From assembly GCF_007655135.1 (NCBI RefSeq), contig NC_045130.1, forward strand, positions 26,718,605 to 26,782,604: a DNA stretch of 64,000 nucleotides. The letters are read 5' to 3'. The translations under genes were made by a program, and so were the position numbers. This DNA is from Punica granatum. Taxonomy: Eukaryota > Streptophyta > Magnoliopsida > Myrtales > Lythraceae. The notes below the pieces were generated by a model. It ran no database searches. It worked only from the letters and a program-made list of their open reading frames with translations, and was not told where the DNA came from. The first letter of the stretch is position 1. Each line of letters opens with the position of its first letter. Below, one piece after another: positions 1 to 64,000 of the stretch.

Positions 1-767
1 ATGTGACATCATGTTTGAAATAGTACGAAATATGAAAACAAGTTATGCAAATTCCACATTATTTTCTAACAAATAAAAAGGATGCATGCTGGGAGCATAA
101 ATTATTATCGCATCAAGACATAGGTCCATCCCTTAAAATCTGATGTATAGGAGGGACTACCGACTGACAACGCAGTAACCTCTCTCCAAGGTGGGGGCAG
201 TGATCGATTTGGTGTTCCGGCCAAATTAGAAGCCAACTATCGGCACAAAGCAATATTTACTTTCCACTTTTGAGCCACCGGAAAATCAGAATACCTGACC
301 TCAAGCTTTGAGGAAAGATCAGCATAACACTTTGACCACACAAACCTAACTAGATGTCATGTTGTCTATGATTCTTGTTTGTGGTATGAACGAATAATTA
401 TGCAATCAATTCATCTTCTAAGTACAAATGATTTGGACTTCATCAATGCAGTAACCTAGAACTTTACCTGAAATGAGAAAAACCGGTTTGATAATTATTA
501 TCAATATTGGAGCTTTCAATAGGGTTTTAGTATAAAAACTTCTAAACATAATCTCTGATATTATGTGGGTTTGATATTCCACACTCCACGTCAAGGTTTA
601 AATTCACCTTAAAGTCGTGTCATGGGATTGGGATTAATTATTCTTGTTAATTTCCTAGATCGAGTGCAAATAATCGGCCATCTGGGCAAAGGTAGGTTAG
701 TCTATGTACACAAAAGTGATCCAGACATTACTTCACCGTATAAAAAAAAAAAAGAAAAAGAAGAAAG
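1..767. other. Intergenic DNA, no gene recognised
   Basis: No reading frame of convincing length or homology is visible on either strand. The stretch around 150-350 is less AT-rich than the rest and could hold decayed coding sequence, but I could not tie it to a family. Confidence 0.5.
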
Positions 768-865
768 GAACTATATGATTACTTTTTTCATATGATTCGG
801 ATATAACTTAGTAGGAGAACTATATGATTGCTTTTTTCATATGATTCGGATATAACTTAGTAGGA
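768..865. repeat. 49-bp tandem duplication, two copies
   Basis: Unit 768-816 is followed directly by 817-865. The two 49-base units differ by one base (ATTACTTTT versus ATTGCTTTT). The near identity indicates a recent local duplication. A short A-rich purine run lies just upstream at about 741-767. Confidence 0.9.
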
Positions 866-1647
866 AAAAACAACAGCCTAGTTAGATGTCATGTCGACAC
901 ACGTAGAAAAGCAAATTCAGCTCATATATAGTGTCCAAACATACGAACATGCTGTTTTATAGGTTTTTGCATAGATTCTGTGCTGTGTGTCGTTATGCAA
1001 TTTCCGTATTCAAGCTCCCGATTCTCTGTATTCAACGCATGCATGAGTGCTCTGCTTCCTTTTCCTCTTTAAAACTTTGTGGCGTGCAATCGAACTACAA
1101 TGACAGTCATGGTCCATTACTTCCACTAAATAATGAGACACATCTTCACTTGGCTCTCGCGTTGGGATGAACATGGGCATAGCTTCGACGTAGAACCCAT
1201 TAATCCGAACTAGCACTCTACTATATATCTAAGGAGATTTATCCCTTAGAGGCAAGGATGGATACATGATTCGATTTAAGGGGATGAGATCCTTAGAGGG
1301 GAGAATGGAAAGATATTCTTTCCGAATTAAGAGGACGAATATAAAAAGTTCAACCAAAATTTGAAAAATTATATGTAAATTTTTGTAGAATGTCAATTTT
1401 AGGGAGCGATTGTCTTCTCAGCCCCTTTCCTCCCCCTTAGTCCATACCTGTTTAGAGGAGTATATCTCAGTGAACATCGTAATTTTGATTTGTTTATTTG
1501 GAAAAATTAAATGTAGGAATTGTGAATCCTACATATAAGAATTGAATCCTCCCGATTGCAAGGTATAGGTTGATCACCTCCTAGGAAAAATGGGAAAGTG
1601 AAGTGACAGGGACTGAGAGTTTATTAATTTATGAGAATTGAACAATG
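866..1647. other. Intergenic DNA, no gene recognised
   Basis: Two overlapping short reading frames on opposite strands lie at about 931-1216. They have no recognisable domain and low-complexity composition, so they are treated as chance. Confidence 0.45.
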
Positions 1648-1833
1648 GTGCGTTTGGTTTCAGAGTTAAAGTAACTTTGATTTTGATTTTGATTTTGATT
1701 TTGATTATGAAAAATGACAAATGAGATGAGAGTATAAATTTGACTTGGGAAACGTGTGTTTTTTGTCGTGTAGTGTGTTGAGTTAAAGTTAAAGTTAAAA
1801 TTAAAGTTAAAGTTTTTACAATCCAAACAAGGC
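1648..1833. mobile_element. Small AT-rich MITE-like element, family M1
   Basis: The left end reads GTGCGTTTGGTTTCAGAG and the right end reads as the approximate inverse, ATCCAAACAAGGCA. Inside are short tandem arrays of TTTTGA and of GTTAAA. The same end style and body words (TAGTGTGTTGAGTTAAAGTT) recur at about 44819-45010, 45672-45980 and 48644-48890, so this is a dispersed non-autonomous family. No transposase is encoded, and I could not fix a target duplication. Confidence 0.55.
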
Positions 1834-1959
1834 AGAAACATTTTGGTTTCGATTTGAGAGCTATACTATCACACCAAATTTCTTTTGTTTTTTTTTCCCT
1901 TTTCAATTAGGTTTATGTTCTAGAAAAAAGAAAAATAAAAGAGGGGAAAACAAAGGGAA

Positions 1960-3500
1960 TGTGATAACTCTATGAAAATAGAGTTATGGGACATTTTTAT
2001 GGGCATAATTGTGGCTATTATATCGAGTTTAGATTTGTTTCAATGGTTTTAGTTTAATTTTCATTCATATCCATTTTGATAGGTTTTAGTATTTTTTATT
2101 AGTTTTTAATCATTTTAATCGATTTTAAATCATTTAGTGGATTGATCATGACAGCCTCTTAATTCCTGGATATTTTGATCGGGTTCAACTTGATGAAATT
2201 GGCGCAAATTGCTTATGGTTAGAAAGTTTATTGAGTTGGGATTGCAAAGGTTCAAGTGGTTCGTGATTTGGAATTCGGACAAGGAAGATATGAGCTGAAG
2301 AATTTCGAGATGCAGTGTCGACTTATAGAGCTGTCACAGTTGCATCCGCGAGAATTGGAGGTCGTGACCATTGCTGATCTGTTAACACGGCCGACGTCTG
2401 TTTACTTCGAGCTTTTACGTGGGTTCCGAGCATGTTTAGAGAGGGAATTTAAGAGGGAGTTATTTTTATTTTCTTGATGACAATACTCATGAAATATAGA
2501 AGATTTTCTTTTATCTTAGTGATAGAGAATAGGAAATTTAATTTATAAAACAATATCTCTTTGCTTGGAGAGAGACTATCGGGATTCTAGGGTTCTATCA
2601 TTCACGTCTTTTAAGGGTCTGGAGAGGCCGAGCGTTCAGAATTTATTCGCTAGCCGACTTCGGCGACCAAGTTTGCGGAGCAGATCTAGATTGCAACCGC
2701 GACTCGAGTTAGAGAACCGACTCTACAGTATCTTCCTCGTTTGCAGCTATGTTTAAATTTTCTTCTTGTGGATCGATGTTGACTCTTTTGATCATGAGTT
2801 AAAACTCTTTTTTTTTTTAGGGTTATATGGAACCTAGTGTTTTTATATAGAATTGTGAATTATCTTTTGTATATCTATTGAATTCGATTGAATTGCTTGT
2901 CCTATATTTTTCTTAATGTGATTAATTTCTTGATCACCAATTAATTTGATTAGGAAATCTAGATGAGCTCGGGTGATGATTCTAGGTTAAGCCATGGACA
3001 GGATAGCCTAAGTATATTTTGAGTTGGAAGACCGACTAGTGTGAGGGATAAGAATATATCCAAAAGCCTTAGGTAGCCCACTATGATAGATAATTAATGT
3101 GTTTCTGCTTATTAATTGCCTAGAAATAGAGTAGTTAATTCGATACAGGAAATACATTTCTGTGACACTTGGAAGAGGTGTAGAAAAATTATAAAACTCT
3201 AAGTAAGTAATTCAAGAATTCAATAAAATAGAGAGAATGAGCACCGAAGGAAATTGAGAGTCCATATTCATCTCTATTTATTTTTACTCGTAGTTAATCT
3301 GTTGCTTAAGTTTAGTTTAGTTTTTTTTAGCTTTGTCTAATCGACTTTCTAAAAAAACTGATCGTCTGGATAAAAATTATTCGTGAAGGTTTTGGTATTT
3401 AGTGGGATCTAAATCAGTTTTTGTAGGACAATACTCTTATTTACTTTATATTACTTGTTCGATAACGTGCACTTGTGTTGATTTGAATTTTATCGCAACA
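1960..3500 (+). repeat. Athila-like LTR (copy A), 5' LTR position
   Basis: This 1,541-base block begins TGTGATAACTC and ends TTATCGCAACA, so it has TG...CA ends. It is preceded by a purine-rich run and followed by a decayed primer-binding site and gag remnant, which marks it as the 5' LTR. The same sequence recurs twice more, at about 29441-31165 and 31380-32949; shared words include TTGCTTATGG and ATAGAGTAGTTAATTCGATA-like text near the 3' part. LTRs of about 1.5 kb with this kind of boundary fit the Athila branch of Ty3/gypsy. Short reading frames inside it are not genes. Confidence 0.8.
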
Positions 3501-3535
3501 AGTTTTTAGTGCCATTATCAGAGATTGTTTCTAGG
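3501..3535 (+). promoter_or_regulatory. Decayed primer-binding region after LTR A
   Basis: Immediately after the LTR comes AGTTTTTAGTGCCATTATCA. Intact plant Ty3/gypsy elements of the Athila type carry at this point a G/C-rich primer site of the TGGCGCCGTTGCCGGGG kind. The window copy differs from it mainly by G-to-A and C-to-T changes, as expected from decay of methylated CpG. Confidence 0.6.
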
Positions 3536-4090
3536 CTTTTCATTAATATCGAGATCGAGATTAAGCAATTGCTGTTAGTTCTTACATCTATGTTGCTTTA
3601 CTTTAATTTAGTTTTTCTTTTGTTGATTTCAGGCGCTTTTGATTGTGCATTCGTTGTTCTCGGATTGCTGAGCTGCTTCCTTTCGACTCTGAGATCGAGA
3701 GAACTCTTCGTAGATAACTAAGAGGACGAAGGCAAGCTCCAGAACAAGACCTGAATATGGCAGAAAACAATCAACTCATCAATGCATGCAATCGGGTAAA
3801 TCATGTCAATCTTGAGGAGGAGAGGTTTTTACTGGAATATGATGTTCCATAGCCTGAAGGGATCCACTCGAGCATCCAATGTCCACCCATCCAAGCCAAT
3901 AATTTCGAGCTGAAGCCAAGTATCATTACTATGGTAGCGAATTCAACTTTCGGAGGAAGACGGAACAAGAACCCAAATCTACATATGAAATCTTCTGACA
4001 AGAATCCGAATCTATAGATCGTAACCACTGCACGGCACCGAACTCCTTTTCTTAAACCATTGGCATTTACGTACGTTTGAGAATTGATAG
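3536..4090 (+). pseudogene. Athila-type gag remnant
   Basis: A frame opens at the ATG at 3757, about 260 bases after the LTR. An in-frame TAG follows the residues EYDVP, and further stops lie downstream near 4016. Between the stops the recognisable Athila-like gag segment is GIHSSIQCPPIQANNFELKP, which corresponds to the conserved start of the retrotransposon gag domain (in this family, 'IQxPxIxANNFELKP'). Everything after about 4090 is unrelated, so the rest of gag and all of pol are missing. The product is not expected to be functional. Identification rests on this motif plus position behind LTR A. Confidence 0.7.
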
Positions 4091-5750
4091 AACAGTCAAA
4101 CCTCCTTTTCACCCGTTCTTTTCCATAACAAACAAAGATATTTATACTCAGCAGGGCCCTCCACTAACGAAGTGTTACGAATAATTGGCTCCTGTACATC
4201 TGCCATGGACAGCAACTTCATTAGCTGAGGTTCGATGTTTACTTTTCTTGTTTTTTTCCTCTTTTGTTTTTTTTTGGTCGGTTTATCAGTATGAAAATTT
4301 TCCTTTTTTTTTTCAGTTTTTCCGAGTGGATTATCAATTTTTTTTTTCAGTTTCTCCGGGCGGATTATCAATTATTTGTCCTGTAAACTTACGAATGAAC
4401 TAATCATACAACTCGCGCGATGTGCAGATATTTGTTTATACTATTGATATTACTAATTTTATAATACAAAATATTAGAAATAAATAAAACACATTGGAAG
4501 TAATTACATGAATTTGTATCTCTAAATAATTTGTAAAAGTCTCCTTGGAAACCCATAATAAATTTATAAATATGTTATGAAAAGTTGAAAAAAAAAAGAA
4601 AAAAAGATCAAGTTTATATTAATGGGGAGCCTCGAAGAGACGGCTCACCACAAGCAGAGAGGCATGAACAAAAGAATTTCATGAGTCCAATACACTTATG
4701 TGAAAAACCCTCGTTGCACGAATGCAAAAATTTTGGGAAAATAGACTAATTTAATATATATATATATATATATATTGTGCGATCAAAGACCGTCCCATTT
4801 TTAAGAGAAACAAGAAGTAAGGCCCGGGAGTTCACGGGCTAAAATTTATACGATAATTAATAAAATTAATGTCATATATTCCCGTAATGTAATCCCTATA
4901 AAAATGATTTTATATTTTATTTTACATATGCATGGCCTTTCATGCATGCAGATCTACTACCTTGAGGTGTTGAGTGGTCTCGAAGCTCAACCCCCTATAA
5001 CAACAACAAGATATATCAATTCTCCCTAATTTAAAAATCCCTCAAAATATATTTTTTCATTTATACAACAAAAAAATAACAACGAATAATACTAAATTCT
5101 CCATATTATATTATCATATCTTTTCTAGAAAATAGAAAGTTTATTAGATCTCCGAACAAAAATTTTCTATGTACTTAATATCTAATCATCCTCCTTTAAT
5201 CTATATTCTATATATTATGTAATTTATATTCCTCCCGCAAGATCTTAAAAAAGTCTTTCGTCCATGCGAGGAGGAGCTGTCACATAAGCGTTATCATGCG
5301 AAGAGAAGCTACCACGTATGAATTGACCCTCTCTATTAAATATAGAGTAACTTTCTACCATACCCCTATAGTCTGTAAATCGTCTTTAACTTTATTCTTC
5401 CTCAACTTCCTCTCACATTAAATCATCTTTGACTTTATTCTTCCTTGACTTCCCCTCCCACTAACTTCTTTTTCGATTATGAAAATATAAATGATAACAC
5501 TTCAGTAAAATTGATCTTATGAAATCTACTCACTTTGCGCAGGCTGATGAACTAGTCTATATAAAATATAATCTACTCACTTTAAGATGATAGATGGTCT
5601 TATGAAATCCAAGACCACACCTTTGTAATTTCTATTCAAGATAGTTAATGAAGAAGTTTCATACTCCTATGTCCCTTATTTCCCTTCATGTCATATATCG
5701 TAAAGCAAAATAAAAAGTTTTTTTTTGCAAAACTCTATATTAATTAAGCC
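4091..5750. other. AT-rich intergenic DNA with a TA microsatellite
   Basis: No gene is recognised. T-rich runs lie at about 4225-4370, and a (TA)n tract of about 24 bases lies at 4752-4776. Between 4620 and 4960 the sequence is less AT-rich, but I cannot match it to anything. Confidence 0.55.
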
Positions 5751-7640
5751 CTTAATAATAAAATTCAATCTATTATAAATTTTTATATTATATAAACTTG
5801 ACTACGCCATAATAAGTAGGGGTATAACAGTAAATATTTTACAAATACATACATTAATATCTTATATAAAAATTAAATAATGATACATATTGTTGTAATT
5901 AAAAATAGAATATATGAAAATGAATAAACTATTAATTTGAATCTCTTAATTACAAATATTTATAATTATAATAATGAAAATTAAATAATAATACATATTA
6001 TTGTAATTAGTAATAGCATATATGAAAATGAAGAAAATATAATTAAAGCAATACTAAGAAGAACTCAAATCACATATTATCATTTTAATAGCAGATAAAT
6101 ATGGCTTATTGTCTAAAAAAGCACGACCTTTGCACTTTTTTCTAAATATAACACGACCTTTGAAAAATAGCACATAAATGCACGACATTTGTATTTTTTC
6201 CTACATTTATATTTAATTGCGCACTTAGCATAATGTAATTATTTAGTCAAATTGTAACGATAATAGCTAGCGGGAGTTAACGATGCAATGTGATATAACA
6301 TGTTTGAACGAGCAGCACTTGGCACTGTTAGCTCCATATTAGCTATTATCGTCCAATCATGTGGGATCTACTCATCCAATCATGTTCTATCACGTGGTAC
6401 CGTTAGCTCCACGTTAGCTTTGACTGAATAATTTACATTATGCTAAATGCGCAACTAAACCTAAAGGTCGTGCTATATTTAGAAAAAGTGCAAAGGTTGT
6501 GGCTTTATATGCTACTCTCCAAAGGTCATGTTATATTTAAAAAAATGCAAAGATCGTGCCTCTTTGTGCTATTTTCCAGATGTGTGTTATATTTAGGAAA
6601 AGCGCAAATGTTGTGTTTTTTCTGGTAGTTAACCCAATAAATATTCATAATTTTTCTATATGAGATTTGAGTAAAAATAGTGCGATCAATAGTGAAGTTA
6701 ATGTATACATACATCTATATACAATATAAGCTTGACTACATCGTAATAAATAGGGGTAGAATAGTAATTACCTATTAATTCATAGGTTAATTGCTATATA
6801 GAAATTAATAAAGTATAATAATAATAATTATTGTGATTATTGTGATTAATAATACTATATAATTCAAAAATATTCAAAAGTAAGAAAAGGAGGATTTCAA
6901 TTTCATTAGTTCTACATCTATACATATATATATATAAACTTGGATACAAACTAATAAATAAGGGTAAAATCATAAAATAAGTAACATGTTATGTTATGGT
7001 CAAATTATGAGATGTTTGAAATTAATTTAATGTAAATATTTATATTATTAATTTATATAAACATAATCACATTGTTTTGATAAGTACACATTATATTATA
7101 AATATATTTGTTCTACACAATAAATGAAATTGTAAGCATCAACCCAATTAATTAATAGAAAACATTTTACATTGATAATTTTCAGTATGATAAATAAAAG
7201 TAATACATATTATTCTTATAAAGATAAGTGTATATATATATATAAAATTCAAGTTTATATATATAGATTATTTAGAAATATGTTAGTTCTATCCAATAAT
7301 TGAAATTGCAAGGATCTACTCAATTAATTAATATAAAAAATAATTTTCAGGGATAATTTTCAGTATGATAAAATAAATATAATACAAATTATTCTTATGA
7401 AGATAAGTACATACATATATATGAATTTTTAGGAATTTAACATTGCCTTTATAGATATAAGATTGATAATTGAAATATAATATATGAATTTATTACATAA
7501 ATTCGTTATTTATGAATTGAATAAAAATAAACCTTCTACGTATCAATGTAATCATATGACCTATTATTTTCATATTTAACTTTTACTATAAACTTTTCTT
7601 TATAAAGACCGTGCAATGCATGTGTTCAATAAGCTAGTAT
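5751..7640. repeat. Very AT-rich block, probable decayed MITE cluster
   Basis: Phrases of the form TATAAACTTGACTACG...AATAAGTAGGGGTA recur with variations at about 5791, 6725 and 6935, so related short elements are stacked here. Two near copies of AGTATGATAAATAAAAG followed by TACATATTATTCTTAT occur around 7180 and 7360. The block closes at about 7608-7630 with a palindrome-like CCGTGCAATGCATG. It contains no credible reading frame. A fold-back element is nested at 6102-6636. Confidence 0.5.
6102..6636. mobile_element. Fold-back / Mutator-like non-autonomous element
   Basis: The two halves are long imperfect inverted repeats. The left arm carries AAAAGCACGACCTTTGCAC and, later, GCATAATGTAATTATTTAGT; the right arm carries the reverse complements in mirrored order (ACATTATGCTAAATGCGCA, then AAAAGTGCAAAGGTTGTG). 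The arms reach about 150-200 bases each, as in fold-back or MULE-type elements. A short direct repeat, ATAAATA, sits on both sides (before 6102 and after 6636). No transposase is present. The short frames at 6440-6714 fall within the arms and are by-products. Confidence 0.65.
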
Positions 7641-9988
7641 AATTATAAATAGACGGCTTATGATTGTTCATGGATTCAAGTCTTTTCAGCTTCTAGAAGT
7701 GAGGTGGCAATAGACAAGACGCCAACTCGTCATGTCCTTATTGGTAGTGACTTGAAAGGTCTTACAACCAGAGACATTTCTTCTCTTAATTGACGCATTC
7801 TAGGACATCATTTCGGCTTTTATTATTCTATATAAACGGTTACCCAACTATCCACTGATATAATTAATTTTTTTTATCAAAAACTATATTACATGTTATT
7901 ATGACCTCTAAATTCTAAATAAATAGCAGAAGGCAGAAAAAAAATCAAGAACCAGATAAAAAGAAGTAATTATTTGACAAAACTAAATTACTGTATAGTT
8001 CATAATTCTAAACCGGTTTTACAAGGAATTCACTCAAAAAAAGGAAATCAAATATCGAATCCAGTATGGATGAGTGAAAGAGGAATGAGAGGGAAAGAGG
8101 AATGAGACTAGAGATATAACATTTGAAAAGAAAATGAGAGACAACTCAAATTAGACTAAAAATATCGATTTGTAGCTTATTTAAATGTGAGTGACTTATC
8201 ACTAATTTTAATTTAACGACTTTGGGTTGGGTTCCGAAATAAAATCATGAATATTTTGTAAACCTCACAGGATTTTGACATCTAATATGCAACCATTAAC
8301 AATGAAATTGGACGCGCAGCAACATTGTTGGCAAACTGCCTTAGAGTGAAGTTGACATCATGGGCGATTGCCAACAGACAGGATCTCTATCGTACAAAAT
8401 CATTACAAATGATTTCGTCGTGGAAAATGGCTTAATCTTGGCCTAAAATATTACTGTAACTACTTTTTATGCAGAAAAATTCGCAGCCTTAGGCTCAGAC
8501 TGACCCTCACTGGGAAATCTACCCCACCACATGATATCTTAACAGTTTGGGACCCCATCATATCTTGATGTTGCAGAATTGACATGTGAGCTAACTCTCT
8601 GATTATATATATATATATATATATATGTATATTTATTTATTTATTTTATGCAATCCGGGCTTCACCCAACAAATTCCCTCGGTCTCATGAATTTCCTACA
8701 GTGCACATATTAGGTAAACAAGGTCAAAAGCCTAGCAGGTGGCCTCAAGAGGTTTCGAATTTGAAATCAAATGATTATTTATACTCATCCTTACCATTAG
8801 CTCAAACTTTTAGGGTCAACTCTTCGATAATATATTATCTGAAAATGACAGATGACCAACCTTTTGCATTCGGAGGGCATTGGCCAAACTGCAGCATGTC
8901 ATATTAGCCACAGTTTTTTAGATAAACATCACTAAAGTTGTTGATATAATACTCAAAATGGCCGATAAGATCGATGTCCTAAAGCACCTGTATCATCTCA
9001 GTAAGTGCGAAATTTTTTCTGCAATTTTAGAGTTCTTTTTGCAGAGCTGATCATATCAACATCGGTGAGGCATCTAATCGTTAGAGGTTGTGTCAAATGT
9101 TCATCTCTGAAAAAGAAGTTCTTCAATATGAAAAGATAAGAACAAGATGACTTTAGAAATTGATCATTCGAAAGGGTACATGAGAGCAATTATTGATATT
9201 GATATGAGGAAAGGTAAACGAGTCATAAGTCTAAAAGTGCATAACACTAATTTAAGGAGAGGGGAAGGAATTAGGACGAGATTGGCCCAAGAAATGCTAC
9301 GGACAAGAATTGAACTCAATAATTGAAAGTATGAGGAGAGTGTAGAGGCACTGCACTAGTCTCGTTTTTTGCAGTTGAAATAATTTCCTTTTCCTTTTTG
9401 TTTTTGTTTTCTTTCTTGGTGAGATAACAGGCATTTTCGGCTTATTGACTGACATTTAATCCCACTCAGCTAGCGTCCTCTTTGCCCTAATGACGAGATG
9501 CTTTTAGTGTTGAACCCTCTAGACTCAATATAAGGATCAACATCAATCTAAAAGAAGAAGCATTAGTTGACATCCATGACTTGTAATGATGCTCAAAGAC
9601 CCCAGGCACAAGGAGAGAGCATGGAGATGTTTTCTTTCTCTTAAGGAAATTTGAATGGATGAATGTATACAGACAACACACATAACGTGCACCCTCTCAT
9701 AAGTCATAACACCCATAGTATATATACATACATATATATATATATATATCACCCATCTTTTTTTGCTCGGAACTATACGACATATCTACTTCAAACTTAT
9801 ATATGTATCTGTACATATATGCTCTATGACTAATTTTATATATATTGAAGAATAGAGGGCGAAGCAAAACTAAAATATCTCAAATCTACTTAACGATATA
9901 ATCTAATTATGATTAGATAATATCTCCAACATTCTTACTTCTTCATTTGCATTAAATGCGAGGAAATTCTGTCAAAATGTACAACTAT
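7641..9988. other. Intergenic DNA, no gene recognised
   Basis: AT-rich with (TA)n tracts at about 8605-8626 and 9722-9750 and a TTTA repeat at 8631-8647. Short frames at 8701-9189 and 9487-9752 have no recognisable domain. Confidence 0.5.
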
Positions 9989-10004
9989 AATAATATTCCT
10001 TTTG

Positions 10005-10173
10005 ACCAACGTGGGTTGGTTCAAGTTATTCGACACTTGTTCCACTTAAACAAAATCTTGGGTTCGAATCATTGTGAATGCAAAAAATTCACGTTGGGAG
10101 AGGCCGACTCGGCTCGACTGGATTAGTCGAAACTCAATTGAACTTTCGGATACCTTGGTTCATGCCAAATAAA
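10005..10173 (+). mobile_element. SINE, full-length copy, family S1
   Basis: This 169-base unit starts ACCAACGTGGGTTGGTTCAA, has an A-box-like GGTTGGTTCAAG, a B-box-like GGGTTCGAATC about 40 bases later, then a body with CTCAATTGAACTTTCGGATACC and a short A-rich tail. It is flanked by a perfect 16-base direct repeat (9989-10004 and 10174-10189, AATAATATTCCTTTTG), the typical target duplication of LINE-mobilised SINEs. Related copies or parts lie at about 10190, 19312, 21378, 49285 and 63020. Confidence 0.8.
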
Positions 10174-10189
10174 AATAATATTCCTTTTG

Positions 10190-10262
10190 GACCAACGTTA
10201 GTTGATTTAAGCCGTTCATTGTTTGTTCTCCTTAAGCAAAGTCTTAAATTTGAGTAAAGTCC
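10190..10262 (+). mobile_element. SINE S1, 5' part of a second copy
   Basis: Directly after the 3' target duplication of the first SINE, the sequence starts again with ACCAACGTTAGTTGATTTAA and an eroded B box (AAATTTGAGTAAAG). The 3' half is missing, because the sequence passes into the degenerate gag gene at about 10262. Confidence 0.65.
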
Positions 10263-10283
10263 CGTTCATCTTGGGTCGGGTGC

Positions 10284-11414
10284 TCAGGGAAGTAAAGATT
10301 CTCGATGACCGTAGTCTGCCACGCACTGCCACGCAGTCATAACCCGTTCGATTTCACTTAGGCGATCTATGGACGTCTGGTCCTCCCGCCAAGTGTGTTC
10401 GAACTCGGTTTGCGCCGTACCTTTGGGAACCGTCTGTAAGCCACCTAACTGCCTCACTACTTGCGCCGGAAAATAGGTGGTGGACCCCGCATGGCTTACA
10501 AGTGGTACTCCGTTAAAATCAAGACATTTAAGGGTCATGGGTCCGGGTGGCATCCACGCGGCGCGCCATTTAAAACCCTTTTGATGCTATTTCGCAAAAA
10601 ATTTTGATCCACTCGGAAACCTTGCGTTTCTCCACACGCAACAGAGGTAGTAACCGCGAAATGATAGACTCCGGACGTGTGAAAAACATAACCGGACGAA
10701 CAAGGCCAAAGGGGTTTGCATGGCTTTGGGGCCAAATTTGCAAAAGGATTGGGGACCCTCTCAACCTTCGATCGGTCTTTCTTGTAACGCGATCAAGGGA
10801 CCGTATGGTCTCGGCTAACAAGGCCACCTCGTACTCCCGGCCTCCAACCACTTGGAGGACAACGCTAGCTAAGGCTGCGTCAATGTGACCAGCCGAGCGA
10901 GAGAATAATATAGTCCCAAAAATTAAGAATAAGATCGCATGACAAAATTTTTTTTGTAAAAGATCCCCTTGAACCTCGCGCGCTCGTATTTCAATAAAAT
11001 GGAGGAGTTTCGCGGTGACTATCTCTGTGCCACCGGAATATGCAAGTTCGGCTTGTAGCTGAGACCTATGCGCCCTGAGTAGACGCGATACCAAAACAAG
11101 TCAGGTGGTGTGGAAGTTAGGTTCCACAATGCTGCGGGTGGCTGCAATTCTTCCAACGAGAGTGCGATATTTCTCGATGGTAGGTGTGAGCTCGGTACCT
11201 TAGATGTTGAAGACGGCGTGGACTAGGTCCCAAAACGTCAGCGCTGCTCCTAAGAAGTTCCAATCCACTCGGCACATGGCTAGCATTGGTATATCCCCAA
11301 CAAAGGTCCTGATGTAATCGCGGTCGACTTGGCGTAGATGACCCAGATGTGACTGATTTCCTCGAGTGGTGGCGTGACCCTATCGAGGTGTGGAAAGGAG
11401 ACCGAGCGCGCCAT
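10284..11414 (-). pseudogene. Ty3/gypsy gag-like gene with DUF7745 domain, broken
   Basis: Read on the minus strand from an ATG at 11414, the protein begins MARSVSFPHLDRVTPPLEE. It continues through the family's features in different frames: a GDIPMLAMCRVDWNFL-like segment, a TELTPTIEKYRTLVGR segment, then SQLQAELAYSG, a long stretch with SAGHIDAALASVVLQVVGG, and finally QVVRQLGGLQTVP near 10430. DUF7745 proteins of this kind are annotated in great number in some eudicot genomes and accompany retroelements. At least one frameshift (near 11320) and two internal stops break the frame. Upstream lies a primer-binding site and LTR in the right order for an element transcribed on the minus strand. 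No protease, reverse transcriptase or integrase follows, because the SINE pair ends it at about 10262. Confidence 0.75.
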
Positions 11415-11961
11415 CTCTTACCAAGATGAAAGGAAAACCGATTTAGGACTAGTTAATACAAATGACGCCTAATTTTGAAATTAGATGATGCATGGATACA
11501 GAAAATAAATGCCCACGGCTTAACGTATACACTGTACATCTCTCTCAAAAACAGAAAATGACTCAAATGGCGCGCAGGCCGACTCAATGGATTGTTACTG
11601 AAGTCAGGTTGGAAGATGGCATGGAGCTCCTGCAGTATGCATGGTTTCGGCACTACAAGGACCGTGCTACCTAGGGATGGGGGCCCCCGACTCAAGGGTG
11701 TCAATTCCTTGAATCGAGCGGGATTCTTTTCAAGGCCTAAGCGACAGTCGAACTGCGCACCGTACCCCTACTTCGAACCCCTATCTAACCTATGCTCCTA
11801 TTTCCGGTCGTGGGACGCGACCCATAGGTACCTAGAGTTATCATGATATGCGATGCGAGTGCATAAATGAAAGTGCGTAAAGTAGATAAGCGGGAAATTA
11901 CGGAAAGAGATAAATGAACAAGCAAACAAAGCAAGCGAGAACGAGCCCGAACCCTTTAAAA
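11415..11961 (-). other. 5' leader of the DUF7745 gypsy element
   Basis: Between the primer site and the gag start lie about 550 bases without an open frame of interest on the minus strand. The short frames on both strands here do not match a family. Untranslated leaders of this size are usual in large Ty3/gypsy elements. Confidence 0.5.
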
Positions 11962-11982
11962 GTCCCCAGCGGAGTCGCCAAG
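11962..11982 (-). promoter_or_regulatory. Primer-binding site of the DUF7745 gypsy element
   Basis: On the minus strand the LTR ends GTGCGCACA and is followed by ACTTGGCGACTCCGCTGGGG. The TTGGCGACTCCGCTGGGGA type of sequence is the usual post-LTR priming region of several plant Ty3/gypsy groups. Its position one or two bases from the LTR end fixes the LTR boundary at 11984. Confidence 0.7.
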
Positions 11983-11983
11983 T

Positions 11984-13440
11984 TGTGCGCACCCGAATTT
12001 TGTTCTCGTCGGAGCACGCATGCGCGCGCCTAAATGCAACGCGGCTTGGGAGTGTCCACCTTCCCGGGGACGCGTGACGGACGCACGTGAGAAGGAGTCG
12101 CCCCTTGCCATTTTACGAACCGAAGGTCGAGGGCCGGCAAGTTACCCAAGTCTAGGGGTACAGGGTACACCTAAGATGCTAAGGCAATGGTCTGTACGGA
12201 ACCAAAAAATTCCGAATTCGGGGGTTCTATTACGTGTGGGGCTATATCCCACACGCCCTTTCGGTACTCTATCTTGTCTAGGCTTGCCATTTTAATTTAA
12301 TTACCGCTTAATTAAGTTCCGCTCATCTTATGCGTTTTGACATCGTAAATTCGATGAAACACTCTGACCGTCCACTCTCCGATCGGGATTTTACATGAAT
12401 ATATGTATAATATAAAACCTTACATTGTTTTCTCAAATAAATAAAAGACGAGCTACAATGACTAAATCCTGGTCGGTTCGCATTCGGCCATGATTTCACT
12501 CATGCTCACCGTATAGTTTTGGAAAAGACCGAAAGTTAAATTAAATGCGCACTCGGTGTATGGGGGTATTGGACCCCGTGATTGACAGTTATGGGCGTTG
12601 GACCTAGTGTGAATCGAGTCCTAATGGATCAGGCTCGATCTGCATAACAATCAAGTGCAAAAGATATAACAAGCAAGCTCGAATAAATAATCAATGGGGT
12701 TTTGTTATCATCGAATTTACGTAAATTAACTAATTATTAATCGAGGTATCTTGACATATAAATCCTACCTTAAAACAAACAAAAGGGGTGATGGATAGGG
12801 TATGTAGCATTCAGCATTATTTTGACGGACCCGACAAACATGATGTCCATAGTCAAGTCTCGAATGTGTGGGTTGTTTTTAGATTATTTTGTATCGTGAC
12901 AATATGGCTTTTACAGATTAAAAGTATTTTCACCTAAAACTCAAAAACCTAACCCTCTATTTGACTATTGCCCATGTTTGATTTAAGCCGAGTTTGTGAT
13001 TAATTTGTTTTCTCATGTTTTGACCAATTCTATGCACAAACCTACGCTAGGATTACGGCAGGACAAGAACCGGTAATCATGCCCTTGAATCGGTAAATAT
13101 GTGTGTGCATGAAAATCAAGATTACGTTGTACGTATCTTGGTGCCTTTGAAATTGTGAATTTTGAAAATGGCATGACTAACAGTTCTTGAACTGTCGACG
13201 CGATTACAAATTATTAATCAATTCGTGCAATCCATTTAAGGAAATCAAGTGATTTAATATAGCCAAATTTAATGTCCCGATTATCCCGTATGTAGAATTT
13301 TAGGTTAATTAAAAACTTACCAAATAGCGATACACGTTTGCTCATTAACCAAGTATGGGGACAAGTTCGATTTAGTTTCCTACTTGAATTGATGGGCACG
13401 ATTATGGCAACAAAGGCACGGTCAGTCCCCTAATTATGAC
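11984..13440 (-). repeat. 5' LTR of the DUF7745 gypsy element (outer end uncertain)
   Basis: On the minus strand the block ends GCGCACA next to the primer site. It is moderately GC-rich near the inner end (12000-12250) and AT-rich further out, as long plant LTRs often are. I could not find the matching 3' LTR in the window, so the outer boundary near 13440 is a guess from the change in sequence character. Confidence 0.5.
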
Positions 13441-14060
13441 GACCATGAATGTTTCCATGAGTAAAAGGTCGTCCACATGGAGATTCCTATAGGGTTTAGC
13501 GTCTAAAATATTATGACTTGGAAGTTTCTATGTAATTAGCTATGGAGGGTATTCGCTTTCATAGTTTAGCTAGTTCTTAGTGTAGCGTGATTTTATTGCT
13601 ATTTGTTGGTTATTTCCTTATAATAAGGTCAAATTTCTACTTAATTAGGGTTCCTAGGTCCACCCTATAAGAGTTAGAAGGTGCCATCACTGTAAGCTCT
13701 TGATAACACAAACACAAACCGGCTCTACGCCAATGTATCGTTACTTTTCTTTTATATTTCTTGTCATTTCAATTCCATACCATTCTTCAATATCTCAATA
13801 TCTGTTCAGCACTTTTCAATATCTCGTTTATCGCACTATGCCCTTTTGATATCTATTTTCCCGGACACGCACCTAAATAGCTAGATTCTCATACTACATC
13901 TTTCACCTTGTGTAGCTCTTGGTTTCATCTTCTCCACCGTTTCTAGCTTTCGAGCAAGGGTCGGGCAATTTCTCACACTTCTGCTTCAAGGCTGGAGGTT
14001 CTATTAACTTTCAATTGCATCAGTTGGGTAATTTGCATCCTGTGCAGGTTAGCTAGCAGT
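13441..14060 (+). repeat. LTR-like segment related to 42982-43440
   Basis: The stretch TAATAAGGTCAAATTTCTAC ... CCTATAAGAGTTAGAAGGTG near 13620-13690 resembles TAATAAGATTTAGCCC ... TATATAAGTTAGAAGTGTGG near 43020-43095. Both are followed by a C-rich, AG-poor leader with repeated CACTT words. The shared arrangement of TATA-like box and leader suggests diverged LTR promoter regions on the plus strand. There are no coding remnants beside this copy. Confidence 0.4.
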
Positions 14061-14429
14061 TCAGTTACATAGTACTCGAGCTCAACTTAACTTTAGTTTC
14101 CCCTCAATTCAACAACACAATCATTACTTTTTTATCTTTTTCCCTAATTCAATAATAAATTTTATCACATACTTTTTTCTAACCATTTTATAATCAATTT
14201 TTAAAAAATAAATTCTCTATTTACTTTCACATCTATACATACTTTAATTTTTTAATAATAAATTTTCCATCTAGTTTCATATCTATATATATATACATAT
14301 ATATATCATCACATATTAATATATTTATCAACATTTACAATCATTGTACAAAATCAAATTGAATTGGATCATTATTCAACTCGAAAACCAAATGCAAGCT
14401 TAGTTATTTGAATTTCATCTTCCTGCCTA

Positions 14430-14880
14430 CCGTTTCCCGACACAGTTTGTGTCGGCGTAGAATTCCACATATGCCGATGGACAAAATTTATGTTGTCTCA
14501 TGCCACATATATTGCGACACTCGAAAATCTGTCCTCTCCAGGCACAGATAGTGTCGGCATAGGTATCTCCCTAGGCTGACGCACTATAATGTGTTGCCAA
14601 AGACATTATTATGCCGCCATATGAAAACTTTTCCCGACTCACTTTAAGTACGTTAGCGTAGTTCGATCTTTGTCGACATACTTTTTTTGTGTTAACATAA
14701 GTCATTTCACTTTAAGTGCGCCAGCAAAAAAGCGTCAACATAGACACTTTGAAGTGCCGCAGAAACTTGACTCTGTTAAGGCATTTGCTAAAAGTTTAGA
14801 TGCATATATAGCTAATTTTTTGTTGGGCAAACGAGCTATTGGCTTTCATCATACCGTTGCCAAACAATAGTCACTAAAAA
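14430..14880. mobile_element. CACTA-like subterminal hairpin repeats, block 1
   Basis: The region is built of variants of the words GTGTCGGCATAG, TGCCGACA and AAGTGCGCCAGC in both orientations. A clean hairpin sits at 14437-14455 (CCGACAC, 5-base loop, GTGTCGG). Arrays of short mirrored motifs like this are typical of the subterminal ends of En/Spm (CACTA) elements, where transposase binds. No transposase gene and no convincing CACTA terminus is visible, so the assignment is tentative. Confidence 0.45.
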
Positions 14881-15598
14881 GATAACATGTTCCGATGTGC
14901 AATAATACTCGTTCTCGACATGAATACAAAAAGTTCGTTTGGTTCCTATAATTGGGTTTCTCATACCCCTCTATTTCTTGTTCCCTAATATCCCCTGTAA
15001 TAGGATTACAGTCTATATCAATCTCATATCAAACAAACTGTACAATGTTTCAAAGAACTTTAAGACATTATAGTTATCCTTAGGTCAGACAAATTATCTG
15101 AAGGGGACCGCTTAACTGTAGCAAGAGCACGAAAAACTGAGCGTCTCTTATCACAACCCTTTTTCATGGTAGAAGTATGTACCTGTTCCCCGAGGAAATA
15201 CATTGTTCGAGCAGAAACCATTGGCAAGTAGTTTTAGGGTTTATGTATATTAACAGGCAAGAAATTAATTACAACTTCAGATCTAATTATACAAAAATAT
15301 TTGGACTGGGTCCAACACAAAAATAATTTTGCTGTGTAAAGATCTTGTCAGAGTTGTTCTTTTGCAAGAAGAGTTAACTATATGAGCTTTAACTAGATGA
15401 CTGGATTTTTTTCTGCTGGTCCACTTAGCCCAAAATCATCCAAGGGTGTAGGTTACACATGCATGCCAATTTCCCACGTTTTCCCTATGCCTTTGACCAA
15501 AAAAGAAAATTCTATATTGCTGTGAAGCTCATGAGAGTTCTCTATTTATTTACATATCCTTGACTAGTGGTGAGTCATCTCTTTGATTCCTCTGTCGT

Positions 15599-15629
<31 letters not shown>

Positions 15630-15985
15630 GTATGTAAATAACTTTTTGTTAAGAGACCGGAATTTGGGCCTGATTTAATTGGGCACATAACCACGCAGGC
15701 CTATATAATGAGACTCAGCCTAACTAAAGGTAATGTGGCCCAGTCTCTATATTTGATAGATTGCTTAATGGCTAGTAAGGCCCATATATCCTTTCATTAT
15801 TATAACCCTTGAAAATGGGGCGAATATAATGAAGGTCTCCAAGATAGGTAATCCCGATATATCTATGATATTTTACATAAATACTGAGCTATGAGATTTT
15901 ATTTTCACTTCACGACACCTGACAGATTCCTCTCTCGCACATAAAACTCAAACTGACTTGAGTATTCGAGAGAGATAGCGGGGAA
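14881..15985. other. Intergenic DNA, no gene recognised
   Basis: No coding signal is seen. (TA)n then (TATG)n microsatellite at about 15601-15635. Confidence 0.5.
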
Positions 15986-17187
15986 CAAGGTTGTCAGAAT
16001 CGCGATTCTACCTAGAATCGATCGAGGGTCGTAAAATCGTGAATCGCGATTCGAATCGTAAATCGTAAGATTCTACCTGTAATTAAAAAATTATATATAT
16101 ATATGTATGTATATATCATATTTTCCAAAGTAAAAAAAAATTAATCCTTATTCATTGAAATGAAATAAAGATCACAGACCAACAAATCAACAATAAGTTA
16201 TAAAAACACAAAATATCGTTACAAATTAACAACTCACTCGTTACAAAATATCGTTGTTGTTGTGTCAATATTATTAATACTACTCACTCATGAAGAAACA
16301 ACGCATTGAAAAGTCAAAACGAACAACAGGGGAGAACATGCAAACATCGGCAGCTTTCTCGCATGCTTTGATTTTCCCCTCACCCCTGATTCCAGTCTAA
16401 TAACAATTGTACCCGGTCTCAGCAACCATCACTTATCTTCCATCAAATTCCACAAGCTATTCAGCGGCAACAATAACACTCAGAGACAACATCAACAGCA
16501 AAACAACATTTTCCGATTCAGCGGGCAGAGAGAGCTCAAAGAGTCAAAGCCTCACCTTGAAATTGACCGAGACCGAGAGAGCTCTAAGAAAGCAAAGCTC
16601 GAGCTGAGACAAGTGGAGATGGAGACCGAAAGGGAGAGCGAGCTCGAGCTGAGATTGAAGCGGAGGCGTAGGCTTCAATCGGAGAAGCGGAGACAGAGAC
16701 GGAGATTGGGAGGGGAAGCAAGCTCGAGCTGAGATTGACGCGGAGGCGGAGGCTTCAATTGGATAAGCGGAGACCGAGATCGAGACGGGGAGCGAGCTCG
16801 AACTGTAGATTGAGGTGGAGGCGGAGGAGTCGGAGAAGAAGGGCAAAGAAAGCTCAGTTCTTCCAATCCTCTTTCGATCTGTTCTCTGTAAGTGTAAAGC
16901 CATGAAAAACGGCATTTAAAAAAAAAAAAAGTTGGGTGGGCTTGGGCTGCTTCATGGACCGATCGAGCAAATGAGCTAGGCTTGGGTAGCTTGGCTAGGC
17001 TTGGTCCATGTTTGGGCTGGCAGTGGCAACACATTGTAGAATCGGGTGACTCGCACCAATTTCACGATTTACCGATTCAACTCCCGATTCCACTCCGATT
17101 CTACTTCTCCGATCCACCAGGTGCAATCGGAATCGGTTGGGCCCCCTTGACGATTTTACGACTCGAATCATGATTCTAACAACCATG
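15986..17187. mobile_element. hAT non-autonomous element, family H-A
   Basis: The left end is CAAGGTTGTCAGAATCGCGA and the right end is the near inverse (…GATTCTAACAACCATG), so the terminal repeats match for about 16 bases with few changes. A perfect 8-base target duplication, GCGGGGAA, flanks it at 15978-15985 and 17188-17195. An 8-base duplication is the hallmark of the hAT superfamily. The 1.2-kb interior has no transposase; it holds a purine-rich array at 16614-16840. Reading frames of 60-123 codons on both strands over that array are low-complexity by-products. Confidence 0.85.
16614..16840. repeat. Purine-rich tandem array inside hAT H-A
   Basis: Three imperfect units of roughly 75-80 bases share AGCTCGAGCTGAGATTGA, GCGGAGGC, GGCTTCAATCGGA and AAGCGGAGAC in order. 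The strand is strongly GA-rich. Such arrays in non-autonomous hAT elements are often transposase-binding or simply captured DNA; which applies here is unknown. Confidence 0.65.
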
Positions 17188-17195
17188 GCGGGGAA

Positions 17196-18684
17196 CGACT
17201 CCAATCTCAAATTGACCTGAGCATCAAAAAGAAAAATCAGCGAATGACCTCGATCTATCCTTCTGCAGGTTCTTCGAGGTGTTCGTGGCTCATGATCGAC
17301 TCTAAGCATTCCATTAGTTATGTATCAATGTTCCAACAAAAGTACTTGTATGCATCAAAAACCCCAGATTCAACGGAGTAAGTGCATTAGAAAGGGGTAG
17401 ATATATTATCAACAATTCACATCCGGATCATTTGTGATCAAGACCCGATTTTTGAGGTCTTAACACTTTTTGAATTTTTAATAAAGAAAATTAACGCTAC
17501 ATTTACCAAAATAAAAACAAAATAGTCAAACGATTAAGTATAAATTATGAGCTATATTGAGGTATATTCTAAAGAAAAAGAAAAAACCATATAAGAACAC
17601 TTATTAGCTTATTAAATATAAATTATGAGTTAATATATTGAGTCTTCCCTAAATTCAAAATGTTAACAAAAAAAAGAACGAACACCAAAAATCTTGACAA
17701 AATTGAAATAAGAAGAGGTAGTGAGAATTTTCTATTTATTTGCTTAAATGCTGTCTCAGGAAGCACTTTTACAGACCTCAATTCATGGTTGACTGTTCTT
17801 TTGATCCTCGTCACTAATATATACCTATAATTTTTTGAATTCCTAATAGTGACAATTAATGCTATATTTGTCAAATTGAGAAAAAAAATTAATTAACCAA
17901 TTATTCACAATACATGAACTTAAAGTATTCTCCAAAGAAAAAAAATAAAATTATCAGACTAAATAATATAAATATATATATATTAATTACTAATTTAATA
18001 TAAATTATATTAATTCATTTACTATAATCTTCCCTATTTTTTTTAAAAAAAAAGAAGATACACAACAAATATGAAAAGAAAAACACTGTAAATGTTGATA
18101 AAAAACTAAAATAATAAAATAGTTACATATTCTAATGCCTGCACGCTATGAGACTAGTTTTTCTTACATATGTGAAGAACTTTCTAAATTATTGTGGCCC
18201 CCCTGAATAAACACAAGAGTTCCTTCTATACTCTTAGGGCATGTTTGGCCACCTAGATAAAATGGGATCGCACTTATGAAGTCCTAAATCCTTGCCTAAC
18301 GGTGTCAGGATAAGAATTGGGTTAAAAATAGAGTCAAGTATACTTGTTAAGGGACTAATCATGGTCAAGGGGTGAATTTAGGGCACCTTAGAATTATTTT
18401 TATTTCTAATGAAAATAATGCCCCTGATATTGTCTCACATTTATGAAATTTATGCCCAATATCAGGACTGATCAGTGTCGAGGCGTCAATACGTTAAAAT
18501 CATCTCCCCTCTCATCTCATCTCCTCATAGAGTAAGAGAGGAGGGAGAGTAGACAATGATGGCTTGAGGCTAGCTATTACTGTCCCTATCTACGTTGCCA
18601 AGAAAGGGGGTAACAAAGAAAACTTTTTGCAGTGAATAATTATTATCCAAACTATTTTTTCTTATTTATCTTTTATGGCCGGCC
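17196..18684. other. AT-rich intergenic DNA, no gene recognised
   Basis: Two partly similar AT-rich passages (about 17520-17650 and 17880-18010), both with AAATTATGAGTTAATAT-like text, suggest another eroded repeat. I see no coding sequence. Confidence 0.5.
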
Positions 18685-18687
18685 TTA

Positions 18688-19486
18688 GAACATGTCCAAC
18701 ATGAGACAAAATGGGTGCCGGTGCCGCCATGTGGCGACATTGGCATCGGCATCAGCACTCCCGCTGGACGGGGGCCAGCCTGGCGGCACTCACAGGGGAG
18801 TGCCGAGCCAATTGGGGCAGCCCACGCGGCTTGCCCCTTTTATTTTTTTTAGTTGCGCTCTTTGACTAATTTTACTTTTTAAACATTTTTTAAAAAATAG
18901 AAAAATATGTAAAAATTATTAAAAATAATTTAATACTAAATAATTTAATTTGCCAATTTTTATAATTAGTGAAAATGACAATTAGTTTTATAAACTCAAT
19001 TTACCCATTTTTATAATTATAATTAGTTTCATGAAATTTATATAATGAAAATGATATTTTTTATAAATTTTTAATTAATGAAAATTTTAAATTTTAACTA
19101 ATTTAATTGTTGTAATTAATTAACATAATTAGTTTGTAAAGCTTAATTAATTACTTAATTTAACTAATTAACAACTATATTATACAAATACATAATTATT
19201 TATGCATATATATGTATATAATTTAAATACTATGTGTGTCCCCCATTAGCACCCAAATAGAGTGTCAATCATTGAAGGTGATTTTCAAAATTTGAGGTGG
19301 GTGTCATGCCTTTTTTTGGTGTGAACCCTAATGTCCGAAAATTCAGTTAGAGCTCAACGAATTCAATCGAGCCGAGTTGACCTATTAAAGAGTAAAGCTA
19401 AGCGTTATGTCTTTTGATGTGACAAATATTGACAAGCAATGAGCCCACATTGGGATTCAAATGAGTGTCAAGCATTGGACATGCTC
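18688..19486. mobile_element. PIF/Harbinger-like (Tourist-type) element
   Basis: The left end GAACATGTCCAACATGAGAC and the right end (inverse reading GAGCATGTCCAATGCTTGAC) form imperfect terminal repeats. TTA stands directly outside both ends (18685-18687 and 19487-19489), the 3-base duplication of the PIF/Harbinger superfamily. GC-rich sequence follows the left end and an AT-rich core fills 18860-19220. A minus-strand SINE 3' part appears nested at about 19312-19410. No transposase is present. Confidence 0.65.
19312..19410 (-). mobile_element. SINE S1, 3' part, minus strand
   Basis: The T-rich start TTTTTTTGGTGTGAACCCT followed by CCGAAAATTC, GAGCTCAACGAATTC and GAGCCGAGTTGACC is the reverse complement of the SINE 3' half seen at 10080-10170. 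It lies inside the Harbinger-like element. Confidence 0.6.
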
Positions 19487-19489
19487 TTA

Positions 19490-20112
19490 TGAAGCGAAGT
19501 TGGACCGAAACGTCCAATGGCACAGTATTTAAGAGAGTTTGTCTGCCGACTCGACCCAGTTTCATTCATTCATCTCTAGCCCATGCGAAATCCACACTTT
19601 CACAAAAGTGGGCCAAGCTCCTCACCCTTTCTCAATTTGATTTTTCAAAATTTGGGGCCTATCTCAAGCGTTTCGTCTCCAATTTTCTGGTTCTCTTAAG
19701 TTGCAGATACGAATCTACATGAAAAAGGAAAATAAACAAAAGTCGTAATTGTTTGGACAAGTTGAAGTTCAAAATTCCACAAGCGGGGACTTCGTGCAAG
19801 CTAAGATTACAAATTAAATCGATAGTTCATTGAATTCACAATGCATTTCTGACACCACGTATGACTGAGGACTACAATAGAGAAAGTATCATCGGTATAC
19901 ATACGATTCTAGACCTCAAAGTTTGTCTATCAAACTTCCGAACCAAACGAAAAATCGGACCGACTGAACCAGCCACTGACAATCGAGTAATGTAAGAACC
20001 TCTCATGTTCGAGTTCACTAGTATGATATGATATCACCTGATCAAATTTAACCAGGCAAAGTCCCCCAATCTCGAGGCCGCATCACGGGGTGCGTTAACG
20101 ATGATGGTGATC
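19490..20112. other. Intergenic DNA downstream of the RING gene
   Basis: No gene is recognised. A frame at 19465-19722 has no known domain and crosses the transposon boundary. Confidence 0.45.
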
Positions 20113-20144
20113 CGTCGTCGTCATCATCATCATGATCATCAGAT
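20113..20144 (-). repeat. Trinucleotide repeat just after the RING stop codon
   Basis: ATC/GAC-type triplets (CGTCGTCGTCATCATCATCA on the plus strand) lie within 35 bases of the stop codon, so they are in the 3' untranslated region of the RING gene. Such triplet runs vary in length between individuals. Confidence 0.7.
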
Positions 20145-20885
20145 TTAAAAAATGTCGAGGATTTCGAGGATGGGACGGTTGCAGAGGGGACAGGAGCCTC
20201 GGTTCAACCACAGCTCCCGGGAGCACACCCTGCAGTAGGTGTGCCCACACGGGATAAACGCCGCTCCCTTCCTCCTCCCCATGCACACGCAGCACAGCGA
20301 ATCGCTCCCCGCCGCCGCCGCCTCGTCGTCCCCGCCGCCGTCGGCCTCCTCCAGCAGCCTCATCAGCGACACCCTCAGCGGTGTCCCCGGCTCGGTTCCG
20401 GTAGACCCGTTGGGGCCCCCGTTGCCCGTCGTCCCTCCGGCAGTGGTGGGCTCCGGTTCCTGCGACGCCCTGTAGTGCCGCTCCGCCGCGAGAGCCGCCG
20501 CGAGGTTCATGCTGCCCAATACCGGCGTCGGGCTCTCGGCGGTGCAGGCTAGCTCCGACCCGTGTTGGAGCGTTACCTCGGGGTCTTGTTGGTGTTGTTG
20601 GGGTAGCTGGTGGTGGATCTCGGTGTCTCCTTCTTGCTCTTCTTCTTGCCGGACCTGTCCTTCTTCATTGTCGTCGTCGTCGTGGACGCTGATGGTGGTG
20701 GCCTGGAAGCCCCAGATGGGCCCGCCGCAGCAGCCCATCCCCTTCAATCCTATCCGTTCGGTGAAGCTCTTCCTCCTCCCGATCCTCGAATCAGGGCCGT
20801 CCATCCTCTCCCTCAGCAAGCCCAGGATCGTCAACCCCCCGGCAGACTCCACCGATTCCTGCAACAACATGGCGAGTTGACTCAT
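20145..20885 (-). CDS. RING-HC (C3HC4) E3 ubiquitin ligase-like protein, 246 aa
   Basis: The protein carries a C-terminal RING-HC finger at residues 198-235 (C-x2-C-x11-C-x-H-x2-C-x2-C-x10-C-x2-C, all eight ligands present), ending in the conserved tail ILEILDIF. RING fingers of this type recruit E2 enzymes and pass ubiquitin to substrates; the substrate is unknown. The N-terminus starts MSQLAMLLQESVESAGGLTI, followed by a basic patch (RRKSFTERIGLKG) and a CCGG-type cysteine stretch. An acidic then Q/H-rich low-complexity region (DDDDNEEG…) and a conserved LAAERHYRA and RVSLMRLLEE segment come before the finger. I chose the ATG at 20885. An in-frame ATG 32 codons upstream would add a Cys/Trp-rich stretch not seen in plant homologues as I recall them, and the chosen start matches the family's usual MSQ… opening. 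The CDS appears uninterrupted by introns. Its GC content is much higher than that of its surroundings, as in many unspliced plant genes. No signal peptide or membrane segment is seen. Family assignment is firm, biological role unknown. Confidence 0.9.
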   Translation of the reverse strand: MSQLAMLLQESVESAGGLTILGLLRERMDGPDSRIGRRKSFTERIGLKGMGCCGGPIWGFQATTISVHDDDDNEEGQVRQEEEQEGDTEIHHQLPQQHQQDPEVTLQHGSELACTAESPTPVLGSMNLAAALAAERHYRASQEPEPTTAGGTTGNGGPNGSTGTEPGTPLRVSLMRLLEEADGGGDDEAAAAGSDSLCCVCMGRRKGAAFIPCGHTYCRVCSRELWLNRGSCPLCNRPILEILDIF

Positions 20886-21330
20886 TCTCTCAATCCCACC
20901 CAGAACCCACACAGCGCCGCAGAAGTAGCAACGCCATGAATGGATATATAACGGGGTAACAGTACAGATACATAGATGCACAATATGTATGCAGAATCAG
21001 TTGAACATCGTGAAGACTATTAATGTCCATGGAAGTCCCGGGAGCTGCTTCAAGAATGGCCCGACAACAGAACAATAAACCCACCTCTGATTTACTTCTG
21101 GGAGATCAAACGGGGAGAGGATGAGGAAATATACCGGAATTAAAGAGGAGAGAGGGAGGGAGGCTAACAAATAGGGTATAGACCAGCCAATCGGCAGCTC
21201 CGTCAACGGAAAATATGAGGGTCGGGGGAGGGGAGGGGAGGGGAGGGAGAAAAGGACAAAACAGAAGCAGAAAAAGAGGGGGAAGATGGGGGGATGATGG
21301 TTGATGCTTTACAGCGGTTTCTTTCTTGTT
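20886..21330 (-). promoter_or_regulatory. 5' untranslated and promoter region of the RING gene
   Basis: On the minus strand this stretch is pyrimidine-rich (CTCCCTCCCCT repeats at 21224-21248, CTCCCTCCCTCTCTCC near 21140-21165), as is common around plant transcription starts. A TATA-like TCTATACCCTATTTG lies near 21175-21185. A 5' leader intron is possible (donor-like CAGAGGTGGGT near 21085) but I could not settle its acceptor. Confidence 0.5.
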
Positions 21331-21377
21331 GAATTCGGGTATTTGTTATATTCATTTCATCTTGGAGGAGAAAAATT

Positions 21378-21545
21378 AAAGGTTTTTATTTTTATTTATT
21401 TATTTTTGCATAAATCCTGATATTCGAAAGTTTAATCGGATTTCGACTAATTCAATCGAGTCGAGTCGGCTCATAAAGGGATAAAATTCTCACAACATAA
21501 ATTTTCTACATTCACAAATACTCAAATTCGAGATCTTGCTCAAGT
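21378..21545 (-). mobile_element. SINE S1 copy, minus strand
   Basis: On the plus strand the T-rich tail (TTTTTATTTTTATTTATTTA) comes first. The reverse complement of the SINE body follows: CCTGATATTCGAAAG, GATTTCGACTAATTCAATC, GGGATAAAATTCTCACA, and an eroded B box near 21520. The copy lies between the RING promoter and the next hAT element. Confidence 0.65.
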
Positions 21546-21566
21546 AGAATAAACGACTGTTCTAAT

Positions 21567-22145
21567 TAGGGGTGTGCATGGGTACCGAGTATACCCGGAA
21601 CCAGTCGAAAACTACCTGTTAGGGTAGAGTCCGGGTAGTTCGTATTGAAAATATGATAAGTTCTAGGTATTAAAATCAGGAACTGATGAAAACCGGTTCT
21701 GGTTCCGGTTCCAGTTCTTGATTACAGAGTACCCGGAACCGGTTATTTATTAAAAAAATAGAGAGAAAAGAGTAAAATTATTGTCCCCTCTAATAAATCA
21801 GAGTAGATGCACTTTATTGTGTGAGATCGTAATGAATGTTTAATTTTGTCATTTGATTGATGAGACATATTTTTTTTTGTGGATTAATCTAAATTTTGTT
21901 GATATTCTATTTGGCGTGATTACTAATTATGTATGTTACATTTTTTGTTTTATTTAGCGAAAGAAAAAAATTTATAGATTCCAACAGGGTACCGGAACTT
22001 GTAGTATAATACAAGTTCCGGGTAGGTTCTGGTTCCAAAATTCAACAAGGTAAGGTCCGATTCCAAAATCTTGAAATATGTTCCCTTACAGGGTAGGATC
22101 CGAATATCGTGAAAAGTACAGGGTACCCAGAACCGATCATCCCTA
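21567..22145. mobile_element. hAT non-autonomous element, family H-B, copy 1
   Basis: The left end TAGGGGTGTGCATGGGTACC and right end (…CCCAGAACCGATCATCCCTA) form imperfect inverted repeats rich in GGTACCCGGAACC. A perfect 8-base duplication, GTTCTAAT, flanks the 579-base element (21559-21566 and 22146-22153). A second copy with its own duplication is at 39963-41021. No transposase is encoded. Confidence 0.88.
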
Positions 22146-22153
22146 GTTCTAAT

Positions 22154-24644
22154 TGACATTATTGTATTTCTGCCAATTCTCTTGATTTTTTAGTTATGGC
22201 GACCGCTTTGCTGAGAAAGATGGAATGGAATAAAATTGGCGCAAACACAGTTATGATAATTGCTCGCCTCGTTAACATTCGGTTTAATCCATTTTTCTCG
22301 GTAACAGTGACGATGTTGTACATTATTTTTTTTATTGTTTCTTTATTTTTTTAAGTAATTAAATGATTTTTTTATTTGGTTGAACCGGTGCAATTTGTTT
22401 CGGTTTAATATCAAAACGGATTTGACTCGTTCACGAGCGAGATCAAGCGTCGTCGAGAATATGTGTGGCAAAAAATATAAATAGTCAAATTATGATGGAT
22501 GAATTTTAAAAGAAAAGAAAAATCTAAGACACATGTACGACTAATATTTTAAGTAAAAAGATTTGACGACTAAGAACATGACAACCATGGTGATTGTTTT
22601 GCTTACCAAACGTTGTAACATCGCCCTCATATATGTACATTCTCATAGGACCCTAAATTTCTACCATATAAGTTCCCTCTTCTATCTATCTACCTATCTA
22701 TCTTTCCTATCTATCTATCTATTCTATAATCTAAAGAAGAGTTGACATAGCTCTCAATGGATGGACAGGTGTCGACTCATTTCCCCTTTGACTTGGTAAT
22801 AATTTTTCGCTCTTTAGCCCCTAAATTTTCATATTTATTTTATAATCTATTATGGTATTTTCACAACTTAATCCTGAAATATAATATTAATATTAATTCA
22901 CGATCCTTATTATTATTTGTTAATTTTTAAGATGTATGTTCTTCCTTTTTCCGATAATAAATGTATTTTCTTTCTTTTTAAATGTTGTGATAATACAAAT
23001 ATTGAGATTATAGTAATTGAATTCTTTTTTGTTTTATTTTTACTCTACTAATCATAACAAGAATGTAGAACGAGATTTCGAATTTACTAAACTAATAAAA
23101 TAAAATAGCTCTTTGAAATGCAAATTATGTACGTGCAATTAACTTAAATTCAAACTATTTAAATAAATGTTAAAATTTGACATGTCAAAAATCTTCAATA
23201 ATTTATTCACTATATCCTCAGTTTTGTCCAAAGCACAATATACATCAATCAAATGCTCCAAGACTTGTTTCATTTTTTCTTTTTTTTAAATTGCACTTTT
23301 ATTATATAACTTCCAAAATCTACTTATTTTTGGTAGAGAGCAACATGATATTTATCATCATGCTAGTATGATATAGCTCCCAAGTTTATTAAGAGATATT
23401 GAAATATATTAATGAACATTACATTACAAATAAAAACATATAGATATTTAATAAAGCTATAGTAATTTTAAATTTTATATCATTTAAAATTTCAATGTTT
23501 CTTCATAAAATTACCATGTGGAGTAAATATTAAGTTATGCATATTAGGTGGTCAATAACCAAGATTATCGGGGTTCAACATTGCAAAAGATAACATCCTT
23601 GACTTCAAGGACCATATAAGGTAATGTCAATTGTTGCATTTGGTAGGAACATTAGAGTGATGTGCAAAAAAGATAACCTTACAGGAATATTTATTTTCAG
23701 AATAATAGCTCTACTTTATTTAGCGGTCGCGTTCCGCAGGCATATTAGACCTTCGGGAAATGAATATCGGGTTTGGGATGCAAAATAGATTGGTGGGAAA
23801 AAGCAAAATATCATTTTACATTGAATGCCCTTATTTATTTGGATTACTTTATATGAAGACAACAATATAATAATTTGATTACCTTTTAATTTTGCATAAA
23901 ATGATATTAAAAATGGAATTTCTAGCTCGGATGAATCATTTGGGAGCGGAGACATAGGTTATTGTTAATGGTTTGTCCCGAACTATCGTTGTCTCAATCA
24001 GAACAATTTCATACTATACCAAGACCAATCTCGATTCTGGGAAAGAACTTTCCGATTAAAAGTTTAAAAACAAAGGGGATGAACGTAATTTGACAAATGA
24101 CCTGACCTCTTTTATAGCTCTGCCATTTGATCCATCCATTTACTTTGTTCTAATAAAAATTAATCTCAATAATTGTGGAATAAGTTTGGGTTCTTTATTT
24201 CGAAGATAAAAGGTCGCCAGCCGGCCAGAAAGAAGTCAAAAGATCCTCCAACGAAGCAGGCGCATCAATCGAGGTCTTGCCAAAATATGGCGTGTGGGAC
24301 AATTTTATTATTTTCCTTGTTCTTGATAATGTTAAGTATTTTAAGCTTTTTTTTTCTTTATTGTATAGGAAGAATTTGCTTTCGCAAGTGTCGGATTCTA
24401 TAATTGAAGATTATGATAAGTCTTATTTAATTAAAGACGTGTCGGACTACAATTGAAACGACATTTAAAGATTTTGTATCTATAATTTTTTCGATTATTT
24501 TATCTTTTAAATAGCTACCATCGAATTATATTTTTGGTATGTCAATGGAGATGATTGGACATGAATGGCCGTGGCTAGCAAAGCATTATCCCAACTTGTG
24601 GCTCCTCTCTCCCTCTATTTAGTCCGTAATGGTGTGGTCGAACT
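22154..24644. other. AT-rich intergenic DNA with a CTAT microsatellite
   Basis: No gene is recognised. A (CTAT)n tract lies at about 22681-22722. A frame at 24173-24403 ends in a hydrophobic stretch but matches no family, so I do not call it. Confidence 0.5.
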
Positions 24645-24652
24645 ATCCTAAT

Positions 24653-25207
24653 CAGTGTTATCAGAACCGGACCGGATGATGAACCGGAAGGGGTACGGGG
24701 TCATGGGTTTATGGGTCCAACCGGGGGTTCGATGGGTCGGACCGCTCGTTTATTTAAAATAAAATAAATATTCATATTATTAAAAAAATTATGATAATTA
24801 AGATAAAAGTATGATGATTTTAAAGAAATATAACAATAGTATAAGAAAGTATCTATATTTAATATTTCTTACTTCAAAATAAATATTTTATTTTAATAAG
24901 TACTTAAAAGTAGAGTTAAAAGAACAAAAAAGTGATGGTGGCTTGGTTGGTAGTATGCTAATATGAAAAGCAAGAGGTCATGAGTTCAAATCCTTACACA
25001 ACCAACCAATTTTTACATTAAATAGGAAACCCATAAAAACCCATAGAACCGGCCGGTTTAATGAAATTTTGCTTAAAACCGGCCGGTTCAATGGTCCGGC
25101 GGTTCAAAGCTGCCATTTCGGTTTTTAGGCGAACCGGACCGGACTTGGTGCCGGTTCCCGGTCCGACCGGTCGAACCGGCCGGTCCGGTCCGGTTCTGAT
25201 AACAATG
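24653..25207. mobile_element. hAT non-autonomous element, family H-C, copy 1
   Basis: The ends are CAGTGTTATCAGAACCGGAC and the inverse of CATTGTTATCAGAACCGGAC, so the terminal repeats agree at 19 of 20 bases. The inner ends are rich in CCGGTTC and GGACCGG words. A perfect 8-base duplication, ATCCTAAT, flanks it (24645-24652 and 25208-25215), as in hAT elements. The AT-rich core holds a tRNA-like segment at about 24935-25005. A second copy is at 54524-55044. Confidence 0.9.
24935..25005 (+). repeat. tRNA-like A-box/B-box segment inside hAT H-C
   Basis: GGCTTGGTTGGTAGTATGC resembles a tRNA A box and GAGTTCAAATCC, about 35 bases later, a B box; both also stand in the other H-C copy at about 54805-54865. 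It looks like a SINE head trapped in the transposon. It is not a tRNA gene: there is no acceptor stem. Confidence 0.55.
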
Positions 25208-25215
25208 ATCCTAAT

Positions 25216-27807
25216 AGTGGTTCTTTCGAGCCTATCTTAGAAGAAAGAAATCCCTTCCAATCCTTATTTCTTATGATCAAGCCTTCTCATCTTGTGATTC
25301 ACGTCCCATTTTTTGAGTTTCCGTGCATTAACATTACCACTAGTCTTCATAATTTACTTCTAGTTCAGGATTATTGAATACCTTTCAAGAGGTAAAAAAT
25401 CATAAATCCAAAATTAGATATAGAAATGGAAGAAGTAAATTCCTTTGCCCACTTTTCCATTTTGATAGTCAAGACACAAATCCTCTATCCCCATCTCTTG
25501 TGTCTTTGACAGAAAATGACACGTGTCCTTTTAAAAGATTAATTATATATATTTTCCTTAAATTTATTCGGACACATGTATGAGATTTGTCATTCTGTCC
25601 TTTTTTTTCTTTTCTCCACAAAATAACATATTTAAAAACCACAAAATTACAAATTAAAATCTAAAAAAATTTGAGAAAATAACATAATACTAATATAAAA
25701 TTTCATAAAAAAAGAAAAAAAATTAAAGATTAAAGGCCAATCAGAAAATTGACAAAAGAATTCATAAAAATACCTTTTTTTACTTTTCTCCACAAAATAA
25801 CAAATTAAACACTTATTTAGAAAAGCCATAAAAAGTTCATAAAAGTAACAAAATTAAAATGTTGCAATATGTTTGAATTTTTATTGTTTTCATTTCGACC
25901 TTCTATCTCAATTTTGACTTGCGTTTTTATTTTTTAAATTCTCCTTTTAATTTTTAATTTTTATATTTTCTTAATTTTATGTTATTTTTTCCTTTGGTTA
26001 TTCTTGTATTTTTTTGGGTTTTTTTTCCTGAAACTTGCAGTTTATGTTGTAAATTTATTTTGAATTTTTAACATTTTCTCGAGTAGTTATAACTTTTCAA
26101 AGTTTTATAATATTTTTTAATTTTTTGTTTCGGTATTTATTTTTGTTTTTCAAATTGCATTTCAAATTTTTTAATTCTCATCGAATTTATATCTTTTACC
26201 CATATTACGTTACTGTTTATTTATTTACTTAGTTTCTATTTTTTACTAATTATATTCTATTTTTATTTTTAACATTTTTAATTTGTTATTTCGTGGGAAA
26301 AGGAGAGAATGATGCATCCCAACAGCGTCTCGTGTGTGTCCGTATAAGTTTAAGGAAAATATACGCCATTGATTTTTGAAGAGTACACGTATAATCTTTT
26401 GGTCAAGGGAACTGGATATCTAGACAGTCATGAGGATGGAGGATTTGCTCCTTGAGTGCCAAGCATTTCCTTCCATGCCATATTATTTTATCAAACTTCA
26501 AGATGAGAAAAACCTTAAAATTTATTTCTTAAGCATCGATGAAAATATTTATGAGTTTCATTATTTGAGTTGTTTCTTTTTTTTTCTTTTTCAATTACAA
26601 GAAAAACTCACGAGACTATGTAATGAAATAAAAATCCTAATAACTTTAATTAAGAGGCACTGGTAGTCTCACAAAAAGTGTCGAAAATGTGATTTCTTGA
26701 TTTCTAGGCAAGGTGTATGTACACCTTATTTGATTATTTGATCGATATTTCAAATGAATTAGACACATGTGGTAGATTTCTAATTGCATCAACGTACACA
26801 ATTTAGGGGCATTTTCACAGATAGACATATTCAGAGGTCTTTGCTTCCAAGTGTTGAATATTGGTTATCTCTCTTACATCGAAAATAATATTAGATAAAA
26901 ACCTCAGAATGTAAGAATATTGTTACTTATAAAAGAAAGAAAGAAAGAAAGAACGAAATCTTATAAGAATATTATTACTGTTACTTCTAGATAAGCTTGT
27001 TTCTCACATTTATAAATGAAATTGACTAGACAACAGGCCTGAGCGTATGTGCTAGTAAGAAGTATTGGTATCGACAATTTTTTTTTAATATGATTTAAAT
27101 CCATAAATGTAAAACACATAAAATTAAAATCACGAATAGACAGATAAAAATGCCGAGAATGACACAGGAAAAAAAACAGAGAAATGACGGAAACAAATGT
27201 TTTCCACTTCTTTCAACTACATTATCAATGCCATTCTACACATATATGTACTTATAAAATGCGAACAAAAAACTTGCATCTTCCTAAAAAAATTCTATAC
27301 AAAGGTGGAGAATTTATTACGTAATATAATAAAAATGGTGAGTTTTATATTCCATAACTAATATGAATAATGACAAATAAATTCTTACTGTTTATAAAAT
27401 TAATGGCAAATATTTAGACTTCCACAATATAATAAATTGAAGATGTGGACTTTAGGACTTCTCTAATGATGTGCACCATATATTTCTGCCATTTGTCGAT
27501 TTTATTGATGGTCAATCAAAAGATCATTCACAAGGGGTTAACTTTCTCCTACGTGGCATCACCCGAGGAGTTATGACTTTTATAACTGTATATAAATTAA
27601 GGTATAATAAAAGGTCAAGAAAAAACAAGTCACTAAACGCTGTACGTAGCATAAATATACGTGCGTGTATATATATATCTCGCAAGAAAAAACTAATTAA
27701 GAAATGCCGTGCATAACACAGACATGAGTCTTCTATATATATATATATATATATATATATTTCTCTGCCTTTCTATTTTTTCAGGGTTAGGACTTCAGAG
27801 CCAAAAA
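25216..27807. other. AT-rich intergenic DNA, no gene recognised
   Basis: Long T- and A-rich stretches (25600-26290). A (GAAA)n run at about 26934-26953 and a (TA)n tract at about 27737-27762 just before the F-box fragment. No supported reading frame. Confidence 0.5.
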
Positions 27808-28090
27808 ATGGCTGATTGCTTGAGCTCATTGTCTATTGAGGTCATTCATCACATCTTCTCCTTCCTGCCTACTGAAGAAGTAGCTCACACCTGCGTCCTT
27901 TCAAAACAGGTGGCAGTACACTTGGGCTTCTACCCCGTACCTCTTGTTCAAGGTCAAAAAATATGACGTCCGGCGCTCCGCATCTTTTATAGATAAATTC
28001 TTATCACTATATTCCTTGCAAACAATAGATAAGTTTTCCATACGCCCCCAATGTCATACTGATTTGAAAACAATAGATAAGATATATTGA
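27808..28090 (+). pseudogene. F-box (FBD/LRR-type) gene fragment with a frameshift
   Basis: From the ATG at 27808 the product reads MADCLSSLSIEVIHHIFSFL, then PTEEVAHTCVLSK. This is the start of a plant F-box domain of the F-box/FBD/LRR group, which forms the SKP1-binding part of SCF ubiquitin ligases. Right after LSK the expected RW…W…P motif appears one base out of frame. Reading on from 27911 gives WQYTWASTPYLLF and then a stretch like the inter-domain region (FIDKFLSLYSLQTIDKFSI), with a stop at 28088-28090. One extra base near 27910 therefore breaks the domain; in the original frame the protein ends after 52 residues. An alternative reading is an intron starting at the CAG|GTGGCAG, but F-box proteins of this group normally have no intron there. 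The leucine-rich repeats and FBD domain that should follow are absent. I judge it a truncated pseudogene. Confidence 0.75.
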
Positions 28091-29124
28091 AGCAATTGTA
28101 TCGCACTCTCCAATTTACTATTGGGAATTTCTGACTCCAGGTAAAGCTATTTATTTGTCGTCTTTTTATATTTTGTATGCGTTCACAATATATATAATTT
28201 GTTTAATTCAATTTTCCTTTGTTTACTCTTAATTTTACGTTACTGCTTCAGAGACTAATAAAAAGCCCCGCACTTCGTTGCGGGCTCGTTCTTTTTTATG
28301 GTTTAGAAAATACTAAAACACTAATAATTGTAAGATAATTTGGATTATAATAAAAAAATTCTAAATTTTGTTTCTATGATATATTTTGCAACGTTTAAAG
28401 TCAATGTCGAAATAATTATATCCAATAATACAATGCCTAATCGGTCAACTAAAATTAATCATAAATTACCAAAAGATTCAAATTAGTAATTTAAAAAATT
28501 TAATGATTTCTCTTTGCCACAAAAAAATGATAAATAATGTATTTCTTGAATAAAATTTAATAGCCATGAAGCATAAAATTTTTCTCTTATTATATAATTC
28601 TTTTTTTTTCGTATTATAAGCTCCATTTATAATCAATGAGTTCTTACGAATGTGCATATTGTAGTAAATTAATATTTGAGAATGTAAGTGTTTCTTTATT
28701 TACAAAAAGAATAAACATTTTTAACTTTTTCAAAAAAAAGAAGAAGAAAAATAATGTGAATTGCGAATATATGAGGGAAATGAAGCCCGTTTACATAACA
28801 GAGGAAAAGGCCTTGATGTGGTACTCGATGATAAAATGATGAGGTGCAAATACACCTCTTTGATTTAATCTCTTTTAATAAAAACTTCAAAATTGTTCTC
28901 TCTTTAAAAACGTACGAAACATTTATTCCTTGTAGATTTTTTTAGTGCTTAGTTAACTTTAGATAAACTTAATATCAAAAAAGATAAAATTATATACTGG
29001 TTTTCTATTTATAAAGAGACATCGTAAAAAAAACAAAAAATATATATGTCGCATCTTATATATTCCAATTAACTTTCAGAAAAATTTACCTGCAAAACCT
29101 ACTGGGAGGGGAAAAATCATAAAA
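28091..29124. other. AT-rich intergenic DNA with a GC-rich hairpin
   Basis: An isolated imperfect hairpin, AGCCCCGCACTTCGTTGCGGGCT-like (28264-28286; AGCCC pairs with GGGCT), stands out in an AT-rich setting. No gene is recognised. Confidence 0.5.
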
Positions 29125-29440
29125 TGGGGATTGGGTGGATTGAACCCCATATTCATGATGTACACAAAGTTAACATACAAAGCCTAAATCTTTCTCGGGG
29201 TGTAATTCTCATATTACTCATGCTACATTAATTTCATTAAATAGAAATCATTTAATAATGGATGAGATATGGGGAATGTGGTAGATTCACAAGCAAATAA
29301 CTTTCGACTCACTTCCATTGCTTCGAGGTCTTTTCGTATTTTATTTCTATCTATTTGTCCTTCTAATCTCTCTTCTTTTTTTCTCTCCTGCTTTCAATTT
29401 CCTTTTCGTGAATTTTAAATTTGATATTATATGAGTCTCA
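29125..29440 (+). repeat. Left copy of a ~0.3-kb direct repeat flanking an Athila remnant
   Basis: Words such as TACACAAAGTTAACA, CTCATGCTACATTAATTTCA, TCGACTCACTTC and AAATTTGATATTATATG occur in the same order here and at 32985-33245, with scattered differences. The two copies sit directly outside the two Athila LTRs. Confidence 0.75.
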
Positions 29441-31165
29441 TTAACTCTATAAAAATAGAGTTATTCGATACATTTTACGGGTTTATTTAGAGTTAGTTTC
29501 TTGAGTTTAGAATAGTTTCAGTAAGGTTTTAATTTAATTTTCATATTTGCACTTTTCTTAGATTTTTGTTAATACTTGCACGGATTGGTTGTCGAAGAGG
29601 ACGATTGATCTTCCCTTGGGGACGCATGTTCTTCATTCAGCTCCTAACGATATGCTCTCACTGCTGTTAGGCGATATTGCTAGGGCCGTCTTACTCCGTT
29701 TCGTTTCTATTTGAGTTTTTTATATTCGGGCTCTGCCCCCTAATTTACCTAAAAAAAAGTAGATTTTTGTTTGTTTTTAGGGTTTTCCAAGTAATATCAT
29801 AGATCGATGTTTGCAGCCTCTAAGTTCTCGGTTTTTTTGGACAGATTAAACTTGATGACTTTGGTGCAAGTTGCTTATGGCTAGAAAGATATCAAGTTGG
29901 GATTGCGATGGTTTAATCGGTTCGTGATTTGGAGTTTGGACGAGGAAGATACGACCCAAAGAAGTTAGAGGTGTGATGTAGTTTTACAAAGGAGACATGG
30001 TCGCAGCCGCAAGATTGGGAGATCGTTACCGTATGAGATCAGTTCACTCAACCGACTTCTACCCTTGCCAAGATTTAGCGAGGATCCCAAGCATATTTAC
30101 ACAGGGAAATTTTTAGATAGATATTCAGACTTTTTAGTGATCATATTCTATAGATTTATGAAGATTCATAAAAGTTTGAATAGGAAACTGGATCTTATTG
30201 CTTGGGGAGAGATTTTCAGGATTCTTCAGCGGTCTTTCAGGTCTGTTTTAGGGGGCTCAAGAGGTTCAATGTTGAGAGCAGTCACATAGGAGAGAAGACC
30301 TTGGAGACCAAGTTCGAGGAGGAGATCATGATTGCGACGACGATGGCTTGAGTTGGAAGACCAGCTACCTCTTTTTTTCTCATTTTTCTTTGGATTCTTG
30401 AGACTCTGATCATGTTTCTTTCTTATGTTAGAATGATGACTCTTACAATCATGAGTTAAACTCATTTTTCTAGGGTTTCAATGGAATCTTGTATTTTTAT
30501 ATAGATTTGCAAACTCTTCTCTACAATTGTTGATTTCAATTGAATTACTTATCTTGTCCTGATCTTAATGTCGTCAATTGCTTGATCACCTATTGATTAG
30601 ATTTGGAAATTTAGATGAACTTGGGAAAGGAATTCTAGATTAACCATGGATAAGATAGCCTAGTTTAGTTTGAGTTGGAAAACCGACTAATCCATGTGAG
30701 GGATAGAAATATACCCGATTACCTTAGGTGGCCAATTAGGATTGGTAATTAATAGATTTTCGCTTATTAATTGCCTAGGAATAGAGTGATTAATTCGATA
30801 TAGGAAATACATTTCTATAGCACATGGAAGAGGCGTAGGAAGATTATAGAAACCTTGATAAGTAATTCAATAATTTAATAGCATAGAGAGAGTGATCGAG
30901 TTTATATAAGGTAATCTGGGAAATTGATAGTCCTAGATTAGTCCTCATTGATTTTTTATCGTGTTTATTTTTTGCTCTAGTTTACTTTGCCATTTTATTT
31001 TAATTCATTCTTCGAAATTGTTTGTCTGGATAAAAACTAATTCTGTTGGCTTTTCTAGTACTTAGTGGGGTCAATGTCAATCTCTGTGGGGACAATACTC
31101 TTACTCTCATATATTACTTGAAACGAAGCGTACACTTGCTTGCATTTCTTGATTTTATCACAACA
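29441..31165 (+). repeat. Athila-like LTR, copy B (5' LTR of a deleted element)
   Basis: The sequence matches LTR A over its length (TTAACTCTATAAAAATAGAG at the start, TTTTATCACAACA at the end). It carries a 189-base LINE insertion at 29571-29759, which explains its greater length. Only about 0.2 kb separates it from LTR C. Confidence 0.75.
29571..29759 (+). mobile_element. 5'-truncated LINE (L1-type) insertion in LTR B
   Basis: The insert encodes the end of an L1-type RNase H region (ADWLSK-like start in the text 'DWLSKRTIDLPLGTHVLHS') and the 3' untranslated part, and ends in A8. A perfect 12-base target duplication, TAGATTTTTGTT, flanks it at 29559-29570 and 29760-29771. LTRs A and C lack the insert. 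Confidence 0.85.
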
Positions 31166-31379
31166 AGTTTATATTGTAATGCATTGCTTATCAATCATGA
31201 GATACAATGAAAGGAATGAGCTCATTAAGTCCGGTGTAGTCACTCTTGAGAACTTTAAGGGGATCATTCACATTTGATTGATTTTGGTCTTGATTGAAGT
31301 CTTTGTTGTTTGCTTTTATTTTGATTTGTTTTTCTTATATATTTTTGCTTGAAGACTAGCAAATCTTAAGGTTTTGGGG
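31166..31379 (+). other. Residual Athila internal region and polypurine tract
   Basis: Only about 0.2 kb remains between the LTRs. It ends GAAGACTAGCAAATCTTAAG then GTTTTGGGG directly before the TG of LTR C, which is the polypurine tract position. Gag and pol are wholly deleted, so this copy is immobile on its own. Confidence 0.7.
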
Positions 31380-32949
31380 TGTGTTAACTCTATGAAAATA
31401 GAATTATTCGGTACATTTTATGAGTTTATTTGGAATTTATTTCCCGAGTTTAGGTTAGTTTTAGTAATTTTAGTTTAATTTTCATTTATTTGCATTTTGG
31501 TAAGATTTTAGAGGCTTAAGTAGATTTTGATTTGTTTTCATGCGTTTTTCGAGTTAGTTCATAGATCCATATTTGCAGCCTCTAAGTTCTCAGTATTTTT
31601 GGATAGGTTAAACTTGATGACTTTGGTGCAAATTGCTTATGGTTGGAAAACTTATCGAGTTGGAATCGTGATGGTTCAAGCAGTTTGTGATTTGAAGCTT
31701 AGACGAGGAAGATGCGACCTAAAGAAGTTTGAGGTGCAGTGTAGTTTTACAGAGAAGACACGGTCGCAGCTGCGAGATTTGGAGGTCGTGACCGTCTGTG
31801 ATCAGTTCACTCGATCAGCTTCTATCTTTTCTGAGATTTAGCATGGGTCCCAAGCATGTTTAGAGGGGAAAATTATTAGATAGATATTCAGACTTATTAG
31901 TGATAAGATGTAAGAAGATATGTCTTGATTTTCAGGATATAAACTTTCAAGTTTGAGTCGGAAACTAGATCTTATTGCTTGGGAGAGATTTTTGGGATTT
32001 TTCGATGGTCTTTCACGTCTGTTTTAGGGGATTGAAGAGGCTGAACATTGAGAACATTCATATAGGAGAGAACTTGACCTTAGAAACCAAGTTTGAGGAG
32101 GAGATCAAGATTGCAACAATGGTGGCGCTAGTTGGAAGACTAGCTACGTCTTTCTTTCTCATTTTTCATTCTATTCTTGAGACTATGATGATGTCTCTTT
32201 TTTATGTTGGGATGTTGACTCTTGCCATCACGAGGTAAACCCATTTTTCTAGGGCTTCAATGGAATTTAGTATTTTTATATAGATTTGCGAATTCTCTTT
32301 ATCTATGATTATTGATTTCAATTGAATTGCTTTAACTTGTCTTGATCTTAATGTTGTCAATTGCTTTATCACCAATTGAAAAGATTCGAAAATTTAGATG
32401 AACTTGAGAAAGGAATTCTATATTAAGCGATGGACAAGATACGCCAAGTTTAGTTTGAATTGAAAAACCGACTAATTCATGTGAAGGATATGAATATACT
32501 CGAATGCCTTAGATAACCAAATAGGGTTGATTATTAATAGGTTCCTGCTTATTAATTGTCTAGGAATAGTGAGGTTAATTTGATAGAGGGAATAAGTTTA
32601 TATGAAACTCGGAAGAGGCATAAGAAGATTATAAAACCCTTAGCGAGTAATTTAGGAATTAGATAGCATAGAGAGACATTGATCGAGTCTATATAAAGTA
32701 CTAGAGGAAATTGATAGTCCTACTTTCATCCTCATTGATTTCTAATCGTGTTTATTTCATACTCTTGTTTAGTTTGCGATTTTATTTTAATTCACTCTTA
32801 AAAATTGATTGTCATGATAAAAGCTAATTGTGATGGTTTTGGTACTTGGAGGGGTCCAAATCAGTTTTTTGTGGATGATACTCTTATTCTCATAATTGCT
32901 TGAAGCAAAACGTACACTTGCATGCATCTCTCTGATTTTTTCGCAACCA
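31380..32949 (+). repeat. Athila-like LTR, copy C (3' LTR of a deleted element)
   Basis: It begins TGTGTTAACTCTATGAAAAT behind the polypurine tract and ends near TTTTTTCGCAACCA at 32949. It aligns with LTRs A and B throughout. The reading frames of 87-104 codons inside it are LTR sequence and not genes. Confidence 0.75.
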
Positions 32950-32984
32950 ATGCCGCTTAAATAATCCAATATGCAGACCTAGGA

Positions 32985-33245
32985 AAAAAAGTTATAAGTA
33001 CACAAAGTTAACACAAACATACAAGGCCAAAATCTTTCTCGTTGTGAATTATTTTACTCATGCTACATTAATTTCATCAATTAGAAATCATTTGATAATG
33101 GATGAGAGACGAGGAAAATGGAAGATTCACAAGAAAATAAATTTCGACTCACTTCGATCGACTCTAGGTCTTTTCATATTTAATTTCTATCTATTCGTCT
33201 TAATCTCTCTTCCTTTTTATGACTTTTAAATTTGATATTATATGG
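32985..33245 (+). repeat. Right copy of the ~0.3-kb direct repeat flanking the Athila remnant
   Basis: Same order of words as at 29125-29440, closing with TTTTAAATTTGATATTATATG in both. The bases after it (AATATGCACATCTAGGAAAA) resemble those before it (AATATGCAGACCTAGGAAAA at about 32967), so this side also shows a short tandem overlap. Confidence 0.7.
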
Positions 33246-33479
33246 GTGCCAATTAAAAATCAATATGCACATCTAGGAAAAATGGGTCATAAAAAAAAAA
33301 AAAGAAGAAGCGTGTGGCTAGATTATAATTGACATGTGAACTTGTAGGTTATTCATGAGAACTTTGTAAGTATAATTTTTAGGGAAGATATATCATATAA
33401 TTTCTATCCAAACCCATAAAAAAAAAACAAAATTGAAGAAATTTCCTTCCTAAGCAAAAAAAGTGGGAAAGAGAACGGT

Positions 33480-34075
33480 CAATACAATAGAAGGGATCTA
33501 AGGCTACCAATTTGTCTCGATCCATCAGAAAGGGTCGCCTCAAGCCGTACTTTGGCCGACCCCTCTTGCAATGTTGGGGAAAATAGTCGTCATAGCCATC
33601 CCTATGCCGACCCTTTTTCAAAGGGTCGGCCCAGGCTAGATTTTGCGACCCTTTGTATAAGGTCACTAGGAATAGGTCGCGGAAGGTCTCTCTATCCCGA
33701 TCTCAAAAAGAGGAGTCGTCTAAGGTCAAACTTTTGCTTACCTTCAACCTAAAGGTCAACAGAAGGTTCGACCAAACCATAGTACTATCTCGACCCTTTT
33801 AAAAATTGTCGCCAAAGCATGCCCTTTACCGACCCTATTAAATATGTCGCTTTAGATATACAAGTGGCAACCCTTTTTAAAGGTCGTTATAAGGCTATTA
33901 TATTCCATATGGGTTGTTTTGATACTAATAGCTAGTTAATAACATGCTGTCAGTACAAGTTGAGGAAAAAAAAAAAGAAAAAAGGAACTGAAGTTGGATG
34001 ACCAAAGAAGTACCTTGAGCGACCCTTCTAAGAGTCGCCCAAGGTACCCCCTTGCTGACCTTTTCATAAGAGAGT
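33480..34075. mobile_element. CACTA-like subterminal hairpin repeats, block 2
   Basis: Roughly ten variants of CGACCCTTTTNAAAGGTCG occur in both orientations. A perfect hairpin lies at 33606-33630 (11-base arms GCCGACCCTTT, 3-base loop). A second lies at about 34009-34045 (arms GTACCTTGAGCGAC and its inverse with one mismatch). Dense mirrored motifs of this kind characterise CACTA (En/Spm) element ends. No transposase or exact terminus is visible. Confidence 0.55.
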
Positions 34076-35364
34076 AGGCAAATGAGTACTTTGAAAGTTT
34101 TCAAATTTCAAAATTTTCGATTCAAATTTAAAATTCTCACATCCTTCTCATTTTACTCTTTCTCTCTATTTCCAGTAGCCATAAACCGAAAGTGATAATG
34201 GTGGTTATCTTTCCTTTCCTCTCATCTCTTTGCCAACAAAAATGATGTTCCTTCTTTCCTCTCAACAAAAACATGAGGTATACTTTCGATTCAAAAATGG
34301 TCGCTACTGTCCGAGCCACTTTCCATTCTCGAGATAAAATTGCGCTCTTCCCTTCACAATTGATCGCTCTCTCGAGCTCCTCAGCTGCGCAACCATGCAG
34401 ATGGCTCCCCTCCCGTTTCCGTGAGATCTCCATCCTCCGTATGCTCTCTTGAGATTCCCACATCGTTAGGTCACTCCCCCGATACCTCTCTCTTTGTTGA
34501 TTTGATCTGTAAATCGGCTTGTGAGTTCGATCTTGTCCAGTTTCTTTGTTGTGATCCTTCACAAACTAAGATTTCTCGGGTAAAGTTTCTGATTGTTCAG
34601 GCTGCCTCTTGCTATTTCACGTAGGGGTTTCTTGTTTCAGTTTCAAGAGGTAAATTGACAACTTTTAACAATCTAGGGTTTTAAGGTTCCAAGATTTGTA
34701 ATTGCTTACCAAATGATCAGATTTTTGAAGCAATAAGGTTGTCGATTTACTTACAGTCTCTTTCGATTGGAATTTTCGTTGCCTCAAACCCACTTGTTGT
34801 TGTTGCGCATCATAGACTGATGGTCAAGGACAGAACAAAGAAGGGAAGATTATGCTCTACCTCGTGTTTGGGTACATGAAAACTGACGGGAAGAAATTCA
34901 TTCGGAGTTATCACTCCGCTGGGGAGGACATTCCCCTAGGATTATTTCGACTCAAAAATTGAATAAAGAAGTAACTCACAAGGTGAACCAAGTAGCACCA
35001 TTTCACACGCCTTTTTCGTTAGTTATCTTGTCTTGTGTTTTATTGACTGCTGATGAAGTGAACGAACGCCTTGTGAAGAAAAAGAAGAAGATGATGAGCT
35101 GGTTGGTTTTGTTCTATTTATTTTTTGCATAATTAAATTGGAGGAACTTGCTGACAAATGTGAATTCGATTCACATGCATTTGGCTTTGTTGGGTCTTGT
35201 AACCATAGGATTCGTAAATTATTATGTAGTTATTGTCGGCATAATTATTTGGGTTGTCAATTCTATTCGTGTGTAATTTATATTTGTCTGTATTGTAATT
35301 GGCAAACAACTTGTTGATATAATCTTAAAACTAATTTGCATTCTCATAAAGCAAATAACAAGCT
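34076..35364. other. Unassigned region next to CACTA block 2
   Basis: CT-rich sequence at 34137-34480 could be a transcribed leader, and 34560-34960 has a somewhat gene-like base composition. I find no conserved domain on either strand. The 141-codon minus-strand frame (34137-34562) is basic and low in conserved features, so it is not called. Confidence 0.4.
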
Positions 35365-35532
35365 AGAAACATGCTGACAATGGCACTCGTTATTTGTCAT
35401 CGTGAACTGATCAAGAGGTCCCAGATTCGATACCTAGTTGGATTAGCTGTATCCTTTTATTAGATATTTATGAATTTCTATTTTAATAAATTAGGGCTCA
35501 TGGCCTCCCTTGTAACCGAAAAAAAAAAAGAA
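35365..35532 (+). mobile_element. tRNA-related SINE, family S2
   Basis: GACAATGGCACTCG resembles an A box and GTCCCAGATTCGATACCTAG carries a B box (GATTCGATACC). A body ending GGGCTCATGGCCTCCCTTGT leads to a poly-A tail (AACCGAAAAAAAAAAAG). The order of A box, B box and A tail within about 170 bases is that of a tRNA-derived SINE. It differs in sequence from family S1. Confidence 0.65.
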
Positions 35533-38171
35533 TAAGGAACATAATACGGCTTTGTTTGTTTCAAGGAAAATAAGCTATCGAGGAAAATAAATTTCACAGG
35601 ATATAAATTTTAGGAAGGTTATTTATTTTCTATTGAAAAATAAAGGAAAAGGTGAAAAGAGAAAGAAAAAAAAATTTCAGATATTTCTCGGGAATTAGGG
35701 TCGGGACAGGTGGTGGATCATGGAAGCACTTTCTTGTCATTGTCAATCATCAAGCGTTCCTTTCCTTCATTTCTTTTTAATTCTAAAATTTAAAAGATCA
35801 TAAAGAAAGTCGCTCTCGTAGTCAAATTTGTATTAGCGGGCGTACTTTTTTTTATTTTTCTTTTCTTCTTTTTGCCCTTTTCTAATTACCCATTCGAATA
35901 AAAAAATTTATTTACCAATCATTGGACTGTTAGGACTTTGAACCAATAATTGGGCGGGAGATGGTGACATAACCGGAATAATTGAGATTGTTCGGGCCAC
36001 ACGCACGTCATTCTTGGATTGAATAGTTCTCGAATTCCTTACTTGAATTCTCTTCAAGTTCCATATTTCACGCACTCTTTATTTTCCGGTTTGAGTCCTG
36101 TTCGGAGGAAAATTCAAATTAAATTTGACATACTTGGCGCACCTGTATCAATCTATCTATCAATCTATCTATTAAAGAAACTAAAACGGGTCTTTGAAAG
36201 CAAGATGTGGGACTCATGATGTAAGGCGGGAGATATTTCTCGTTAACTTGCAAATAACAATATTGACATAACAAATAAATTAAATAGGAACACAAATAAA
36301 AATACAGTAGAATATATCAAGATTTAATGTGGAAAATTCTCGAAGTGCAGAGAGAAAAAGCATGAGGACTGTATCAATAGATAAAGATTTCGTAATCGAC
36401 TAGTTACATAGGCATTGCTTTTTCTATGAATTGATAATAATTGATTTAACAAAAAATTCTGTCTCTATTTACAGAACCTTTATATTAATTTTGGGTGAAC
36501 CTGTATGTTAATTATATTTGATTAGAATAACTTAATGTGCGTTGCAAAATATCACGACTACCTGACTTCTATGATGATTCGGTTGCGATGTTACCCAGGC
36601 ATGGCAAGTACTACCTCCCAAGTGCAAGATCTCCCATATTACATCAGTCTTCCTCTCTTGGACTAACGCACGGGCTCAAAGCTTTGAGAGATGATCTCTA
36701 AGGTTCGCCCCATTATATTTTTCTCTAGTCCGGAACCCGTATGCGACTCGCATGTAGACCGATTTTTATTCTGATATAGGAAATCAAATGCAGAAGCAAT
36801 AATTGAAACCACTAACTTCACGGGGTTAATGATCCCTAGAATATCTACGTTAATGGATCATGTGCTGTGAGCCTCGAGTCACGAACCAACCTAATCTCCC
36901 TGGACTGGCAATCGTTGTGTGTTCCTTGATCGACCACGACCACCGGTTAGACAAAAGAAGACAGGCAGAAAATAACTGGCAATGAATCTTTGCTACATGA
37001 TCGAGCAAACAATGGCACTGTCCACAACACATGAACTTCCCGACCCTCACACTTGAATGGGAGCCATCAATTTGTTCAGGTCCATCATCTATTAATCTAT
37101 CAGTAGTTACTTTATTTATAATGTGATTATAGCTCCAGTTATTGGGACGAACATAATATCTTATAGATAACCACCTATGATATGACAGAAATCAGATAAT
37201 CCTTAAATATCTGAGTCGGCCTCCGTTCATATGGACGGATCTAAATTCTATTAGGCCCGAATTTCCCACATTCATGAAAGGACAAGGGCGTGTATCTTTT
37301 CCCTTTTTTTCACTATTTTGTCAATCCAACTTCTTAGTTCAGGAACCGTAGATAGATGACGATGAGGTCTCTAACTTCTCATAATTTATATATTCTTTTA
37401 ATTTAAGCGAAATTACTATACTTTATCGTAGAATAAAATCATGAATAAATAAATATTAGCATTGAAAACAACTTCTCATGACAATTGTTATGTCAAGATT
37501 CCAACACTAGACACGTCCATGGAGCGGGCTGCCGCTTCTTAATTTTGATGGGCCGGCCATGGAATCTAGTTTTGTCTAGGCGAGCTGGCTTAAAAGATTT
37601 ATGTCCCGTTTGCGGCCGAAATGGGGTGGAAATTCACTTTCTCTCCATTTCTTTATATACAGGCACTTATATAAGTTAGAAAGAGCATTTCACGTGGAGA
37701 GAAATTTCTTTACAACATGATAAAATGATCATTCCTTAAAAAAACTAAAGGAATGTTCTTTCCATCATTCTACTAAGTTTTACACATATCATACTTTTAA
37801 TTTTATATATCTAAACATATGATATATCGAATGATATTATGAAAAATATGTTCATCTAATTAAATTTAATCATTCATATTCTCTATTTCAATTTAAAAAT
37901 GACTATTTTTATCTCAAAATAATTACATTTACTATACAAAAATCTATTACATTAATTTCTATTGCATTCCGATGTACCAAATGGAATTTTAGGCCCGATG
38001 TGATAAGGATCGGGCTTGGATAGATAAGTACAACCCAGGCTCGACCCAACCATCTATTTCCTTTAATTTTGGGCCGCGGACGCAGCTTACTATTGAAATC
38101 GACATATTCATCACGTCCACAGGTCTGGCCAATGGACATGGCCATTCTAACATACAATACAAGGAATAACA
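35533..38171. other. Intergenic DNA, no gene recognised
   Basis: (CTAT)n-type microsatellite at about 36152-36172. The stretch 36580-37260 is less AT-rich and may be an eroded LTR, but I found no second copy. Small frames here lack recognisable domains. Confidence 0.45.
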
Positions 38172-38579
38172 TGTTTACACTAGATTTCCGCATGCCGCGT
38201 TAATCATGGGAATTGGAGAAAATTAACTAAGATTTAGGACCAATTGAGCTTTGTATTGACATGAGTTGGCTCGGATACGTGATAAGGACGATCCGGATGA
38301 GAGGTTTGATGGGCTCAGGCTTGTAAAGACCCAAGGAAAGAGGAGACGCCCGCAAAGGACGTCTTCAGGCCGGCCCGCCAGAGAGAAGCGGCGACATCCA
38401 GCTTAGGGCTGCCGCATCTAGGGATTGGTGGCCTTAAAAACGAAAAGTGTGGGAAAATCTTTGCATCCAAGGAAATTGCAAGCTAGAGTAATCTACAAGA
38501 AGGCAATGACGTATTAAGAAGGGCATTACCATTTTTTTTCTTTATTTCATTGCTCATTTGAAGCATAGTTAATAAGGAA
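38172..38579. repeat. Long direct repeat, left copy (LTR-like)
   Basis: Starts TGTTTACACTAGATTTCC and matches 42579-42982 along its full 408 bases with scattered substitutions (for example GATGAGAGGTTTGATGGGCT in both). The abrupt shared start at TG in both copies suggests an LTR boundary. It is truncated on the right at TTAATAAGGAA. Confidence 0.75.
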
Positions 38580-41500
38580 GGACAGGAGTTGAGAGATCAA
38601 GGGTCTGGCCGGTCTTGGACGTGGTCGTAGAGACCTACAACAGCAGTTTAAGCTCCTCCAAGACGTCGCATGATATTCCAGCAAAGGAAGAGGCTATCGG
38701 AGTCTGACAGGTAGAATACATTCAATAAGTAATAGGTTAGAGTTAGCCGATTCTGTCTATGGTTCAGGTTGATGGCTAAGTGTTACATGACTGGCAGTCC
38801 TTAGGTTGAAGGAGTTCTTAGGGGCTGGTGCCTCACTAGCAGTCCTCTCGATGCTAGTCTCTTGGGCTGAGGGTTGTGGGGTCCTCATCATCGTCATCAC
38901 CATCATTACCCTGTATATCCAAGACGGTCGTAATCGGACCTTTCGTTCCAATTCATGAATCAATGGTTGAGAAGTGAGAAACATGTACCTAGGGGTTACT
39001 CTGAGAAGTGTGTGAGGCAGCACTTTTACTTGTAACTTGAGAACTCCTTATTCCCTCTGGTCTTTTTTTTTTCCTCAGGATTACTACAACAAACAAGGTA
39101 GCATTAGAATAGCAATGGAAGTCTGAGAGAGAAACAGTTGAGGGTAGGCTTAGGCTTACAAGACTTAAATTAGCCTAAGGGACCGATTTTGCTATTTTGG
39201 TTGAAGGCTGGGGTTTGGAAGATAATTCTCCTTCTCGTGTCTTTCTCTTTTTCGCAAGGGCCTGCGACTTGGGCTGGGACTTTGAAGGCTTGGTCCGAGG
39301 GGTGCTCTATGAAGGTGGGTGGATGAGGTTACAGCTCATTTGGTCCTAGGACTAAGCCTAGATATTAGAGTTCCCCATTTCACGGTAAAGAAAACATTTG
39401 AAAAAGCTTTCCACCAAGTAGCAAAGGCTTCGGTAACCCTAGGCCAGAGCTGAAAGGGCATTACTTTGAAGATGGAGATGGCGTCAAATTGCTCTTTCTT
39501 CAAGCTTGAAAGCTTTTCCCCTCACTGTGGGCCTCTCAGTCATAGACTGATTAAAGGAGAAGTATGGGGGAGTCGAGATTCCTCGTACCAAGCCAAATTG
39601 CCTCGCGTAGTATTAAGGACAATATACTTCAGTGTCTGCCTTGTCCAGTCAACGCGAGGAATGAATAGGTTCCAGGTTAGAAGGAAGCTTATCCAAACAT
39701 GCTTCAAGGCCTCCCCATGCCTTTTTACATCCTTGAAAGTCAAAGGTTTTTGGCTTTAAACTTAAAAAAAAAAGTACTTCAAAGCTTTCTCATAGGGCAT
39801 TTGAACCTTAGTCAAATACTGGAACAAGAGTCCATAACAAGGAAGGTTTGCAGGGGCCAGGGTTCATAAATCAAGTTCTAGCCAGAGGGATGAAAAGTAT
39901 ATGAAGGCCCACAGCTGCAAAAGCCACATTAGCCCTGATGACTTGGAAAATGGGGTTTCAGCTAGAGGTGTGCATGAATACCGGGTATACCCGGAATCGG
40001 GCGGAAACTACCCATTAGGGTAGGGTCCGGATATTAAAATAAAGAACCAGTGAAAATCGGTTCTAGTTCCGGTTCCTGTATATAGGGTACCCAGAATCGG
40101 AATCGAAATGGGAACCGGTACCTGGACCCGGTTAATAGTTACTAATTAAAAAAAGAAAAGAAAAGGAAAAGTGACTGATGCTCCATTTTACAGTGAGAAA
40201 AGAAAAGTAAAGTAAATTTCTTCAAAATTGACCACATTCCCTCCACTCTCTCTTCTCTAATGCATTTGCTGCTTCCCCGTAACCTTACCTCCGTAGTCGG
40301 CATGAACCCGACCTCCCCTCTCTTCCATCTCTTCAGCCATTAATTGGCCACTCCTCTACCATGCCAAAGCCAGCTCGACTCCACTGCCAGCTTGTCCCCT
40401 CTTCCTTTTCTATTCTTTTTCTTTTCTCATTCTCGGAGACGGGCAATAGGGGCTTCAATCAAAGTCTACCATGCCTCAAATTGCAGTCCTCAAGGATGTG
40501 ATCGAAGCTTGGTTGTTATGATTTTGCAGTACAGGTTCTTCGATTGAAGCCTTCTATGCCTCGAATGACAATAGCGGGATTTGATCGGAGCCCTTGTGCT
40601 ATGAATCACAAACTTTGCTTGGAAAATTAAAAAAGAATACAGAAGTGAAATCACAGCATCAACGATCTAGGGTTTGATGTTTGAAGAGGAGATGGGAAAG
40701 TAGTGACGCAGGTAGGGAAATAGGCTGAGGAGGCGGAGGGTCGGAGGAGGGTGAATAGGAGGTTTGAAGGAGGACTTAAAGGCGGGCAAGAGGCGGAGAA
40801 GACGCGGCCATGGATGGGAAAAGAGAGAGAGAGCGCTTGCAGAAAGCATTAAGTACTGGAATAAAAAAATTTACAAGTTCTACCAGGTACTCGAAACCTG
40901 TGGCAGGTTCTAGTTCCAAGATTTGACATGGTACTGATTCCAAAATCTTGGAACCAGTCCCTTACGGGATGGGGTTCGGGTATCGTGAAGAAAACATGGT
41001 ACCCGGAACCGATCACCCCTAGTTTCAGCCACATTTGGGCAACCTCTATAGAGAAGGGCGAGGGCATAAGGGGTTAGAGCCACCATCTATCCAGGTGCGA
41101 GTTTCTAAATGATGTACAATACTTTCTTCACTATTTGGCCGCTTGTAGGGAGGCGGAGAAAGTTAGACATCATGAAGTACGGGAAGGATATGTGTTCATA
41201 GACAGTTGACTGGGAGTCGTCTTGCTTCAATTCTTGTTCCAGGAATGCGAGAAGAGTACTTTTGGCTGGGGATTCTAGATATTCTAGTATGACATCGTCA
41301 GCTCCCTTAAACTTATCCCCACTGGAAGGCTCAATAGGCCCTTTTATGATTAGGAGGTTAGTCAAGTAACTCAGGTCTTGTAGGGTCATAGAGAAGAATG
41401 CACATGGAAAGATAAAGGTGCTGATGAACTGGCTCCAAAAAGTCAAAAGGGCAAGCAATAGACTTCAATCCAGTTTGGAGCTATGTAGGTCAAATTGATG

Positions 41501-41720
41501 AAAGCGTAGATCTCCAGTTCCTTCCATAGCTGCCCAAATTTCCCTTATAGACGGTCTCCCCATGGCTTCTAGTTTTCAACAAAGCGATGCCAATACTTGT
41601 GGGAACTTTTGAGCCATAACTTCTACTGAGCTGTCTCTATGGAAAAATAGGGCAAGTCTCGGTGAGCAAGGGAGGCGTCAACGATAGTTTTTGACGGGTC
41701 GGCCGGGAAGAAAGGTCACA
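38580..41720 (-). pseudogene. Plant-mobile-domain (PMD) type transposon protein, degenerate
   Basis: Minus-strand frames carry features of the plant mobile domain found in MULE and Ty3-linked proteins: FSMTLQDLSYLTNLLIIKGP, DDVILEYLESP, YEHISFPYFMMSNFLRLPTS and GQIVKKVLYI (41105-41458). After a hAT insertion the body continues with a 'LLQLW…'-like segment and the segment at 39540-39743. Multiple stops and frame changes break it, and the gene is split at 39963-41021 by hAT H-B copy 2. The start lies in a decayed stretch and cannot be fixed. With the direct repeats at 38172 and 42579 outside it, this may be the body of an LTR element, but no reverse transcriptase is visible. Confidence 0.6.
39963..41021. 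mobile_element. hAT non-autonomous element, family H-B, copy 2
   Basis: Ends TAGAGGTGTGCATGAATACC and (…CCCGGAACCGATCACCCCTA) are the same as in copy 1 at 21567. A perfect 8-base duplication, GTTTCAGC, flanks it (39955-39962 and 41022-41029). At 1,059 bases it is longer than copy 1 and carries extra interior sequence at about 40180-40850, for which I see no gene. It interrupts the PMD-type pseudogene. Confidence 0.9.
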
Positions 41721-42578
41721 AAACTCGAGGATGCATTGAGACAAAAAGGCGAGGCCACAAGATTGTGGGCCTCAAGGACGGCTCGGCGAGCCTTAATCAT
41801 TGACATCCTACAGACCAATGGCCAGTACTAGTAAGAGTCCTAACTTAGACCAACTAATTATGCTAGCAGAGCAAGAGTACATGTGAGGGCTTCTCAAATC
41901 AAGTCTAATCAAGCAATATATACAAGCTAAATTAGGGCTTTCTTCGAGATTACCTTGAATTGAGCTGGAAAGAGGATGAAGGCTAGGGTATTGAGAGACT
42001 AAGTTTTGAGTGGCTGCCAGTGCTTCTCTCGCGATGGCAGAGCTGTGACGGAAGCTCGTGTCAGAAGGCAAGGGCAAAGGGACAGTAAACAACATAAGCC
42101 AATGACAGCTCGATGGAGTGCAGTACTGGTGGCTCGAGTTCTCAGAGACGATGGTGATGATGGGGGTTAGCTTGGGGAAGGAAACAGAGAAGTCGAAGAA
42201 GAAAAGCAAGAGAGAGAGAGAGAGCAATTGTGAGAGTGCATAGAAGAGATAAAGGAAAACTACGAAGGATGATCAACGAGTAGGTGAGTGAAAGAAGAAA
42301 TAGAAAGAGAAAGGGCAGAGTCAGAGCAGCTTAGTGGGGGAAAATAAGAAAGTGGCAGGCGGTTACCATAATTGCCTGATTTGAAATTTTCGGGACCCAT
42401 TGGCACTTAAAGGCGGGAATGGTTACCGCGGCTAATAAGCCGAGAGGCCATGTTTTGTTGTGAAAAATTGTCAATTTCTTATTTAATCGTAGGGAATTGA
42501 TACGATGCGAGAAATATTCAATTTACATGTCAAACCATGTTCGATATTCCCTTCTTATGGCTAGGCATGTGGGCGTAT
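41721..42578. other. Leader-like region upstream of the PMD pseudogene
   Basis: A 139-codon minus-strand frame at 41808-42227 is rich in Ser/Leu and has a hydrophobic start, but it has no domain I recognise. Its position between the PMD body and the right-hand direct repeat makes an untranslated leader more likely. A (GA)n run lies at about 42210-42224. Confidence 0.4.
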
Positions 42579-43440
42579 TGTTTACACTAGATTTCCGTAT
42601 GCCGCGTTTATCATGGGAGCTGGAGAAAACTAACTAAGATTTAGGACCAATTGAGCTTTATATTTACGTGAGTTGGCCCGGATACGTGACAAGGACAATC
42701 CAGATGAGAGGTTTGATGGGCTCGGGCTTGTAAAGACCCAAGGAAAGAGGAGAGGCTCGCGAAGGACATCTTTAGGTCGGCCTAGCCCGAGAGAAGCGTC
42801 GACATCCAGCTTAGGTCTGCTGCATCTAGGGATTGGTGGCCTAAAATACGGAAAGTGTGGGGAAAATCTTTACATCCAAAGAAATTGCAAAATAAAGTAA
42901 TCTACATGAAGGCAATGACGTATTAGGAAGGACATTACCATTTTTTTATTTCATTGCTCGTTTGAAGCATGGTTAATAAGGAACTACATTTCTTGGTTCC
43001 CTTATCTTAATTTTGCCCCATTTTGTAATAAGATTTAGCCCTAGTTGATTGTTAGCTATCCTAGGCTCGGTTATATAAGTTAGAAGTGTGGATCATTATA
43101 GCTTCTTCGACAACACAACATTCGTACCCCCTTATTTCATCTACATTTCGGTATTTTTCATTCCCTTGCACTTTACTTTATGTTTTACATTTCGTTCTTC
43201 ACTTCCAACACTTACATATCGCACTTAGGACGTTAGAACCCATCGAGTCTCTCGGTTTATGCATCCACCTCTGTTTAAGCTTCCGAGTGAGGATTGATTT
43301 CCATCTGCGGCTTGGCTTCCAGGCCTTGACGTGTGTTTCTCATGAATCCATACCACTTGAATCTTTCGGGATTCGTAGTAGTTAGACCTATTAAATTGGC
43401 TTTAGGGCCAATTTCATTTTTTTGGGCTTAAACTACGCGC
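42579..43440 (+). repeat. Long direct repeat, right copy, with LTR-like promoter
   Basis: The first 404 bases match 38172-38579. It then continues with TATATAAGTTAGAAGTGTGG (a TATA box followed by a transcribed-leader-like stretch) to about 43440. The start TG and the TATA box suggest an LTR read on the plus strand, although the coding remnants between the two copies run on the minus strand. The orientation is therefore unsettled. Confidence 0.55.
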
Positions 43441-43532
43441 ACGTATTGAGAGTATCTAAATGGCCTTACCCTTGTTGCCATGACAACTTCTGATCAACTA
43501 ATAGTACACATACAATCCTATTCATATCATCA

Positions 43533-43736
43533 AGGAAATTCAACTGCCGATTGGACCTGTGGATCTCCTAAACCGTGACTTTATTTTCTAGTGAGGATGG
43601 CTGGTAGTTCCATTTCTTATAACTCTTGAGACAGAGGAAATTCAACTGCCGATTGGACCTGTGGATCTCCTAAACCGTGACTTTATTTTCTAGTGAGGAT
43701 GGCTGGTAGTTCCATTTCTTATAACTCTTGAGACAG
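43533..43736. repeat. Perfect 102-bp tandem duplication
   Basis: Units 43533-43634 and 43635-43736 appear identical over all 102 bases. The first begins AGGAAATTCAACTGCCGATT and both end TAACTCTTGAGACAG. The identity implies a very recent duplication or an assembly duplicate. Confidence 0.9.
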
Positions 43737-44640
43737 CGCCATGGCACGCTTGACGACTTACTTCCTGTCACGTGTGAGTTAGAGGAAAATTGCTATTTTA
43801 GGTGGAACACAACAATCAAGAAGCACGAGCGACTTAACAACAAATTTCCCAAGGTCGACAAATATCTCAAGTTCCTGAACGTTCATTCTGATGAACCCGT
43901 CAGAATAATGTCATGATTGATAGGATGAAATCAATTATACAAAATGCCCAAAGCTAATGGTTAGGTCTATGGCGACCATCCGGCCATCACCTAAGGCTGT
44001 GAACAACCCTTGATACTATCGATCGAGAAATAAAAACTTGACCGAGAACCTAAGAACCTAGAACTCACTCTGGCCTCCCTAGTACTCAATTTCAATATTA
44101 AAAAACACCCACATATAGTAATAAGTTCAGTTCATGTCAAATCACTGCCGTCCTAAATTCAAAACGAAGGAATTAAATATAAAGTTGAATTATTTTATAG
44201 GAGAAAAACACTAAACGTAATAATCTTATAGGTAATTTATCCTTTTATGTTCGATATAAGTTATAAAAAGGCTCAGTCCACGCGCATGTCATTTAGTAGA
44301 CATCACATGGAGACTTGCACATTATGGATTCAACTCATGGCTTAGCCAATAGATCTTAATTACTAGCTGGAGTCGAATAAATATACAATAAATAAAAATT
44401 CCAATTTCAGGATCTTTTTGGATTATATATACATATAAAAAATATATTGTATATAGAAAGAATTCATCTTCTTGCAAACGACCATAGGAATTCAGCAAGA
44501 GGACAAGGAAAGATAATTCCAGATCTTTGGTGTCACACACCAATTGCATGTCTTCTTCTTCCTCTGATTTCATATTATAAATAAATAAATTAAAGATCAT
44601 TTCGCGGCCTCACATGATATTGTTTGAGAGAAAATATTCT
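43737..44640. other. Intergenic DNA, no gene recognised
   Basis: A plus-strand frame of 62 codons (43728-43916) starts inside the tandem duplication and has no recognised domain. The 92-codon minus-strand frame at 44322-44600 is hydrophobic and unconserved as far as I can tell. Confidence 0.45.
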
Positions 44641-44654
44641 TCATTGGCTTTGTC

Positions 44655-44690
44655 CACGTGTCACATTTCTACACGTTAGAATTCCACGTG
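44655..44690. promoter_or_regulatory. Two G-boxes (CACGTG) 24 bases apart
   Basis: CACGTG occurs at 44655-44660 (in CCACGTGTCAC, also an ABRE-like core) and again at 44685-44690 (TTCCACGTGGAA, a palindrome), with ACACGT between them. G-boxes bind bZIP and bHLH factors, including ABA and light regulators. They lie about 1.4 kb upstream of the fibrillin gene, whose family responds to ABA and light stress. The link is an inference. Confidence 0.45.
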
Positions 44691-44818
44691 GAACCTATCT
44701 TCTGAACCACTGAAAAGTCTATACTGCCAATTGGTTGGTCATCAAGGATTTCGTCTCCATTTATTATGAAATCAAACCATATACCGCCGATTCTACGCAC
44801 TGAAATTTGACGATATTA

Positions 44819-45010
44819 CGGTGCATTTAGTTTCAGAGTTAAAATAATTTTGATTTTGATCGTGAAAAATAATAAATGATTGTGTAGTGTATTAAGTTAA
44901 AGTTAAAGTTAAAATTTTTAACTTGAAAAATATATATTTTTATTGTGTAGTGTGTTGAGTTAAAATTAAAATTAAAATTTTTGTGATTTTAATTGTGAAA
45001 TGAAATGGAG
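44819..45010. mobile_element. MITE-like element, family M1
   Basis: Begins TGCATTTAGTTTCAGAGTTA and contains the family words GTGTAGTGT, TTAAGTTAAAGTTAAAGTTA and AAATTAAAATT. The right end is blurred. The family match is with 1648-1833. Confidence 0.5.
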
Positions 45011-45671
45011 CGTCATATTCTTCGATGATTTACTCAATTAGACATTTTTGCTCCATTTTAGTGATAATTCGTCAAATGTTCCCAGCTAGCTTTAGCTAAT
45101 TAAATGCTCATCATATTGTGCAGAAAGAAACTCATCATATTCGTATGACCTTTAACACAATTAGATTAATGTCGGTATATATTCACATTTTAAATTTTAT
45201 TATTTTGTTTTACTGAAAATTTATTTTTGATAGTTTTCATCCGGAATTATTTCTGACACATATTTTTCATTGATTTGTTTAAATATCTTTCAAACTCTAC
45301 TTAAATAAGATGAAATATAAAATCAGTAATCCCAATTTAAGTGCGCAAATTTTACTTCATTTAGTTGACGTGTTTGGCATAAGTTGTGTACCCCAGTTGT
45401 CAAAGAGTTTCTAATCCGAACATACAAAAAGTAATTTTCTTCTTCACTCCCTCCCTCTTTGATATTTATAACACACGTAATAAGAAGGTTCTAATTCCAT
45501 TCTTACCGATAAGATTTATTTACCTTTTATTTTAGTTTTTTTCTAATTCGTATAATAAATTCATAAATCTTTCTTATGGTAATAATTATAAATAATAGCT
45601 CAAGGTAGGAGGTTAAAATTGTCTTTTCATTAGAAAGGATTTATTTGAATACTGTCTTATACAGTACTAGT

Positions 45672-45980
45672 CTTGTTTGGAAATGCAATTATGTATATAT
45701 ATATACCTATATATATTTAATTGAATTGTAATAATTAAATAAAAAAATATAATGATTGTTATGAGAAAAAACGAGAAAAAAATAATGAATTGTTGAGAGA
45801 AACTAATGATTATGTTGTTAAATCGTAGAAAAAATAATGGACAGTTTAGAGAATTTAGTATTAAAAATTAGATTAAATGATGAAGATAAAAAATAAAAAT
45901 AAAAATAATTATATTATTAAATTAAAAATAAGTAAAATTAAAGTAAAATAGAATAAAAAAAATTATCCCAAAATCAAATA
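45672..45980. mobile_element. MITE-like element, family M1, in the fibrillin promoter
   Basis: Left end CTTGTTTGGAAATGCAATT, right end CCCAAAATCAAATAAAGAG. The body shares AATGATTGT..GTTGTTAAATCGTAG, AGAATTTAGTATTAAAAATT and similar words with the copy downstream of the gene at 48644-48890. It ends about 145 bases before the fibrillin start codon, so any core promoter lies in or right beside it. Confidence 0.55.
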
Positions 45981-46123
45981 AAGAGTTAGCACGTCCACTA
46001 CTGAAACGAGTCTGAGAAAATTTTCCCGGAAATAGAGACGCCATATTTTGTTTCTTCGGAGCTCTCCTCCATCAGTTCTCGCAAACGCCGACCGTTTTCC
46101 TCTGCAATCGAAGCTCCTCAGCC

Positions 46124-48298
46124 ATGTCCACCATCTCCCAATTCCTCCACCTCCCCTACAAGGTCGTCCCCCCATCCGCATCAAACCCCAAATTCACCTC
46201 CAAGCCTGCAATCCTCCCCTTAAACCCTCACCCAGTACGAGCCTTGGGGAAAGATACTAACAAGGTGCGACCCGCCTTTGTGGTCCGGGCCTCGGAATAC
46301 GAGGACGAGTGGGGTCCGGAGAAGGGGCAGGAGGCGCCGGAAGTCGATGCTGGAGGCGTGGCCGTTGCCGAGGAGCCAAAGGAGGCGCCCGAGATTACCA
46401 GCCTGAAGAAGGCTCTGGTGGACTCGTTCTATGGGACGAATCTTGGCCTGAGCGCGACGAGCGAAACGAGGGCCGAGATAGTGGAGCTTATTACCCAGCT
46501 CGAGGCCAAGAACCCGACCCCGGCCCCCACCGAGGCCCTCACTCTGCTCAACGGGAAATGGATTCTCGCGTAAGAGTTCTCTCCCTAATTCTGTGTTTTT
46601 CGATTGACCGCAGGAAATTGGCCTCTGTCTTGGCAATCGAAAAGATGTGATTTTTGTGCTTATGCTCGGATGTCTGTCAGCGGAACAGAGTTGTGCGATT
46701 CTAATTTTGAAAGTGCTTATGCTAAGAGATTCCGATTATCACATTTCGAAGTCATGATGTGCTATAATTATATGAAGCAGCCATAGTTCGAGCTCGTCGG
46801 ACATGAAAATAGTTTCTTGTCTGACTCCTAGGAATGTAGTGGAGCCATCTAGCGAAACGAAGAGCAACCATTGGCATGTATTTCACATCTCTATTGACTA
46901 AACAAGCTGTTGTGTGGTCATGTTGATGAGTCTCGTATGTGCACTAAACAGAAACAATTCTGGGTAGGATTTTTTTTTCTTTTTGTCATTTTACTTGGCA
47001 GTTATTCATCTAGGATGCAGACCGATTGCACCTAGCTATGCAGATTCTGTGATAAATACAACTTTGTAGGCAGTGGGAATAAGCAATAATGAATCACTTG
47101 CAATTTTTTCTCGTGAACACTGAATTGAAGAACTCAGAACCCGAACTCTGGTGTTACATGGATCTGTCATTTTTTCGCCACTGCAGTTGTTTCTGACCTG
47201 TGTTGGTTTTCTTTCAAACCAAGTAATTATAGTTTCTCATCTTTTATTAAATGCCTCCAAGTAAATCGTGAAACAATAGGCTTTTCTTGAGATTAGGCCA
47301 ATGGTGATATTGAGATTAATTTACCGTGATCATAGGTACACCTCTTTCGTGGGATTGTTCCCTTTGCTGGCCAGGGGCACCCTGCCACTGGTAAAAGTGG
47401 AAGAGATATCTCAGATCATTGACTCAGAGAACTTCACTGTCCAGAACTCTGTCCAGTTCTCGGGCCCCTTGGCAACTACTTCCTTCAGCACCAATGCCAA
47501 ATTCGAAGTCCGAAGCCCGAAGCGCGTGCAGGTATCCACAATTCCACTCTCTTCATTGACATAATGTTGCAACTTAGGTCACATTTGAAAAATGTTGATA
47601 GATTAGAGGGCTGAATTTTGATGGAGACTTTCAGCAGAGGTTTTAAACGCCAACTAACTATAAAAGAAAAGATCTGTCAAGTACAGAAAACAAGCTTATC
47701 GAGTTATTTTTGGTTCCCTGTAACTTTGAGCATTGAATCTGATAAGTTTCATGCGATAGGCTTTTGGAGAAATTGGTTCTCATTATTTCGCATTATTTAG
47801 CTTCTGGTTATGGTAGTACTGGAAACAGAACGCTAGGTTCTCCATTGAAATGGGCCTGAGTTAACCACCACTGCAAATTTCAATTGTGCTACCGTAAACC
47901 CCCATACGTATATCGGGTAGATTATATTTATCCCACAGTGTTCCATAATTTCTCCATTGCATTCGTTTTTGTTCTAATTCCAGATCAAGTTTGAAGAGGG
48001 GATCATCGGGACTCCCCAGCTGACAGACTCGATTGAGTTGCCTGAGAACGTCGAGTTTTTGGGACAGAAAATCGACCTCACACCCTTCAAGGGGCTGATC
48101 ACCTCTGTTCAGGGCACTGCTTCCTCAGTGGTGAAGACGATCTCAAACCAACCGCCGCTTAAGTTCTCCCTCGCTCGCACCAATGCAGAGTCGTGGCTGC
48201 TGACCACTTACCTTGACGAGGATATTCGAATCTCAAGGGGCGATGGGGGAAGTATCTTCGTGCTTCTCAAGGAAGGCAGCTCCTTCTTGCTGCCATAA
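46124..48298 (+). CDS. FBN1: Plastid-lipid-associated protein / fibrillin 1 type (3 exons, 318 aa)
   Basis: Exons are 46124-46569, 47336-47531 and 47984-48298, joined by GT-AG introns of 766 and 452 bases (donors GC|GTAAGAG and CAG|GTATCC; acceptors CATAG|G and TCCAG|A). The phases agree, and the sum gives 318 codons plus TAA, the usual length for fibrillin 1. Residues 1 to about 55 form a chloroplast transit peptide (Ser/Thr/Pro-rich, basic, few acidic residues, ending FVVRAS). An acidic linker follows at about 58-90. The PAP/fibrillin domain runs from about 91 ([17 protein letters not shown]) to the end: [12 protein letters not shown], the lipocalin-like [20 protein letters not shown] region, and the C-terminal signature [19 protein letters not shown]. 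Such proteins coat plastoglobules and chromoplast carotenoid fibrils and protect photosystem II under light or drought stress, with ABA involvement in family members. A polyadenylation signal AATAAA lies at 48417. The coding exons are GC-rich against AT-rich flanks. No damage is visible. The gene is intact and the family call is firm; the subgroup (FBN1/2) is likely. Confidence 0.95.
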
Positions 48299-48367
48299 AT
48301 CCCTTGGATGGAATATTCCCTTTCGTTGTGCATGGTCAGTACATGGACGGGGAGAATGGTGCGGGTT

Positions 48368-48403
48368 ATATATATAGGGTTATATATATATATATATATA
48401 TAC
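48368..48403. repeat. TA microsatellite in the fibrillin 3' untranslated region
   Basis: Two (TA)n runs, TATATATATA then about 22 bases of alternating TA, lie between the stop codon and the AATAAA signal at 48417. Confidence 0.8.
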
Positions 48404-48416
48404 AGATACATACATG

Positions 48417-48422
48417 AATAAA
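48417..48422 (+). terminator. FBN1: Polyadenylation signal of the fibrillin gene
   Basis: AATAAA occurs 119 bases after the stop codon, in CATGAATAAAAGAAG. It is the only canonical signal in the first few hundred bases downstream. Confidence 0.6.
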
Positions 48423-48643
48423 AGAAGATTCTTGCCGTATTATATGGTTCTGTGACAGCTCAAAATATGTGTTTTCTTAGGAATTGACAATTGAAGTTTG
48501 GCTGTTCTGTTTGGTGTAAGGTGGTGTTCATATATTATATGTAATTTCTAATTGTATGACCTGAAAGTTTTTCTTTATGGGTTTGTTTTTACCAAAAAAA
48601 GAAAAAAAATCGATCGCATGGAGTCTCTGCAGCGTAATTTACG

Positions 48644-48890
48644 ATGCGTTTGGTTTTAGAGTTAAGTAGAGTTGAGTTTTGATTTTAATTGAGTTGTAAT
48701 GATTGTGTTGTTGAATTATGAGAAAAAATACGAAAAAGTAATGAATAGTCGAGAGAATTTAGTGTTAAAAATTAAATTGAATGGTTAAAAAAATTAAAGA
48801 AAATGGAAAAAGTAATAATTATATTGTTGACTTTTGTTGTATAGTGAATAGAATTAAAATTTTAAAAATTGATTCTAAAATCAAACGGGG
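48644..48890. mobile_element. MITE-like element, family M1, downstream of fibrillin
   Basis: Left end GCGTTTGGTTTTAGAGTTAA and right end GATTCTAAAATCAAACGGGG are inverted repeats (CGTTTGGTTTTAGA against CGTTTGATTTTAGA). The body matches the copy at 45672-45980 (GATTGTGTTGTTGAATTATG, AGAATTTAGTGTTAAAAATT). It is the clearest copy for defining the family's ends. Confidence 0.65.
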
Positions 48891-49284
48891 TTTAGACATT
48901 TTGCTCGCAATTTCTGTGGGTAAAATTGATGATACACTTCATCCCAGGAGAAGTGCTAAAGGAGAAAAACATAGCCATGCCGTATTGTTGATGTCCTGCC
49001 CCAGGAAATATCACGTGAAGGATGTAGTGGTCATTCAACTTATTCCTCATATCTGACAGGCCAAATGTACCATAGGGACTTCTTAATTCTTCTTGCAAAC
49101 ACCTTATTTTGACTGATGTTAATTGTGTGAGCGGACGACTTACCATGTCAACATTTTGAATAATTTCTCAAATAAAAGGCCCGATTTCACCTCCCTAGCA
49201 TTCGAAGGCCCACGAGGTTTCTTGACAACTAATTATTACCAAAGGAAAAAAAAAATTACAGACTTTACACTGTTCTAATTAACT
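48891..49284. other. Intergenic DNA, no gene recognised
   Basis: Overlapping short frames on both strands at 48781-49146 run through the MITE end and match nothing. Confidence 0.45.
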
Positions 49285-49456
49285 TCTTTTTATCCTATCA
49301 ATTATTTCGCTTAAATAAGATCTCAGATTCGTGTCCTTATGAATGCAAAAAATCAATGTTGTGAGAGTTTTATTCCCTAACGGACCGATCCAATTCGACT
49401 GAATTAATCGGACCCAATTGAGTTTTCGAATATCGGGGTTTACACTGAAAAAAATT
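49285..49456 (+). mobile_element. SINE S1 copy, plus strand
   Basis: An eroded B box (CTCAGATTCGTG), then the family body (AATGCAAAAAATCAATGTTG, GACTGAATTAATCGGACCC, GAGTTTTCGAATATCGGGGT) and the end TTTACACTGAAAAAAATT match the full-length copy at 10005. Confidence 0.65.
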
Positions 49457-50616
49457 CATCAACTATCAGTTTCGTATCAATTTTAGCATGTCACATTTTC
49501 CATCAATTTAAACGAAATTGCTAATGTGACTAACACTGAGTGGGTCCAAATGAATTTTAAATATAAATATATTCTATAAATTTTAAAAAATTAAAGAAAA
49601 AAGATAAAAGGAAAACCCTAATCAGTTCCATGGGGGAAGAGAGGGGGGAGGCCAGTGGTGAGGGCTTGCCCGGCAAACACCACCCCTCTCGATTAGGGTT
49701 TCCGGCAACCACTGTGATCGCTAATGACTCTACAGGGGCGGTGGTGGCCTTTGGTGAGGCCCCACAACCCAAAAACTTTAAAAAAAAAAAAAGGAAAGGG
49801 AGCCGGCGATGGGAGCCTCGTCGCGGTAATTTTCAATATATTTTTTATTAGGAAAATATTTGAGGCCCAATCAATGTGAATCATGTGGCACTAGCAAGTG
49901 CCACATCAGCATTCTTGTTAAAGTTAACGGTAAGTGTGACATCGTGCTATAATTGATGTTAAATTGATAGTTGGTGAACTATTAGGATTAAAAAAAAAAT
50001 TCGTGCTGAAATTGCAATTAAAGTGTAACGTTTGATTATTATTTTTTTGTAATTTACCCGTATTATTATTATTATTATGGGGAAAGCCACTTATGGAGGC
50101 CAATTGTACTTGCAGCTCTTCTAGCATTTTATCCATCCCAAAACATCGAAAATTATCGAGTGAGCAAATATATTTAAACTAAAGGAAAACAAGAACTAGA
50201 AATCAAAATATCGAACTGAAAATTATCGAGTGAACTCATGTAACTATCCATCTATTTTCCGTTTGGTCATAATCTTTTGGAAAAGGTTCACCAAATACCT
50301 ACACGTAGAGAGCGCTTGTGGCCAACATAGGATTTTTAAATCAACACTTGTAGAGCTTTTAATCAAGATTCTGATCATTCAGATTCTAGTTCCAAAAGTC
50401 TTGTACCAGCGATTTTGTGCTCGTCTTTCTTTCGCTACATTGCCGCTGCATTGCTGCTTCCTTTTCTCAGCTATTTGTTGAGAAGAGAAACCCTCAAAAT
50501 GCTAAATCTTTGGCCTATCAAAACCCGATCAAAAGGACAAAATATTGAGCATCTTTTCCTTAAAATAGGAGGGATAAACCCAACAAACTTCACCCCCTAC
50601 TATTTGGGGATTGCGA
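49457..50616. other. Intergenic DNA, no gene recognised
   Basis: Short GC-rich stretch at 49620-49830 with three overlapping frames on both strands, low in conservation signals. (ATT)n at about 50060-50078. Confidence 0.45.
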
Positions 50617-50840
50617 TCACACCGGCTTGCTCAAGCAAACATCGAGTTTCTCCTTGGCCAAAGGTTTTGTCATCACATTAGCTTCATTCTCACAAGTATG
50701 TACTTTGTCTAGTTTTACCAACTTACACTCCATTTTGGCATTACTTTCTAACCTTAGAATTGTTTCTAACTTTGTAGATTTTGCTCCCTTTTTAGCTATA
50801 ATGCCATTCCTATTTGTACTATTCATGGATCAATGAGAAT
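50617..50840 (-). pseudogene. Copia pol C-terminal fragment
   Basis: The minus-strand frame reads GIIAKKGAKSTKLETILRLE and then CKLVKLDKVHTCENEANVMT followed by KPLAKEKLDVCL. The 'KVHT.EN.A.(D)M.TKPL' stretch is the end of the Ty1/copia RNase H region. A related stretch in the opposite orientation lies at 56940-57032. The rest of pol is missing. Confidence 0.65.
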
Positions 50841-50889
50841 TTGAGCCGCATAATTCCAAATTTGAGCTGCATAGTTCCAAATTCAATAT

Positions 50890-51960
50890 CGAAATGTCAA
50901 AGGACGTGGGGAAGGGAGACCAGTCGGGCAAGCAGCTTGAGGTTCCTTTTGTTTACACCCTCAGCCCCTCCGATAGTCCAGGAAACATCTCAATCTCGTG
51001 TCTTCTAAAATGGTGGTAATTACTTAATACGGTCCGGTGTGATGAAGATGATTGTAAGGATGAAAAATAAGTTGGCCATCATTGATGGCACCATCCAAAA
51101 GTCGAAGAACGGTGATCCCAACCTCAAACGGTGGGAAATTTGCAATTTCATGCATATAACGTGTATGTTCAATACGATGGAGAGAGACCTACAATCCGGC
51201 GTTCCATCTGCTAATAACGCAAAAGTCTTATGTGATGACCTCAAGGAGAGGTTTCCTTAATGCAATGAGGCTCGAATATACCAAATCAAATAAGAGATTT
51301 GCCTTCTCAGACGGCCGAAGAATCCCGAAGTACTACTCTAGCTGAAGCCCTTATAGGACGAGTTCGAGAATTCCTCGAGATCCCAACGTGCACATGCGAG
51401 ATTACCTTTAGTACAAATGATATGGGAAATAAAGAGTGACAATTATCGTCGAGCAAAGCAAACTCGCTCACAAATTCCCTTTAATACGAAAAAAGATGAT
51501 TTCTCATTTCAAATAGTGCATTGTGACTTGTGGGGACCATATAAAACAAAGCCTATCTCGGGAGCGCACTACTTCTCAACAATAATTGGCGACTTTAGTA
51601 GGACCTTTTAACCGTACGATCAAATTTTTTTGATAAAATGGGATCATCATCAAATCCTGTGCATGGTTACACTGTAACAAAAAGGGCGAGTCAAACGAAA
51701 ACATCATCATATTCTGAAATTGGCATGAGCACTCTTCTTTCAGGCTTACTCTTTCGGTCCGCTTTTAGGCGAGTGTGTGTGTGTCAACAGTAGCCCATTT
51801 GATCAATTTGACGCTCACACAAATCTTGGGCAGCAAGAGACCTTACAAGGTACTCTTAATTAAGTTTCCAAATTATTCAAACTTACGGGCATTTGGTTTT
51901 TTATGGGCCCATTAATGAACAAATAGAGGTTGCTCAGCCCAGTCCTTTGCAGCCCACTTC
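50890..51960 (+). pseudogene. Copia gag to integrase fragment, internally deleted
   Basis: Plus-strand pieces in order: a gag N-terminus (EVPFVYTLSPSDSPGNISIS, then NKLAIIDGTIQKSKNGDPNL and KRWEICNFM, up to about 51260), an eroded gag continuation (RIYQIK, about 51275-51400), and then QTRSQIPF…IVHCDLWGPYKT (about 51450-51611), which is the GAG-pre-integrase end and integrase core start. A further integrase piece (RRPYKVLLIKFPNYSNLRAF) lies at about 51838-51900. Zinc finger and protease are missing, and stops interrupt all parts. Confidence 0.7.
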
Positions 51961-54515
51961 ATCACAGATTGTAGCCAGCTCATCCAGGTCGTCCCCACGT
52001 GAATTTCAAGCTAATATTGCAGCCTTCCTCGACAGACGGAGACAATTCAGGGAAAGAATCATCTAATAATTTTCAAAGTGATAATTTAGGGGTGTGTCGC
52101 TCTGATTGACTAAATGATTTCAGGCGCTGCAGGAAGCATGGCTTGACCCAGGACTTCTCGCTTTTTATACATAGCATGTTATGCATGATACATACTTTCT
52201 TACTGTTGACTGCAGCGTTATATGGACAAAGAGCATGTGCAGGATGTATAGTCTGATCAACCATTGCTATGAGTTGCACGAACCAGTTCTTCTAGTAGGA
52301 GAAACCGATGGGGGGAAGACTATGGTCTGTCAGTGACTGCGTGTTGTTTTGAAGTCACATATTCTGAATTGTACCCAATATACATTTGACTTTGCGAGGG
52401 TCGGTTAGGTCCCCTCTACTTCTCATATTCTTGTGCTATATTCGTTCCAAAGTTTTTGTTCTAGAGTTTCTATATAGTTTCTTCAAATTGTTGGAAGCTT
52501 ATATACATAGTTTCTTCTAAAGTTTCTACATAGTTTCTCATAGTCTTTGTTCTATAGGGTTTCTTTCTTGAGAGATCAAGGTTGACTTCAGTGTTTGAGG
52601 ATCTGGTCAAACAGCTTATGGTTTCAAATGCTTTCATCAACTATCCTAGTGCTCCGATGTGTTCCGCTTGAAGGTTAGACACTTGTGTGCTGAGGTTGCT
52701 GTGGTCTTACAACTCATGTGTTGTATGCTGTTTCTAATCCATTCTATCTCTTTAGGCGATTTCTTTTGACATCGGAAAAGCTTCTTCAACTCTTGACCGA
52801 CTAGGCACTGTCATAAATGACTATCGATGAGATCTGATCTCTTCTTTCTGAGTCACTCAACGGATATTGATGCACTTGAGCAATAAACTTTGAGCTGAAG
52901 CAGTTGCATGAGAAGTGGCAGACTTATGTGGCATGATAGGCCTCTTGTACAAAGGTGTTGTAAGCACCTAGTTTTGACCCAGATTTGCCAATGACCAATC
53001 AAGATGAAACTCGAGCAGAGAAGCATGCAGAAGAAATGACTTTGGAGGACGAGGTGAAAGTCAGATTAAATTTCAAGCAAACGATGTGGCTGTATGGGAG
53101 CGCAATCAAATGCACCATCAGTTCTACGAGTCATTTCTACTACAGCGCTCGTTTCAACGAGTTCACTCCATGATTGGTTTGGGACAAATATTTAACAGAA
53201 ATTGCACATGTAAAATAAATTTTCGCAATAATATGCAGTTTTGGGAAATTTATTTCGAACCCTGCCAATCTTAGTTTTCCATTAAATCGGTGCCATTTTA
53301 CTCTTGACTGGTTAAAATTTGAACCTAATAAGAGAAAACTGACAAAATTCATAGAGGATGGGTTCGATCTTGGGTGGTTGAGTTAGGAACGGATTAAATT
53401 TATTGAAATAGGGTCCAGACCACCCATAGGAGTCTTTGACAGTAGCTCGCCAAGTGGAAGACGGCTGATTTGGTCTTTAATTAGTTAATTAGATAGATAG
53501 ATAGATAGATTAGATTAGATTAGATGGGTGTTGGTCATGAGTCAACTCAGTAAGTTTGTCAATTGGTGTTCACCTGGGTGTATTGGCCGAATCTATGTGT
53601 GTATAAATCCAAATGAAGTGATGAGTGATGGTTTCGGTCAGTGAGGCTCTTAAGAGAATTTGTTGTTAATCGCCTGTTTATTTGGTAAAATCGGGTCTTA
53701 ATCGTGGTTAATCGTGTAAATTTGATTTTAATCACATCGCTAGGGCCACTAGCCTATAATCACCTCCATTAGTAAGAGTCTTGAACAATTCCATAATTTG
53801 AAGTATGGAGGGACGCAAAAGTTAATCACAGTCTAAATGCCAATAGCAATTGGCAACACATAAAGATTCACAAAAATATCATATTGTATCTTACAAAAGA
53901 AAAACAAGTATTATAGATGCCCAATTCAAAACAATGTGAATTTGTTCAGATAGATATGTTTTTTTCGATTTTGAGAGTCTGTACTCTAAGTTGAAAGAGA
54001 GTTACTGGAAACCCCAATATAATCCCGTAACGTTACACTCATCTTATTCCAATTCTTCTCCTAAATTTGTTCTTGATATTTCATTGTCTATTTTAGATAC
54101 AAGAAATAATTTCGGATCAATAATTAAATTAACCATATCCTTTTGAAGTTATTTTTACAGAAGATTTTATTCAAAAAATTGATAAAATTCTTTTTGAATA
54201 CAATTTAATAATTTTTTATGACTTTTTGGATTAAAAAAATTAATTTTCAGTATGATTCTCACTTTTTGGTTCATTATTACACTTTAACAATTAACAAGAA
54301 AAACAAAATATGAACAATGGAATTGTAAATTTACATAGATATAAAATAGTTTTTCCATGAAGAAAGCAATATAACTCGAATAAATTGACTTAAACTAAAC
54401 AAACTTTAAGTTGAAATAAATTCAATGAAAAGTACTGTTTAACCATGCTAATTCTTTTTCATGGGAGAATCGCATTAAATAAGTTCCTATGTATTGAATT
54501 TAAGTTCCTTGTATT
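51961..54515. other. Intergenic DNA, possible eroded LTR
   Basis: Repeated words TTTGTTCTA…AGTTTCTATATAGTTTC at about 52450-52560 form a short imperfect tandem. A (GATA)n then (GATTA)n microsatellite lies at 53490-53525. A region at 52970-53180 has no stop-free domain I recognise. No gene is called. Confidence 0.45.
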
Positions 54516-54523
54516 GTATCTAT

Positions 54524-55044
54524 CAGTGTTATCAGAACCGGACCGGATAATGAACCGGAAGGGGTATGGATTCATGGGTTTATGGGTTCAACCAGGGGTT
54601 CGATGGGTCGGACCGCACGTTTAATAAAATAAATATTCATATTATTAAAAAAATTATGATAATTATGATAGAAGTATGATGATTTCAAAGATATATGAGA
54701 ATAGTGTAAGAAAATACAAATATATTTAATATTTCTTACTTCAAAATAAATATTGAATTTTAATAAGTACTTAAAAGTAGAGTTAAAAGAACAAGAAAGT
54801 AGTGGTTGTTTGGTTGGTAGTATATTGGTATAAGAAGTAAGAGGTCATGAGTTCAAATCCTTACACAACTTAACAATTTTTACAATAAATAGTAAACCCA
54901 TAAAATCCATAGAACTGGCCGATTTTATGGGTTCGGCGGTTCAAATGTGCATTTTGGGTTTTCAGGCGAACTGGACCGAACATGGTGCCGGTTCCCAGTC
55001 CGACCGGTCGACCCGGCCGGTCCGGTCCGGTTCTGATAACAATG
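54524..55044. mobile_element. hAT non-autonomous element, family H-C, copy 2
   Basis: Ends CAGTGTTATCAGAACCGGAC and the inverse (…GTTCTGATAACAATG) match copy 1 at 24653. A perfect 8-base duplication, GTATCTAT, flanks it (54516-54523 and 55045-55052). The same tRNA-like segment (GTTTGGTTGGTAG … GAGTTCAAATCC) is present at about 54805-54865. Confidence 0.9.
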
Positions 55045-55070
55045 GTATCTATAGTAATTAGTCAAAGATT

Positions 55071-55089
55071 CCGCGCATTGCATTGGTTA

Positions 55090-55123
<34 letters not shown>

Positions 55124-55680
55124 GTATCCCAACAATAAATGGGGATAGAAAAGTAATTTTCTAAATAGTATAAAGTCAAAAATGCAAACATCTAAATAAT
55201 ATTCAAGATTAAAAATATATTATCTTAAAGAAAATAACTACTATCTAATGATATATGTGCATGAATTAAATGCAATTAAATAGTGACGCAATTATATATA
55301 TATATATAATTAAGTCATTTTAATTAAATAATTATAAAAAAACATTTTCATAAATCTGTATATTTATAAATAACATATATTTATATATATACTTCACTTT
55401 CACTCTGTTAAATTAGACTAAAGTGGCAAATTTATATTAATTAAGAGTTTATTTTTCAAAATATTTGATAATTTTAATCGATATACATATATATAGTATT
55501 AAAGAAAATAATATTTGTTATTATATATGTCACTTCGAATTGTCTTTAATTTGTTATTGCTACCATTTGAGCAGTTGTACTTTAGAAATATATCTCTTAT
55601 TAAACATTTCAATTGGGATATCAAAATTTTAAATTATCATTACAAATAAATACTTTAAACCCGTGCATCGCATGGGCTAA
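55071..55680. repeat. AT-rich block bounded by palindromic GCATGC-like motifs
   Basis: The left edge has CCGCGCATTGCATTGGTTAG (55071-55090) and the right edge CCCGTGCATCGCATGGGCTA (55660-55679), similar in the same orientation and each partly self-complementary. Between them the DNA is almost pure A/T with (TA)n at 55092-55120. This edge motif also closes the block at 7608 and resembles those at 28264 and 63134. Confidence 0.45.
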
Positions 55681-56939
55681 AAGTTTGTATGTTAATATAG
55701 AGATGTGTTGTTTAAGGTTTAATATAACTGTTAACCAGATAATAGATTAAAAAAAAAAGTCAAAGAAGGTAAACCTTCTACGGTTATGATAATATGAGAA
55801 TTGCTTTCTATGATATCTATCGTAGCATATTATGCAATATAAATTCTCTGCTTTCGTGAGTTAACTTCTATTTGAAATCTAATAGTTTTCATCTTACTTA
55901 ATTACTATGTACATTAATCATCACTTCCTCAACGCCAAATCACACTATGAGAGAATAATTCGCAACCGTTGTATATGCACAATATTAAACTCTAGAAACA
56001 AAAGTATGAATAATATGGAAGAACACAAATGCTAAAAATATTTCACTAGTTTTCATAAAGAAAATTGAGTTAAAATTGTTACAGATTTTATGCATGGCCA
56101 ACATTATAATGCAACAGTGGTTAATAATGTCAATGAATAACTCAATTAAATCCAATAGTTTTACTTAGGTTACGTAATATTAACAAAATACAAAAACCAG
56201 TAAAGAAATCCACAACTAACAAAATTAAAAGGTCAAGTCCCATTGTCATTATCTTAAAATCGTCTAACATCTAATTGTCCATGTCAAATATTTCGTTTCT
56301 CTAACAAAATTCTTAGGTTATATTAAAAGCGTATACTTTCAACGTAGAACTTTTAGAGAGATTGTGTTTGTAACTCTCCTTCATCAAACTAATAGGTCTT
56401 GAACAATGAACTCCTAAAGAGTTTTCCATAAGTGATGTGTCACCACAATCTTGTGCCATTACTTGATGGGAGTTCAAAAGTCACTCAATCTAAGGTTGCC
56501 TTTGTCCAACATGGCGTCTTCCGGAACATTGCTCCGACTTTATTGTGTATAGATGTTTTTATTCAATTATTATTTGTCTTTTTTTTTTTAATATAAGTCA
56601 ATTCTCCTGACCTCAATCCTACTTCATCATATATAGCAAATAAACCAGTGATAATTGAAATAAAAATATCGAAGGAGACTATAACATGAAATCTAAGAAT
56701 ATAAAAAATTAAAAAAATTATAAGAATATAATTCGAGAGTATAGTAATGTAATTGTGAAATGAAGTTTTACTTCCTTTAAAATTTAATTGGCAGCAGTGC
56801 TTGAGTTGTTTCACAATAAATTTGCAGCCTTGTTCATAATATTTCAAAAAGGTCATGATGGTATGGAGCAACATTATATGATGTCAAATGGCAGAAAAAA
56901 TTTAAGAAGATTTCATAAATATTCGAACTTTCCAGCTCT
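55681..56939. other. AT-rich intergenic DNA, no gene recognised
   Basis: A 103-codon minus-strand frame at 56563-56874 is hydrophobic and Ile/Phe-rich in AT-rich DNA. It has no conserved features and is not called. Confidence 0.45.
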
Positions 56940-57039
56940 AATTCTCATTGATCCATGAATGAGTACAAATAGGAACAACATTACAGCTAAGAACGAAGCA
57001 AAATCTACAAAGTTGAAAACAATTCTAAGGTGAGAAATT
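56940..57039 (+). repeat. Copia pol-end fragment, inverted relative to 50747-50840
   Basis: ATTCTCATTGATCCATGAAT and GCAAAATCTACAAAGTTGAA here are the reverse complement, with few changes, of text at 50747-50840. The strand is opposite to the copia element next to it, so it is separate debris. Confidence 0.6.
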
Positions 57040-58612
57040 AATGTTAGAATGCCTAATAAATCAAGATTGACTCCCTCAGTTACTATAATATACAACAAAT
57101 CTTGCCGCTTATCCAGTAGGAAGTTGCAGTCGAGTTGAAACATGAGAAGTGGCAATGACCTGAAAAAACTTGATGCGTTCATGAATAATGTCCCGATCAA
57201 TCTCAATATTCTTGGTCCGTTCGTGAAACACAAAATTAGCTACGATATGTAGTACAGCCCGGTTGTCTCAGAATAACCAAGTAGGGTATGAGAAAGTGAT
57301 CCCAAGGGAAGTGAGTAAGCTTCGAAGCCACAAAACTTCACTGATAGCAACAGCCATACCTCAATACTTTGCCTCTACAAATGACCGGGATATCGTGATC
57401 TGCTTCCTCGTTTTCCTAGAAATGGGGCAGCATGCAAAATAATGCAATAACTTGTATTTGATCGGCGAGTCATTGGCAACTAGCCCAGTCAGAATCATAA
57501 ATATGCTTCGAGCTCCATGGAGTTCGGTAAGTAAAAAGATTGCCTGTTCCGGTGATTGCTTGAGGTATCGAAGCACTGGCATGGCAGTATCCCAAGGTAC
57601 CTGATGAGGATTATGCACGAATTGTGACAAGAGGTGCACTGAATAACCCAATTGTGGCTGAGTGATCGTCAAATAAACAAGACTACAAATTAAGTGTACG
57701 TCTTGAGTCGTCAAAAGGTGCACCTGAATCAATTGATAATAGATGGTGCTATTCCATCGGAAATGGAGACAGTCTAGAGCCAAGCATCCCACACTCTCTA
57801 AATATGTTAAGAACATATTTGCGCTAGCCAAGAAAAAGACATGAATTTAGTAGACTTGCCTTGATCCTCCCAAGAAAGAGTTGAGAGGAGCCACGTCCTT
57901 GATGCGAAAACATTGGTCAAGGTACTTGAAGCCCTTGTAGTGACCAGAATCATTACTTGCCACAATCACGTCATCACCGTAGACAAGCACTGCAAGAAAT
58001 ATGTTGCATCGTGTGAAAGTAAATAGAGAATGATCAGCATCTAACTGTTGAAACCACAAAGTCGCAAGGCATTTGCAATCTTTGAATATAAGTTACACAA
58101 CACCTAACGAAGTCATAAAGTGACCAGCAAAGCTAACAAACAAACCATGTTTTCCTGGATGTAAGCCAGGAGGCAGCCGCATATAAACTTCTTCATCTAA
58201 GTCTCTGTGTAGCAATGGATTGTGAACGTCCATCTTTTGCCACTGGTACAGTCAACAAGCATCAACAGTACAAACTTAGCCACGAGAGCAAAGTCTTCTA
58301 GAAATCAATGCCCTCAACTTGAGTAAATCCGTTGGCAACAAGATGCACTTTATAACGTTCGATGTTACCATTTGCTCATCACTTAAAATTGCTCAAGTAT
58401 TGACCGGGAAGAAGATCCACAATTGTCCTTGCATTGTTTAACTCCAATGCCCAAATTTCCTTGACCATCGTGGCACGCCATCGAGGGTCGGGAATCGCAT
58501 CCTGTTAAGATCTAGGCTCCAGATTTGAAACATTCGTGGCTATATAGGACAAGTGACAATTAGCGGCACCATAATAAGAAAGGAAATGCTCAACAGGACG
58601 ATAGGTACCTGA
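57040..58612 (-). pseudogene. Copia reverse transcriptase and RNase H, degenerate
   Basis: Read on the minus strand: the RT start (ALELNNARTIVDLLPGQ-like, about 58430), LVANGFTQVEGIDF (about 58310), an RT middle (YMRLPPGLHPGKHG, about 58180), the catalytic VYGDDVIVASND (about 57980; the YGDD box is intact) and RNase H (HYFACC…FVEAKY at 57361-57440, FHERTKNIEIDRDIIHERI near 57190). Frames change repeatedly and stops interrupt, so no product is expected. At about 58613 it meets the target duplication of an inserted LTR element; its gag lies beyond, at 61060-61462. Confidence 0.8.
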
Positions 58613-58617
58613 GGATT

Positions 58618-59023
58618 TGACGCAGCAAAATTAAAGAACAATTGTAATCTATTAATTCGCGCAAGAATGCCAGAAAACAATCTTCTGTAACCTGTTGATT
58701 CTATGAATACCAGTTATAGGCATCAAATTCGAATCAAATCCAAGAATTGGCAAAGAGCACGAAAACTCCAAATTTTATTAATTGATCAAAAGACAAAACG
58801 TCCAACCCTAGGATTTTATAAAGCTTAAATTGGAATTAAAACGCCTAATTACACGAAAGACATAAACTTTTTCTAAAATTGTAAAAATACCCAAATAACA
58901 TAAAAATGTCCGTTTGAGGTCCTAAAATTTCTCATTTGGCTCCGGATGCCGTTTCCCTCGAGACATGGTCGTCAGAACCTGTTTTTCTCGAGATACCGAT
59001 TTGCCACGTCTTCTGCCGCATCA
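58618..59023 (-). repeat. 3' LTR of the gene-capturing element
   Basis: On the minus strand it starts TGATGCGGCAGAAGACGTGG and ends TTTGCTGCGTCA (406 bases, TG…CA). It matches 60265-60671 over its full length with scattered substitutions, so the insertion is not brand new. Confidence 0.85.
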
Positions 59024-59033
59024 TTCTCCCCTG
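59024..59033 (-). promoter_or_regulatory. Polypurine tract of the gene-capturing element
   Basis: On the minus strand CAGGGGAGAA stands directly before the TG of the 3' LTR, the position where second-strand synthesis is primed. Confidence 0.7.
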
Positions 59034-59096
59034 GGTTGAGAGAATTGGCCCTAGGAGTCCAGAGATAAAATTACGTCCAAGAGATAAAATTGCGTG

Positions 59097-59679
59097 CAGT
59101 TGTCCATTGAGGTACCCATCATAGACATAAACTCCTGAAGCCCCGATCTGTTTCCGTTCTTTGGCGGATACAGGATTGTGGTCCCTTGACATCTCAATTG
59201 CTTTCCCTCGGCGAAATAAGACTCCTCTACAATCTCCAGCATTAGCCACCACTAGTAATCTCCCCATGACTGTTGCTACCAATGTTGTGGTTCCAAAAGC
59301 GAAGGCTACATCTAATGAGCATGCTTCGGCAGAGGCGGCATCAGTCTGTAAGAAGGCAGAAGAAATGACATTCTTGATCTCATGAGGAAAGTCTTTGTCT
59401 TCAAGAATGATCCTCAGCAAGTGATAGCAGACAAAATCAGTAGCATGCTTTCCCCATGCCCATCGAAAACCCCATAGAATTAGGCCCACCGCTTAGATTC
59501 TCGAATCCATAATCATGTGCAAAATTATCCACACCAACATACACATCTTCCATACTTGACCGAAAACTGATGTAAACCCATGCTCTATAACGAATGATTG
59601 GAAAAAATCCTGACTCAAAATACTATGCCGCAGTGATTGGTTTGATAGAGACATCTGACATCATCATCCTCATCTGTTG
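59097..59679 (-). pseudogene. Captured PP2C-type protein phosphatase fragment
   Basis: Residues such as FRSSMEDVYVGVDNFAHDYG, GKHATDFVCYHLLRIILEDK, LVVANAGDCRGVLFRRGKAI, EMSRDHNPVSAKE and GYLNGQL follow the plant PP2C order (start of the catalytic domain through the middle). In this family the motif VFDGHGG supplies metal-binding Asp; here a one-base loss near 59451-59455 shifts the frame inside it. The copy starts around the residues QQMRMMMSD (59679) and stops after GYLNGQL (59097), so the C-terminal third of the domain is missing. The retained segment spans regions that in plant PP2C genes are usually split by introns, yet here it is continuous, which points to capture from spliced RNA. 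It is flanked directly by the splicing-factor fragment upstream and element DNA downstream. It cannot be active. Confidence 0.85.
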
Positions 59680-59916
59680 ATTCGAGGCACAATACTTCTC
59701 AATTTCCTGCTTCAGCCTTGTCTCCCTCCTATCTTTTCTTCGTGAGTCCATCCTCTTGTTGATGGCCTCCCAGACCGCATCAGCCTCCTTGTCGTCCTCA
59801 TCATACTCAGCAAAAGCAAAGAGACCCACATCATTCCCCTCAAATTCATCGAATTTCCGGTTCTCGTCATAACCCTTGTCATCTACCTCATCATCCTCCT
59901 CTTCCTCATCGAACTC
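59680..59916 (-). pseudogene. Captured STABILIZED1 / Prp6-like splicing factor fragment
   Basis: The residues DDKGYDENRKFDEFEGNDVG, LFAFAEYDEDDKEADAVWEA and MDSRRKDRRETRLKQEIEKY are the N-terminal PRP1 domain of the plant U5 snRNP factor STABILIZED1 (Prp6-like), a protein of roughly 1,000 residues. Only about 79 residues are retained; the HAT/TPR repeats are absent. The run is open and in frame with the gag start of the element; it passes without a break into the PP2C piece at 59679. The acidic run before it (59916-59985) may belong to the captured gene or to gag. The identification is from memory of the family motif, and is strong because the motif is highly conserved. Confidence 0.85.
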
Positions 59917-60072
59917 GGGCTCTCTATTACCTCCCGCTACAAAAATTGCGTCATCAGACGGATTCTCTTTGGAAAACAAAGTTGCGTTCCCTTCAAAATA
60001 GGAATCATACTCGACATCCTCCAAGCCTGCAATCGGATTAAGGACTCAGCCGCGCCTCGGGTCGACCTCCTG

Positions 60073-60228
60073 TCAGGCCTCCATCAACACCCCCATCCTC
60101 TCGGTTAGGCGATCCAGAACCACGTCCAGCCTACGCACCAGCCAGGTATCAATAATCTGCTCGATCCTCCGATACAGTTTGTCCTCCTCCGCAACCCGAC
60201 GTTGATTAGCCGTTCTTCGAGGCGGCAT
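60073..60228 (-). CDS. Short gag start of the gene-capturing element (51 aa)
   Basis: The ATG at 60228 lies 23 bases after the primer site. The product MPPRRTANQRRVAEEDKLYR continues with a coiled-coil-like segment and stops at TGA 60075-60073. MPPRR starts are typical of Ty3/gypsy gag proteins in plants. The same frame continues after the stop (QEVDPRRG, a second TGA, LNPIAGLEDVEYDS) into the splicing-factor piece. Both stops can be derived from CGA arginine codons by one C-to-T change. There is no capsid domain and no zinc knuckle. Confidence 0.6.
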   Translation of the reverse strand: MPPRRTANQRRVAEEDKLYRRIEQIIDTWLVRRLDVVLDRLTERMGVLMEA

Positions 60229-60250
60229 CGCTGATCAAAGAGCGAACGCG

Positions 60251-60262
60251 GCTCCAATACCA
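60251..60262 (-). promoter_or_regulatory. Primer-binding site (tRNA-Met type) of the gene-capturing element
   Basis: On the minus strand TGGTATTGGAGC stands two bases after the 5' LTR. It matches TGGTATCAGAGC, the initiator-tRNA-Met site of many plant elements, at 10 of 12 positions. Confidence 0.75.
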
Positions 60263-60264
60263 AC

Positions 60265-60966
60265 TGACATAGCAAAACTAAAGAACAATTGTAATATGTT
60301 AATTCGCGCACGAATACCAAAAAATAATCTTCTATAACATGTTGATTCTACGAATACCAAGGAATAGGCATCAAATTCGAATCAAATCCGAGAATGGGCA
60401 ATGAGCACGAAAACTCCAATTTTTATTAATTAATCAAAAGACAAAACGTCCAACCTTAGGGTTTTACAAAGCTTAAATAGGAATTAAAACACATAAATTA
60501 CACAAAAGACATAAACTTTTTTTAAAATTATAAAAATACCCAAATAACATAAAAATATCTGTTTGAGGCCCTAAAATTTTCCGTTTGGCTTTGGAGGCCG
60601 TTTCCCTCGAGACAGGTCATCAGAACCTGTTTTTCTCGAGATACCGATTTGCCACGTCTTCTGCCGCATCATTGAATCGAATCCGAGAATGGGCGAAAGA
60701 GCACGAAAGCTCCAATTTGTATTAATTGATCAAAAGATAAAACGTCCAACCCTAGGGTTTTACAAAGCTTAAATAGGAATTAGAACGCCTAAATTACACG
60801 AAAGACATAACTTTTCCTAAAATTGTAAAAATACCCAAATAACATAAAAATATCTGTTTGAGGCTCTAAAATTTCCCGTTTGGCTCCAGAGGTCGTTTCC
60901 CTCGAGACAGGTCGTCAGAACCTGTTTTTCTCGAGATACCGATTTGCCACGTCTTATGTCGCATCA
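60265..60966 (-). repeat. 5' LTR of the gene-capturing element with a partial tandem duplication
   Basis: 60265-60671 is a complete LTR that pairs with the 3' LTR. Directly outside it, 60674-60966 repeats the outer 293 bases (compare 60379-60671) and then meets the target duplication GGATT. The 5' LTR is thus about one and three-quarter units long (702 bases against 406 at the 3' end). Confidence 0.8.
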
Positions 60967-60987
60967 GGATTTCTAGGAAGCATGTGA

Positions 60988-61050
60988 TTTTTTTTTTTTT
61001 TTTTTGGGGGGGGGGGGGGGGAGGGGGGGGTGTTGGGGTGAGGGTGGGGG
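60988..61050. repeat. Homopolymer tract T18-G16 inside copia gag
   Basis: A run of 18 T (60988-61005) goes directly into 16 G (61006-61021), A, 8 G and further G-rich text. It starts 17 bases from the target duplication of the LTR insertion. Runs of this length suit a G-quadruplex but also sequencing or assembly error. Confidence 0.8.
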
Positions 61051-61059
61051 TAATACTTC

Positions 61060-61462
61060 CTAACCGTGAGCCCTATTTGTTGCAAAACACTCAGCGCAGC
61101 CTTGATCTACTGAGCCCTTGATGCATTTCCTTGCAAAATACACTCCTCCAGGTCATCCCATAGTGCCTTGGCCTCCTCTGGCGTGCAGACTCATAACTAA
61201 CAAGTTAAAGATCCAGGCGACCACGGTAGCATTACATATCTTTCATGCTCCGAAGTCTTCTACCGTCTCTTCAGGTTTCTGTAGACTTCCCAATAAAGCC
61301 AATTTTGTTCTTAGCTTGTAAAGCATTCAACTTGGCTCTAGACCAAGTTGAATAATTCGTGCATGTGAGCTTGCAAGTCACAAGGACAGTTCCCATGCCA
61401 TTAGACGTGCTCAGAAAATAAGGAGAAGTGACATCGATCATCTTCCCATTGTTGTTGTTCAC
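61060..61462 (-). pseudogene. Copia gag N-terminal region
   Basis: The minus-strand frame from 61462 reads MNNNNGKMIDVTSPYFLSTS, then GTVLVTCKLTCTNYSTWSRA and LNALQAKNKIGFIG, which is the UBN2-type gag start of Ty1/copia. After a stop at 61271 the family pattern continues out of frame (WKICNATVV, ALWDDLEEC, LSVLQQIGLTVR) to about 61060. Zinc finger, protease and integrase are missing between here and the reverse transcriptase part at 58612, so the element was deleted there before the LTR insertion. Confidence 0.75.
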
Positions 61463-61489
61463 TGTCTCGCTCTCTTTTAAGTCTTAGAA

Positions 61490-61672
61490 ACGCTTATACT
61501 TTGGAGAGTTAACGTATTCTGATTCTCTTGATTGCTTGTATACATACATCAGCCTGCCTACGGCAACATCAAAGGAAAGAATAATGTACAGCTGCCAATT
61601 ACAATGAATAAGAAAGAATACAAGGAAGTCGGGATATAATTGCTAGCAAACCAGGGATTTACTTCCCTAACA
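61490..61672 (-). repeat. Probable 5' LTR of the copia element
   Basis: On the minus strand TGTTAGGGAAGTAAATCCC starts an AT-rich block with AATCAAGAGAATCAGAATAC near its end, directly ahead of the gag start at 61462. Start bases TGTTAG are common for copia LTRs. A matching 3' LTR was not found, so the inner limit is approximate. Confidence 0.5.
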
Positions 61673-61689
61673 CTTAGTGATTGCTTCCT

Positions 61690-62882
61690 CTCACTGTTAG
61701 CATCATGAAAACCTCTCGTTTGATCTGCCCCCGGAAATCTGTGATCGAATAGAGGGGACCCCTCTTAGTATCTCAGGAAATATGAACAATCACATAATTT
61801 GGGGTCTCTCAATTGATGGTCAACACAACACAAAGTCAGCGTATCTATTAGAGCTGGGACTGCATCAGAGCCCAAACCCACGACAGTAGAAGTGGATATA
61901 GAAGAGCCCAACAATTCCCTGAATACAGTTTTTCCTTTGGCTGGCGGTGTAAGGGAAGCTTGCTACGACCAGTCTTCTTGCTCAATGTTGGATGAATGTG
62001 ATTGCTCCCTGTGCAATATGCTCGGCAATTGCATGGCAGCCTACATCTTCTGGCAGAACATCTCCATCCCGACAAAATGCTCTGTGTCCTTTGTAACACC
62101 GGTTGAGGAGTGCATTAGATTTAATATCGCTGCTCATTGTCCTTCAGTTTCTGGAATTCCTTAGGCCATCATCGGCTTGTGGAACCTTTGGAAAAACCGA
62201 AGCTCCATTATCTTCTCTAAAAGACCACTTCATTCCAATCTGGTGCAGGTGACCATCCAGCTAGCAGCAGAATCTTTTGCCTCTATGAAGAGCCTTCCAA
62301 GACACTACCGCAGAGAAATCCTTATTGGTTGGGTACCTTCGCCAGAAAGGTTCCGTATGCTAAATACCGATCGCTCCTCTAAAGGGAATCCAGGAGTGAC
62401 AGGAGCTGGGGGATTGATTAGGAACCATGAGGGGCGTTGTTGGGGTTTCATGATGAATTTAGGAAACACTTCTAGTGCGGTGGCTGAACTTCAAGGCCTC
62501 AGACAGGGCTGCTACTAGCTGCGAGTCTGAATATTTCACACCTAGATGTAGACATTGATGCACAATTAGTGTTTAACTGGATTCGGGGCGAGGCACTATC
62601 TAATCTTCATCTGGCTTGCCTCATTGAAGATTGCAGGACTTTGTGCCTCAGAATTGAGCGGCTTATCCCCATATGCACTCCTATCGTGAAGCAAATGTTT
62701 GCTTTGATGCCCTTGCTAGGATGGGCAGTGAACAATTATATCCTTTTGTTGTTTTTGAGTATCCTCCATCTGTTTTATCTCATACTTTGCTTCTTCGAGA
62801 TCTTATAGGGGTTTCATCCCCTCGTAGTGTTGTAATTGACTCCGGTTAACTATGAATGAAACTCCTTTTGGTAAAAAAAAAA
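61690..62882 (+). pseudogene. LINE (L1-type) 3' part with RNase H domain
   Basis: Plus-strand pieces: HIIWGLSIDGQHNTKSAYLL near 61790 (zf-RVT region after the reverse transcriptase), then MWNLWKNRSSIIFSK (62177), then the RNase H region LNTDRSSKGNPGVTGAGGLI, with the acid of AELQGLR and the DVDIDAQLVF stretch (62355-62600), and a tail ending FVVFEYPPSVLSHTLLLRDL in another frame. Frameshifts and stops break it. The 3' untranslated end is followed by A10 at about 62872-62882. This is the 5'-truncated, decayed remnant of an L1-clade LINE. Confidence 0.8.
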
Positions 62883-63019
62883 TCATTATTTGCACTCCTC
62901 TTAACATGCTTATTGTTTACACCAGAGAAATGTATTAGGATAGAATACAAGTATTTATAACATGAAAACGGAGATGTCATGCATAGCACATGTATGCTAA
63001 TTTAATCACATCCCATGTA
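62883..63019. other. Short intergenic stretch
   Basis: No feature recognised. Confidence 0.4.
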
Positions 63020-63131
63020 TTTAGTGGGTCAACCCGGTTCGACTGGATTAGTCGGGGCTCAATTGGGCTTCCGGATACCAAGATTCACACTGAAAAAAAA
63101 TAAAAATAAAAATAAATAAATAAATAAATAA
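63020..63131 (+). mobile_element. SINE S1, 3' part with A/T tail
   Basis: GGTCAACCCGGTTCGACTGG, GTCGGGGCTCAATTGGGCTT and GGATACCAAGATTCACACTG match the SINE 3' half. The tail is A9 then (TAAAA)n and (TAAA)n to 63131. The promoter half is missing. Confidence 0.65.
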
Positions 63132-64000
63132 ACTAGCCCTCTTGCCCGAGCATTTGCGCGAACGTTTATATTTATATATTTTAGTTAATTTTTAATGAAA
63201 AATATTAAGGAATACAATAGAATGATTGCTTATATTATTGTTAATTGATATTTTATAAATTACCTTTTTGAATTTTTAATAATGATGGAGAGAATGAAAT
63301 ATGTAAAAGTATTGAAAATATTTTTAAAGTTAGTCTTGTAGTCTTGCATTGTGGACGCGTTTAATTTTTTTCTTATTTAGTTAATATTTTCTAAATTGAA
63401 TGTCTATAACGTATTTGATTCATTAAAACTTTTGTATCATTACTCTTTTGTGCTATATGAAATTATACATCTTCTTTTTTCATATTAAATGAATTTATGA
63501 ATTGCATATTTGAACGGACTCTTTGCACCCATTCATCACATTTTAGTTCTAACTAATGGAATATGAGCAAAACTCCATACACTCTTATTCACGTTTGGGA
63601 CTGAATTCGCTGAGAGAATGTCCATAAAACCTATGTAAAAGACTCTCATCCGACGAACGGAGGCAACATTCCCTTTAGTCAAGTGGTTTTTCCATCCTCG
63701 TGGACATTTTTAAATTGAATTTTGGAATTCATACATGATACTAAAATTGGCGATCCTTCTTGAGTGTGTCTAAATTACCCATCTTAATGTTTCAACAACT
63801 TTATAAAATTCGATTTGCAATGTGTGGGCTACAGATGCTTTTTTCATACTAGGAAAAAGAATTAAAAATATAAAAACGAAGTAGAGAACATAAGAAATCA
63901 CGGCTCCTGGGGATGGGTGGTTGGTGGTTGGGAGGAAGAAGCAATGTTTTCGTTTTTAGTGGCATTTGCTCTTTAAAGGTAAACATAACATGAAATTCAT
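63132..64000. other. AT-rich intergenic DNA, no gene recognised
   Basis: Starts with CTAGCCCTCTTGCCCGAGCA then an AT-rich body, a possible element edge like that at 55660. No coding signal to the end of the window. Confidence 0.45.

Follow-up and report, generated by a model that had tools for sequence, protein, structure and literature searches.

Capture of host genes by plant LTR elements has been described repeatedly. According to its description, Bs1 of maize carries transduced pieces of three host genes (PMC13317346), and not of one as an earlier note on the present DNA had assumed. Gene-carrying TRIMs measure 1172–1449 bp, belong to seven subfamilies, show 5-bp target duplications and mostly occur in several copies; two of them contain exons drawn from more than two genes, TRIMs commonly form tandem arrays, and Pack-MULEs are stated in the same source to carry introns too (PMC4717578). 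A positional survey counted 672 and 1343 LTR-captured host genes in rice and sorghum (PMC3726574), and a recent expansion of non-autonomous LTR derivatives (LARDs) is reported for pomegranate (PMC5999313). Since, in these accounts, Bs1 has three host genes and two TRIMs have more than two, two captures in one element, considered unusual in the earlier note, are preceded by known cases, and the candidate claim that they are unprecedented was rejected (PMC13317346, PMC4717578).

The window analysed here, 64,000 nucleotides of Punica granatum (NC_045130.1, positions 26,718,605 to 26,782,604), contains a 2349 bp LTR element whose sense strand is the minus strand. The previously proposed extent (58618–60966), the GGATT repeat on both sides, the LTR pair with TG..CA ends, the tRNA-Met-like primer site behind the 5' LTR and the polypurine tract before the 3' LTR were all recovered, with a partial third LTR added as a correction. 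The two full LTRs differ by a K2P distance of 0.101, and the partial copy differs from each of them by 0.085. The GGATT duplication in this copy fits only the outer edge of the partial LTR; the automatic duplication search began at the inner LTR edge and hence gave 3/5 bases. The primer site GTTGGTATTGGAGCC, which we take to be of the tRNA-Met type, matches the assumed consensus with mismatches. Sense-oriented fragments of STA1 (PF06424, E 5e-19) and PP2C (PF00481, E 1.4e-18), both well above chance, replace pol, as the earlier note had claimed. A gag N-terminal piece between the primer site and STA1 had been left unnamed there. Of its own gag-pol the element retains only this piece and the linker, so it is not autonomous. 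Within the window, Rfam gave no matches, and no inverted repeat pairs of at least 20 bases, as in the terminal inverted repeats of Pack-MULEs, were found.

Features of the LTR element in the window (strand "." where none applies).
Feature	Position	Strand	Remarks
GGATT target site duplication, left	58613..58617	.	equals 60967-60971, 5/5
3' LTR	58618..59023	-	406 bp, TGATGC...GCGTCA in sense; 90% to 5' LTR
polypurine tract AGGGGAGAA	59024..59032	-	sequence; comparable position in autonomous relative L061
element's own 3' tail, AATTTTATCTC repeated; PP2C capture attaches here by its 3' side	59033..59092	-	
captured PP2C fragment, exon-exon-exon	59093..59676	-	two parental introns absent; match to parent
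filler TCAA, 4 bases, at STA1/PP2C join	59677..59680	-	present too in L002, L028, L029, L034
captured STA1/Prp6 N-terminal fragment	59681..59911	-	217/231 identical to STA1 gene
purine-rich acidic linker, DPSDDAFFVAGGDGEPEF-like, element's own, taken as gag-pol linker	59912..59979	-	
gag N-terminal piece, type A (MPPRRTANQRR..)	59980..60228	-	stop at 60073-60075 in window copy
primer binding site GTTGGTATTGGAGCC	60250..60264	-	tRNA-Met type
5' LTR	60265..60671	-	407 bp
extra partial LTR copy, U3 side, tandem before 5' LTR	60674..60966	-	293 bp; 91% to both LTRs
GGATT target site duplication, right	60967..60971	.	equals 58613-58617, 5/5

Both captured pieces align to host genes, and the exact cargo join could be positioned against the parent gene for STA1 only. 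The STA1 parent has one open frame. The alignment to the PP2C parent (L060) has gaps at 372–461 and 683–1026 with GT..AG at the gap ends, and both introns are missing in all four long copies compared; in the window copy the exon joins lie near 59469–59471 and 59252–59261. With this intron loss the element holds exon-only fragments of several host genes in sense orientation inside its LTRs, and at least one of the two pieces was copied from spliced messenger RNA. The PP2C reading frame of the window copy is interrupted by one stop and one frameshift. In the PP2C cargo, three bases (CAG) are the same as those that close the parent sequence just ahead of the exon, and could stem from an intron or an alternative exon.

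The element is one decayed copy of a multicopy non-autonomous LTR family of pomegranate, and not a lone case. A whole-element search of the pomegranate genome gave at least 107 matches (39 of 977 candidates scored), and a search with the STA1 fragment gave 109 (all 116 candidates scored), one being the real gene; the fragment in the window thus has 108 further matches. The check for further copies of the STA1-PP2C fusion, suggested earlier, thereby turned up a large family. LTR pairs were seen directly in 25 of 27 copies tested, with an internal region of 0.77–1.43 kb in these 25 and LTRs of about 400–480 bp in the family. Perfect target duplications (5/5, the best result when shifts of at most 12 bases are allowed) flank seven of the 25, a count in which L007 and L008 are a single insertion seen twice. 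The two LTRs, primer site, gag N-terminus and purine-rich acidic linker are retained, together with the 3' tail and its polypurine tract. Among 46 STA1 copies the gag leader is of type A in 26 and of type B in 20, so the same STA1-PP2C cassette rides on two different gag leaders.

A relative has an LTR pair at C4:17784561-17790632, each LTR being 76% identical to that of the window. In L058, the one leader-B relative in which pol was examined, RVT_1 (4.9e-38), RNase H and Integrase_H2C2 follow one another in this order, and gag and pol are directly visible in a related element. The related LTR and this domain order would place the family in the Ty3/gypsy lineage, judged from the sequence. In at least 11 native gag loci (150 of 267 candidates scored) some 1.0 kb separates the leader from the linker downstream, namely 971–1038 bp in 11 loci versus about 240 bp in L064, and the linker lies inside open frames of up to 892 aa. 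Because of this position and these frames it belongs to the element itself, and its candidacy as a third captured host gene was rejected. The family has shed some 0.77 kb of gag and, to the extent seen, pol as well; it must depend on autonomous relatives.

The unusual feature lies outside the window: one 5' module is paired with many different host genes. Elsewhere the same module precedes cargo of GH1, GH3, MAPKK, NFRKB, MFP2, CHD3 and ATRX type, and several elements hold two or three host genes. Where two copies differ in cargo, their sequences separate at the end of one purine-rich stretch, the linker, or beyond it. The cargo survey took in leader-A elements and used 89 of 133 leader matches (omitting seven tandem-array members and 37 weaker matches) and 87 of 109 STA1 matches. 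It found 51 type-A leader places without STA1, 48 of which were read separately; the other three comprise one inside L025 and two duplicate-like by coordinates. Native gag occupies 20 of the 48 and an integrase piece one. Named host cargo follows at 12 (NFRKB 5, CHD3 2, GH1 2, GH1+GH3 2, ATRX 1) and MAPKK+STA1+PP2C at two; the rest are eight with unnamed cargo X or Y, two STA1 remnants and three unclear places. L105 and L120 were classified by eye. All four other-cargo elements tested have LTR pairs of their own (81.7–88.8%).

Parents were located for the four of the nine named host genes that the search covered (STA1, PP2C, NFRKB and GH1). The gene-like GH1 place at C4:28160157-28161420 gives five separate matches, and the same split recurs at C4:28179613-28180937; the GH1 piece in L065 is contiguous. 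Two of the five matches contain stops, so that this GH1 place may be damaged or the matches may extend into introns. No intron falls within the NFRKB stretch. Its match to the parent begins at position 395 of L078 and the ATRX frame at 313 of L071, that is 100–200 nt after the linker, and something else may lie between. A stretch at C2:29811633-29812013 is a possible source of cargo X (L064, L069, L077); cargo Y is found in L072, L073, L083, L087 and L094. STA1, PP2C, MAPKK, X (3/3) and Y (2/4) are in frame with the linker. GH1 is in frame in L065 and out of frame in L115, CHD3 in frame in L098 and out in L090; the stretch before NFRKB is in frame in three of four cases, NFRKB itself in none of three, and the ATRX frame of L071 differs from that of the linker. 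Another frame was also scored for L084, L087, L090, L094, L115 and parts of L078 and L102.

It is highly probable (about 0.8) that a non-autonomous Ty3/gypsy-type family of pomegranate captures spliced host mRNA by template switching, and that its cassettes move between lineages. Spliced host mRNAs would be packaged together with element RNA, and the reverse transcriptase would jump from the element tail to the host mRNA and back onto the (GAG)n linker. Repeated jumps may account for two- and three-gene cargos, and the common short form can be explained if the enzyme jumped at TAATTTT, a 7-base repeat. By the same copy-choice recombination the STA1-PP2C cassette could have spread between LTR lineages before it was amplified. 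Template switching is suggested by the structure of the elements; no intermediate was seen.

Alternatively, the fusion ORF might encode a functional element protein, for example a Gag-like helper, kept by purifying selection. STA1 and linker share a frame in all 41 copies scored out of 46, 33 of them without an intervening stop; STA1 has no gap openings in 46 copies (878 mismatches), compared with nine in the linker region (881) and ten in PP2Ca (812); second codon positions are the least variable in STA1, linker and leader; and copy-copy dN (0.088) and dS (0.202) give a ratio of 0.44 (45 distinct copies). However, private variants (N75, S18, stop 3) are near the expected 71.1, 19.4 and 5.5, as are shared ones (N61, S36, stop 4) to 63.1, 32.7 and 5.2. 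Moreover, third positions (STA1 0.114, PP2Ca 0.099) barely exceed the post-insertion decay of 0.099, and the codon-position effect mostly vanishes once split by base. By the variant counts and third positions, protein-level purifying selection was rejected as the main cause of STA1 conservation, and a selected protein seems improbable from the sequences. The inserts decay neutrally. STA1 without indels and its low second positions remain counter-evidence to neutral decay.

Slightly less probable still is that STA1 and PP2C entered a single old element in one capture, that all copies and their LTRs descend from this element, and that the other-cargo loci are unrelated recombination junk. The TCAA-filled join, identical in the five copies read, and the single frame shared by STA1 and PP2C in all 46 copies would fit such an origin. 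Between copies, however, the LTRs differ by 0.245 on average and STA1 by 0.097, equal to the 0.099 expected from decay after insertion (24 elements); furthermore, the cassette occurs with both leaders, and the module also bears other cargos, the four such elements tested having LTR pairs of their own. Compared with the LTR lineages that bear it, the STA1-PP2C cassette looks younger. Its low divergence could also reflect constraint, as second codon positions differ by 0.064 in STA1 versus 0.114 and 0.114 at the others. Least probable is that the cargo was acquired through read-through 3' transduction, as stated for Bs1, or by DNA-level insertion, against which stand the missing PP2C introns, a contiguous GH1 piece where both GH1 places are split, the position of cargos inside the element between linker and tail, and the union of several unlinked genes in a single element.

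Template switching among packaged RNAs is preferred. More tentatively, and with considerable doubt, the linker may be a landing site for reverse-transcriptase jumps, making the family a general retro exon-trap that stacks two to three spliced mRNAs, often in frame behind the Gag leader, swaps finished cassettes among LTR lineages and yields Gag-leader::host chimeras in bulk.

What is known of gene acquisition by LTR elements comes mostly by inference from single cases. With its one 5' module, several parent-traceable cargos, readable junctions and datable insertions, a family of this kind would make the rules of the jumps measurable, namely microhomology, purine tracts, frame and splicing state. 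The gene catalogue is affected as well. In a protein search, 42 of 62 matches were pomegranate proteins, listed either as hypothetical or under the name 'PRP1 splicing factor'; many of these and a few PP2C-like ones (P0063, P0064, P0094) are retroelement pieces. Gene model P0063 is identical to the window ORF, a public Punica protein matches this ORF with 100% identity over 74%, and the chimeric protein itself is present in a public Punica record. Any function of the fusion protein is putative.

TRIMs are defined by LTRs that are very short and by coding remnants that are scant or absent; the window element has LTRs of 406 and 407 bp and a gag-derived remnant. LARDs have a large, non-coding internal domain several kb long, and the internal region of the present family is far smaller. 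Like the LARDs reported for pomegranate, the family is a non-autonomous LTR derivative; the section on LARDs reports no gene capture (PMC5999313). Pack-MULEs and Pack-CACTA, as described, likewise gather pieces of many host genes into chimeras, but are DNA transposons, whereas the pomegranate family has LTRs and spliced cargo. Many host genes in LTR elements are also found in rice and sorghum, although the survey passages describe neither a shared junction nor a multi-gene cargo family (PMC3726574). In the sections considered of the literature searched (PMC13317346, PMC4717578, PMC3726574, PMC7264820, PMC5999313), a many-cargo family of this kind is not described. Gene-carrying TRIMs such as GmaRetroS15 of soybean share small size, exon-only fragments and 5-bp target duplications (PMC4717578), but by this account they are 1172–1449 bp long and stem from seven subfamilies, whereas the pomegranate family has LTRs of about 400–480 bp and one gag-derived module that recurs with many cargos. 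Bs1 is alike as a plant LTR element with exon-only pieces of several host genes (PMC13317346, PMC4717578). By its description, however, it is a single element with three genes, whereas the pomegranate family is multicopy, combines alternative cargos with one 5' module and has one cassette on two leader types.

The element at 58618-60966 is flanked by GGATT on both sides, and fragments of the splicing factor STA1 (Prp6) and of a PP2C gene lie inside it in the sense orientation. Both features had been recognized in the earlier note and stand.

Anatomy of the window element, listed in sense order
Feature	Position	Strand	Remark
Partial LTR copy	60966-60674	minus	first part
5' LTR	60671-60265	minus	after the partial LTR copy
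Primer site GTTGGTATTGGAGCC		minus	directly after the 5' LTR
gag N-terminal piece (MPPRRTANQRR...)	starts 60228	minus	
Acidic linker		minus	between gag piece and STA1 fragment
STA1 fragment	59911-59681	minus	
Filler (TCAA)		minus	four bases between STA1 and PP2C fragments
PP2C fragment	59676-59093	minus	
Short tail with AATTTTATCTC repeats		minus	3' of PP2C, before the polypurine tract
Polypurine tract		minus	between tail and 3' LTR
3' LTR	59023-58618	minus	last part

Since the three LTR pieces differ mutually by a similar 8-10% (K2P 0.085-0.101), the partial LTR copy was probably integrated along with the remaining element. The fusion frame is disrupted by a stop at 60073-60075, a stop in PP2C and a shift of the PP2C frame. 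The public Punica granatum protein CRG98_013176 corresponds to the window ORF (100% identity over 74% of the ORF). Just outside the element, a long T run is followed by a long G run (60991-61031), which may be assembly-fragile. Elsewhere in the window, a second LTR-like direct repeat pair (38172-38579 and 42579-42983, ~4 kb apart, 89% over 410 bp) gave no match to the element's LTR in a window self-search. Tandem duplicated segments of ~1.4 kb (80% identical) occupy 29757-33218, with 1960-3511; a third copy is more distant (~69%).

The fusion recurs in many copies across the genome, as the earlier note expected of a family. A search with the whole element gave at least 107 matches (best 39 of 977 candidates scored), and STA1 gave 109 (116/116 candidates scored), including the gene itself and a few pairs that are two halves of one copy. 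LTR pairs were found in 25 of 27 copies tested. By script, seven of these have perfect 5-bp duplications, among them loci L007 and L008, which represent one duplicated insertion; the remaining 18 lack one by this measure, and the window copy is counted with them because the script measured from its inner LTR edge. A long PP2C form is present in the window copy, L002, L003 and L029 and a medium-deletion form in L006, L007, L008 and L025. The remaining loci compared carry a short form, whose join (GATAATTTT to ATCTC) sits at the repeat TAATTTT. Nine STA1 matches form a tandem array at C4:19964216-19975123 in the pomegranate genome (spacing ~1326 bp, open frames of 256-276 aa). At L025, two opposite-facing STA1 elements lie near each other, with a third LTR-leader-linker piece devoid of STA1. 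When public proteins were searched with the STA1 ORF, Punica hypothetical proteins containing a PRP1 N-terminal domain made up 42 of the 62 hits; many among those read start with a gag leader.

Both parental genes could be located, and the comparison proposed earlier revealed that two PP2C introns are absent from the four long copies compared. The PP2C parent (C8:7431674-7433098, locus L060) is matched as separate exons. The window copy, L002, L003 and L029 span its alignment gaps 372-461 and 683-1026 at 88.7-94.1% identity, and GT..AG introns are read in letters at both gaps. Because these copies lack the introns, PP2C was captured from spliced RNA. STA1 cannot test this, since the parent of its fragment (217/231 nt identical) is one 1033-aa open frame (C2:41514924). 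CAG precedes the PP2C exon at the cargo's start, the STA1/PP2C join, where the TCAA filler is common to the window and four other copies read (L002, L028, L029, L034).

The module of gag leader and linker also carries other host genes. Leader A gave at least 133 matches (best 150 of 200 candidates scored), of which 89 places were checked against 87 of the 109 STA1 matches. STA1 lies at most 900 bp away at 38/89 places and is absent within 900 bp at 51/89; 48 of the latter were read.

Content of 48 leader-A places without a listed STA1 match within 900 bp
Content	Places	Remark
Native gag continuation	20	
Integrase	1	
NFRKB-like piece	5	L078 PDB match 5.5e-7; other four cluster with L078
CHD3-type piece	2	
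GH1	2	L065 1.6e-66; L105 first residues only, by eye
GH1 start + GH3	2	L115 1.3e-32; L120 by eye
MAPKK + STA1 + PP2C	2	L082, L100; MAPKK match 2.3e-5 over 25 residues
ATRX/CHROMATIN REMODELING 20	1	named matches at 1.4e-54
Cargo X (no gene name)	3	
Cargo Y (no gene name)	5	
STA1 remnants	2	
Unclear	3	

The NFRKB parent is at C3:38221054, and one NFRKB place (L080) carries an additional peroxisomal MFP2 piece (1.4e-15). At C4:28160157-28161420 GH1 is broken into five separate matches, two of which have stops listed, and C4:28179613-28180937 shows the same split; L065 has GH1 in one contiguous piece. LTR-pair identities in the elements tested are 88.8% (Y), 88.7% (GH1, pair incomplete in the sequence compared), 88.8% (CHD3) and 81.7% (NFRKB), and these LTRs are 69-85% identical to the window LTR. 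A possible genomic source of cargo X is C2:29811633-29812013 (83% over L064 query residues 66-192, 233-aa frame).

Save point changes, GAGTTCGACGAGGAGGAGGAGATTGTGACAGGAGATGGGGTGCCCAAT is common to the copies, which diverge at varying points inside it or at its end: the STA1, NFRKB, ATRX and Y types do so within the GAG repeat, those with GH1 or MAPKK once past GTGACAGG, and those with CHD3 or X once past GTGCCCAAT. The divergence point is a join placed against the parent gene for STA1 only; in NFRKB and ATRX recognizable host sequence begins 100-200 nt later, so that it is not a located join. Since 971-1038 bp separate the leader start from the downstream linker in 11 native loci, versus ~240 bp in L064, the module has, by these distances, lost ~0.77 kb of gag. 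The gag deletion in L090 and L098 differs, which argues for independent origins.

Relatives with pol are present. Among the matches listed from an LTR search (best 40 of 1372 candidates scored), one pair lies 5.2 kb apart (C4:17784561-17790632). Read as separate pieces, this locus contains a type B leader and, in L058, RVT_1 (4.9e-38) followed by RNase H and integrase zinc-binding domains, with gag and Ty3-capsid matches too weak for the cut-off (E 0.005-0.01). A second pair (C3:13395184-13400241) has gag above the cut-off (L059, 3.9e-6). The 46 STA1 copies comprise 26 with leader A and 20 with leader B, the A query being a typed mixture.

For dating, 24 elements were used (the 25 LTR pairs minus L031, dropped for length). 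Their within-element LTR difference averages 0.099, which is the expectation from post-insertion change alone. Between elements, STA1 (0.097) and PP2Ca (0.105) are close to this value, compared with 0.166 for the linker region and 0.245 for the LTRs; leaders of type-A copies differ by 0.179 versus an expected 0.108. Hence, these divergences indicate that the cassette was near-identical among these copies at insertion, with the LTRs already distinct by then. In the LTR tree an element's own two LTRs are sisters in 19/24 cases, with L003, L018 and L021 unresolved; those of L007/L008 group by side, as expected for a duplicated insertion. Well-supported inner branches number 19/45 in the LTR tree versus 2/39 in the STA1-PP2Ca tree (43 copies), and the end branches have medians of 0.052 and 0.045.

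Selection on the protein could be considered, since frame is kept from linker to STA1 in 41/41 scored (of 46 copies) and from STA1 to PP2C in 46/46, and across the 46 copies STA1 shows 878 mismatches but not one gap opening. Frame conservation at STA1 would need no more than GAG-repeat pairing; ATRX and several further copies do not keep frame. Private variants in 45 distinct copies (N 75, S 18, stop 3; expected 71.1, 19.4, 5.5) and shared ones (N 61, S 36, stop 4; expected 63.1, 32.7, 5.2) lie near expectation. Third codon positions show little excess, and base composition accounts for most of the lower values at second positions in STA1, linker and leader. A recent spread of the cassette across LTR lineages fits better than protein selection, the lack of STA1 gaps not being fully accounted for.

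We propose that, while element RNA is being reverse-transcribed, a first jump leads from the tail onto a co-packaged spliced host mRNA, and that a second jump would return from there to the purine-rich linker. Repeated jumps may stack genes. No literature was found linking pomegranate with 'PRP1 splicing factor', or pomegranate retrotransposon with 'gene capture', and the section on expanded LARDs in the pomegranate genome paper (PMC5999313) does not mention gene capture. The two captures are less unusual than the earlier note held: reports on Bs1 (PMC13317346) and GmaRetroS15 (PMC4717578) already describe several host genes in one LTR element.
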